A DNA stretch of 29,860 bases from a virus. The stretch spans positions 1 through 29,860 of the IMG/VR virus record IMGVR_UViG_3300044998_001424; one strand, given 5' to 3'. Position numbers and translations under genes: made by a program. Shown one piece after another: positions 1 through 29,860 of the stretch. Each line of letters opens with the position of its first letter. Position 1 is the first letter of the stretch. Below the pieces are notes generated by a model. The model saw only the letters and a program-made list of their open reading frames with translations, was not told where the DNA came from and ran no database searches.

Positions 1-1065
1 TTAGCCGACCGTATCGCCGGAGTTGCCGGAGACGCCGCGGCAGAGGAGATCGGGCCGGCGCCACATGACGAGCAGGTTCGACTGCGTCAGGAACTCGAGG
101 CCGCGGCCGTGCTTCATCGGCTCCTGCTTGGCGTAGTAGAGCCGGCCCGGCAGGTTGGCCGCTTCGAGGAAGTCGCCCGGCGCCACGTACTGGCGGGCCG
201 ACTCGGTGGTGCCGAGCGGAAAGAAGATCGCCTCGCCCGCCGGCACGAACCGCCGGTTCGTGTAGGTGCCGGTGGCGTCGACCGCGTTCGCCGAACCTGA
301 GTACTCGATGAAGGTCACGTCCTGGTAGGTGAAGGAGAAGCGGCGGTCCTTCAACGTCGGGTTCATGGCGACCATCAGCATGTGCGCCGACATCGCCGCG
401 TCGTGCACCTTCTTGACCTCGGTGTCGGCGAACATCGATTCCATGAACTCAGGGGACGCGATGCAAGCGACCCCGGTCATGGTCTCGCCGCGCGCGTCGT
501 TCTCGAAGGCGCGCTTGATGGCGCGCAGCTTGCGGGCGACGTTGGGGCTGCCCGCGAAGTCGAAGGCGGCGACCTTCTGCGTGATGCCGAAGGCCGTGAA
601 GTAGTTGACGACCACCGTGCCGTCGGCGTCGAGAATCTTGCCCTGCAGCGCGTTCACCCGATACCACTCGTGCGTGATCTGGTGCTTCATCGCCATGGTG
701 ACGAGCTTCTCGTTCACCTTGTCCTCGACCATCTTCGGCATCATGCGATTGAAGTAGGCGAGGTTCTGGATGTCGGCGACGGTGACCGCGTCCTCGTGCG
801 TGACCTGCGGGATCTCGAACGTGATGCGGTCGCGCTTTCCGACCGAGCCGCGCGTTCCGGGCGCGCCGCGCGTCGTCATCGGCAGGAGATTGAGCGACCA
901 GTTCTGCCGCTCGATCGAGACGTACGTTGTCCCGAGCGCCACGGGCTCGGGGAAGATGCCGAGCTGGGTGACGAGCCCGTAGTTGTTCGGGATGATGTTC
1001 ATCGCCTCGGTCAGCTCGGCGGCCGACCACTCGCGATTGAGGAAGGCGTCTGCGATCAGTTCCAT
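1..1065 (-). CDS. Major capsid protein, lambda gpE family
   Basis: The 354-residue protein builds the icosahedral phage head shell. Its N-terminal third, with a beta-rich segment on a Leu-Pro-Met-Thr-Thr-Arg-Gly-Ala-Pro-Gly stretch near residues 61-70, and the central long helices look like the lambda gpE (Phage_cap_E) family, and the length fits that family. It is the last gene of the head module here and follows the decoration protein, as E follows D in lambda. The ATG at 1065 has an AAGGA about 10 nt upstream. The stop codon lies exactly at the window edge, so the gene is complete. The 76-nt gap to the decoration gene holds a hairpin described separately. The family call is from recognised sequence character and gene order. 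Confidence 0.9.
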   Translation of the reverse strand: MELIADAFLNREWSAAELTEAMNIIPNNYGLVTQLGIFPEPVALGTTYVSIERQNWSLNLLPMTTRGAPGTRGSVGKRDRITFEIPQVTHEDAVTVADIQNLAYFNRMMPKMVEDKVNEKLVTMAMKHQITHEWYRVNALQGKILDADGTVVVNYFTAFGITQKVAAFDFAGSPNVARKLRAIKRAFENDARGETMTGVACIASPEFMESMFADTEVKKVHDAAMSAHMLMVAMNPTLKDRRFSFTYQDVTFIEYSGSANAVDATGTYTNRRFVPAGEAIFFPLGTTESARQYVAPGDFLEAANLPGRLYYAKQEPMKHGRGLEFLTQSNLLVMWRRPDLLCRGVSGNSGDTVG

Positions 1066-1095
1066 GAGGTGTGATCCTTTTGCGTGGGGTCAGCC

Positions 1096-1135
1096 GCGCG
1101 TCCGGCCGGCTCCCCGTGAGGGGAGCGGGACGCGC
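1096..1135 (-). repeat. Dispersed hairpin repeat, copy R1
   Basis: Outer arms GCGCGTCC (1096-1103) and GGACGCGC (1128-1135) pair perfectly over 8 bp. Inner arms CTCCCC (1110-1115) and GGGGAG (1120-1125) close a GTGA loop. It lies 6 nt past the stop codon of the decoration gene and before the capsid start. Related copies occur at 22817-22861, 22875-22916, 23780-23805 and 23819-23860, with different but still complementary outer arms. There is no U-tract, so it is not a classical intrinsic terminator. A role in tuning capsid versus decoration expression or mRNA stability is inference. Confidence 0.7.
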
Positions 1136-1141
1136 CATGAA

Positions 1142-1840
1142 TTACGCGCCCTGGCGCACGATGATCCCGGCGGCCGCGAGCTGGGCCATCGCCGCCTGCT
1201 TGAGCTGGCTCGTCGAGACCGAGGAATGCCACTTGAGCCCGAGGTTCGACACCTCGGCCGGCCCGCGCACCAGCAGCACGACGTCCGTGACGTCGCCCGC
1301 CGAGGCGTCGACGGGCTGCAGCGCGATGGCGCGCGCGATCTCGCGGCCGTCGCTCGCGGTCGGATTGACGGGCGCCCATTTGCCGGAGCCCGCCGCGACC
1401 GTCACGTCAAAGCCGTCGCCGAGCGCGAAGTCGGTCGAGCCGTCGGCGAGCGTGAACTTGATGTCGTTGTCGAAGGCGCCCGAGCCCGACGCCATGACGA
1501 CGTCGCCGATCACGAATCCGTCGGGGTCGGTGACGCGGAAGGTGCCGTTGTTGGCGGCGGTGGCGATGCAGCGCACGGTGTAGACGCCGACCTTGGCGCC
1601 GGCCCTGACCGGGCTCGTGCCGTCGAGCGTCAGCGTGCCGTTGCCGGTGTTGCCGCCGGACTTCGCGGCCGATGTGGCGGTGCCCTTGGTGATCTGGCCC
1701 AGCACCATGCCGAGCTCGAAGGCGGCGGTGCCGGCGACGACGGTGCCGACCTCGCGGCAGTAGGTGCCGAGCTCGTACTTGAGCACGTCGGAGACGGCCG
1801 CCGGCTCGCTGGTCGAGGTGATGCGCAACGGTGCGACCAT
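1142..1840 (-). CDS. Head decoration/stabilisation protein, lambda gpD-like
   Basis: The 232-residue protein has the N-terminal signature of gpD-type proteins: a Thr/Ser-rich strand, a segment ending in a Gly-rich Thr-Val-Val-Ala-Gly-Thr-Ala motif, then a Met-Val-Leu-Gly-Gln-Ile strand. These proteins trimerise on the expanded capsid and clamp it. At 232 residues it is about twice the length of lambda gpD. The middle, around residues 60-160, is a Gly/Asn/Thr-rich beta domain that looks inserted and resembles the extended decoration proteins seen in alphaproteobacterial prophages. It sits between the protease and capsid genes, in the lambda D position. Only 3 nt separate it from the protease stop. 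Confidence 0.85.
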   Translation of the reverse strand: MVAPLRITSTSEPAAVSDVLKYELGTYCREVGTVVAGTAAFELGMVLGQITKGTATSAAKSGGNTGNGTLTLDGTSPVRAGAKVGVYTVRCIATAANNGTFRVTDPDGFVIGDVVMASGSGAFDNDIKFTLADGSTDFALGDGFDVTVAAGSGKWAPVNPTASDGREIARAIALQPVDASAGDVTDVVLLVRGPAEVSNLGLKWHSSVSTSQLKQAAMAQLAAAGIIVRQGA

Positions 1841-1843
1841 GGA

Positions 1844-2230
1844 TCAGACTCCCTTCTTGAAGCGCGCCTGCATCGCGGCGACGAGCGAGGATTTCTGGGC
1901 GCCGGTCGATGCCTCGGCGTCCTCCGCCCGGACTTTCGGGTCGCCGCCCGAGGCGGCGACGGCGCGGTAGAACGCGGCGGCGGCCTTCGCCTCGGCCTTG
2001 GGCGCCTTGGCGAGCACCTTTGCCGCCTCCTCGGGCGCCATCTCGGTCTCGAGCGCGAGCACCTGGGCCTGTTCCTCGCGGCCCTTGGCCTCGGGGTGGC
2101 CAAGGATGGCGGCGATGCGGGTCCTTTCGGCGGCGCGGCCGGCCTTCTCGCCCTCGGCGCGACCGCGGAGATGGGCCGCCTCGAGCTGCGCGTGATCGGC
2201 GGCCGGCGCCTCGGGCGCGGTCGTGGTCAT
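1844..2230 (-). CDS. Nested scaffold protein (Nu3-like) from internal start of the protease gene
   Basis: Residue 305 of the protease gene is an ATG (2228-2230) preceded by AGGAG with a 9-nt spacer, a ribosome site far better than chance in this GC-rich coding sequence. Translation from it would give 128 residues of Ala-, Glu- and Lys-rich helical sequence with no protease domain. In lambda, the scaffold Nu3 starts inside gene C in the same frame and covers the C-terminal part, so this arrangement is expected. The sequence shows the start and the composition. The separate product and its scaffold role are inference from the lambda model. Confidence 0.6.
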   Translation of the reverse strand: MTTTAPEAPAADHAQLEAAHLRGRAEGEKAGRAAERTRIAAILGHPEAKGREEQAQVLALETEMAPEEAAKVLAKAPKAEAKAAAAFYRAVAASGGDPKVRAEDAEASTGAQKSSLVAAMQARFKKGV

Positions 2231-3142
2231 GCGGGTTGTCTCCTGTTGGGGTTTGGGGGACGCGGGGGACGTCTGGGGCCGGCGCGGGCCGGCGAGGCGG
2301 GTGAGGCGGGCGAGCGCGTCGTCGAACGAGGCGATGCCGTCGGCAAGGCCCGCCGCGACCGCCTCCCTGCCCATGAAGACGCCGGCCTCGGTGGCGCGGA
2401 TCGCCTCGGGCGAGAGCTGCGGGCGGCCGGCATGGACGGCGGCGATGAAGGTCTCGCGCATGGCGTCGGCCTCGGCCTGGAGCCGCGCGCGGACGTGCGC
2501 CGGCAAGGGCTCGAACGGATTGCCGTCGGCCTTGCGCCGGCCGGCGGCGATGATGGTGGGCTTCAAGCCCGCGAGCGCCATCGCCTGCGAGCGGTCGATG
2601 TGGACGAGCACGACGCCGATCGAGCCGACGAGCCCCGTCGCGGTCGTCCAGATCTCGTTGGCGGCGGATGCGATCGCGTAGCCCGCCGAGCAGGCCATGT
2701 CGTTGGCGAAGGCGACGACCGGCTTCTTCTGGCGCACTTCGCGGATCGCCGCCGGCACCTCGAAGCAGCCGGCGGCCTCGCCGCCGGGCGTGTCCAGGTC
2801 GAGCAGGAGCCCGCGCACCCGGTCGTCGCCGGCGGCGGTCTTGAGCTGATGGAGGAGGCCCTCGTAGCTGGTGAGCCCCGATTGCGCGCCGACGAAGGCG
2901 CCGCGGTTGACGAGCGTGCCGAGGATCGAGACGACGGCGATGCCGTCCTCTGTGACGCGGTAGCCGCCCTTTTCCGAGCGCCGGCCGACGAAGCGGTTCA
3001 TCTCGGCGAGGTCGAGACCGAGCGCGCCGGCATCGAGCCCGAGCCGCGCGCCAAGGCCGCCCAGGATGACGGCGATCTTGTCGGGCAGGATGAGGAGCGG
3101 CCGGTCGGCGATGCGCGCGAGGAGATGGGCGAAGGGCGTCAT
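1844..3142 (-). CDS. S49-family prohead protease, lambda gpC-like
   Basis: The 432-residue protein combines an SppA/ClpP-fold serine protease (about residues 60-290) with an Ala/Glu/Lys-rich helical scaffold tail (305-432). Visible landmarks are the Leu-Asp-Thr-Pro-Gly-Gly-Glu motif near 116-122, the nucleophile Ser152 in a Cys-Ser-Ala-Gly-Tyr motif, and a likely general-base Lys204, a Ser-Lys spacing of about 50 as in SppA-type dyads. Such enzymes cleave the scaffold and portal inside the prohead. The start ATG overlaps the portal stop (ATGA), so translation is probably coupled. A nested scaffold start is listed separately. Confidence 0.9.
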   Translation of the reverse strand: MTPFAHLLARIADRPLLILPDKIAVILGGLGARLGLDAGALGLDLAEMNRFVGRRSEKGGYRVTEDGIAVVSILGTLVNRGAFVGAQSGLTSYEGLLHQLKTAAGDDRVRGLLLDLDTPGGEAAGCFEVPAAIREVRQKKPVVAFANDMACSAGYAIASAANEIWTTATGLVGSIGVVLVHIDRSQAMALAGLKPTIIAAGRRKADGNPFEPLPAHVRARLQAEADAMRETFIAAVHAGRPQLSPEAIRATEAGVFMGREAVAAGLADGIASFDDALARLTRLAGPRRPQTSPASPKPQQETTRMTTTAPEAPAADHAQLEAAHLRGRAEGEKAGRAAERTRIAAILGHPEAKGREEQAQVLALETEMAPEEAAKVLAKAPKAEAKAAAAFYRAVAASGGDPKVRAEDAEASTGAQKSSLVAAMQARFKKGV

Positions 3143-4764
3143 GCGGCCTCGTCGATGGAGTCATCCGCCGGCGCGGCGGGCGGCGCCAGGAGGTCGGAGG
3201 GATGCGGCAGGCCGAGCTTCCGGTAGTAGGCGCGCTCGTAGGCCGACTGATCGGCCATGTCGCGCCAGTTGCGGCCTGAATCAGCCGCGATGTCCTCGAG
3301 CGTCTCGACGCCCATCTGCACGCCGAGCTGCTGGCCCTGGCGCTCTTTGAGGGGATCGATCATCGGCTTGCCCCAGGCGATGAAGGTGCCGCGCACGAGG
3401 TAGGGTTTGGCGGCCTGGAACGAGGCGACGCCCTTGGGGAGCGGCACGGCGCCGAGCGCCACCGCCTCCTCGAGCCAGGCGCCGAAGAACGGCATGGCGA
3501 TCTGCGCGACGAGCCGGCGCCGGCGCGTCAGATACGTGCGCCAGACGGCGAGCAGCGCGGCGCGCGCCGAGGAGTAGTTGACCTCGCGGTAGTTCTTGCC
3601 GAGCTCGTGCGCCTCGACGCCGAGGCCGGCGGCGAGCTGGCGGATGAAGGCGTTCTCGAAGTCGGCGAAGACCGAGTTCGGGTGCGACGGCCGGATCACC
3701 TCGAGCGACTCGTTGGGGAGGAGGTGCGGGATGTCGACGCCCTGGTAGCGGATCTCGCGCTTCTTCGCGTAGTCGGCGGCGGCGAGCGTGTGCGCCGAGA
3801 CGATGTCGGAGAGCGGGTTGCCGGTGCCCATGCTCTTGGCCTGGGCGCCGATCACGGCCATGGCGCTCGCCCAGTCGAGCTCGGTCTTGATGACGGCGGC
3901 GTAGCCCGCCTGCGCGATCGCCGACTGGAGCTCGGTCTCGGTGTACTTGGAGAGCATCTTCATCGGCACGATCGCCGAGGCGAACTCGGAGATGCCGCGC
4001 GTCATCTCCGGCCGCTGGTGCTCGAAGGAGTGGAGCACGATCGGCCGGCCCCAGGGTGTTTGCCGCTCGACCCGTTTCCAGGCGAGGCCCTTGAGGCTCG
4101 CGACGTCCGACGGGTGCCCCTCGCGGATGTGATAGGCGACGGGCTCGCCGTAGACGTCGCGCTCGATGCCGGCGCGCAGGCGCTCGTCGTCGAAGCGCCC
4201 GTTCGGATTCTCGAGCCGGTCGATGTCGATCAGGTTGAGGCAGGTCTGGTAGCCGAGCGCCGACGGCTTCATCTCGATGACGGCGAGGCACTCGCCGTCG
4301 ACGTAGTCGGTCTGGTCGGCGAGCATGAAGAGCTGCGAGAAGGTGCGCAGCCGGCGCGCGTCGGCCGCGAAGTCGACGCCCTCGGCGTAGGCCTCCCAGA
4401 GCCGCGTGACGTGATCCTGCCACTCGGCGGCCGCCTCGATGTCGGAAAGGCCGAGCGTGCGCCAGTCGATGGCGAGCGCGAGCTTGAGGCCCGAGCCCGA
4501 GACCGCGTCGCGGTTCATGCGGACCGCGTTCTTGGCGATCGGGTTGTTGCGTACGAGGTCGCGGGCGCGCGCGCGCACCATCCTGGCATCGCGCAGCACC
4601 GAGACGTCGGCCGAGGCGAGCGGCGGCCGCCAGAGCGCGATCTCGCCGCCGCCGCCGGTCGCAGCATCGCGATAGCTCGTCTGCTCGGCGAGTGCTTGGA
4701 CGGCGTTCTCGTAGGCCGCGGAGAAGGGATCGCGCGGCAGGGCGACGAGCGAGCGGGAAGGCAT
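3139..4764 (-). CDS. Portal protein, lambda gpB family
   Basis: The 541-residue protein matches lambda-family portals in length and landmarks: an N-terminal Arg-Ala-Arg-Asp-Leu-Val-Arg-Asn-Asn segment (about residues 65-75), the following Gly-Ser-Gly-Leu-Lys-Leu strand, and a C-terminal region with an Asn-Tyr-Ser-Ser-Ala-Arg-Ala-Ala motif around 395-405, typical of this family. Portals form the dodecameric ring at the unique capsid vertex through which DNA is packaged and ejected. The ATG at 4764 has AGGA 5-8 nt upstream. Its stop overlaps the protease start by ATGA. The order joining protein-portal-protease matches lambda W-B-C. Confidence 0.93.
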   Translation of the reverse strand: MPSRSLVALPRDPFSAAYENAVQALAEQTSYRDAATGGGGEIALWRPPLASADVSVLRDARMVRARARDLVRNNPIAKNAVRMNRDAVSGSGLKLALAIDWRTLGLSDIEAAAEWQDHVTRLWEAYAEGVDFAADARRLRTFSQLFMLADQTDYVDGECLAVIEMKPSALGYQTCLNLIDIDRLENPNGRFDDERLRAGIERDVYGEPVAYHIREGHPSDVASLKGLAWKRVERQTPWGRPIVLHSFEHQRPEMTRGISEFASAIVPMKMLSKYTETELQSAIAQAGYAAVIKTELDWASAMAVIGAQAKSMGTGNPLSDIVSAHTLAAADYAKKREIRYQGVDIPHLLPNESLEVIRPSHPNSVFADFENAFIRQLAAGLGVEAHELGKNYREVNYSSARAALLAVWRTYLTRRRRLVAQIAMPFFGAWLEEAVALGAVPLPKGVASFQAAKPYLVRGTFIAWGKPMIDPLKERQGQQLGVQMGVETLEDIAADSGRNWRDMADQSAYERAYYRKLGLPHPSDLLAPPAAPADDSIDEAA

Positions 4765-4827
4765 GGAGGTCCTTTGCGTGGGGCCGCGCGGGCGGCGTCC
4801 GGCGCGCCGGCCGGCTTGGCGGCGCCG

Positions 4828-5079
4828 TCAGAGCATGCGGAACGTGGCCGGCGGCCCGCGCTCGGCGTCATGGCCGGCCGAGAGGTCCGGATAGCCGGCC
4901 TCGCGGCCGCACGCGCGCCAGAAGGTTCGGTAGAGCGCGAGGAGTTGCGGCAGCTGCCCCGGCGCATAGGAGACCTGGCGCTCGCCGAACGAGATCGAGG
5001 TCACCTGCTCGCCGGTGTTGAGCGCGATGATGGCGGCATAGAGCTTCTGAAGCTCGCTCTGGCAGTCGGGGGCGGGCAT
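4828..5079 (-). CDS. Head-tail joining protein, gpW-like
   Basis: The 83-residue protein has the size and pattern of the gpW family: an N-terminal helix with Leu-Gln-Lys-Leu-Tyr-Ala-Ala, a short beta hairpin around Gly-Glu-Gln-Val-Thr-Ser-Ile and a Gln-Val-Ser-Tyr strand, then a helix Leu-Pro-Gln-Leu-Leu-Ala-Leu-Tyr. gpW binds the portal and closes the DNA-filled head so that the tail connector can attach. It lies directly upstream of the portal gene, as W precedes B in lambda. The C-terminus is Gly/Pro/Arg-rich and longer than in lambda gpW. The ribosome site before the ATG at 5079 is weak (AAAGAG at long spacing). The 63-nt gap to the portal is GC-rich with imperfect inverted repeats. Confidence 0.8.
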   Translation of the reverse strand: MPAPDCQSELQKLYAAIIALNTGEQVTSISFGERQVSYAPGQLPQLLALYRTFWRACGREAGYPDLSAGHDAERGPPATFRML

Positions 5080-5198
5080 GGGTGTGCCATCTCTTTGAGC
5101 GTTGTGTCTTGTGAGACGCGGGAAGAGCCGCCGCCTTCGTCCGCGATCCCCGACGACGGCCTGGATGTCGCGGCCGAGATTTGATTGCGGGCCATCCC

Positions 5199-6158
5199 CT
5201 ACCGCGACGGCGTCTGGTAGCCCGAGACGCGCACGATGCGGCCGTTCTGGCGCCGCGTGTAGTCCTCGGTCATGCCGTCGCTTTCGACCTCGGCCGCGGC
5301 CGTGCGCGCCGAGCCCTGGTTCAAGGTCGTGGTCGTGCCCATCTCGCCCGCGACGCGATTGCCCGCCGCGCGCGCGACGGCGAGCCGCTCGGCCGCGCCG
5401 GCGGGCACCGGCGCGATGTCCGGCGTGCCGGACAGCCGGCCGACCGCCGCCACGGCCAGGGAGAAGCCGCCGCCGGTCAGGCTGTCGAGCACGCCCGTCG
5501 CCGCCCCCTTGAGCCCGTCCTGCTGGAAGCCCTGGAGGCCCTGGTAGGCGGCAAGCCCCACGGTCACGGGCACGAGCGCCTTGCTGAGCGTCGAGGCGGC
5601 GGCGCGCGCCGCCGGATTGGCGAGGATCTGCGCCGCCGTGACGCTCGCGTAGGTCGAAAGCCCGACCTCGGCGGCCTTCATGAGGCCCGAGGCGGGGGCC
5701 GCGGGGGCCGCGGGCGCTTGGGTTTCGTTCGCGCCGGTGCGCAGCGCCTCCTTCTGCCGGGCGACGCTCAGGAAGGCGGCGGCCGCCGGCGCCTGCCAGG
5801 CGTTGCGCGCGCGATTGCCCGCCGCCAGCGCGCCCTCGCCCTCATCGGGGTCGCCGAAGGCGTCGTGAAAGACCCTCTGGGCCTCGGGATTGACGTTGCG
5901 CGCGATGAGCTCCGGGACGGAGGGCGCCGCGGGCGCCGCCGCCCTCTCATCGGCCTTGGCGCTGCCGCCGAAGAGATTGACGGCATGCGCCGCGCCCGCC
6001 GCCACGGCGAGCGCGCCGGCGCGGCCGACGAGCCGGCCGCCCGTGCGGCTCACCCGCTCGACTGCCTCACCGGCCTTCATGAGGCCGAGGCCGGCGCCGG
6101 CGAGCAGCCCGCCCTCGCCGAGCCGGGTCAGCGTATCCTTGCGGTTGCGGTCGGCCAT
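5199..6158 (-). CDS. Ala/Gly-rich phage protein between terminase and gpW; possible internal virion protein
   Basis: I do not recognise this 319-residue protein. It is rich in Ala, Gly and Val with long hydrophobic stretches (about residues 12-30, 42-62 and 180-245), which could form membrane-active helices, and it ends in a polar Arg/Tyr/Thr tail. The start chosen is ATG 6158 because AGAGGTGAT lies 4-5 nt upstream. An earlier in-frame ATG at 6164 overlaps the terminase stop (TGATG) but has that site out of position. In lambda nothing of this size lies between A and W. An internal head or ejection protein would fit the position and hydrophobicity, but that is inference. There is no signal peptide. 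Confidence 0.6.
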   Translation of the reverse strand: MADRNRKDTLTRLGEGGLLAGAGLGLMKAGEAVERVSRTGGRLVGRAGALAVAAGAAHAVNLFGGSAKADERAAAPAAPSVPELIARNVNPEAQRVFHDAFGDPDEGEGALAAGNRARNAWQAPAAAAFLSVARQKEALRTGANETQAPAAPAAPASGLMKAAEVGLSTYASVTAAQILANPAARAAASTLSKALVPVTVGLAAYQGLQGFQQDGLKGAATGVLDSLTGGGFSLAVAAVGRLSGTPDIAPVPAGAAERLAVARAAGNRVAGEMGTTTTLNQGSARTAAAEVESDGMTEDYTRRQNGRIVRVSGYQTPSR

Positions 6159-6163
6159 GGGCA

Positions 6164-8017
6164 TCACCTCTGGAAGACGTCGGCGAGATCGGCGAGCGAG
6201 CGCACGGCGACCTCGCCGAGGAGCTGGCGCCGGCGCGCCTCGTAGTCGATCGAGAGCGCGTAGCGCGCCGCCATCGCGCCGACGAAGGTGTCGAGCGCCT
6301 CGTTGCGCCGGCCCGCCACCGGCACCCATCGGCGCTTGGGCCAGCCGCCGACGAACTCGACCTTGAGCCGCTCGGAGCCGACCAGCTGCTCGAAGTAGTC
6401 GGGCTCGAGATGGCGGGGAAAGTGCACCCGGTAGTGCGAGCCGGGGATGTCGGGATCGGGCTTAGCCGCGAGCTCCTGGAAGAGCAGCGTCTTGCCGTCG
6501 TCGACGCCGACGAGATGAAGTTTCGCCCCGAACTTGAAGCGCTCGTCCGACTGGCGGATGATCGGCTTGCCTTCGCCCGCGACGCCGCGCACCGCGTAAT
6601 AGGGCTTGAAGGCGGCTTTCGCCTCGCGCACGAACTCGAGCACGAGCTGCTGCTGGTAGCCGGCGTCGATCGCGACCGCCTCGAGATAGAGCGTGTGCCC
6701 GGTCGGATGGCGGAACGTGCGGGTGAGCAGCTGCGCCTCCATCGCGCGCCAGTTCTGCACGACCGAGGTGTCGGCGTAATGGCGCGCGTAGTCGAGCACC
6801 CACTTCACGTCTTCGGCACCCCAGCCGAGATATTGCGCCTCCCAGCGGTCGTGCTGCACGTCGACGTGCGCCGTGATGAGCAGCACCCCGTCGGGCACCG
6901 TGTAGGAGCCGTCGGCCTGGGGCCCGTAGTCCTCGCGGCGCTGATAGAGCTCTTCGGGCGTCGTCCTCGGTCCCTTGGTCGGATTGTAGGTGCGCCCGAG
7001 CTTCAGGTTGATGAAGGTCTGCTCCTCGGCGGGCTTGCCTTCGACCTCTTCCCATTCGGCGGCGAGCTCGGCCATGGTTACCCAGGGCGAATAGATCGCC
7101 CAGCAATAGAAGCCGGCGATGCCGTTGAACTGCGCGCGCGGGCGCCAGTGGCCGTGACGGACCGCGAGCTGCACCTGCCGCTGATCCCAGGCCGCGTCGC
7201 ACTCCGGGCAGTGATAGCGCGCCGTGGCGGGATCGCCGCGCGTCCAGCGCACCTGCTCCCATTCGAGCGCCTGGAAGGCACCGCAGGCGTGGCAGGGCAC
7301 CTCGAAGTGGCGCTGATCGGAGCGGCGGAACCAGTCCTCGATGTGGCTGAAGCCCTCGAGCGTCGGCGTCGAGGCGAGGATCTTCTTGCGGTTCCAGAAA
7401 TTCTGCGCGCGCTGAAACCCCTGCTTGATCGGATCGCCGTCGGCGCCGATGTTGGCCTTGTACTTGTCGATCTCGTCGAACATGACGATCCGGCGCGGCC
7501 TGGACGCGAGCGAGGCCGGCGAGTTGGCGCCGGCGAAGACGACGTCGCCGCCGGGATAGGCCTTCTCGAGGATCGTGTTGGCCGAGGTGCGCGCCTGCCG
7601 GCCGATGCGCTCGGCGAGCGCCGGGGTTGCCTCGCACGTCGGCACGAAGCGCTTCGTTGAGAAGCTCTCGGCGAGCTCGAGCGTCGGCAGCACCAGCATC
7701 TGCGGCGCCGGGTCCTGGTCGATGTAGTAGCCGAGCGCGTTGATGAGGACTTCCGTCTTGCCGACCTGGCTCGACATCTTGAGCACGACGATCTCGATGT
7801 CGGGGTCGGCGGGCGCGTCCATGGGCTCGCGCAGGTAGGGCGTGCGGTCGGTGCGCCAGCGTCCGGGCTCGGGGCCGGTGCCGCGCGCGATCTGGCGCTT
7901 GGCGTCGGCCCACTGCGAAATCGTCTGGCGCGGCGGCAGCTCGAGGCCCATGTGCCAGCCGCTCGGCGCCCCGCCGCCGGCGGCGGCCGTGATTTTCGTC
8001 ACGCTCCGGGGGGTCAT
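6164..8017 (-). CDS. Terminase large subunit, lambda gpA family
   Basis: The 617-residue protein packages phage DNA into the prohead and cuts the concatemer. The N-terminal ATPase shows a Walker A (Ser-Ser-Gln-Val-Gly-Lys-Thr-Glu, about 82-89) and Walker B (Ile-Val-Met-Phe-Asp-Glu-Ile-Asp, about 177-184). A zinc-ribbon-like insert has Cys242/Cys245 and Cys270/Cys273. The C-terminal RNase H-like nuclease shows acidic residues Asp386 in His-Val-Asp-Val and Asp451 in Ala-Ile-Asp-Ala-Gly. These are standard features of the lambda/GpA terminase family. The start at ATG 8017 is chosen because it overlaps the small-subunit stop (ATGA). A longer reading frame upstream lacks support. Confidence 0.95.
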   Translation of the reverse strand: MTPRSVTKITAAAGGGAPSGWHMGLELPPRQTISQWADAKRQIARGTGPEPGRWRTDRTPYLREPMDAPADPDIEIVVLKMSSQVGKTEVLINALGYYIDQDPAPQMLVLPTLELAESFSTKRFVPTCEATPALAERIGRQARTSANTILEKAYPGGDVVFAGANSPASLASRPRRIVMFDEIDKYKANIGADGDPIKQGFQRAQNFWNRKKILASTPTLEGFSHIEDWFRRSDQRHFEVPCHACGAFQALEWEQVRWTRGDPATARYHCPECDAAWDQRQVQLAVRHGHWRPRAQFNGIAGFYCWAIYSPWVTMAELAAEWEEVEGKPAEEQTFINLKLGRTYNPTKGPRTTPEELYQRREDYGPQADGSYTVPDGVLLITAHVDVQHDRWEAQYLGWGAEDVKWVLDYARHYADTSVVQNWRAMEAQLLTRTFRHPTGHTLYLEAVAIDAGYQQQLVLEFVREAKAAFKPYYAVRGVAGEGKPIIRQSDERFKFGAKLHLVGVDDGKTLLFQELAAKPDPDIPGSHYRVHFPRHLEPDYFEQLVGSERLKVEFVGGWPKRRWVPVAGRRNEALDTFVGAMAARYALSIDYEARRRQLLGEVAVRSLADLADVFQR

Positions 8018-8535
8018 GGGATGGGCGTCGTCTCGGCGATCTGGGCCGCGTCCTCTTGCAGTTCCCGGATCAGCGCCTCGCATTCATCGACGATGACGGT
8101 CATGGCCTCTGCGGGAACGAAGTTGGCGATGCGGGCGGGCAGGCCAAGGATGCGGTCGCGCAGCTTGCGCGCGATCTCGAACTCGCGGGCGCGCACCTCA
8201 TCGCGCAGGATGTAGAGGCCGGCCCTGATCTTGTAGTCGAGCTCGGCGCGGTCGGCATGCGCGAGCTCCTTGCGGGTGCGGGCCTCGGCGAAGCTCACGA
8301 CCGGGCCCTGGCCGGAGCCGGCGGCGAGCTCGCCGGTGCGGCCGGCATCGTAGGCGGCCCGTCGGCCGGCATCGAGGCTCGCCTGATACTGGGCCTTGGC
8401 CTTCTCGAGATCGATGCCGGCGGGCGTCTCGTCGATGCGGCCCTCGCGGATCAGCTTCTCGAGCCGCTGGCGGCTGATGCCGAGGGCCTCGGCGACCTTC
8501 CGCCGGCTGACGAAGGTCTTGCGCGCGTCACTCAT
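8014..8535 (-). CDS. Terminase small subunit, Nu1-like DNA-binding protein
   Basis: The 173-residue protein starts with a winged helix-turn-helix: Ser-Arg-Arg-Lys-Val-Ala-Glu-Ala-Leu-Gly-Ile-Ser-Arg-Gln-Arg (about 9-23) followed by a Leu-Ile-Arg-Glu-Gly-Arg-Ile segment, then charged helices and a C-terminal region that would contact the large subunit. Small subunits of this type recognise the packaging site (cos or pac). It directly precedes and overlaps the large subunit. The ATG at 8535 is preceded by GCAGGCAT, a modest ribosome site. A TTG four codons upstream is a weaker alternative. The 159-nt region upstream, free of genes, is AT-richer and could hold a late promoter or the packaging site. 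Confidence 0.85.
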   Translation of the reverse strand: MSDARKTFVSRRKVAEALGISRQRLEKLIREGRIDETPAGIDLEKAKAQYQASLDAGRRAAYDAGRTGELAAGSGQGPVVSFAEARTRKELAHADRAELDYKIRAGLYILRDEVRAREFEIARKLRDRILGLPARIANFVPAEAMTVIVDECEALIRELQEDAAQIAETTPIP

Positions 8536-8694
8536 ATGCCTGCACAACGACTCGTCTTTTTGAAGTTTTCAACACCTTGACTTGCAACGCATTTTCCACA
8601 GCCGACTCTACTCAAATTCGGCGCGCAGCGTCGGCCGCGGCGGCCGCGCCGGCGGAGAGGGACCCGCAGAAATGGGCGGGCGCGAACTCTTGGG
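8536..8694. other. Gene-free stretch upstream of terminase; possible late promoter or packaging region
   Basis: Between the stop of the Z-like gene and the terminase small subunit lie 159 nt without a gene. The half nearest the terminase is clearly AT-richer than its surroundings and contains the short inverted repeat TTGAA-GTT-TTCAA (8560-8572). A near-DnaA-box TTTTCCACA lies around 8591. The other half is extremely GC-rich (GGCCGCGGCGGCCGCG). Packaging sites of lambda-like phages sit near or in the terminase small subunit gene, so this is a reasonable place to look for one. No function is shown by the sequence alone. Confidence 0.3.
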
Positions 8695-9591
8695 TCAGCG
8701 GGCCCTGGCGATCTCGACCGCCATCAGGCGCGCCGCCTCGCGGGCGACGACGGCGCCGGCTGCCGACACCTTGGCCTGGACCTCGGCCTGATGCCGCTCG
8801 ACCTCCCGGGCGAGGTTCGGTCCCCAGATCGGCATGACTTTCTTGCGTGATTTGTCGGTTGGCTTGACCCGTCGAAAGACGGGCTTGCGTCCGGGCAACA
8901 TGAAGGTCCGCACGGCCAACTGAGGCTTGTTCCAGGCCGCATGGGTCGCGCCAGGGTTACGGCGGCTCCAGGACGCACCGTAATACTCGCGTGTAATCGT
9001 GGTGTGACCGCTCTGGACACTGAGCACACCGACCAGAAACTCCGGCTTGGCCGGCAAAATCTTGAAGCTCTGGTGAATCTTCCGCTGCGCCTTGAGGCCG
9101 GTCCATTGCGACACGTCGCGCCTGAGCCCCGTGCGCAGCGTCATGAGACCGTGGTTGATGGCTCGCGAGATCACGAGCCGGCCCTTGGTGAGCCGCGTAT
9201 AGATGCCGATGAAGCCCTTGGCGAGCCGCTCCATGTCGGTGAGATCGACGACGATGCCGGGCGCATCATAAGCATACGCCGCCTTGCGCGGATGACGGTC
9301 AGACGCGAACGTCATGCCGCCCGCACCATACGCCAGCAGGCGATCTCGGTGCAGCCGGCGCGCCTGCGCCATCGTCACGTCGGCATAGACGATTTTGTCG
9401 GGCCGGAGATCAAAGCCGAACGATCCTGGCCCCTGCCCAGGACCACCTGACACGCCGAAAGCGCCGCGGTAGCCCTTCGCGGTCGTCGCAGACATGGCGA
9501 CGGCACGCTCGCGGCTGATGGCGACGCGATACCGGCTGCGGCCGTCGAAGGAGCGTCTCGGAGACGATCTCCGTTCGCCGTCGTCCGCCAT
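8695..9591 (-). CDS. Putative minor tail protein, gpZ-like
   Basis: The 298-residue basic protein has a C-terminal pattern like prophage minor tail protein Z: a Phe-Met-Leu-Pro-Gly-Arg-Lys-Pro-Val-Phe-Arg-Arg strand (about 230-241), a Met-Pro-Ile-Trp-Gly-Pro-Asn segment (about 255-261), then a long helix with Ala-Arg-Glu-Val-Glu-Arg-His. In lambda gpZ acts in tail completion. The N-terminal 100 residues are unlike lambda gpZ and I do not recognise them. The start ATG 9591 overlaps the previous stop (TGATG), so no ribosome site is needed. The position upstream of terminase is unusual for a tail gene. Assignment is by pattern only; a head-completion role is an alternative. Confidence 0.45.
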   Translation of the reverse strand: MADDGERRSSPRRSFDGRSRYRVAISRERAVAMSATTAKGYRGAFGVSGGPGQGPGSFGFDLRPDKIVYADVTMAQARRLHRDRLLAYGAGGMTFASDRHPRKAAYAYDAPGIVVDLTDMERLAKGFIGIYTRLTKGRLVISRAINHGLMTLRTGLRRDVSQWTGLKAQRKIHQSFKILPAKPEFLVGVLSVQSGHTTITREYYGASWSRRNPGATHAAWNKPQLAVRTFMLPGRKPVFRRVKPTDKSRKKVMPIWGPNLAREVERHQAEVQAKVSAAGAVVAREAARLMAVEIARAR

Positions 9592-9785
9592 CACGTCCCC
9601 CTGGCGGCGCGGCGGGCGAGCGCGCGCGCCCGGGCGATGGCGTAGGCCCGCGCGGCCTCGAGGTCTTCCGCCACCGAGCGCGTGGCGCGTTCGAGCTCGG
9701 CCTTGGCGTCGCCGCCGCGGCCTTCGGCAATGGCGATGGCGGCGGCGATGAGCGCTGCGCGCCGTTCGGCGCACTGACAGGGCAT
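9591..9785 (-). CDS. Small hypothetical protein, Ala/Arg-rich
   Basis: The 64-residue protein begins Met-Pro-Cys-Gln-Cys-Ala-Glu-Arg-Arg, a Cys-X-Cys start followed by two amphipathic helices rich in Ala, Glu and Arg. Small proteins of this type (N-terminal Cys pair, Ala-rich helices) are common next to head and tail genes in alphaproteobacterial prophages, but I know no function for them. Its stop overlaps the start of the Z-like gene (TGATG), which supports it being real and coupled. The ATG at 9785 has no clear ribosome site, so the start is uncertain. Confidence 0.5.
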   Translation of the reverse strand: MPCQCAERRAALIAAAIAIAEGRGGDAKAELERATRSVAEDLEAARAYAIARARALARRAARGT

Positions 9786-10066
9786 GATGCTGGCTCGGGT
9801 TGTGGCGGATGGCGGCTCCGCTTCTGGGTCGCCGGAGCGGATCACCGAAATGAAAACGCCCGGGCGGTCGAACCGTCCCGGGCGCAACTCCCGCAAGAGT
9901 AGCGATTCGATAGCGCATTTCACCGATTCTGCCAACGCCCAAGCGCGTACCAAGCCGCGATCTCAGACGTGTGAGTCTCTGGCGCAACACTTGGGCCGCG
10001 CGGGCGCCGCCGGCGACGGGCGCAGACTCGACCGTCAAACCATGCGGCAGCCGAAGACGGGCAGAC
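9786..10066. other. 281-nt intergenic region
   Basis: Apart from the terminator near 9853-9884, I see no gene here. Short open frames on both strands lack ribosome sites and recognisable content. If the head operon has its own promoter it should lie in the part left of the terminator, but no convincing -35/-10 pair is visible. Confidence 0.5.
9853..9884 (-). terminator. Intrinsic terminator on the minus strand
   Basis: Arms CGCCCGGG (9857-9864) and CCCGGGCG (9877-9884) pair over 8 bp, extended by CGGT/ACCG with one bulge and a 3-nt CGA loop. On the minus strand the hairpin is followed directly by TTTTC (A-run 9853-9856 on plus). It would end transcription coming from the membrane-protein gene at 10067-10333 before the head operon, separating accessory from late transcription. 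Confidence 0.75.
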
Positions 10067-10333
10067 TCAATCCTGCCGGAACAGTCCGTTCGCGCAGCCC
10101 GACCACGACCGTCGCCAAACCGTCTCGCCGATGACGCCGGCGATGCCCGAGCCCGCGAACACGGCGAGAATGACCCAGGGCGCATGGGGCCCGTGCAGCC
10201 AGGCCGCCGCGCCGATGCCGGTTGCATATGAGGCGGTCAGGACCGCCTGCCCGACGAGGAGCCCCCAGAGCAAGAACGCGCGCGTGTGCAGCCACGCGGA
10301 AACTGCCCGTTCCCTCGACCTCTGTCCGCTCAT
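10067..10333 (-). CDS. Small inner-membrane protein with two TM segments; holin-like
   Basis: The 88-residue protein has a basic N-terminus, a hydrophobic segment around residues 17-43 and a second around 48-70, then a short charged tail. The ATG at 10333 has GGAGG with a 5-nt spacer, which fixes the start; an upstream ATG at 10345 overlaps that site. Two TM helices with charged ends fit class II holins, but no lysin gene lies nearby, and the gene is isolated between a terminator and a divergent regulator. It may instead be an accessory membrane protein of the island. Holin function is only a guess. Confidence 0.6.
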   Translation of the reverse strand: MSGQRSRERAVSAWLHTRAFLLWGLLVGQAVLTASYATGIGAAAWLHGPHAPWVILAVFAGSGIAGVIGETVWRRSWSGCANGLFRQD

Positions 10334-10418
10334 GCGACCCTCCATCGTGCCCCGTGCGTCAAGATTTTCCTCACACGACCTCTGGTCATGGTCAAAATTC
10401 CGTTCCAAGATAAAACGC

Positions 10419-10435
10419 CACTTGGTCAACAAGTG
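10419..10435. promoter_or_regulatory. Perfect 17-bp palindrome between divergent genes, candidate operator
   Basis: CACTTG-GTCAA-CAAGTG has perfect 6-bp arms and a 5-bp spacer. It lies in the 203-nt divergent space between the membrane-protein gene and the XRE regulator gene, where autoregulation by that regulator would act. The geometry (6-5-6) is the same as the CI operator of this prophage but the sequence differs, so it is probably a site for a different repressor, most simply the XRE protein next to it. Confidence 0.5.
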
Positions 10436-10536
10436 ACAACTGCCGGAATGCGCTTGCTGATTGTTGGTTCCGCGCGAGCGGGACCGCACTGCCCTGCCGC
10501 CCGGTTTGGTGTGTACATGCGTTTTGGTGGGTGGGC

Positions 10537-10833
10537 ATGTCAGCCATCGATAAGCACATCGGCCGGCGGTTGTCGGAACGCTGCGCGGAGCTTGGCCTCA
10601 CGCTTGAGGAGCTGGCGGCGCAGATCCAGGTGAGCCGCGTGGAGCTCGCCGGCATTATGCAGGGCCGTCGCCGCGCCGGGGCGGATTTTCTCCTGCGCGC
10701 CTGCGCCGCTCTCGAAGTGGGACCGCGCTACTTTTTTGCCGGTCTCGAGCTCGACGAGACGGAGAAGGCCGATCTGAGCAACGTCGTCGATCTGGCACGC
10801 ATCCTGCGCAGCCGCGGCAGGCGTCGCCGGTAG
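10537..10833 (+). CDS. Small XRE-type helix-turn-helix regulator
   Basis: The 98-residue protein has an N-terminal XRE HTH: Ile-Gly-Arg-Arg-Leu-Ser-Glu-Arg-Cys, Leu-Thr-Leu-Glu-Glu-Leu-Ala-Ala-Gln-Ile and a recognition-helix region Val-Ser-Arg-Val-Glu-Leu-Ala-Gly-Ile-Met (about residues 8-45), a conserved Gly-Arg-Arg-Arg loop, and a last helix ending near Tyr-Phe-Phe-Ala. The tail is short and polyarginine-ended, so there is no S24 or ligand domain. Start ATG 10537 is preceded only by a G-rich stretch. It probably represses itself and the divergent membrane-protein gene through the palindrome at 10419-10435 (inference). Confidence 0.8.
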   Translation: MSAIDKHIGRRLSERCAELGLTLEELAAQIQVSRVELAGIMQGRRRAGADFLLRACAALEVGPRYFFAGLELDETEKADLSNVVDLARILRSRGRRRR

Positions 10834-10965
10834 CGACCTGCGGCATGCACATATAGAAGACGCGCCATGCTGCAATTTGCAGTGGAAACTGGCGCCTCAT
10901 TTCCCTCGAATCAACCACTCGTCAGCATCCTCCTCGGTGTCGCCAACGCCAACGGGAGGTCTGCC

Positions 10966-11781
10966 ATGACCGAAGCCGAGACACAAAGCGCGTCCGCGTC
11001 CCCAGAGCACCTCGAGAACCCAGAGTTCATATCTTCGATCGACATCCGGCACGGGCCGCGCGAACTGCTCGTGCCCTACTTCCTCGATCTCGACGCCGAC
11101 CTCTTCCGGCGCGGCGTGCGGGTCGAGCTCGCGCCGGCGAGCGCGCTCCTGGCTGTCAATGAAGCGAACCGCGACAGCTGGCTGCCGCTTTTTCCGGCCT
11201 TCCGCACCGAGTATTGCCCCGACCTCGACCAGCATGCGTTTGCGCTTTTGGGCCGCGACGCGGACGGCACGGTGATCGCGACGCAGGCGGTGCGCCGCTA
11301 CGATTTCACCGGCACGAGCTTCAAGGCGGAAATCGAGTCGCTGCGCCTGCTTTACGGCGATCGCATTCCGCCGGCCCAGCGCGGTGAGCGCTGGATGGCC
11401 ATGGCGCCAACAGCAAGCTTCTTCACCGGGGTCCATGGCTTTACCGGTGCCGTCTGGTACCACCCGCGCGCCCGCGGCCGCGGCATCGCTGGTAGGTTGC
11501 CGCCGCTCGGCCGCGCCGTGGCCCTGGCGCTGTGGGGCATCGACGGCACCATCACGCTGATGTCGCAGAAGAACATCGACGCCCGGCTGCACCTGCGGTC
11601 CGGCCAGCGCAACTTCGAGCCCGGCATCCATGCCCGGGGCAGCACCCACGGCGACGTCGACTACACGCTTTGCTGGATGAGCCGCAGCGACATCCTGACC
11701 GCGATCGCCGAGCGGCTAGCGGCCAAGCCGGATCGCGCCCACGTTGGGGCGCGTGACGCCAAGGAGGCGCGTGGCGGATAA
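10966..11781 (+). CDS. GNAT-like acyltransferase-fold protein
   Basis: The 271-residue protein has a cofactor-loop pattern typical of GNAT acetyltransferases, Arg-Ala-Arg-Gly-Arg-Gly-Ile-Ala-Gly (about 166-175), after a strand Ala-Val-Trp-Tyr-His-Pro. Upstream strands include Phe-Ala-Leu-Leu-Gly-Arg-Asp with Val-Ile-Ala-Thr-Gln-Ala-Val, compatible with the central sheet. The substrate is unknown. Start ATG 10966 is set by GGGAGG 6 nt upstream. An ORF reading 33 codons further upstream lacks a site. Its last 66 nt overlap the convergent PAS-like gene. It could be a host gene picked up as a passenger. Confidence 0.5.
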   Translation: MTEAETQSASASPEHLENPEFISSIDIRHGPRELLVPYFLDLDADLFRRGVRVELAPASALLAVNEANRDSWLPLFPAFRTEYCPDLDQHAFALLGRDADGTVIATQAVRRYDFTGTSFKAEIESLRLLYGDRIPPAQRGERWMAMAPTASFFTGVHGFTGAVWYHPRARGRGIAGRLPPLGRAVALALWGIDGTITLMSQKNIDARLHLRSGQRNFEPGIHARGSTHGDVDYTLCWMSRSDILTAIAERLAAKPDRAHVGARDAKEARGG

Positions 11782-12714
11782 GGGCACGATCAGCCGCTGG
11801 TAGGAGAGGAACGCGCGCCCCCGGGCCGTCTCGGTGACGGCGTCGACCTGATAGAGGCTCGGGGCGCCGCGCCGCGCGACGTCAAGGTAGTCCTCGGCCA
11901 CCGTCCGCCAGTAGGTGGTATCGCGCAGTGCAATCAATGGCTTGCCGAGCGGTGTCACTTCATCCTCGAAGACGTTATAGCCCGGGCCGACGACTGCGAT
12001 CCTGAAGTCGGACTTGCCGAGGCGATCGAGCACGATGAAGCGGCCGTCGAAGATCGCGTCGAGCCGTGCCGTGAGTTCGGTGAGCGCGCCGTTGGCGGCG
12101 AAGGCCATGGCCATGCGCGCGGCGAGATCGAAGGCCGGGTCGGCCTCGAGCGCCGGGTTTGGCAAGCGCTTGCTGAAGACGCGTCGCGGTCCGCTGTTTG
12201 CGTCCTCGGAAAACCATGGACCCAGGAAGTCGAGGACGGCCCAGCCGTTCGAGAATGCTCTCTCGAGGAACCGGTCGCCGAAATAGACGTTAAGGGTGTA
12301 GCGCGCCTCCGCCCGGTCGCCGAGCCAGTAGAGCAGTTCGAACGCCACCTTGGGGGGCACCTTGTCGGGCGCCAGCGTGACCTGCCAAGCGTCCGGCCCG
12401 CCCTCGAGACAAACGCAACCGAGGTTGCAACAGAGGAAGTCCGTCAGCTGCGGCTCATCAAGACGCGAACGTTCGCGCAAGGCCGCCCATTCGCCAGCTG
12501 CCAGTCCCAAGAACGTTCGCACGCGCTCAATCAGCCCCGCCCGGGGCTCCCCGCTGCACTCTCCCTGGCGACGTGGGGAACAGCCTTTCGTTCCGCTCGC
12601 GCTGCCGGGAAGTCGCCGACTTTGCCCTCTCGGCCGCGACACCGGTCTCAATGACCAGAAGCGGCCATCACTAGTTCGTAGGTCAGACAACTTATCCCCG
12701 TCCGCGTGCCACAT
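11716..12714 (-). CDS. PAS-like sensory or regulatory protein, function unknown
   Basis: Up to 332 residues. The C-terminal 150 residues look like a PAS fold of the type found in alphaproteobacterial stand-alone sensors: a Phe-Ile-Val-Leu-Asp-Arg strand, a Phe-Arg-Ile-Ala-Val-Val-Gly strand, Thr-Pro-Leu-Gly-Lys-Pro-Leu, and a final Tyr-Gln-Arg-Leu-Ile-Val-Pro-Leu-Ser strand. The first 60 or so residues from ATG 12714 are Arg/Ser/Gly-rich and unconvincing, so the real start may be GTG 12522 (268 residues). The tail overlaps the GNAT-like gene antisense by 66 nt. No kinase or DNA-binding part is visible. Confidence 0.5.
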   Translation of the reverse strand: MWHADGDKLSDLRTSDGRFWSLRPVSRPRGQSRRLPGSASGTKGCSPRRQGECSGEPRAGLIERVRTFLGLAAGEWAALRERSRLDEPQLTDFLCCNLGCVCLEGGPDAWQVTLAPDKVPPKVAFELLYWLGDRAEARYTLNVYFGDRFLERAFSNGWAVLDFLGPWFSEDANSGPRRVFSKRLPNPALEADPAFDLAARMAMAFAANGALTELTARLDAIFDGRFIVLDRLGKSDFRIAVVGPGYNVFEDEVTPLGKPLIALRDTTYWRTVAEDYLDVARRGAPSLYQVDAVTETARGRAFLSYQRLIVPLSATRLLGVTRPNVGAIRLGR

Positions 12715-12728
12715 GCTACCAAAAAGGT

Positions 12729-12740
12729 CACATCGATGTG
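12729..12740. promoter_or_regulatory. Perfect 12-bp palindrome, candidate operator
   Basis: CACATCGATGTG is a perfect palindrome. It lies in the 47-nt space between the divergent starts of the PAS-like gene (if it starts at 12714) and the small helical gene at 12762, just upstream of the GGAGG ribosome site of the latter. The position suits an operator. No cognate regulator can be named. Confidence 0.4.
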
Positions 12741-12761
12741 GATGATCGACGGAGGCAATCG

Positions 12762-13028
12762 ATGCGAAGCGCAGACGAGGTGCTTGCCGATGGCGTGGCG
12801 GTGGCGCTTTTGCCGGAAGATCAGCGCTCAGCGCTTAATCGCGCCGAGCTAGAGGCGCGCGTGGAGGAGCTGCGCGGCATTCGCGACCTTGCGGCATACC
12901 TCCTCGGCGTGTGCGGCATGGCGCTTGGCGAGGGCAGGGCGCTCTATGAGCGTGGCGCAACCAACGTGTCGGACATGCCGGAGAGGCTCGGCCTCCTCGC
13001 GGCGCGCGCCTCGCCGACGCGGCACTGA
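12762..13028 (+). CDS. Small helical protein, function unknown
   Basis: The 88-residue acidic protein is predicted mostly helical. A heptad-like Leu/Ala/Glu segment (about 28-45: Leu-Asn-Arg-Ala-Glu-Leu-Glu-Ala-Arg-Val-Glu-Glu-Leu) could form a coiled coil, followed by a hydrophobic helix Ala-Ala-Tyr-Leu-Leu-Gly-Val-Cys-Gly-Met-Ala. The start ATG 12762 is set by GGAGG with a 6-nt spacer. I do not recognise a family. It stands alone on the plus strand ahead of the DUF1828 module, with a 106-nt gap. Confidence 0.6.
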   Translation: MRSADEVLADGVAVALLPEDQRSALNRAELEARVEELRGIRDLAAYLLGVCGMALGEGRALYERGATNVSDMPERLGLLAARASPTRH

Positions 13029-13134
13029 GGCGAGCCTTGAGGTCGTGTCACAGTTTGAGATCTGACGCTGTTGACCTGGCTCTGCCGGGTGCCAAGTCCC
13101 ATGCTATGCTTAACTCAAAGCACCAACTCAGATC

Positions 13135-13368
13135 ATGCCAGCAGGACCGAACGGCGAGAAACGACCTGCCGGTGTCATCGGCAACACTGTCACAGCCATG
13201 AGAGTCGCGGCCGGAGAGGAAGTAGGCAAGACTGACGACGGCAAGCCCGTCATCACCACCAGCACAATCGAAGACTATTTCAACATCTTCAAGCGAGGCA
13301 TGACGGGCGTTGTCGGGAAGCGCCTCACATATCGGGGAACTGACGAGAGCCAGGAGGGCGGCACATGA
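13135..13368 (+). CDS. Chimeric small ORF with ISXO2/IS1595 transposase C-terminal remnants
   Basis: The 77-residue ORF joins unrelated pieces. Residues about 10-36 (Arg-Pro-Ala-Gly-Val-Ile-Gly-Asn-Thr-Val, then Val-Ala-Ala-Gly-Glu-Glu) resemble the N-terminus of a widespread small alphaproteobacterial protein with a Asp-Val-Ile-Gly-Asn-Ala motif. Residues 43-57 (Ser-Thr-Ile-Glu-Asp-Tyr-Phe-Asn-Ile-Phe-Lys-Arg-Gly-Met) match the catalytic-glutamate region of ISXO2-type DDE transposases, and 61-67 (Gly-Lys-Arg-Leu-Thr-Tyr-Arg) match their C-terminal end. The roughly 40-70 residues normally between are missing, in frame. It cannot be an active transposase. Its stop overlaps the next start (ATGA). 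The ATG has no clear ribosome site. It may be a decaying fragment or a retained small protein. Confidence 0.55.
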   Translation: MPAGPNGEKRPAGVIGNTVTAMRVAAGEEVGKTDDGKPVITTSTIEDYFNIFKRGMTGVVGKRLTYRGTDESQEGGT

Positions 13369-13838
13369 CCACCCTCAAGAGCATCATTCGAGGTGCAAAG
13401 ACAAACCTTGATGTGGGAAAGTGGGTGCGCGGTCACATTCCTCGCAATGTGTTCCCAATGTCGAGGGTCAAGGACAAGCGCTACAAATATGGCCCTGAGT
13501 ACGCGTGGCGCGTGGTCAAGTTCGAGGCCGAGGGGCATCAGTGCCGGATTCTGATCCTTTTGAACGAAGATAAGGAAATTCTACGCGCCCGCCTTGGCGT
13601 TGAAGTCAACGGCGACATGGTCGTTTTGTCTGATTTTGAGTTCCACGCGAGCGAACCAGGTTGGCACTGCCACGTCGCGCTAAAGCCGATATCGCAACTG
13701 GGATCTGGTGCCGCCAGACACAACGCCAAGAAGTGGCCGAAAGCCTCGTCGCGAAACGAATTTGGCGTCGATGCGGCGAGCGCGTTGAGCGTAGTGGCAA
13801 AGTACTATAACTTCCAAGCTCAAGGTGAGCTGATATGA
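13365..13838 (+). CDS. Hypothetical protein paired with DUF1828/DUF1829 gene
   Basis: I do not recognise this 157-residue protein with certainty. It is a mixed alpha/beta protein with strands Cys-Arg-Ile-Leu-Ile-Leu-Leu-Asn-Glu (about 59-67), Leu-Gly-Val-Glu-Val-Asn-Gly-Asp-Met-Val-Val-Leu (about 77-88), and a His-Cys-His-Val motif near 100-103 that could bind metal. Similar proteins occur next to DUF1828 genes in my memory, but I cannot verify that. ATG 13365 overlaps the preceding stop and its own stop overlaps the following start, both ATGA, so the three genes are translationally coupled. GC is lower than in the head and replication genes, suggesting transfer. Confidence 0.7.
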   Translation: MTTLKSIIRGAKTNLDVGKWVRGHIPRNVFPMSRVKDKRYKYGPEYAWRVVKFEAEGHQCRILILLNEDKEILRARLGVEVNGDMVVLSDFEFHASEPGWHCHVALKPISQLGSGAARHNAKKWPKASSRNEFGVDAASALSVVAKYYNFQAQGELI

Positions 13839-14638
13839 AGTTGAACGAACTCTGCGAGGCACTTTGCTCCGGCTTGGCGCTGCGCGAAGTCAAGATCGGA
13901 TATGCGGTTAAGACCCCGTTCAGGTTGCCGGACGGTGACTCTATCGGGCTCTACATCCGCCGTGATGACGCGAACCCTCAACTGCTGCGGCTTGAGGACG
14001 ATGGCGGCACAATTGCTGCTCTTGAGGAGGATGGCGTGTCGTTCGCGACCGAGTCGCGATCTGACGCGCTTGCCGACCTTCTAAAGCAGTACGACGCGCA
14101 CTACGACGACGCGGCGAGCGTGATTTACACTGACTATGTTGATGAGAGTCGGGTTCCGGCGAACTTCGTGAAGTTCATGGCGTTGATGCTGCGTCTACAG
14201 GACTTGCGAATGCTTGCGCAAGAGCGAGTTCGCGAAGTCTTTAAGGATGACGTGCGCGAGCTGGTAGAGCAGCATTTTAAAGGACGCGTCGACATTCGTG
14301 AGGACGCGAACCCGAACGAGACGCTCAAGGACTACGTCGCGGACTTTGTTCTGAAATCGGAGTCTGGAGCAACCCTTGCGCTATTCGCAGCGTCCTCCGA
14401 GACGAAAGCGCTTGAATCTCTACTGCTTTGGCAGGAGCTGCGGAATCGCGGGGTGGAAGATGTTCGCAGCATGGCGCTGTTCGACGGTCCAAAACCGCAG
14501 CGCATCAAGGCGCGGACAATGTCGCGCCTCATGAACAGCGAAGTTGTTCTGGGAACGCTGGAGGGTGACCGATGGGAATTGGCTCAGAAGATCGGAAAGA
14601 CAATAAAGGTGATGCCGCTGAAAGCCGCGATCAACTAA
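13835..14638 (+). CDS. DUF1828/DUF1829 domain protein
   Basis: The 267-residue protein has an N-terminal DUF1828 signature: Lys-Thr-Pro-Phe-Arg-Leu-Pro-Asp-Gly-Asp (about 25-34), an Ile-Gly-Leu-Tyr-Ile-Arg strand, and Leu-Glu-Asp-Asp-Gly-Gly-Thr-Ile (about 52-59). The second half, with Asp-Tyr-Val-Ala-Asp-Phe-Val-Leu (about 166-173) and later Ala-Leu-Phe-Ala-Ala-Ser strands, fits DUF1829, whose pattern recalls restriction-endonuclease-like folds with an Asp-Phe-Val strand. No function is established to my knowledge. It is coupled by ATGA to the upstream gene and ends a compact three-gene unit in the accessory island, the usual place for phage-borne defence or toxin-antitoxin genes. Confidence 0.8.
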   Translation: MKLNELCEALCSGLALREVKIGYAVKTPFRLPDGDSIGLYIRRDDANPQLLRLEDDGGTIAALEEDGVSFATESRSDALADLLKQYDAHYDDAASVIYTDYVDESRVPANFVKFMALMLRLQDLRMLAQERVREVFKDDVRELVEQHFKGRVDIREDANPNETLKDYVADFVLKSESGATLALFAASSETKALESLLLWQELRNRGVEDVRSMALFDGPKPQRIKARTMSRLMNSEVVLGTLEGDRWELAQKIGKTIKVMPLKAAIN

Positions 14639-14915
14639 AGCCTCTCAGGGATGCGGAGACGTTCGGCGAATGCGGCTACGGAAGAAGGAGACTGGTGCGC
14701 CCCGGCCCGATCCTGCCGAGTGGCGAAGATGCTCCCATCCCTTGGGGAGCCGCCCGTCTCGGGAGCCGTGCTGAACACAGCTTCGGGTTGTTCCGGTGCT
14801 TCGCACCCGCAATAAAAGCACTCCCATAGAGCGAATCGAGACTCAAGCCTTATTCGGCTTCTTGCTGTGGACCAGCAACGAAGCATCCCTGCAGCGCGGA
14901 CGCTCAATCCCCACC
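14639..14915. other. 277-nt gene-free region between convergent blocks
   Basis: No gene is supported here. It separates the plus-strand DUF1828 unit from the end of the leftward early operon, so terminators are expected from both sides. Visible inverted repeats are GCTCCC-N8-GGGAGC (14731-14750) and GGTGC-TTC-GCACC (14795-14807), neither followed by a U-tract. Open frames on both strands lack ribosome sites. Confidence 0.5.
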
Positions 14916-15299
14916 TCACCCCCACCCCGCCGCGTGGCGGGCGGCCGCGCGCCAGTCGGCCTCCGAGTGCAATTCAACGCGCGCCATTCCGGCGGCGGCG
15001 GCAATGGTGGCGGCGGCGGCGCCGACCGACATGGCGACGCACGAGCCTTTGAGCAGCTGGTTGCGGCCGCGCGCCAGCTCGAGCGCCTGGCGCACGACGC
15101 GCTCGGCAAGGAGCCTGTCCGCCGCGAACACGACGTGACGCGGCGCGACGGTCTCGGGGTGCATGGTCTGCATCTGCTTGACCATCGCCGCGACGTCGGT
15201 CGTCACGCCGATGCGCAGCCACGCGCCCGCCTCGTAGCCGAGCACGACGATCGCCGCCCAGCCGAGCCGGGCCGCGCCTTGCCGCAGCGCGCGATCCAT
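14916..15299 (-). CDS. Small protein, possible degenerate GIY-YIG-like fold
   Basis: The 127-residue protein has a strand-loop-strand pattern (Tyr-Glu-Ala-Gly-Ala-Trp-Leu-Arg-Ile-Gly-Val-Thr-Thr, about 22-34), then a helix, His-Val-Val-Phe, and Leu-Ala-Glu-Arg-Val-Val-Arg-Gln-Ala-Leu-Glu, which recalls GIY-YIG/T5orf172-type domains where Arg and Glu in these places are catalytic. The defining Gly-Ile-Tyr is missing, so the match is weak. The ATG 15299 has a GGGGGGA upstream at a longer spacing. It ends the leftward early operon and lies 46 nt after the DUF6362-like gene. Likely function: unknown. Confidence 0.45.
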   Translation of the reverse strand: MDRALRQGAARLGWAAIVVLGYEAGAWLRIGVTTDVAAMVKQMQTMHPETVAPRHVVFAADRLLAERVVRQALELARGRNQLLKGSCVAMSVGAAAATIAAAAGMARVELHSEADWRAAARHAAGWG

Positions 15300-15345
15300 G
15301 CGCGCCGGCGCGTCCCCCCGGCTCTCGGGAGCGGAGTCGACGCCG

Positions 15346-16092
15346 TCATCCCCGGTTGGCGATGACGAGCGCCCGGTCGATGGCCTCGGCATAGCGCAGT
15401 CGTGCCCACTCATCGCTTTGTGCCCCCTTTTCCCAGCGCAGCTCCTCGCCGATCGCCCGGAACGAGCGACCCATGGCGCGCATCCGGACGAGCCGCCGGT
15501 CGAACGGCTCGAGCCGGGCGAACCAGGCCATGGCGACGAGGTAGTCGGAAACGTCCTCCGGAAACGGCCGCCACCTGAGACTGATCTCGGGCGGCCAGTC
15601 GCCGGGCGCATAGCCGGTCTCGGGCCAGTTGGTGCGCACGGCGAGCTTCAGCCGGTCGGTGTCGGGCAGCGCCCGGTCGGTCTTGAGCGCGCGCAGGAGG
15701 CGCGCCTCGCACTCGGCGCGCGCGATCGCGCCCGGCGGGTTGTAGGGGATCGCCTCGGGGAGCGGCGGCCTGGCGGCGGGCGCGTGCTCGCGCGCGGGCC
15801 TCGGCCGGATGAGCGGCGGCGGCTCGGGCTGGACGACCGCCGGGTGCGGCAGGGGCCCCCAGGCGAGGGGGTCGAACGGCTGCCAGAGGTCGGGCTTGGC
15901 GTAGGATTTCACGCGCTCGAGACCGCGGCCGTCCGGCGTCAGCACGGCGACCGCTTGGCCCTTGCGGGTGACGCGCACGACGCCCTTGACGATGCGGCCG
16001 GCGACGGCGCGCAGCCAGACGAGCTCGTCCTCGCGGTCGAGATCGGCGAGCCGGTACCAGGGAGCCGCGAGATCGGGCGCCGCCTCGCTCAT
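15346..16092 (-). CDS. DUF6362-like protein with C-terminal helix-turn-helix
   Basis: The 248-residue protein has a Pro-rich middle linker (about 85-115) and a C-terminal helical domain: Trp-Phe-Ala-Arg-Leu-Glu-Pro-Phe-Asp-Arg-Arg-Leu-Val-Arg-Met-Arg-Ala-Met-Gly-Arg-Ser-Phe-Arg, then Glu-Glu-Leu, about residues 186-215. This resembles the sigma-factor-like HTH of DUF6362, found in alphaproteobacterial prophages, where one would expect a role in late gene activation. That role is inference. The ATG at 16092 overlaps the ParB-like gene's stop (ATGA). It is close to the end of the early operon, where lambda carries its late regulator Q. Confidence 0.6.
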   Translation of the reverse strand: MSEAAPDLAAPWYRLADLDREDELVWLRAVAGRIVKGVVRVTRKGQAVAVLTPDGRGLERVKSYAKPDLWQPFDPLAWGPLPHPAVVQPEPPPLIRPRPAREHAPAARPPLPEAIPYNPPGAIARAECEARLLRALKTDRALPDTDRLKLAVRTNWPETGYAPGDWPPEISLRWRPFPEDVSDYLVAMAWFARLEPFDRRLVRMRAMGRSFRAIGEELRWEKGAQSDEWARLRYAEAIDRALVIANRG

Positions 16093-17921
16093 GTTTGTGG
16101 CGCCTCCGGATGCCCACCTCGCATCCGGCGCGGTTGCGGCGCCTCCGGATGGCGGTCTTCGATGGCGCGCGCCGCGATCAGCGCATACTCCGGATGCCGG
16201 AGCGCCGGCGGCAGCCACCCATGCTGCCGCGCGAGCTCGGCGGCGCGCGTGGCGAGTGCGGCTTTCTTTGCGAACGCCGCGCCGCCGGCGATGTGCGCGT
16301 CCGAGACACCGGCGGCCTCCATCTCGGCGAGCGCCGCGATCGCGACGGATTTGGGCGCCCGCTGGAAATAATCCGCCGCGTTGAAGCGCTGGCGCACCGC
16401 CGCAAGGTAGGTGGCGCCAGGCAGCGCATCGCGCAGCGTATCGATCGCGTCGCGACGCGGTGCGACGAGCACCTGACAGACGCGAGGCAGTTCTGGCACC
16501 ATGCTGAGCGCCTGTGCGACGCGCCTGGCGAGCGTCGCGACGAGCCGCTCGACGTCGGCGCCGTCCTGGGTGGCGAGCGCCGACGCGAACGAGTGGGTGC
16601 GCTGATGCCTGTCGCTGACGGCGGCATGTCCGTGATCGGTGATCTGGATCGGTCCGCGGGCGTCGGGTGCCGCGAGCAGCGTGGCGACGAGCGCGCGAAG
16701 CGCGACGTCGGGATGAGCCTCGAGCGTGTCCGCGGCGGCGAGCGTCAGCGTCTCGTGGATCGAGGCTGAAAGCGCCTGGCTTATGGCGTACGGATCGTCG
16801 GCCGTCGCCGCGGCGGCCGCGTGGCAGGCATCGTCATCATCCTGCTCATCGGGCTTGGCCTCGGTGCCGGCTGCGGCCTCCGCGATCGCCTCCTCGAGAT
16901 CGCGCTGTCCGTCGTCAGGCGCCGGCCGGACGAGGCCAGTCACGATATCGAGAGTGCCATTGTCGTCGATCCCGACGAGGCAGCCGGCGCGCCGGCGCTC
17001 GTCATCCGAATACTCCTCCGGCGGCGTGGTCGTGCTGCCGTCCTCGCCGCGCACGTGATCGCACATCCATTGGCTGAACGAGGCGTCCTCGCTGAGTTCG
17101 GCCCAGGCCCATCCGGCCGCACGCAGCCGATCGCAGTCCGCGGCGAGCCGTTCGCGCGCGAGCTTGTGCAATAGCGTCACGTCTTCGACGTAGCGGTGGT
17201 CCTCGAACAGATCGTCGCTGATACGTCCGCCGGCGGCGCGATATGCCGCCTCGCCGACAAACGCGAGCTCAGCGGATTGGTCGGCGCGGACGCGTTCGGT
17301 TGCGAGCTCACGCCGCACCGACCACTCGGTCAGCATGCGCTGCTGCGAGAGACGGCGCAGCGTTTCCGCCTGCACGGCGTGGTCTGGATTGAGCGCGAAC
17401 GCTTGCGCGATGCGGGCGTCGATCTTCCCCTCGCGCCATGCCGCGCGCACCTCCGGCGCCAGGCGGCCCAGCGCCAGCTGCTGCCGGACAGTGCGTCCCG
17501 ACAGGCCGAACCGCGCCGCGAGCTCGTCCTCCGTGACGCCCTGCGCGGAGATCCGGCTCATCACCTCGTACTGATCGACTGGGTGCATCGGTAGGCGCAC
17601 CGTGTTGGCGATGAGGCTCGTCTCGAGCGCGGCGGTCTCGTCCTCGGTGCGCACGATGACCGGCACCGGGTGGTCGCGCGGGATGGTCTTGGCCTTCGCC
17701 AGGCGCTGCAACGCCTGCCAGCGCCGGCGGCCGTCGATCACTTCATAGCGTTCCTTGCCGCGCGCCGCGCCGGCATCTGCGAGCCGCACGACGAGCGGGC
17801 TGATGAGCCCCTTCGCCTTGATCGACGCCGCGAGCTCGTCGAGGCGATCGCTGGTGAGCCGCCGCGCGTTGATCGCGTCCTGGGTCGTGATTTGTGAGAG
17901 CTTGGCATAAGCCTGGATCAT
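16089..17921 (-). CDS. ParB/RepB/Spo0J-family protein
   Basis: The 610-residue protein has an N-terminal ParB domain with the nucleotide-binding motif Gly-Arg-Arg-Arg-Trp (64-68) and a Glu-Thr-Ser-Leu-Ile-Ala-Asn motif (about 100-106), then the ParB helix-turn-helix (about 128-152, Glu-Asp-Glu-Leu-Ala-Ala-Arg-Phe-Gly-Leu-Ser). The remaining 400 residues are an acidic linker and a helical region I cannot assign. No ParA gene is nearby, so plasmid-type partition is unlikely. Phage ParB-like proteins with this layout are commonly linked to replication or transcription control. The last 20 residues hold a repeated His-Pro-Glu-Ala-Pro-Gln encoded by a dispersed repeat. ATGA overlaps on both sides. 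Confidence 0.85.
   Translation of the reverse strand: MIQAYAKLSQITTQDAINARRLTSDRLDELAASIKAKGLISPLVVRLADAGAARGKERYEVIDGRRRWQALQRLAKAKTIPRDHPVPVIVRTEDETAALETSLIANTVRLPMHPVDQYEVMSRISAQGVTEDELAARFGLSGRTVRQQLALGRLAPEVRAAWREGKIDARIAQAFALNPDHAVQAETLRRLSQQRMLTEWSVRRELATERVRADQSAELAFVGEAAYRAAGGRISDDLFEDHRYVEDVTLLHKLARERLAADCDRLRAAGWAWAELSEDASFSQWMCDHVRGEDGSTTTPPEEYSDDERRRAGCLVGIDDNGTLDIVTGLVRPAPDDGQRDLEEAIAEAAAGTEAKPDEQDDDDACHAAAAATADDPYAISQALSASIHETLTLAAADTLEAHPDVALRALVATLLAAPDARGPIQITDHGHAAVSDRHQRTHSFASALATQDGADVERLVATLARRVAQALSMVPELPRVCQVLVAPRRDAIDTLRDALPGATYLAAVRQRFNAADYFQRAPKSVAIAALAEMEAAGVSDAHIAGGAAFAKKAALATRAAELARQHGWLPPALRHPEYALIAARAIEDRHPEAPQPRRMRGGHPEAPQT
16099..16151. repeat. Direct and inverted repeat at the end of the ParB-like gene
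   Basis: GGCGCCTCCGGATG occurs at 16099-16112 and again at 16138-16151. Inside, CCGGATGC (16106-16113) and GCATCCGG (16121-16128) form a perfect 8-bp stem. The segment 16104-16127 recurs at 23737-23760 with 22 of 24 positions identical, so it belongs to a dispersed repeat family of this prophage. Here it lies in frame and codes for the last residues of the ParB-like protein. Confidence 0.7.
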
Positions 17922-18175
17922 TGTCCCCTCTCCGCCAGCGATGAACCACCTGCCCCGGCAAGCGTGACGGGCGCCTGCCGGCGCGCGCCCGGCGGATTGC
18001 GCAGGCCTTCGCGCCGGAGCATCACCGCGACGGCGTCGGCCGGCACCTTGAGGAAGCGCGCGATCGCCGGCACGCCGTAGCCCGCGCGGGCCATGCGCCG
18101 GATCTCGGCGGCCGTCGCCTCGGGAAAGACGACCCTGAGCGGTCGCCGGCGCGGGACAGGAGCGGGCGTCGTCAT
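17918..18175 (-). CDS. Small HTH-like DNA-binding protein
   Basis: The 85-residue basic protein contains a helix-turn-helix-like segment: Glu-Ile-Arg-Arg-Met-Ala-Arg-Ala-Gly-Tyr-Gly-Val-Pro-Ala-Ile-Ala-Arg-Phe-Leu-Lys-Val (about 23-43), then Val-Ala-Val-Met-Leu-Arg-Arg-Glu-Gly-Leu, like the GcrA or homeodomain-like type. The N- and C-termini are Pro/Arg- and Ala/Gly-rich. Its start overlaps the GapR-like stop and its stop overlaps the ParB-like start, both ATGA. A role as accessory regulator or DNA-organising protein is inferred from the HTH only. Confidence 0.6.
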   Translation of the reverse strand: MTTPAPVPRRRPLRVVFPEATAAEIRRMARAGYGVPAIARFLKVPADAVAVMLRREGLRNPPGARRQAPVTLAGAGGSSLAERGQ

Positions 18176-18513
18176 GGCCGCGCCTCCATGCCGAGATGCA
18201 CCTTGAGGCCGCGGGCTCTGAGACCCTCGGCGATCACCTTGAGCTTGGCGGTCTCGGGATCGGCGTCGGTTCCAATGAGGCCCAGGATCTGCCGGTAGCG
18301 GTCGACCAGCGCCTCGCCGGCGAGATGCGCCTGAAGCTTTTCGGGATCGCGCAGCTCCTTGAGGACGAGCCGCATCGCCTTGGCGTCGAGGCCCGCCTCC
18401 TTGGCCGCCGCCCACAGATCGGCGGCCTTGTCCTTCAGGACGCCGATCTCGTCCTCGAGGGCGACGATCTGGCCCAGGATTTCGGGCAGCGCCTTCTCGG
18501 GTGACGTCGTCAT
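18172..18513 (-). CDS. GapR/DUF2312-like DNA-binding protein
   Basis: The 113-residue protein fits GapR family proteins in its first 80 residues: Ile-Val-Ala-Leu-Glu-Asp-Glu-Ile, a coiled-coil helix, then Ala-Lys-Glu-Ala-Gly-Leu-Asp-Ala-Lys-Ala-Met-Arg-Leu-Val-Leu-Lys (about 37-52) and Leu-Val-Asp-Arg-Tyr-Arg-Gln-Ile-Leu-Gly (about 69-78). GapR of alphaproteobacteria binds overtwisted AT-rich DNA and supports topoisomerases during replication. A phage copy could do the same at its own replication forks (inference). A C-terminal extension of about 30 residues is not in the host protein. ATGA overlaps at both ends. Confidence 0.75.
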   Translation of the reverse strand: MTTSPEKALPEILGQIVALEDEIGVLKDKAADLWAAAKEAGLDAKAMRLVLKELRDPEKLQAHLAGEALVDRYRQILGLIGTDADPETAKLKVIAEGLRARGLKVHLGMEARP

Positions 18514-18740
18514 GGGGCAGCCTCCGCATCCGGCTCGCCGCACTCGGCGAGCATCTCCGCGCCGAAGTCGGCGTCCTCGTGCGCCGCCTCGGGCGATTGC
18601 CCGGCGGGCGCCTCGGGCGGCACCGCGGCGAGCCCGAGGGCCTCGGGATCGACGCCCGCGGGCAGCCAGAAGGCCATCGGCAGGCCGTTGACGAGGATGG
18701 CGCCGGCGGGCGGCCCGGCAAGGCCCGCGCGCGGCGTCAT
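18510..18740 (-). CDS. Small acidic hypothetical protein
   Basis: The 76-residue protein has a hydrophobic first half (Ala-Ile-Leu-Val-Asn-Gly-Leu-Pro-Met-Ala-Phe-Trp-Leu) and an acidic Ala/Glu/Pro-rich second half, likely disordered. I recognise no family. The evidence for it being real is the ATGA overlap with both neighbours in a run of coupled genes. Confidence 0.5.
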   Translation of the reverse strand: MTPRAGLAGPPAGAILVNGLPMAFWLPAGVDPEALGLAAVPPEAPAGQSPEAAHEDADFGAEMLAECGEPDAEAAP

Positions 18741-19192
18741 GGGCCGGCCTCCGCATCGCTTGTTTCCTCTTCGTCGGCGTAGCGCTCGGGGAGGAGTGCT
18801 GCGGCGAGGAACTGGTCGCCTGAGTCCTGGTCCTCGAGCACGGCGTCGCCCTCGAGGATCGGCAGGCCGGTCGCGGCGCAGAGCACGAGCGCGCCGTCCT
18901 CGTCGTGGAGCGTGTCCTCGGGCCAGGCGATCCCGCCGAGCGCCGCGAGCGCCTTATCGCGCTCGGCCCGCAAGGGCGCGAGCTCGGCCTCGCGGGCGGC
19001 GATCGCCTGCTGCCGCGCCTCGCTCGCCGTCAGGAACGCCCGGGTGGCCTGCTCCACCGCGTCGCGGTGGCGGTCGAACACCTCCGCCGCGGCCGCCTCG
19101 TAGCGGTCCTCGATGTCGCGCTCGGGACTGGCGAGCGCCAGGATCTTCTGCCGGAGCGCCATGCGCCCCACGCGGCTCGTGTCAAATCGCAT
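18737..19192 (-). CDS. Hypothetical protein with coiled coil
   Basis: The 151-residue protein has a long Ala/Glu/Arg helix (about residues 25-85) likely to form a coiled coil, followed by a small domain with Val-Leu-Cys-Ala-Ala-Thr-Gly-Leu-Pro-Ile-Leu-Glu-Gly-Asp (about 103-116) and an acidic tail. The second part resembles the short Cys-containing beta motif of phage proteins that are often seen with replication genes, but I cannot name a family. GGAAGGAGACGAGGAC precedes ATG 19192, a good ribosome site that fixes the start. The stop overlaps the next start by ATGA. Confidence 0.6.
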   Translation of the reverse strand: MRFDTSRVGRMALRQKILALASPERDIEDRYEAAAAEVFDRHRDAVEQATRAFLTASEARQQAIAAREAELAPLRAERDKALAALGGIAWPEDTLHDEDGALVLCAATGLPILEGDAVLEDQDSGDQFLAAALLPERYADEEETSDAEAGP

Positions 19193-19222
19193 GTCCTCGT
19201 CTCCTTCCTGCGATTCCTCGAC

Positions 19223-19738
19223 TCACCGCATCGGCTCGAGCGCCTTGCGGCAGGGCCGCGCCACGATCTCGCAGCGCGTGCGCCAGACGTCGCCGCCCGA
19301 GAGCGCCTCGACGGCGCGCCCGGCGGCGGTCTCATTGGTCTCGGCGCGGGCACAGCGGTGGCGGGCGTCGCGGGCCTGACGGATGTCGGTGTAGAGCTCG
19401 CCCCAGTCGTGCCGGGCGAGCGCCTGCCAGTGGCGGATGGCGCTCTCCAAGGCGGCGGCTTCCGTCGCATGCGGCGTGCCGACGGCGCGCTGCGGGGCGA
19501 GGCAGTGGGCGTCGCCGGCCGCGACCGGCGCGACCTTGACCCAGGCCTGGACGCGCGGCGCCTCCCGGAAATGCCGGCGCACCGTCGGGCGCGCGATCGG
19601 CCGCTCGGCCACGTGACTCCGCGGGCCCGCCCAGGTCGCCGGATCGGCGTAGACGTTGTCGCCCGCGCCCGCCGGCCCGGCGAACGCGAGGAGGACGGCG
19701 AAGAGGGCCGGGGGATGCCAGACGCGGCTGCAAGTCAT
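19223..19738 (-). CDS. Secreted protein with signal peptide, inside the early operon
   Basis: The 171-residue protein starts with a classic signal peptide: a short basic start, a hydrophobic core Ala-Leu-Phe-Ala-Val-Leu-Leu-Ala-Phe-Ala, and an Ala-Gly-Ala cleavage region near residue 26. The mature part is helical with several Cys (about residues 75, 127, 155 and 163), which may form disulfides in the periplasm. The ATG at 19738 overlaps the methyltransferase stop (ATGA). A periplasmic product is odd among replication genes. It may be a superinfection-exclusion or lysis-timing factor, but nothing in the sequence shows that. Confidence 0.6.
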   Translation of the reverse strand: MTCSRVWHPPALFAVLLAFAGPAGAGDNVYADPATWAGPRSHVAERPIARPTVRRHFREAPRVQAWVKVAPVAAGDAHCLAPQRAVGTPHATEAAALESAIRHWQALARHDWGELYTDIRQARDARHRCARAETNETAAGRAVEALSGGDVWRTRCEIVARPCRKALEPMR

Positions 19739-20388
19739 TGGGTCGCCTCCTCTTTGGACGCGTCGAACTTGCCCGCCTCGTCGCCGAAGGCGTCCCAGCC
19801 GGGCCGCGCGGCGCGCGCGAAGAGCTCGAGGCGGCGCGCGCCGGGCAGGAGCGCCTCGGCGGCGTGATAGGCGGCCTCGGGCTTCCTCGAATGCTGGCGG
19901 AGAGCGCCCATCACCACCGACCGCACGCCGCGCGCGAGCTTCGGTGAGCCCCGGATGCCGATGAGGAACGGCTCGTGCGCGTTCCGGAGGACGTAGCCCG
20001 TGCCGAAGGCGAGCTTGCCGCCCGAGGTCTCCTTGACCCACACGCCCGAGGTCGAGAAGCGGAAGCCCCAGCGCGCCACGATCTCGATCTGCATCGCGAT
20101 CCCCGGCGCGGTTCCCCACAGCCACAGCACGCAGTCGGGCGCGGCGAGCTCGGCGACGGGCAGCGCTGCGATCTCCGCCAGGCTCATCGTCCGGTAGTGC
20201 GCGGCCGGGCTTTTCCGGTAGGCCGGCGGCGGCCGCTCGCCGGGCGCGAGCGGCGACCAGAGCTCGAACGGCCAGGGCGGATCGGCCATGATGAGGTCGT
20301 AGGCCGACGGCGCGAGGCGGCCCCACGGCCAGTCGGCCCGGAGCGCGGGCCCGTCGAAGAGCATCGGTTGGCTTAGGGACCGGGGCAT
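19735..20388 (-). CDS. MT-A70-family DNA adenine methyltransferase
   Basis: The 217-residue protein carries the catalytic motif Asp-Pro-Pro-Trp at 36-39 in a Leu-Ile-Met-Ala-Asp-Pro-Pro-Trp strand, then Cys-Val-Leu-Trp-Leu-Trp-Gly-Thr (about 86-93) and a Lys-Pro-Glu region. This is the typical MT-A70 layout for N6-adenine methylation in phages. The product may modify phage or host DNA to avoid restriction or mark replication. Start ATG 20388 has ACGGAGGAGACC just upstream. An upstream in-frame extension overlaps the DnaA-like gene and lacks support. No restriction partner is adjacent. Confidence 0.88.
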   Translation of the reverse strand: MPRSLSQPMLFDGPALRADWPWGRLAPSAYDLIMADPPWPFELWSPLAPGERPPPAYRKSPAAHYRTMSLAEIAALPVAELAAPDCVLWLWGTAPGIAMQIEIVARWGFRFSTSGVWVKETSGGKLAFGTGYVLRNAHEPFLIGIRGSPKLARGVRSVVMGALRQHSRKPEAAYHAAEALLPGARRLELFARAARPGWDAFGDEAGKFDASKEEATQ

Positions 20389-20399
20389 GGTCTCCTCCG

Positions 20400-20879
20400 T
20401 CAGGGTCTGAGCACGATCGCGCCGTCGCGGCCGACGTAGCCTTGCGGCGTCTCCCACTTGCGGCCGATGCCCGGATCGAGCGGCCGCGGGCCAGACCAGG
20501 CGGCCGGTACGGACGCCGGGGCCGCCGGCACGGGCGCCGGGACCGGCCGCGCGGCCTCACGCCGCCGGACGACCGGCGGCGGGCGGCGCAGGATGGCGCG
20601 CGCCCGCTCGGCGAGCGCGCCGATGCGGGCGATGCGGTCTGAGGCCCAGCGCCCGCGGTCGATGGCCTGGAGGGCGTGCAGCACCGTCGTGTGATCGCGC
20701 CCGAGCACGCGGCCGATCTGCGGCAGCGAGAACTGCGCCTCGCGCGCGATCAGCACCACCGCCGCCCGCATCTCGACGAGCTCGGCCGAGCGCAAGCGCG
20801 AGGCGATCAGCCATTGCTCGGCCTCGGCGGCCTCGGCCACCGCCGCCAGGATGCGCCGGACCGTGATGCGCGGACTCAT
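20400..20879 (-). CDS. DnaA domain IV-like DNA-binding protein
   Basis: The 159-residue protein has the DnaA C-terminal DNA-binding domain signature: an Arg-Ala-Ala-Val-Val-Leu-Ile-Ala-Arg-Glu helix, Ser-Leu-Pro-Gln-Ile-Gly-Arg-Val-Leu-Gly (51-60) and the DnaA-box-binding motif Arg-Asp-His-Thr-Thr-Val-Leu-His-Ala (61-69). It has no AAA+ domain. The C-terminal half is Pro/Ala-rich with a short end module. Such stand-alone domain IV proteins could bind DnaA boxes and either load or block initiation (inference). ATG 20879 overlaps the upstream stop (ATGA). The following gene starts 11 nt downstream. Confidence 0.85.
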   Translation of the reverse strand: MSPRITVRRILAAVAEAAEAEQWLIASRLRSAELVEMRAAVVLIAREAQFSLPQIGRVLGRDHTTVLHALQAIDRGRWASDRIARIGALAERARAILRRPPPVVRRREAARPVPAPVPAAPASVPAAWSGPRPLDPGIGRKWETPQGYVGRDGAIVLRP

Positions 20880-21202
20880 GGGCCCTCCTCCCCGGTCGCG
20901 TCGGGCCAGCGGCTCGCCTCGACGAGCGTCCGCTGGCCGAGGTCGGCGGCCTGCGCCTCGTCGGCGCGGCCCGCGCGGCGCCAGGCGGCGAGCCAGGCGG
21001 CGTGCTCGGGCGTGCCCCAGGGGATCGACCAGTTGCCGAGCGGCAGCTGGGTCACGGTCTCGCTCGCGGGCGGCCAGCGGGCGGGGAGCTCCCAGGGCCC
21101 GGCGCCCGCCATCAGCAGCGCCCCGTCGGGATCGGCGAACCGCAGGTGCTGGAGCCAGGCCGCCCACTCGGGCGTCCGCCGCTCGATCACGACCCGGGTC
21201 AT
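20876..21202 (-). CDS. Small hypothetical protein, Trp-rich
   Basis: The 108-residue protein has several Trp residues (Glu-Trp-Ala-Ala-Trp-Leu, Pro-Trp-Glu-Leu-Pro, Asn-Trp-Ser-Ile-Pro-Trp) and an Ala-Trp-Leu-Ala-Ala-Trp-Arg-Arg segment. I recognise no family. ATGA overlaps with the gene on each side show it belongs to the coupled early operon. Confidence 0.5.
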   Translation of the reverse strand: MTRVVIERRTPEWAAWLQHLRFADPDGALLMAGAGPWELPARWPPASETVTQLPLGNWSIPWGTPEHAAWLAAWRRAGRADEAQAADLGQRTLVEASRWPDATGEEGP

Positions 21203-21456
21203 GGGCCGGCCTCCGCGCTTTGGGCCGGCCGCGCGGCCTTGGCGAGCTCGCGCGCCACCTCGCCGTAGGCGCCCGTCACGTGCTCCTCGATCGCGCGCAC
21301 GACGCCGTTCGCCCGGGCGAAGTCGCGCCAGGCCCAGTAGGCGCGGTTGAGCGCGTCCTTGCTCTGGGCGGCCCGCATTTGGGCGAGCGCCGACGCCGTG
21401 ACGGCGGCGATCTCGCGGGCGCGGGCTTCGGGGTCGGTCTGGCTGAGGGTGGTCAT
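21199..21456 (-). CDS. Small helical hypothetical protein
   Basis: The 85-residue protein is Ala-rich and helical throughout (Arg-Glu-Ile-Ala-Ala-Val-Thr-Ala-Ser-Ala-Leu-Ala, Ala-Tyr-Trp-Ala-Trp-Arg-Asp-Phe-Ala). No known family is recognised. Its start overlaps the initiator gene's stop by ATGA and its stop overlaps the next start. Confidence 0.5.
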   Translation of the reverse strand: MTTLSQTDPEARAREIAAVTASALAQMRAAQSKDALNRAYWAWRDFARANGVVRAIEEHVTGAYGEVARELAKAARPAQSAEAGP

Positions 21457-22649
21457 CGGCGGTAACTCCGGGCGAGGAAGGCCTTGAGCTCGGGCGAGGC
21501 GCGGACGGGCCGGGCGATAGGCGGCGGATCGGGACCGTGGCCGGCGCCGCAGCGGGCGCGGGCGGCGGGCGAGAGGCCGGCGTAGAGCTGGGCCGCCACG
21601 GCCTGGAACAGGGCGACGGGTTCGCGGGCGCGCCGGACAGCCGGCAGGCCGGCCTGCCAGGCGCGGAAGGCGGCGACGAGGGGGCCCGCGTCGGCGATGC
21701 CGAGCGTCTCGGCGACCCTGAGCCGGACGCGGGCCGGAATCTCGGGCGCGTCCCCCGCGACGGGCGGAACATCAAGCTCGGACTCGACCTCGGGCGGCAG
21801 GGTCGCAAGCGCCAGGTCTGACGGTTCGTCCCACTCCGGACCCGCCAGGGCGGCGGCGGGTGGCGACCTGCCTCGTGCCGGAGCGCGGGACGGCGCGGCC
21901 GGCCGGGACGGAGCGGGGGACGCGGGGGCGCGCGGCAGGCGGCCCTTGCCAGCCCTGCGGGCGTCCGCCCCATCCGGCGGGCGCGAGGTGGGCTCACTCC
22001 CGGACTCGGCCGTTGCCGGCTGCTCGGCGGGCAAGGGGGGACTATAGGGGGGATATAGATTCTTTATCTGATTCTGATTCTTATGCGTTTCATGCGTTTC
22101 GGAAACGTTTCTGTAACGTTTCAAGATTTTGTCGTGATTTTTCAATGAATTGCGCATCTCGCCGGACGCCTCGGAAACGGCCGTTGCGGCGTTTTCCGAC
22201 GTGTCATGAAACGCGGCTTCGGCGCGCGGTTTGCGCGCTGAAACGTTTCGTGCTGCGCGCGCCGTTGCACGGCCTGAGGACGCCCCGGCCGCCGCCTGCC
22301 GCGCCCGCCATCGGCGCACGCGCTCGGTGCTGGTTTGGGCGACGAACTGCCGGTCCGGCCAGTCGTGCGGGGCGAGCGTGCCGTCGGGCGCGATGACGAG
22401 GAGGCCCAGGAGGACGAGCTCGTCGATGGTCTGTCCGGCATCGTGCTCGGACATCCGGAGCCGGAAGGCGGTGTCGGGAAGCGACGGCAGCGTGCCGTCG
22501 GTCTCGGCGGCGAGGCAGAGTAGGTTGATCCAGGCGCGGAAGAGGTGCGGCGAGAGCCGCTGCACGCGGGGATCGTCGAGCTCCGCGGCGTAGAGCCGCA
22601 GCCATGGCCCCGTCAATCTGGAGTTGCAGGAGACGCCAGGATCTGGCAT
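21453..22649 (-). CDS. Phage replication initiator / replisome organiser-like protein
   Basis: The 398-residue protein begins with a winged-helix-like domain (about 10-110): Trp-Leu-Arg-Leu-Tyr-Ala-Glu-Leu, Leu-Phe-Arg-Ala-Trp-Ile-Asn-Leu-Leu-Cys-Leu-Ala, a Met-Ser-Glu-His-Asp-Ala recognition region, and Leu-Val-Leu-Leu-Gly-Leu-Leu. This is the usual N-terminus of phage replisome organisers. The middle is a low-complexity linker; the C-terminal part (about 300-398) is helical. The linker coding sequence (about 22030-22250) is much AT-richer than the rest and holds a cluster of repeats, the layout of an origin inside an initiator gene (listed separately). The ATG at 22649 has a weak GGGGGT site; earlier starts would read through repeat DNA. 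Confidence 0.75.
   Translation of the reverse strand: MPDPGVSCNSRLTGPWLRLYAAELDDPRVQRLSPHLFRAWINLLCLAAETDGTLPSLPDTAFRLRMSEHDAGQTIDELVLLGLLVIAPDGTLAPHDWPDRQFVAQTSTERVRRWRARQAAAGASSGRATARAARNVSARKPRAEAAFHDTSENAATAVSEASGEMRNSLKNHDKILKRYRNVSETHETHKNQNQIKNLYPPYSPPLPAEQPATAESGSEPTSRPPDGADARRAGKGRLPRAPASPAPSRPAAPSRAPARGRSPPAAALAGPEWDEPSDLALATLPPEVESELDVPPVAGDAPEIPARVRLRVAETLGIADAGPLVAAFRAWQAGLPAVRRAREPVALFQAVAAQLYAGLSPAARARCGAGHGPDPPPIARPVRASPELKAFLARSYRR
22034..22249. other. Candidate phage replication origin inside the initiator gene
   Basis: CGTTTC occurs at 22086, 22095, 22106 and 22117 (spacings 9, 11 and 11 bp). The perfect palindrome GAAACGTTTC occurs at 22102-22111 and 22240-22249, with extra GAAACG at 22174 and 22208. 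Next to them is an AT-rich tract (about 22040-22145), rare in this very GC-rich window. Iterons plus an AT-rich unwinding tract inside the initiator gene is the layout of lambda ori in gene O. Origin function is inference. Confidence 0.55.
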
Positions 22650-22816
22650 AGTGACCCCCGTTGAGTCGCACGAACGCAACGCGAACGGAGCGGTTCTCTC
22701 CGTCCTACCCGGTCCCGGCGTCCCCGCGCCGGGATCGTTGCTTTTTGGAACGCCACGCACCCGCGCACGCTGACCGGCGCCGTCCTGGGGACCTCCGGCG
22801 CGCCACTCGGACCCTC

Positions 22817-22861
22817 GCGCGCCGGGCTCGTCCTCCCCGCGTGAGGAGGCCTCCGGCGCGC
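22817..22861. repeat. Dispersed hairpin repeat, copy R5
   Basis: Outer arms GCGCGCCGG (22817-22825) and CCGGCGCGC (22853-22861) pair perfectly. Inner arms TCCTC (22831-22835) and GAGGA (22843-22847) also pair. Compared with the other copies both stems carry different bases that remain complementary. Confidence 0.65.
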
Positions 22862-22874
22862 CACTCAACCCTTC

Positions 22875-22916
22875 GCGCGCCGCGGCCGGCTCCCCGGCAG
22901 GGGAGTCGCGGCGCGC
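22875..22916. repeat. Dispersed hairpin repeat, copy R2
   Basis: Outer arms GCGCGCCGCG (22875-22884) and CGCGGCGCGC (22907-22916) pair over 10 bp. Inner arms CTCCCC (22890-22895) and GGGGAG (22900-22905) close a GGCA loop. It starts 3 nt after the stop codon of the 31-residue gene on the minus strand, the same placement as copy R1. Confidence 0.75.
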
Positions 22917-22919
22917 CAC

Positions 22920-23015
22920 TCAAACCAGCATCACGCCGACGATCATCCCCGTCGCGGCGACGAGCGCCGCCGAGCCGAGCGCGATCGCGACCAGGTCCTT
23001 CGCCTTGAGGCTCAT
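22920..23015 (-). CDS. 31-residue single-pass membrane peptide
   Basis: This short gene encodes a peptide with a charged start (Met-Ser-Leu-Lys-Ala-Lys-Asp) and one hydrophobic segment covering most of the rest (Ala-Leu-Gly-Ser-Ala-Ala-Leu-Val-Ala-Ala, Ile-Val-Gly-Val-Met-Leu-Val). GGAGG with a 6-nt spacer precedes ATG 23015, and the ATG overlaps the upstream stop (ATGA), so it is probably translated. A single-pass membrane helix is all that can be read. The role is unknown. Confidence 0.6.
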   Translation of the reverse strand: MSLKAKDLVAIALGSAALVAATGMIVGVMLV

Positions 23016-23638
23016 GCCGCCCTCCGCAGCGCCGTCTCGGCCATGGCGCCGAGCGCCCGGCGCTCGGCGAGCGCGCGCGGCGGAATGGTGAAGACGCGCA
23101 GCCGCGCGGGCGGCGTGCCCGGCGGATCGTCGGGATGGCGGTGCCAGCAGTAGCGCTTGCGCGTCTCGCCGGTGAGGCGGCGGAGCTCGGTCGAGACCGG
23201 GTTCCAGGGCCGCTCGGCGAGCCCCTGATCGGCGCAGAAGTCGCGGAACATTTCGATGAGATCGCGCGCGAGCACCGGGCCCTCGACGGCGCGGCCATCG
23301 TCGCCCGGCATCTGCAGCCAGGCGAGGAAGCGGCGCGCGTACTCCTCGGGGCTCGGGCAGGGCGGCTGCCAGTTCGGGAAGCGCGTGACGGGCGGCGACC
23401 GCTTCGCCGGCGTCCTCTCCGGGCGTGCCCCCAGCGCCGGCGGCGAACCGGCCAGAGGCGCGGCGCCGGACGCGCCGGAGTCGGGCGGCCGCTGACGCTT
23501 GGGCCGCGGCAGCAGCAGAATCGGCTCCAGGCGGCGCGCGCCCGGCGCCGTCGATCCCAGTTCGTCCGTTGCCGCGGCGGCGCCGGTGCGGAGCCACAGG
23601 CTCTCGAAAATGCGTCTGAGCACGTCGCGTGCGCTCAT
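23012..23638 (-). CDS. Hypothetical protein of the replication region, winged-helix-like
   Basis: The 208-residue protein has a Pro/Ala/Arg-rich first half (about 30-85) that looks disordered, and a folded second half: Ala-Arg-Asp-Leu-Ile-Glu-Met-Phe-Arg-Asp-Phe-Cys-Ala-Asp-Gln-Gly-Leu (about 124-140), Asn-Pro-Val-Ser-Thr-Glu-Leu-Arg-Arg-Leu, then Arg-Leu-Arg-Val-Phe-Thr-Ile. This helix-helix-strand pattern recalls the winged-helix DNA-binding domain of phage primases and replication proteins, but I cannot assign it. It precedes the membrane peptide and initiator genes in the early operon. ATG 23638 is the first possible start. Confidence 0.5.
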   Translation of the reverse strand: MSARDVLRRIFESLWLRTGAAAATDELGSTAPGARRLEPILLLPRPKRQRPPDSGASGAAPLAGSPPALGARPERTPAKRSPPVTRFPNWQPPCPSPEEYARRFLAWLQMPGDDGRAVEGPVLARDLIEMFRDFCADQGLAERPWNPVSTELRRLTGETRKRYCWHRHPDDPPGTPPARLRVFTIPPRALAERRALGAMAETALRRAA

Positions 23639-23779
23639 CTTGGCCTCGGCGGGCTGTCCCGCCGCCTCACCTCAACGCGGCACTCGCTTCTTCGCGCTTC
23701 GGGTGCCGACTGCGCACCCGCGCACGCTTGCCGGCGCTCCGGATGCCCACTTCGCACCCGCGCCGGCGCCGGCGGCCGG

Positions 23780-23805
23780 CTCCCCGCAGGGGAGTCGCGG
23801 CGCGC
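23780..23805. repeat. Dispersed hairpin repeat, copy R3
   Basis: Inner arms CTCCCC (23780-23785) and GGGGAG (23789-23794) close a 3-nt GCA loop, and the right outer arm CGCGGCGCGC (23796-23805) is intact. The left outer arm has degenerated into a GCCGGCGCCGG run, so only the inner stem is perfect. Confidence 0.6.
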
Positions 23806-23818
23806 CACACGACACCCT

Positions 23819-23860
23819 GCGCGCCGCGGCCGGCTCCCCGCGAGGGGAGTCGCGGCGCGC
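23819..23860. repeat. Dispersed hairpin repeat, copy R4
   Basis: Outer arms GCGCGCCGCG (23819-23828) and CGCGGCGCGC (23851-23860) and inner arms CTCCCC (23834-23839) and GGGGAG (23844-23849) are all perfect. The loop is GCGA. It is nearly identical to copy R2 and lies directly next to copy R3. Confidence 0.7.
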
Positions 23861-23865
23861 CAATG

Positions 23866-23900
23866 AAAAAGCCGCGGGCGACGCGCGACACGCGCCCGCG
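23866..23900 (-). terminator. Intrinsic terminator inside the leftward early operon
   Basis: Arms CGCGGGCG (23873-23880) and CGCCCGCG (23893-23900) form an 8-bp GC stem. On the minus strand it is followed by GCTTTTTC (A-run 23866-23870 on plus). It lies between the Cro-like/91-residue genes and the replication genes, where lambda has tR1, so an antitermination or attenuation step is likely. Confidence 0.7.
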
Positions 23901-24099
23901 AGGTCGCCATTGCCAGAAGGCGCCACCGACCCTTGCCCGGCCGGCAGCGCGCGAGGGACGGGAAGCGACACCGGAACGGGCCTCGGGCCCGCCCCGCCCC
24001 ATCCCCCGCGCGATGCCGGCGCGCCCCGGCGGCGGAGGGACTCCGGCATGGCGACTCGCTTTATGATGGTTGTTTCGAAGCCCATGAAAGGAGACCGCC

Positions 24100-24228
24100 A
24101 TGCCGGAGAAAACCGCGAGCGACATCGCCCGCCTCGCGGCGGCCGTCACCCGCCTCAAAGAGAAGGTGACGGCGCTGCGTCGCGAGCTGTCGGCGCTCGC
24201 CAAGAAGGTTGCGGCGCTCGGCCGATAG
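24100..24228 (+). CDS. 42-residue coiled-coil peptide, antisense to an early gene
   Basis: The ATG at 24100 is preceded by AAAGGAG with a 6-nt spacer. The peptide is a heptad-patterned helix: Ile-Ala-Arg-Leu-Ala-Ala-Ala-Val, Leu-Lys-Glu-Lys-Val-Thr-Ala-Leu, Leu-Ser-Ala-Leu-Ala-Lys-Lys-Val, with hydrophobics spaced 3-4 apart and Lys/Arg/Glu between, like a leucine zipper. Its 3' half overlaps the 91-residue gene on the other strand by 74 nt. It is the only plus-strand gene in the early block. No family is recognised; dimerisation is inferred. Confidence 0.5.
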   Translation: MPEKTASDIARLAAAVTRLKEKVTALRRELSALAKKVAALGR

Positions 24229-24430
24229 CCCCGCCCTCGATCCACGCCCGGATCAGCTCGGCGCCGGCGAGGAGCTCGTCGACCGGGCGGCCGTAGAGCA
24301 CGGAGGTCGCGAGCTGCAGCGCATCGCGCCGGCGCAGCTCGGCGTCCGAGTAGCGCGGATCGGTCCGGATCCACGTCGCGTCCGGCCCGCTCGCCGGCAT
24401 TTCGTCATTCGGCATCGCGTCATTCGGCAT
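24155..24430 (-). CDS. Hypothetical early protein
   Basis: The 91-residue protein starts with a duplicated Met-Pro-Asn-Asp motif (residues 1-4 and 6-9), coded by a short tandem repeat, and then has a helical region Ala-Glu-Leu-Arg-Arg-Arg-Asp-Ala-Leu-Gln-Leu-Ala-Thr-Ser (about 31-44) and Glu-Leu-Leu-Ala-Gly-Ala-Glu. ATG 24430 has AGGGGGA upstream. It is the second gene after the Cro-like repressor in the leftward operon. Function unknown. Confidence 0.55.
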   Translation of the reverse strand: MPNDAMPNDEMPASGPDATWIRTDPRYSDAELRRRDALQLATSVLYGRPVDELLAGAELIRAWIEGGAIGRAPQPSWRAPTARDAAPSPSL

Positions 24431-24535
24431 CGTGTCCCCCCTGCGGGATGCCCCCTCGCGCCCGGCCCACCACGGGATTCCGGACGCACCACGCACGCCA
24501 CAGAACGCAACGGGAACTGACCCAGCGCCGGAGCG

Positions 24536-24760
24536 CTACTCGACCGCCTCCGACGGGGCGGGGCTGAATACCTCTGGCTTAAGAAAGTCGTTGGCGGTCA
24601 CCGCACCAGATGTTTCAGCAACGATCCTGGCCAGTACCTCTCGCCGCGGCATCCGACGGCCATTGACATAGCGGGTTACCGAGGTCCGGTCGCATTTGAT
24701 CCGGTCCGCAAACTCGTCTTGCGACACCCCGTTTTTCTGCAACCACTCCGCTAAGTGCAT
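24536..24760 (-). CDS. Cro-like XRE repressor
   Basis: The 74-residue protein is an XRE helix-turn-helix domain with almost nothing else: Leu-Ala-Glu-Trp-Leu-Gln-Lys-Asn-Gly-Val-Ser-Gln-Asp-Glu-Phe-Ala-Asp-Arg-Ile (about 3-21), then the recognition region Arg-Thr-Ser-Val-Thr-Arg-Tyr-Val-Asn-Gly-Arg-Arg (about 25-36). It is divergent from the CI-like gene and heads the leftward early operon, exactly the place of cro. Its promoter has TTGACA (24812-24807, minus strand) followed by the operator at 24786-24802. Confidence 0.85.
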   Translation of the reverse strand: MHLAEWLQKNGVSQDEFADRIKCDRTSVTRYVNGRRMPRREVLARIVAETSGAVTANDFLKPEVFSPAPSEAVE

Positions 24761-24785
24761 GACGACTCCCTGCAGCCTTGCGTTT

Positions 24786-24802
24786 TGTGCCTATTTGGCA
24801 CA
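24786..24802. promoter_or_regulatory. CI/Cro operator, site 1, in the early leftward promoter
   Basis: TGTGCC-TATTT-GGCACA is a perfect 6-5-6 palindrome. On the minus strand a consensus -35 TTGACA (24812-24807) lies 4 nt upstream of it, so a bound repressor would cover the spacer and -10 of the early promoter. The -10 itself is poor (CACAAA). The same sequence recurs at 26233-26249, which supports recognition by one repressor. Confidence 0.75.
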
Positions 24803-24818
24803 TTCTTGTCAAGGGCTA

Positions 24819-24834
24819 TGTGCCTAAAAGGCCG
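24819..24834. promoter_or_regulatory. CI/Cro operator, imperfect site 2
   Basis: TGTGCC-TAAAA-GGCCG keeps the left half-site and part of the right half-site of the operator at 24786. It lies nearer the CI-like gene, where lambda has additional operators controlling repressor expression. Weaker binding is expected. Confidence 0.5.
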
Positions 24835-24869
24835 TAGCGCGATGTGTCTGAGTGATCCAGAAGTGAAGG

Positions 24870-25466
24870 ATGACTCAGAATCGCATTCGCCAACTGCGGC
24901 AGGAAAAGGGGTTGACCGTAGAGGTCTTGGCCGAACGGTTAGGGATTTCTCACGGGCACTTGAGCCGCATCGAGCGGCAGGCGCGCGGCCTCAGCATTGA
25001 ACTGGCAAGAGAGGTCGCGAAGGCCATGAATGTCACTGTTGCAGAGGTTTTGGGCATAGATACCCAAGCAAATGGGCAGGCGCGTGCCGACGAAAGGTTG
25101 TGCGAGGACGCAGTGCCGTTCGTCCCGTCCGCGTCCACACCGACGATCCCGACCTATCCGGGAAACGTAGCCCCGTGGGTTATGAAGACGGACGCGCTCG
25201 ACAAGGTCGGTATGCCCGCCGGCACCATCGTGTTCGTCGATACTTCCGCTGAGGCGGTGGACAACGTGCGGCCCTTGCAATGCGTGATTGCGCACATTTA
25301 TGACGACAAAGAAATGACGCGAGCAGTTACAGTCGCGCGGCAATTTGTTCCGCCCTCGCTGCTCATAACCAACTCATCCATGCGCAACGCGATGCCGCTC
25401 GATCTCGACAAGAGCGAGGCCATCATCAAGGGCGTCATCGTGGGGCATTACCACGTGGCGCCGTGA
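24870..25466 (+). CDS. CI-like phage repressor with S24-type C-terminal domain
   Basis: The 198-residue protein has an XRE HTH (about 5-62: Leu-Arg-Gln-Glu-Lys-Gly-Leu-Thr-Val-Glu-Val-Leu-Ala-Glu-Arg-Leu, recognition Ser-His-Gly-His-Leu-Ser-Arg-Ile-Glu-Arg), a linker, and a C-terminal S24/LexA-like fold (about 95-195: Pro-Ala-Gly-Thr-Ile-Val-Phe-Val-Asp at 116-124). Where self-cleaving repressors have Asp-Ser-Met this protein has Asp-Ala-Leu (108-110), and the region of the catalytic Lys reads Val-Ala-Arg (155-157), so autoproteolysis looks lost. GAAGG lies just upstream of ATG 24870. Its 3' end overlaps the secreted-protein gene by 32 nt. Confidence 0.85.
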   Translation: MTQNRIRQLRQEKGLTVEVLAERLGISHGHLSRIERQARGLSIELAREVAKAMNVTVAEVLGIDTQANGQARADERLCEDAVPFVPSASTPTIPTYPGNVAPWVMKTDALDKVGMPAGTIVFVDTSAEAVDNVRPLQCVIAHIYDDKEMTRAVTVARQFVPPSLLITNSSMRNAMPLDLDKSEAIIKGVIVGHYHVAP

Positions 25467-26190
25467 TGGGTGACGCGAGAAGCCAGGGGCTCGACGACTT
25501 TCGGTCTATCTCGCCGAGACGTCCATCAGGAAGTATCACGACCGCGAGCCATCGCGCCCCTCGTCCCACCTGTCGCCAATCGCCAGGGTTTTCGCTGAAC
25601 GCAACGGCTTCATAATGCGTCCCTGGCCCCTGGCCCCCTCGCCGCGGCCGCAGCCGCCATCTCTGATGAGGAGCGTCCAGATACGCATAACGCAACTCGC
25701 TGGCGCTCCTAAGCAGTCCCACAACTCCCCGGGGGTCGTAATGATCCACCCAGATGCCGAGCAGCGTCTCGTCGCCAGCCGGGCGGAACGCATTGACTCG
25801 CGAGGCCACCTCTCGCGGTGATACGCCTACATCAGACTTCACAATTCCGCCATCAACACGGTAGAGGCGCCACGCATAGTGGCGTCGGCTCTCGCGAGAA
25901 TCGACATCGAGGCGCGGCCACTCTCCGATTACAAATCGCACGCCAACTTGAACGCTCGAGCGGAACTGCTGGCGTACCCAATCGCCGACGCTATCAAGCT
26001 TGTCCTCGTCCAAGGCAGCGCGGAGATAAACGCGCTGTACTGTGCTGCCAGACCAGGAGTCCTCGGTCTCCTGGCGCTCGACGGCCTGTGCCGGGTTGAA
26101 GTCTTGCGCCTTAACGTCAGCGTGCCCCGCCGACAAGACGAGCGCGCAGATCCATCCGCACATTAGCGCCGACAGCACACGAGCATCCAT
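25435..26190 (-). CDS. Predicted secreted protein next to the immunity region; candidate lysogenic-conversion gene
   Basis: The 251-residue protein starts with a signal peptide (hydrophobic Leu-Ser-Ala-Leu-Met-Cys-Gly-Trp-Ile-Cys-Ala-Leu-Val-Leu-Ser-Ala, likely cleavage near residue 29). The mature part is a mixed alpha/beta protein with many Arg and Trp residues; I recognise no family. ATG 26190 lies 43 nt downstream (leftward) of a CI-type operator (26233-26249), so it could be controlled by the phage repressor, or its promoter could overlap that site. Its position beside cI is typical for genes expressed from the prophage. The 3' end overlaps cI by 32 nt. Confidence 0.6.
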   Translation of the reverse strand: MDARVLSALMCGWICALVLSAGHADVKAQDFNPAQAVERQETEDSWSGSTVQRVYLRAALDEDKLDSVGDWVRQQFRSSVQVGVRFVIGEWPRLDVDSRESRRHYAWRLYRVDGGIVKSDVGVSPREVASRVNAFRPAGDETLLGIWVDHYDPRGVVGLLRSASELRYAYLDAPHQRWRLRPRRGGQGPGTHYEAVAFSENPGDWRQVGRGARWLAVVILPDGRLGEIDRKSSSPWLLASPITAPRGNAPR

Positions 26191-26224
26191 AAACCGTCAC
26201 TCGGCCTTATTGACACAAAACCTC

Positions 26225-26249
26225 TTGACGAATGTGCCAAATTGGCACA
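26225..26249 (+). promoter_or_regulatory. CI-type operator with adjacent rightward -35
   Basis: TGTGCC-AAATT-GGCACA (26233-26249) has the same arms as the operator at 24786. TTGACG (26225-26230) lies 2 nt before it, the same arrangement as at the early leftward promoter but pointing right, toward the leader-xis-int genes. A leftward promoter for the secreted protein could also overlap it. Which one is real cannot be decided by eye. Confidence 0.6.
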
Positions 26250-26308
26250 AACTCGCCCTCAATTTAACGCTGCGCCGCAACCTTCATGCCCCACCTCCGT
26301 CCCACGTC

Positions 26309-26491
26309 TCAGCAGATCCGGAACCGGCCGCCGGTGCGCCGGTTGGTGCGCCAGCAGCTCTTGCGCCGGCTGCGCTCGGCCTCAGCGGCGGCGAGCTCCG
26401 CGGCGAACGCGCTCGCCGCCGTCCCCAGCGGGATCGGCGGCCGGATCGGCTCCAGCGCCAGGAGGCTCGCGAGCAGCATCTCGATCATCAT
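26309..26491 (-). CDS. 60-residue protein overlapping the Cys-rich secreted-protein gene
   Basis: ATG 26491 is preceded by GGGAGGAGAGG, one of the strongest ribosome sites in the window. The peptide starts with a hydrophobic stretch (Met-Leu-Leu-Ala-Ser-Leu-Leu-Ala-Leu), continues with a helical Ala/Glu-rich segment and ends in a basic tail with Cys and Arg (Ser-Cys-Trp-Arg-Thr-Asn-Arg-Arg). The first 110 nt overlap the upstream secreted-protein gene in another frame. Function unknown; the ribosome site is the main evidence. Confidence 0.55.
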   Translation of the reverse strand: MMIEMLLASLLALEPIRPPIPLGTAASAFAAELAAAEAERSRRKSCWRTNRRTGGRFRIC

Positions 26492-26732
26492 CCTCTCCTC
26501 CCGCAATTGCCTTGCCGGGCGGCAGCCAGTGCCGCACGCCCGCGCCCTCGAAGGTGCAGCGGGCGCCGTCCGGTCCGCAGATGCGCGCCACGTCGCGCCA
26601 GCCGACGCAGCGCCCGTCCGGACCGCGCCAGCCCGGCCCGCCGCGGCAGCCGCAGCCCGAGCAACCCTCCGCCGCCGCGCCGGCGCCGAGGCCGAGCGCC
26701 GCGGCCATGAGCACCGGGCCGATCCAACGCAT
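26382..26732 (-). CDS. Small Cys-rich secreted protein
   Basis: The 116-residue protein has a signal peptide (Met-Arg-Trp-Ile-Gly-Pro-Val-Leu-Met-Ala-Ala-Ala-Leu-Gly-Leu), then a Cys-rich module with Gly-Cys-Ser-Gly-Cys-Gly-Cys-Arg-Gly-Gly-Pro-Gly-Trp-Arg-Gly-Pro and later Arg-Cys-Val-Gly-Trp, Ile-Cys-Gly and Cys-Thr. Short proteins with this Arg-Gly-Gly-Pro-Gly module are common in alphaproteobacterial genomes, with no known function. GGAGGGT precedes ATG 26732 at 5-6 nt. Past about residue 80 the frame is Asp/Ala/Gly-rich and may only be a read-through of the overlapped gene. Confidence 0.65.
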   Translation of the reverse strand: MRWIGPVLMAAALGLGAGAAAEGCSGCGCRGGPGWRGPDGRCVGWRDVARICGPDGARCTFEGAGVRHWLPPGKAIAGGEDDDRDAAREPPGAGADPAADPAGDGGERVRRGARRR

Positions 26733-26835
26733 GCCACACCCTCCGCGGGCATCCCGGCCCGCTCGCACAACCGCTATCTCCGCAGATCGCGCAGGGCGCT
26801 GTCAATCCCCAGACCTCACCTCGCCGCCCCGGCAC

Positions 26836-27108
26836 CTACGCCTCAAGACGCTCGTGCTCGTAGCCGCAGGCGCGACACCGCGACCGCACCCGCCGGCCGC
26901 CCAGCGGCCCGAACAGCGGATCGGCGAGGCTCGAGACGACACCAAATGCCCGTTGCGCGCAGCTCGGACAGACTGCCCCACCGCCATCGGCCAGCCGGGC
27001 TTCCAGCGCTGCGATCCGCCGTTCCAGGGCATCGATCCGGTCCGGCGCCGCTTCGATGCGCTTCCAGACGCTCCAGTGCCGCAAGCCTTCGATGAGCTCC
27101 TTCAACAT
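26836..27108 (-). CDS. Small zinc-ribbon protein
   Basis: The 90-residue protein has an N-terminal coiled-coil-like helix (about 5-42: Leu-Ile-Glu-Gly-Leu, Arg-Ile-Asp-Ala-Leu-Glu-Arg-Arg-Ile-Ala-Ala-Leu-Glu) and then a zinc ribbon, with Cys-Pro-Ser-Cys (about 47-50) and Cys-Arg-Ala-Cys-Gly-Tyr (about 78-83). GGAGGGGA precedes ATG 27108 at 2-5 nt. The starts of this gene and the plus-strand gene at 27107 face each other and overlap. Possibly a nucleic-acid-binding protein. Confidence 0.7.
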   Translation of the reverse strand: MLKELIEGLRHWSVWKRIEAAPDRIDALERRIAALEARLADGGGAVCPSCAQRAFGVVSSLADPLFGPLGGRRVRSRCRACGYEHERLEA

Positions 27109-27328
27109 GTCCCCTCCTGCCCCCTTCCAGCACGCCGCCGCCGGCATGACGCGGTTTCCCCCGAACGTCGAGAGCCTGCGCATCGAGCCGGGCCAGGGGG
27201 TCCTCTGGCTGATCGCCCGGCGCAACGACGTCGAGCTGCGTTTTCCGCTCGCCGAGGACGACCGCCGGCATCTCGCGCGGCTGCTGCTCGGCGACCTCAC
27301 CCTGCCGCCCCTCCCCGTCCCACGCTGA
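27107..27328 (+). CDS. Small hypothetical beta-rich protein
   Basis: The frame gives 73 residues from ATG 27107, or 60 from ATG 27146. Strands Ser-Leu-Arg-Ile-Glu, Val-Leu-Trp-Leu-Ile-Ala-Arg and Val-Glu-Leu-Arg-Phe-Pro-Leu-Ala are followed by a helix Arg-His-Leu-Ala-Arg-Leu-Leu-Leu-Gly, a pattern of many small phage proteins. No good ribosome site precedes either ATG. It is 20 nt upstream of the next plus-strand gene. Confidence 0.45.
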   Translation: MSPPAPFQHAAAGMTRFPPNVESLRIEPGQGVLWLIARRNDVELRFPLAEDDRRHLARLLLGDLTLPPLPVPR

Positions 27329-27348
27329 CCTAGCTAGCGAGACCGCCC

Positions 27349-27687
27349 ATGGACCCGACGCTCGTCCAGATTGCCACGCTCCTCGCCCACACCGGCCTCG
27401 CCGGCGTCATGACCGGGCTCGCCTGGCGCGCCGCCGCCGACCGCCGCGCCGCTCGGGAGCTGGAGCGCGCGGCCGCCGCCGCCGAGGCCGACGCCCGCCG
27501 CATCCTGGAGCTTGCGACCGAGCGGCTCCGGGCGCGCCGCGCCGGCCTGGAGGCCGGGCCGGCCCCCGGCGCGCCGACGAGCATCGACCGCGGCGCGGCC
27601 CCGGACGCCCGCATCGTGCAATTCCCGAACCCTGCCGGCCGCGCGCGCGCCGGCAGCGAGGCCTGCGCACCGGGGGACGCGGGCTAG
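27349..27687 (+). CDS. Small membrane-anchored coiled-coil protein
   Basis: The 112-residue protein has a hydrophobic N-terminal helix (Ile-Ala-Thr-Leu-Leu-Ala-His-Thr-Gly-Leu-Ala-Gly-Val-Met-Thr-Gly-Leu, about 8-24), an Ala/Glu/Arg coiled-coil helix (about 28-68), and a Pro/Gly-rich tail. This is the general layout of Rz-like spanins or phage membrane proteins, but no lysis neighbours are present. It runs toward the integrase on the plus strand. Function unknown. Confidence 0.5.
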   Translation: MDPTLVQIATLLAHTGLAGVMTGLAWRAAADRRAARELERAAAAAEADARRILELATERLRARRAGLEAGPAPGAPTSIDRGAAPDARIVQFPNPAGRARAGSEACAPGDAG

Positions 27688-27765
27688 GCGTCGGCGGCGG
27701 CCGCCAGGAGCAGCGGGGTGCGGCCGCCGCCGGGGGACCCACCGTTCGACACGCTGAGGTGAGAG

Positions 27766-27849
27766 ATGCAGATGGGCTTGACCATTCGGGGCGACCTGAC
27801 GGCGACCCGCCGGCGCGCGGGGCCCCTGGACGGGAGGGCGCGCGCGTGA
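27766..27849 (+). CDS. 27-residue leader ORF coupled to the putative excisionase
   Basis: GAGGTGAGAG precedes ATG 27766, a near-perfect ribosome site. The short reading frame ends in TGA at 27847-27849, overlapping the GTG start (27846-27848) of the next gene as GTGA. The peptide is basic (Arg-Arg-Arg near its middle, Arg-Ala-Arg-Ala at its end) and has no recognisable domain. It most likely serves to couple or regulate translation of the downstream gene. Confidence 0.55.
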   Translation: MQMGLTIRGDLTATRRRAGPLDGRARA

Positions 27850-28172
27850 TCACACTGGCGGGCACGACCTATCTTTCCGTCCCTGAGTGCCGCGAGCGGC
27901 TCGCCGCGCTCAACCTGGTGATGGCCGAGCGCACGTTCCGCCGGCTCGTGCGCCAGTCGGGCCGCTATCTCGAGCACCGGCGCCAGCTGGTGCTGACCGA
28001 GGAGGATCTGGCGGCCGTCATCGAGACGCTGAGGAGACCGGCCGCATGGCCCTCAAGCTCGTCCGCCGGCGCGGCTCGAAAATCTGGTACGTCTCGGGTA
28101 CCATCCGCGGCAACCGTTATTTCGAAAGCACGCGCACTGGCAGCCGCGAGCACGCGGAAGCCTACTGCGTAA
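27846..28172 (+). CDS. Putative excisionase / HTH protein
   Basis: The 108-residue frame starts at GTG 27846. Its first 60 residues look like a winged-helix or MerR/AlpA-type domain: Tyr-Leu-Ser-Val-Pro-Glu-Cys-Arg-Glu-Arg-Leu, Glu-Arg-Thr-Phe-Arg-Arg-Leu-Val-Arg, Arg-Gln-Leu-Val-Leu-Thr-Glu-Glu-Asp-Leu. This would suit an Xis directing excision, and it precedes and overlaps the integrase. The end beyond the integrase start (28046) is Ser/Ala/Arg-rich, so the last 42 residues may just be a consequence of the frame. The upstream leader overlap explains the absence of its own ribosome site. Confidence 0.6.
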   Translation: MITLAGTTYLSVPECRERLAALNLVMAERTFRRLVRQSGRYLEHRRQLVLTEEDLAAVIETLRRPAAWPSSSSAGAARKSGTSRVPSAATVISKARALAAASTRKPTA

Positions 28173-29050
28173 GGCGCGAGCGCGAGATTCTCGATGCCGA
28201 GTTCTTCGGCGCGACGATCTTCGCTGAGGCGGTGCTCGTCTACCTCGAGAAGGGCGGCGACGGCACCTACCTCGCCCCGCTCATCGACCGCTTCGGCCCG
28301 CTCAAGCTCGTCGAGATCACGCCGGCGATGGTCTCCGAGTTCGCGCGCGAGCGCTACGGCCATCTGCGGCCGGCGACCGTCAAGCGCCAGCTCTACACCC
28401 CGCTCAACGCCATCCTGCGCGCGGCCCACCGCGCCCAGCTCGGGCCGCTTCTTCGCTTCGAACCGCCGCGCGTGAAGCGCGAGCCGGTCGCCTGGGCCGA
28501 CGACCGCTGGCTCGAGCGCTTCTTCGCCCAGGCCCACTTCCGGGCGGCGGCGATCGTGCTCTTCATGACGCTCACCGGCGCGCGCGTCTCGGAGGCCTGC
28601 CGGCTTGCGCCCGAGGACGTCGATCTCGCGCGCGGCGAGGCAATCCTGCGGAAGACGAAGTCGGGACGCGCCAGGCGCGTGCCGCTGGCGCCGGTGCTGG
28701 TCGAGACGCTCGCGCGCGCGCTCGCCGAATGCGCCCGCCCGATCGCGGGCGAGACCCGCGTCTTCGGCTACTCAACCCGCTATTCGGTCAACCAGGCGAT
28801 CGAGCGCGTCTGCCGCCGCGCGGGGCTTCCCTACTATTCGAGCCACAAGGCGGGCCGGCATGCGTTCGCGGCACGCCTCTTGGCGCAAGGCCAGTCGCTG
28901 AAGCTGGTGCAGGACGCCGGCGGCTGGGCGAGCATCCGGATGGTGAGCGAGGTCTACGGCCACTTGGAGCAGCAGGCGATCGACGACGCCGTGCGGCAAG
29001 CCGCGCGGTCCCTGCCGGCGCTGCCGGGGGCGCTGCGCGATAAGGGGTGA
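28046..29050 (+). CDS. int: Tyrosine-family integrase
   Basis: The 334-residue protein has an N-terminal arm with a short beta domain (about 1-45), a SAM-like core-binding domain (about 55-140) and a catalytic domain with Arg180 (Thr-Gly-Ala-Arg-Val-Ser-Glu), Lys205, His267 and Arg271 (Ser-His-Lys-Ala-Gly-Arg-His), Trp294 in place of the second His, and Tyr304 (Glu-Val-Tyr-Gly-His-Leu). It inserts and excises the phage DNA. It is transcribed rightward near one end of the prophage. Start ATG 28046 lies within the putative excisionase frame, an overlap of 127 nt. No ribosome site is obvious, so translation may be coupled. Confidence 0.93.
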   Translation: MALKLVRRRGSKIWYVSGTIRGNRYFESTRTGSREHAEAYCVRREREILDAEFFGATIFAEAVLVYLEKGGDGTYLAPLIDRFGPLKLVEITPAMVSEFARERYGHLRPATVKRQLYTPLNAILRAAHRAQLGPLLRFEPPRVKREPVAWADDRWLERFFAQAHFRAAAIVLFMTLTGARVSEACRLAPEDVDLARGEAILRKTKSGRARRVPLAPVLVETLARALAECARPIAGETRVFGYSTRYSVNQAIERVCRRAGLPYYSSHKAGRHAFAARLLAQGQSLKLVQDAGGWASIRMVSEVYGHLEQQAIDDAVRQAARSLPALPGALRDKG

Positions 29051-29182
29051 AGCGCTAGCCTTCAGATTCGCTTATGCTCCTGCATCCACATTCTCGCCTT
29101 CATGTCAAGAGTGATTCATTTGACATTCAGGAATCGAATCGTATATGTGATGCATACCCGCTGGCAGCGTGCTGTCGGCTCG

Positions 29183-29228
29183 AAGGCCGTGCGAGGCAAG
29201 TGCCTCGGGCGGCCTTTGTGGTTTTTGA
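29183..29228 (+). terminator. Strong hairpin with following T-rich tract, between integrase and NYN gene
   Basis: AAGGCCG (29183-29189) and CGGCCTT (29210-29216) form an outer stem, CGAGGCA (29192-29198) and TGCCTCG (29201-29207) an inner stem, with one 2-nt mismatch on each side and a 2-nt AG loop. TTTGTGGTTTTT follows. This fits an intrinsic terminator for the integrase transcript; it could also be part of an attachment site. It argues against the NYN gene starting at 29102. Confidence 0.6.
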
Positions 29229-29236
29229 GATGCGCG

Positions 29237-29860
29237 ATGCGGGTCGTAGTCTACATCGATGGCTTCAATCTTTACTACCGCGCCCTTAAAGGAACTCGGT
29301 ATAAGTGGTTGAACCCGCTCAAGCTATCAGAGCGCCTTCTTGATGACGGCGACGAGATAGGGCTCATACGCTATTTCACCGCTCGCGTCAGCGCGAGGGC
29401 GGGCGATAAAGGTGCGCCTCGACGCCAACAAATTTATCTCAACGCCCTTAAGTCCGTGCCGCAAGTCAAGTTTCACTTCGGAAGATTCCTCCCGAAGAAG
29501 AAGCGAAGGCCGTTAGTGAGTACGGGACAATTTGTCGAGATACACGACACGGAGGAAAAGGGTTCGGATGTCAACCTGGCCACTCACCTTCTCAATGATG
29601 CGTGGAAGGCCGACTTCGGCCTCGCCCTCGTATTGTCGCAAGATACCGACCTAGTCGAGACCATAAGAATCGTGACGCAAGAACGTCGGTTGAAGGTCGG
29701 TTTAGTCTGGCTTGACGGCCGGCAGCCCAACAATCAGCTTGCGAAGGTCGCTTCTTTCGTTCGCCACGTAAAGCCCGCAGATCTAGCTGCCTCCCAATTT
29801 GATGAAGCAATAACACTCGATGATGGCCGAGTCATCTCTCGCCCGCCGGAGTGGCGGTGA
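29237..29860 (+). CDS. NYN-domain protein (PIN-like putative RNase)
   Basis: The 207-residue protein starts with the strand Arg-Val-Val-Val-Tyr-Ile-Asp-Gly-Phe-Asn (Asp8), and carries Lys-Gly-Ser-Asp-Val-Asn-Leu (Asp111) and Leu-Ser-Gln-Asp-Thr-Asp-Leu (Asp136, Asp138), the acidic residues of NYN/LabA nucleases, which cut RNA in other members. The start at ATG 29237 is chosen because the NYN fold begins there. An earlier in-frame start at 29102 would read through the hairpin. Base composition is lower in GC than the integrase. It lies outside the int gene, so it may be a host gene next to the insertion site or a phage passenger. The stop codon is at the window end. Confidence 0.85.
   Translation: MRVVVYIDGFNLYYRALKGTRYKWLNPLKLSERLLDDGDEIGLIRYFTARVSARAGDKGAPRRQQIYLNALKSVPQVKFHFGRFLPKKKRRPLVSTGQFVEIHDTEEKGSDVNLATHLLNDAWKADFGLALVLSQDTDLVETIRIVTQERRLKVGLVWLDGRQPNNQLAKVASFVRHVKPADLAASQFDEAITLDDGRVISRPPEWR

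Follow-up and report, generated by a model that had tools for sequence, protein, structure and literature searches.

We found that a 29,860-nucleotide stretch of viral DNA (IMG/VR virus record IMGVR_UViG_3300044998_001424, positions 1 to 29,860; 'the window' hereafter) carries a two-gene unit, A-B, that probably, to judge from sequence comparisons, helps its host cell to stop other viruses. The explanation we prefer, and to which we give an even chance, is that A-B is a mobile, self-contained and strongly diverged alphaproteobacterial cousin of the candidate defence system PDC-M24, carried as prophage cargo, in which A would act as the effector and B as its regulator or sensor.

Layout of the locus and its functional unit

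As the earlier note had described, three plus-strand ORFs (77, 157 and 267 aa) are chained in the window by two ATGA overlaps, the first at 13365-13368 and the second at 13835-13838:

13135..13368, plus strand: small ORF, 77 aa; chimeric (ORF list; matches to an RNA-binding protein and to an IS1595 transposase)
13310..13311: left junction of the passenger, inside the small ORF; beyond it L056, a sibling phage of 96% identity, is no longer homologous
13365..13838, plus strand: gene A, 157 aa; proposed effector, no family in Pfam, NCBIfam or PADLOC
13835..13838, plus strand: overlap of A stop and B start (ATGA); the same overlap is kept in most relatives
13835..14638, plus strand: gene B, 267 aa; DUF1828 protein related to PDC-M24B, proposed regulator or sensor

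Two other statements of that note held. The GC content is low (0.567-0.572 over 13.0-14.5 kb vs. ~0.65-0.78 for most of the window), and the genes stand between late and early phage blocks of the opposite strand, with terminase (late) to the left and ParB-like and early genes to the right. A search for a sigma-70-like promoter in window 12700-15100 found none.

The three genes had also been taken for a single module, and this is where our analysis departs from the note. Residues 1 to 29-37 of the small ORF match small 'RNA-binding protein' genes of alphaproteobacteria (e.g. Mesorhizobium), and the second half corresponds to an IS1595 transposase C-terminus that has an internal gap; the label 'transposase-derived' thus suits the second half of this ORF and not its N-terminus. 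The small ORF is missing from all other A-B loci examined, and we rejected a three-gene module on the strength of this lack of conservation and of the IS1595 origin of the second half. On sequence grounds the small ORF is a recombination or boundary scar outside the functional unit, which consists of the last two genes, A and B.

Over window 5880-13310 the sibling phage L056 shares 96% identity with the window phage; at 13310 the similarity breaks off abruptly. L056 retains a longer C-terminal half of the IS1595 transposase (PF12762, E 3.7e-11), and behind this remnant a different ORF (L056:1-258, minus strand) stands in place of A-B, which is absent from the available L056 sequence (its contig reaches only 430 bp beyond the left junction, too little to place the right-hand end of the window passenger). 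Because the break falls inside the small ORF, we infer that A-B arrived by exchange at a transposase-derived anchor, or through recombination inside it, and the site behind this IS1595-derived anchor looks like an exchangeable cargo slot.

A and B are paired and diverge together

A directly precedes B in all ~26 contigs with an A-type locus, mostly with the ATGA overlap, and A was found only beside B; the co-occurrence check proposed in the note therefore came out in favour of a pair that is adjacent everywhere. These loci, recovered by profile scans, lie in alphaproteobacterial phages (IMG/VR) and genomes (Chelativorans, Novosphingobium, Sphingomonas); IMG/VR scans with a single A or B sequence returned nothing, and alignments were needed to find relatives. 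Of 385 alphaproteobacterial genomes, four contain close-type B; these four, and no others, contain A, next to B each time. Rhizobium phage RHph_N28_2 has an S24 repressor followed by A (23-24% identity) and then by B (34%), which overlap by 4 bp as they do in the window. The A and B distances are correlated (Mantel r 0.95, 0/5000 permutations), and both genes are under strong purifying selection (dN/dS 0.04-0.12 for A and B in diverged comparisons). Broken copies also occur: in L026, B is frameshifted with its C-terminus broken and A is intact, and in G018 and L053, A is interrupted by TGA and B is intact.

Such a pair could be a toxin-antitoxin addiction system, with A as toxin and B as antitoxin, whose benefit would lie in maintaining the prophage or transposon and not in defence. 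We consider this unlikely. The two genes are small and overlap, prophages and a transposon carry them, A never occurs without B whereas B homologues also partner other A families, and in another case a DUF1829 protein has a HipA-family toxin as its partner (PMC13092281); yet an antitoxin is usually small and DNA-binding, whereas B is larger than A, has two domains and no recognisable helix-turn-helix (HTH), L026 keeps A intact beside a broken B, and relatives sit within type I restriction-modification (R-M) operons. The three broken copies also count against our preferred defence reading, and L026 fits a simple lethal-toxin view poorly.

Mobility and genomic placement of A-B

One chromosomal locus (L052) contains an intact IS1595-family transposon, 2522 bp in all, that carries A-B and no other cargo and has an 8-bp target duplication (CATATTTC) at both sides; rejoining the flanks gives one open frame through the empty site. 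The parts of the transposon, in L052 coordinates, are:

5387-6301: transposase (PF12762 and PF12760)
5325-5347 and 7824-7846: terminal inverted repeats (TIRs), 23 bp, 22 identical

Because A and B travel here as the sole cargo, the minimal transferable unit is A+B without the small ORF. The gene halved by this transposon (4962-5375 and 7825-8196, minus strand) encodes 'LLDILGF...SDAFIVS...RGVIHVGE', and its N-terminal half has no Pfam match.

Compared with IS1595 transposons that carry passengers, L052 thus has A-B between TIRs with an 8-bp duplication, whereas the window has only a C-terminal fragment of the transposase and no matching TIR (the search covered the L052 type, at up to 5 mismatches, with other IS1595 TIR types outside it). 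The inverted repeats that flank the copies in the window, in L051 and in L053 look coincidental. L011 has a convergent IS1595 transposase and an A gene that is truncated at its 5' side; no TIR pair was found there. That the locus is a passenger, as the note had proposed, is borne out by the end of L056 homology at 13310, by the lack of A-B in the available sequence of that phage and by the IS1595 cargo of L052.

An S24 repressor lies directly ahead of A-B in five prophages (L001, L004, L005, L007, L023), and small HTH proteins precede it in three further prophages (L024, L025, L027). Genes expressed in the lysogen are expected behind a prophage repressor, and we count these copies in favour of the defence reading. 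RexAB of phage lambda, a pair of cargo genes that comes right after the prophage repressor, as in several A-B relatives, offers a parallel in genomic placement, the sole feature compared. The same position would also suit a phage-intrinsic role, in which A-B would tune the lysogeny decision or, via the repressor, keep close relatives from superinfecting, without being a general defence; we judge this improbable, since the chromosomal copies (L051, L052, L053) and the transposon copy are distant from any phage repressor, the window pair is ~10 kb from its repressor and so outside the lysogeny operon, and cousin pairs sit in R-M operons. For the defence reading, too, the 10 kb that separate the window pair from the repressor are a point against.

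In the sphingomonad-type loci L004, L005, L007 and L023, similar ORFs follow immediately after B, and those of L005 (6789-7175) and L023 (6772-7170) match the HIRAN domain (PF08797). A HigB-like toxin ORF and an HTH ORF stand directly behind A-B in L053 (7944-8621).

Conserved features of A and B

The following features of the two proteins are placed on the window:

13638..13673, plus strand: A motif E92-x-H94-x(4)-G99-x-H101-x-H103, invariant in 13 diverged homologues
13850..14224, plus strand: B N-terminal domain, residues 6-130; DUF1828, predicted fold like type III secretion chaperones
14225..14614, plus strand: B C-terminal domain, residues 131-260; PD-(D/E)XK-like predicted fold, without E-x-K
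14342-14344, plus strand: B D170, invariant in the family alignment

The earlier note had called A unrecognised, and indeed A has no family match in Pfam, NCBIfam or PADLOC, nor does it match the PDC-M24A or DUF6978 models at E 1. Nine positions are invariant across 13 diverged A homologues, and five of them (E92, H94, G99, H101, H103) span 12 residues of one predicted beta-hairpin, which we propose as a putative metal-binding or catalytic site. The A model has no clear match in PDB or BFVD (Foldseek, VIA), which does not imply a novel fold, and because of this the enzymatic role suggested for A derives solely from the motif. No meaningful hit came up when solved structures were searched by sequence with profiles of A, B, DUF6978 and DUF1828/1829.

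B matches DUF1828 (PF08861) in Pfam (E 1.8e-14), and the PADLOC model PDC-M24B matches its residues 18-147 of 267 (E 4.9e-18); Pfam recognises no HTH in it. The description of B as a DUF1828/DUF1829 protein holds in Pfam for the first domain only, DUF1829 going undetected there, though in profile comparison (hhalign) the B family and DUF1828-DUF1829 proteins align across 219 columns (E 9.8e-17). The AlphaFold2 model of B (pLDDT 87.9) has two domains. Residues 6-130 resemble the type III secretion chaperones SycN-YscB, SicP and CesT (VIA Z 6.8-8.2, moderate) and 3cxj, an uncharacterised archaeal protein (Z 8.5, moderate).

The C-terminal domain of the model resembles the PD-(D/E)XK nucleases Can2, Cdn1, BstEII and EndoMS (Foldseek E 5.9e-4 for Can2 and 6.6e-4 for BstEII; VIA Z 8-9, moderate, rmsd 3.2-4.0 over 101-126 residues) and shows the alpha-beta-beta-beta-alpha-beta core, as a predicted fold with moderate Z. 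The nuclease-like second domain of the earlier note therefore stands as a predicted fold and not as an active nuclease, a reading that we dropped as unproven: strand 3 (180-185) is hydrophobic and has no catalytic (D/E)xK or E/Q-x-K, and the lysine is not conserved. In the homologue alignment D139 and D170 are invariant and E194 nearly so, K191 is present in about half, and the equivalent Asp varies to N or E in DUF1829 relatives of B. Because strand 3 lacks E-x-K, K191 is unconserved and the Asp varies in these relatives, lost catalysis is more likely for this predicted domain than a standard nuclease. If B nonetheless cut phage DNA, it would have to do so with an atypical site (D139, D170, E194) and with A as a specificity or safety factor, in a restriction-like system; the fold matches to Can2, BstEII and EndoMS, the conserved acidic residues and the cousin pairs in R-M operons speak for this alternative, but the lack of E/Q-x-K on strand 3, the half-conserved K191 and the Asp that itself changes to N or E make it quite unlikely in our view.

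Relationship to PDC-M24 and links to defence

PDC-M24 is a PADLOC candidate made up of PDC-M24A (DUF6978, PF22398) and PDC-M24B (DUF1828/DUF1829, PF08861/PF08862). The PDCs, most of which lack validation, come from a guilt-by-embedding approach (PMC12988326); PDC-M24 itself is unvalidated. Both it and A-B have a small upstream gene adjacent to a DUF1828-type downstream gene, A first; B is homologous over nearly its full length, an R-x-[DEN]..H..H-x-H motif lies at a like position in A, and PDC-M24 of Streptococcus phage Javan249 is located in the lysogeny module, as are several prophage copies of A-B. In contrast, no PDC-M24A or DUF6978 model detects A, Pfam does not detect DUF1829 in B, and the A hairpin is of a compact, invariant E-x-H-x-S-H-P-G-x-H-x-H type, whereas PDC-M24A has a longer D..H-x-N..P-H-V-H. 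Because A goes unrecognised as PDC-M24A, which together with its unmatched fold counts against the defence reading, we place A-B, which would work in the manner of PDC-M24, as a sister branch of that system and do not file it as a member.

B homologues partner three A families only: the window type, DUF6978 and a third family. This third family (L032, L033, L034) comprises proteins of ~155 aa with RYNGxxHxHGxIRYxxHxH, always upstream of a DUF1828 protein. Profile comparisons (hhalign) of A with DUF6978 (E 0.016, probability 2.8%) and of DUF6978 with the third family (E 0.017) are suggestive only. The R-x-[DEN]..H..H-x-H pattern is present in nearly every member of all three families, ending at ~0.6-0.7 of the length, a shared placement seen in about 1% of shuffles; exceptions include window A, which has Asp for Arg, and the Javan249 DUF6978, which lacks the pattern. 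We infer that the three belong to a single diverged family and share an active or metal site; A is probably, but not provably, related to DUF6978 (PDC-M24A).

The note had also suggested looking for defence genes near homologues, and relatives do cluster with them, in PADLOC PDC-M24 pairs and type I R-M operons. Two DUF6978-DUF1828/1829 pairs are flanked by hsdS and hsdR within type I R-M operons of alphaproteobacteria: the PDC-M24 pair of L048 (4285-12110) with both flanking genes identified by PADLOC models and PDC-S67 also present, and that of L047 (3773-11958) between hsdS- and hsdR-like ORFs identified by eye. One single ORF is a DUF6978-DUF1828-DUF1829 fusion with a shortened N-terminus, and one third-family pair lies after an Eco57I-like methylase ORF. 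That DUF1828/DUF1829 proteins have no established function, as the note had it, was nearly right, the exception being the DUF1829 partner in DS-6/HipAD, a HipA-like kinase with a DUF3037-DUF1829 protein that protects E. coli from phage (PMC13092281). Like A-B, that validated anti-phage system is a two-gene unit with a DUF1829-containing partner; unlike A-B, its effector is a kinase and the partner has DUF3037 in place of DUF1828 (PMC13092281).

Proposed mechanism

Taking as observed basis the genes and their overlaps, their invariable pairing, co-divergence, selection and mobility, the predicted fold of B and the invariant motif of A, we propose a defence unit with a toxin-antitoxin-like logic. 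A and B would be co-produced by coupled translation, and B would hold A inactive in a complex, probably through its chaperone-like N-terminal domain. The nuclease-fold, probably non-catalytic C-terminal domain of B might detect the nucleic acid of a foreign phage or some process of that phage, so that infection by another phage would lead B to release or activate A. The E-x-H/H-x-H site of A, perhaps by metal-dependent hydrolysis, would then damage an essential target and abort the infection.

A broader version of this proposal, which we regard as possible but somewhat unlikely, holds that A, a small beta-meander protein with a Glu/His-rich hairpin, represents a new enzyme family, and that DUF6978 and the third family are branches of the same effector superfamily, each restrained by B as a hub whose chaperone-like domain is joined to a dead nuclease domain that senses phage DNA. 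If true, this would amount to a modular immunity of one sensor and many effectors, spread by phages, R-M operons and IS1595 transposons. Distantly related bacteria have DUF1828/DUF1829 proteins in their phages, plasmids and R-M operons, yet the literature on these proteins is almost nil. A-B provides a minimal unit that matches exactly what one transposon carries, along with candidate active-site residues and a partner predicted to have two domains, which makes a candidate defence family directly testable; and since library searches miss A throughout this branch, current annotation undercounts the system.

Further genes of the window phage

A second candidate defence gene of the window phage encodes an NYN-domain protein (29102-29860, plus strand; PADLOC HEC-09 match, E 3.6e-46) directly after the integrase. 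The early region also encodes an MT-A70 adenine methyltransferase (19735-20457, minus strand; PF05063, E 4.3e-30).
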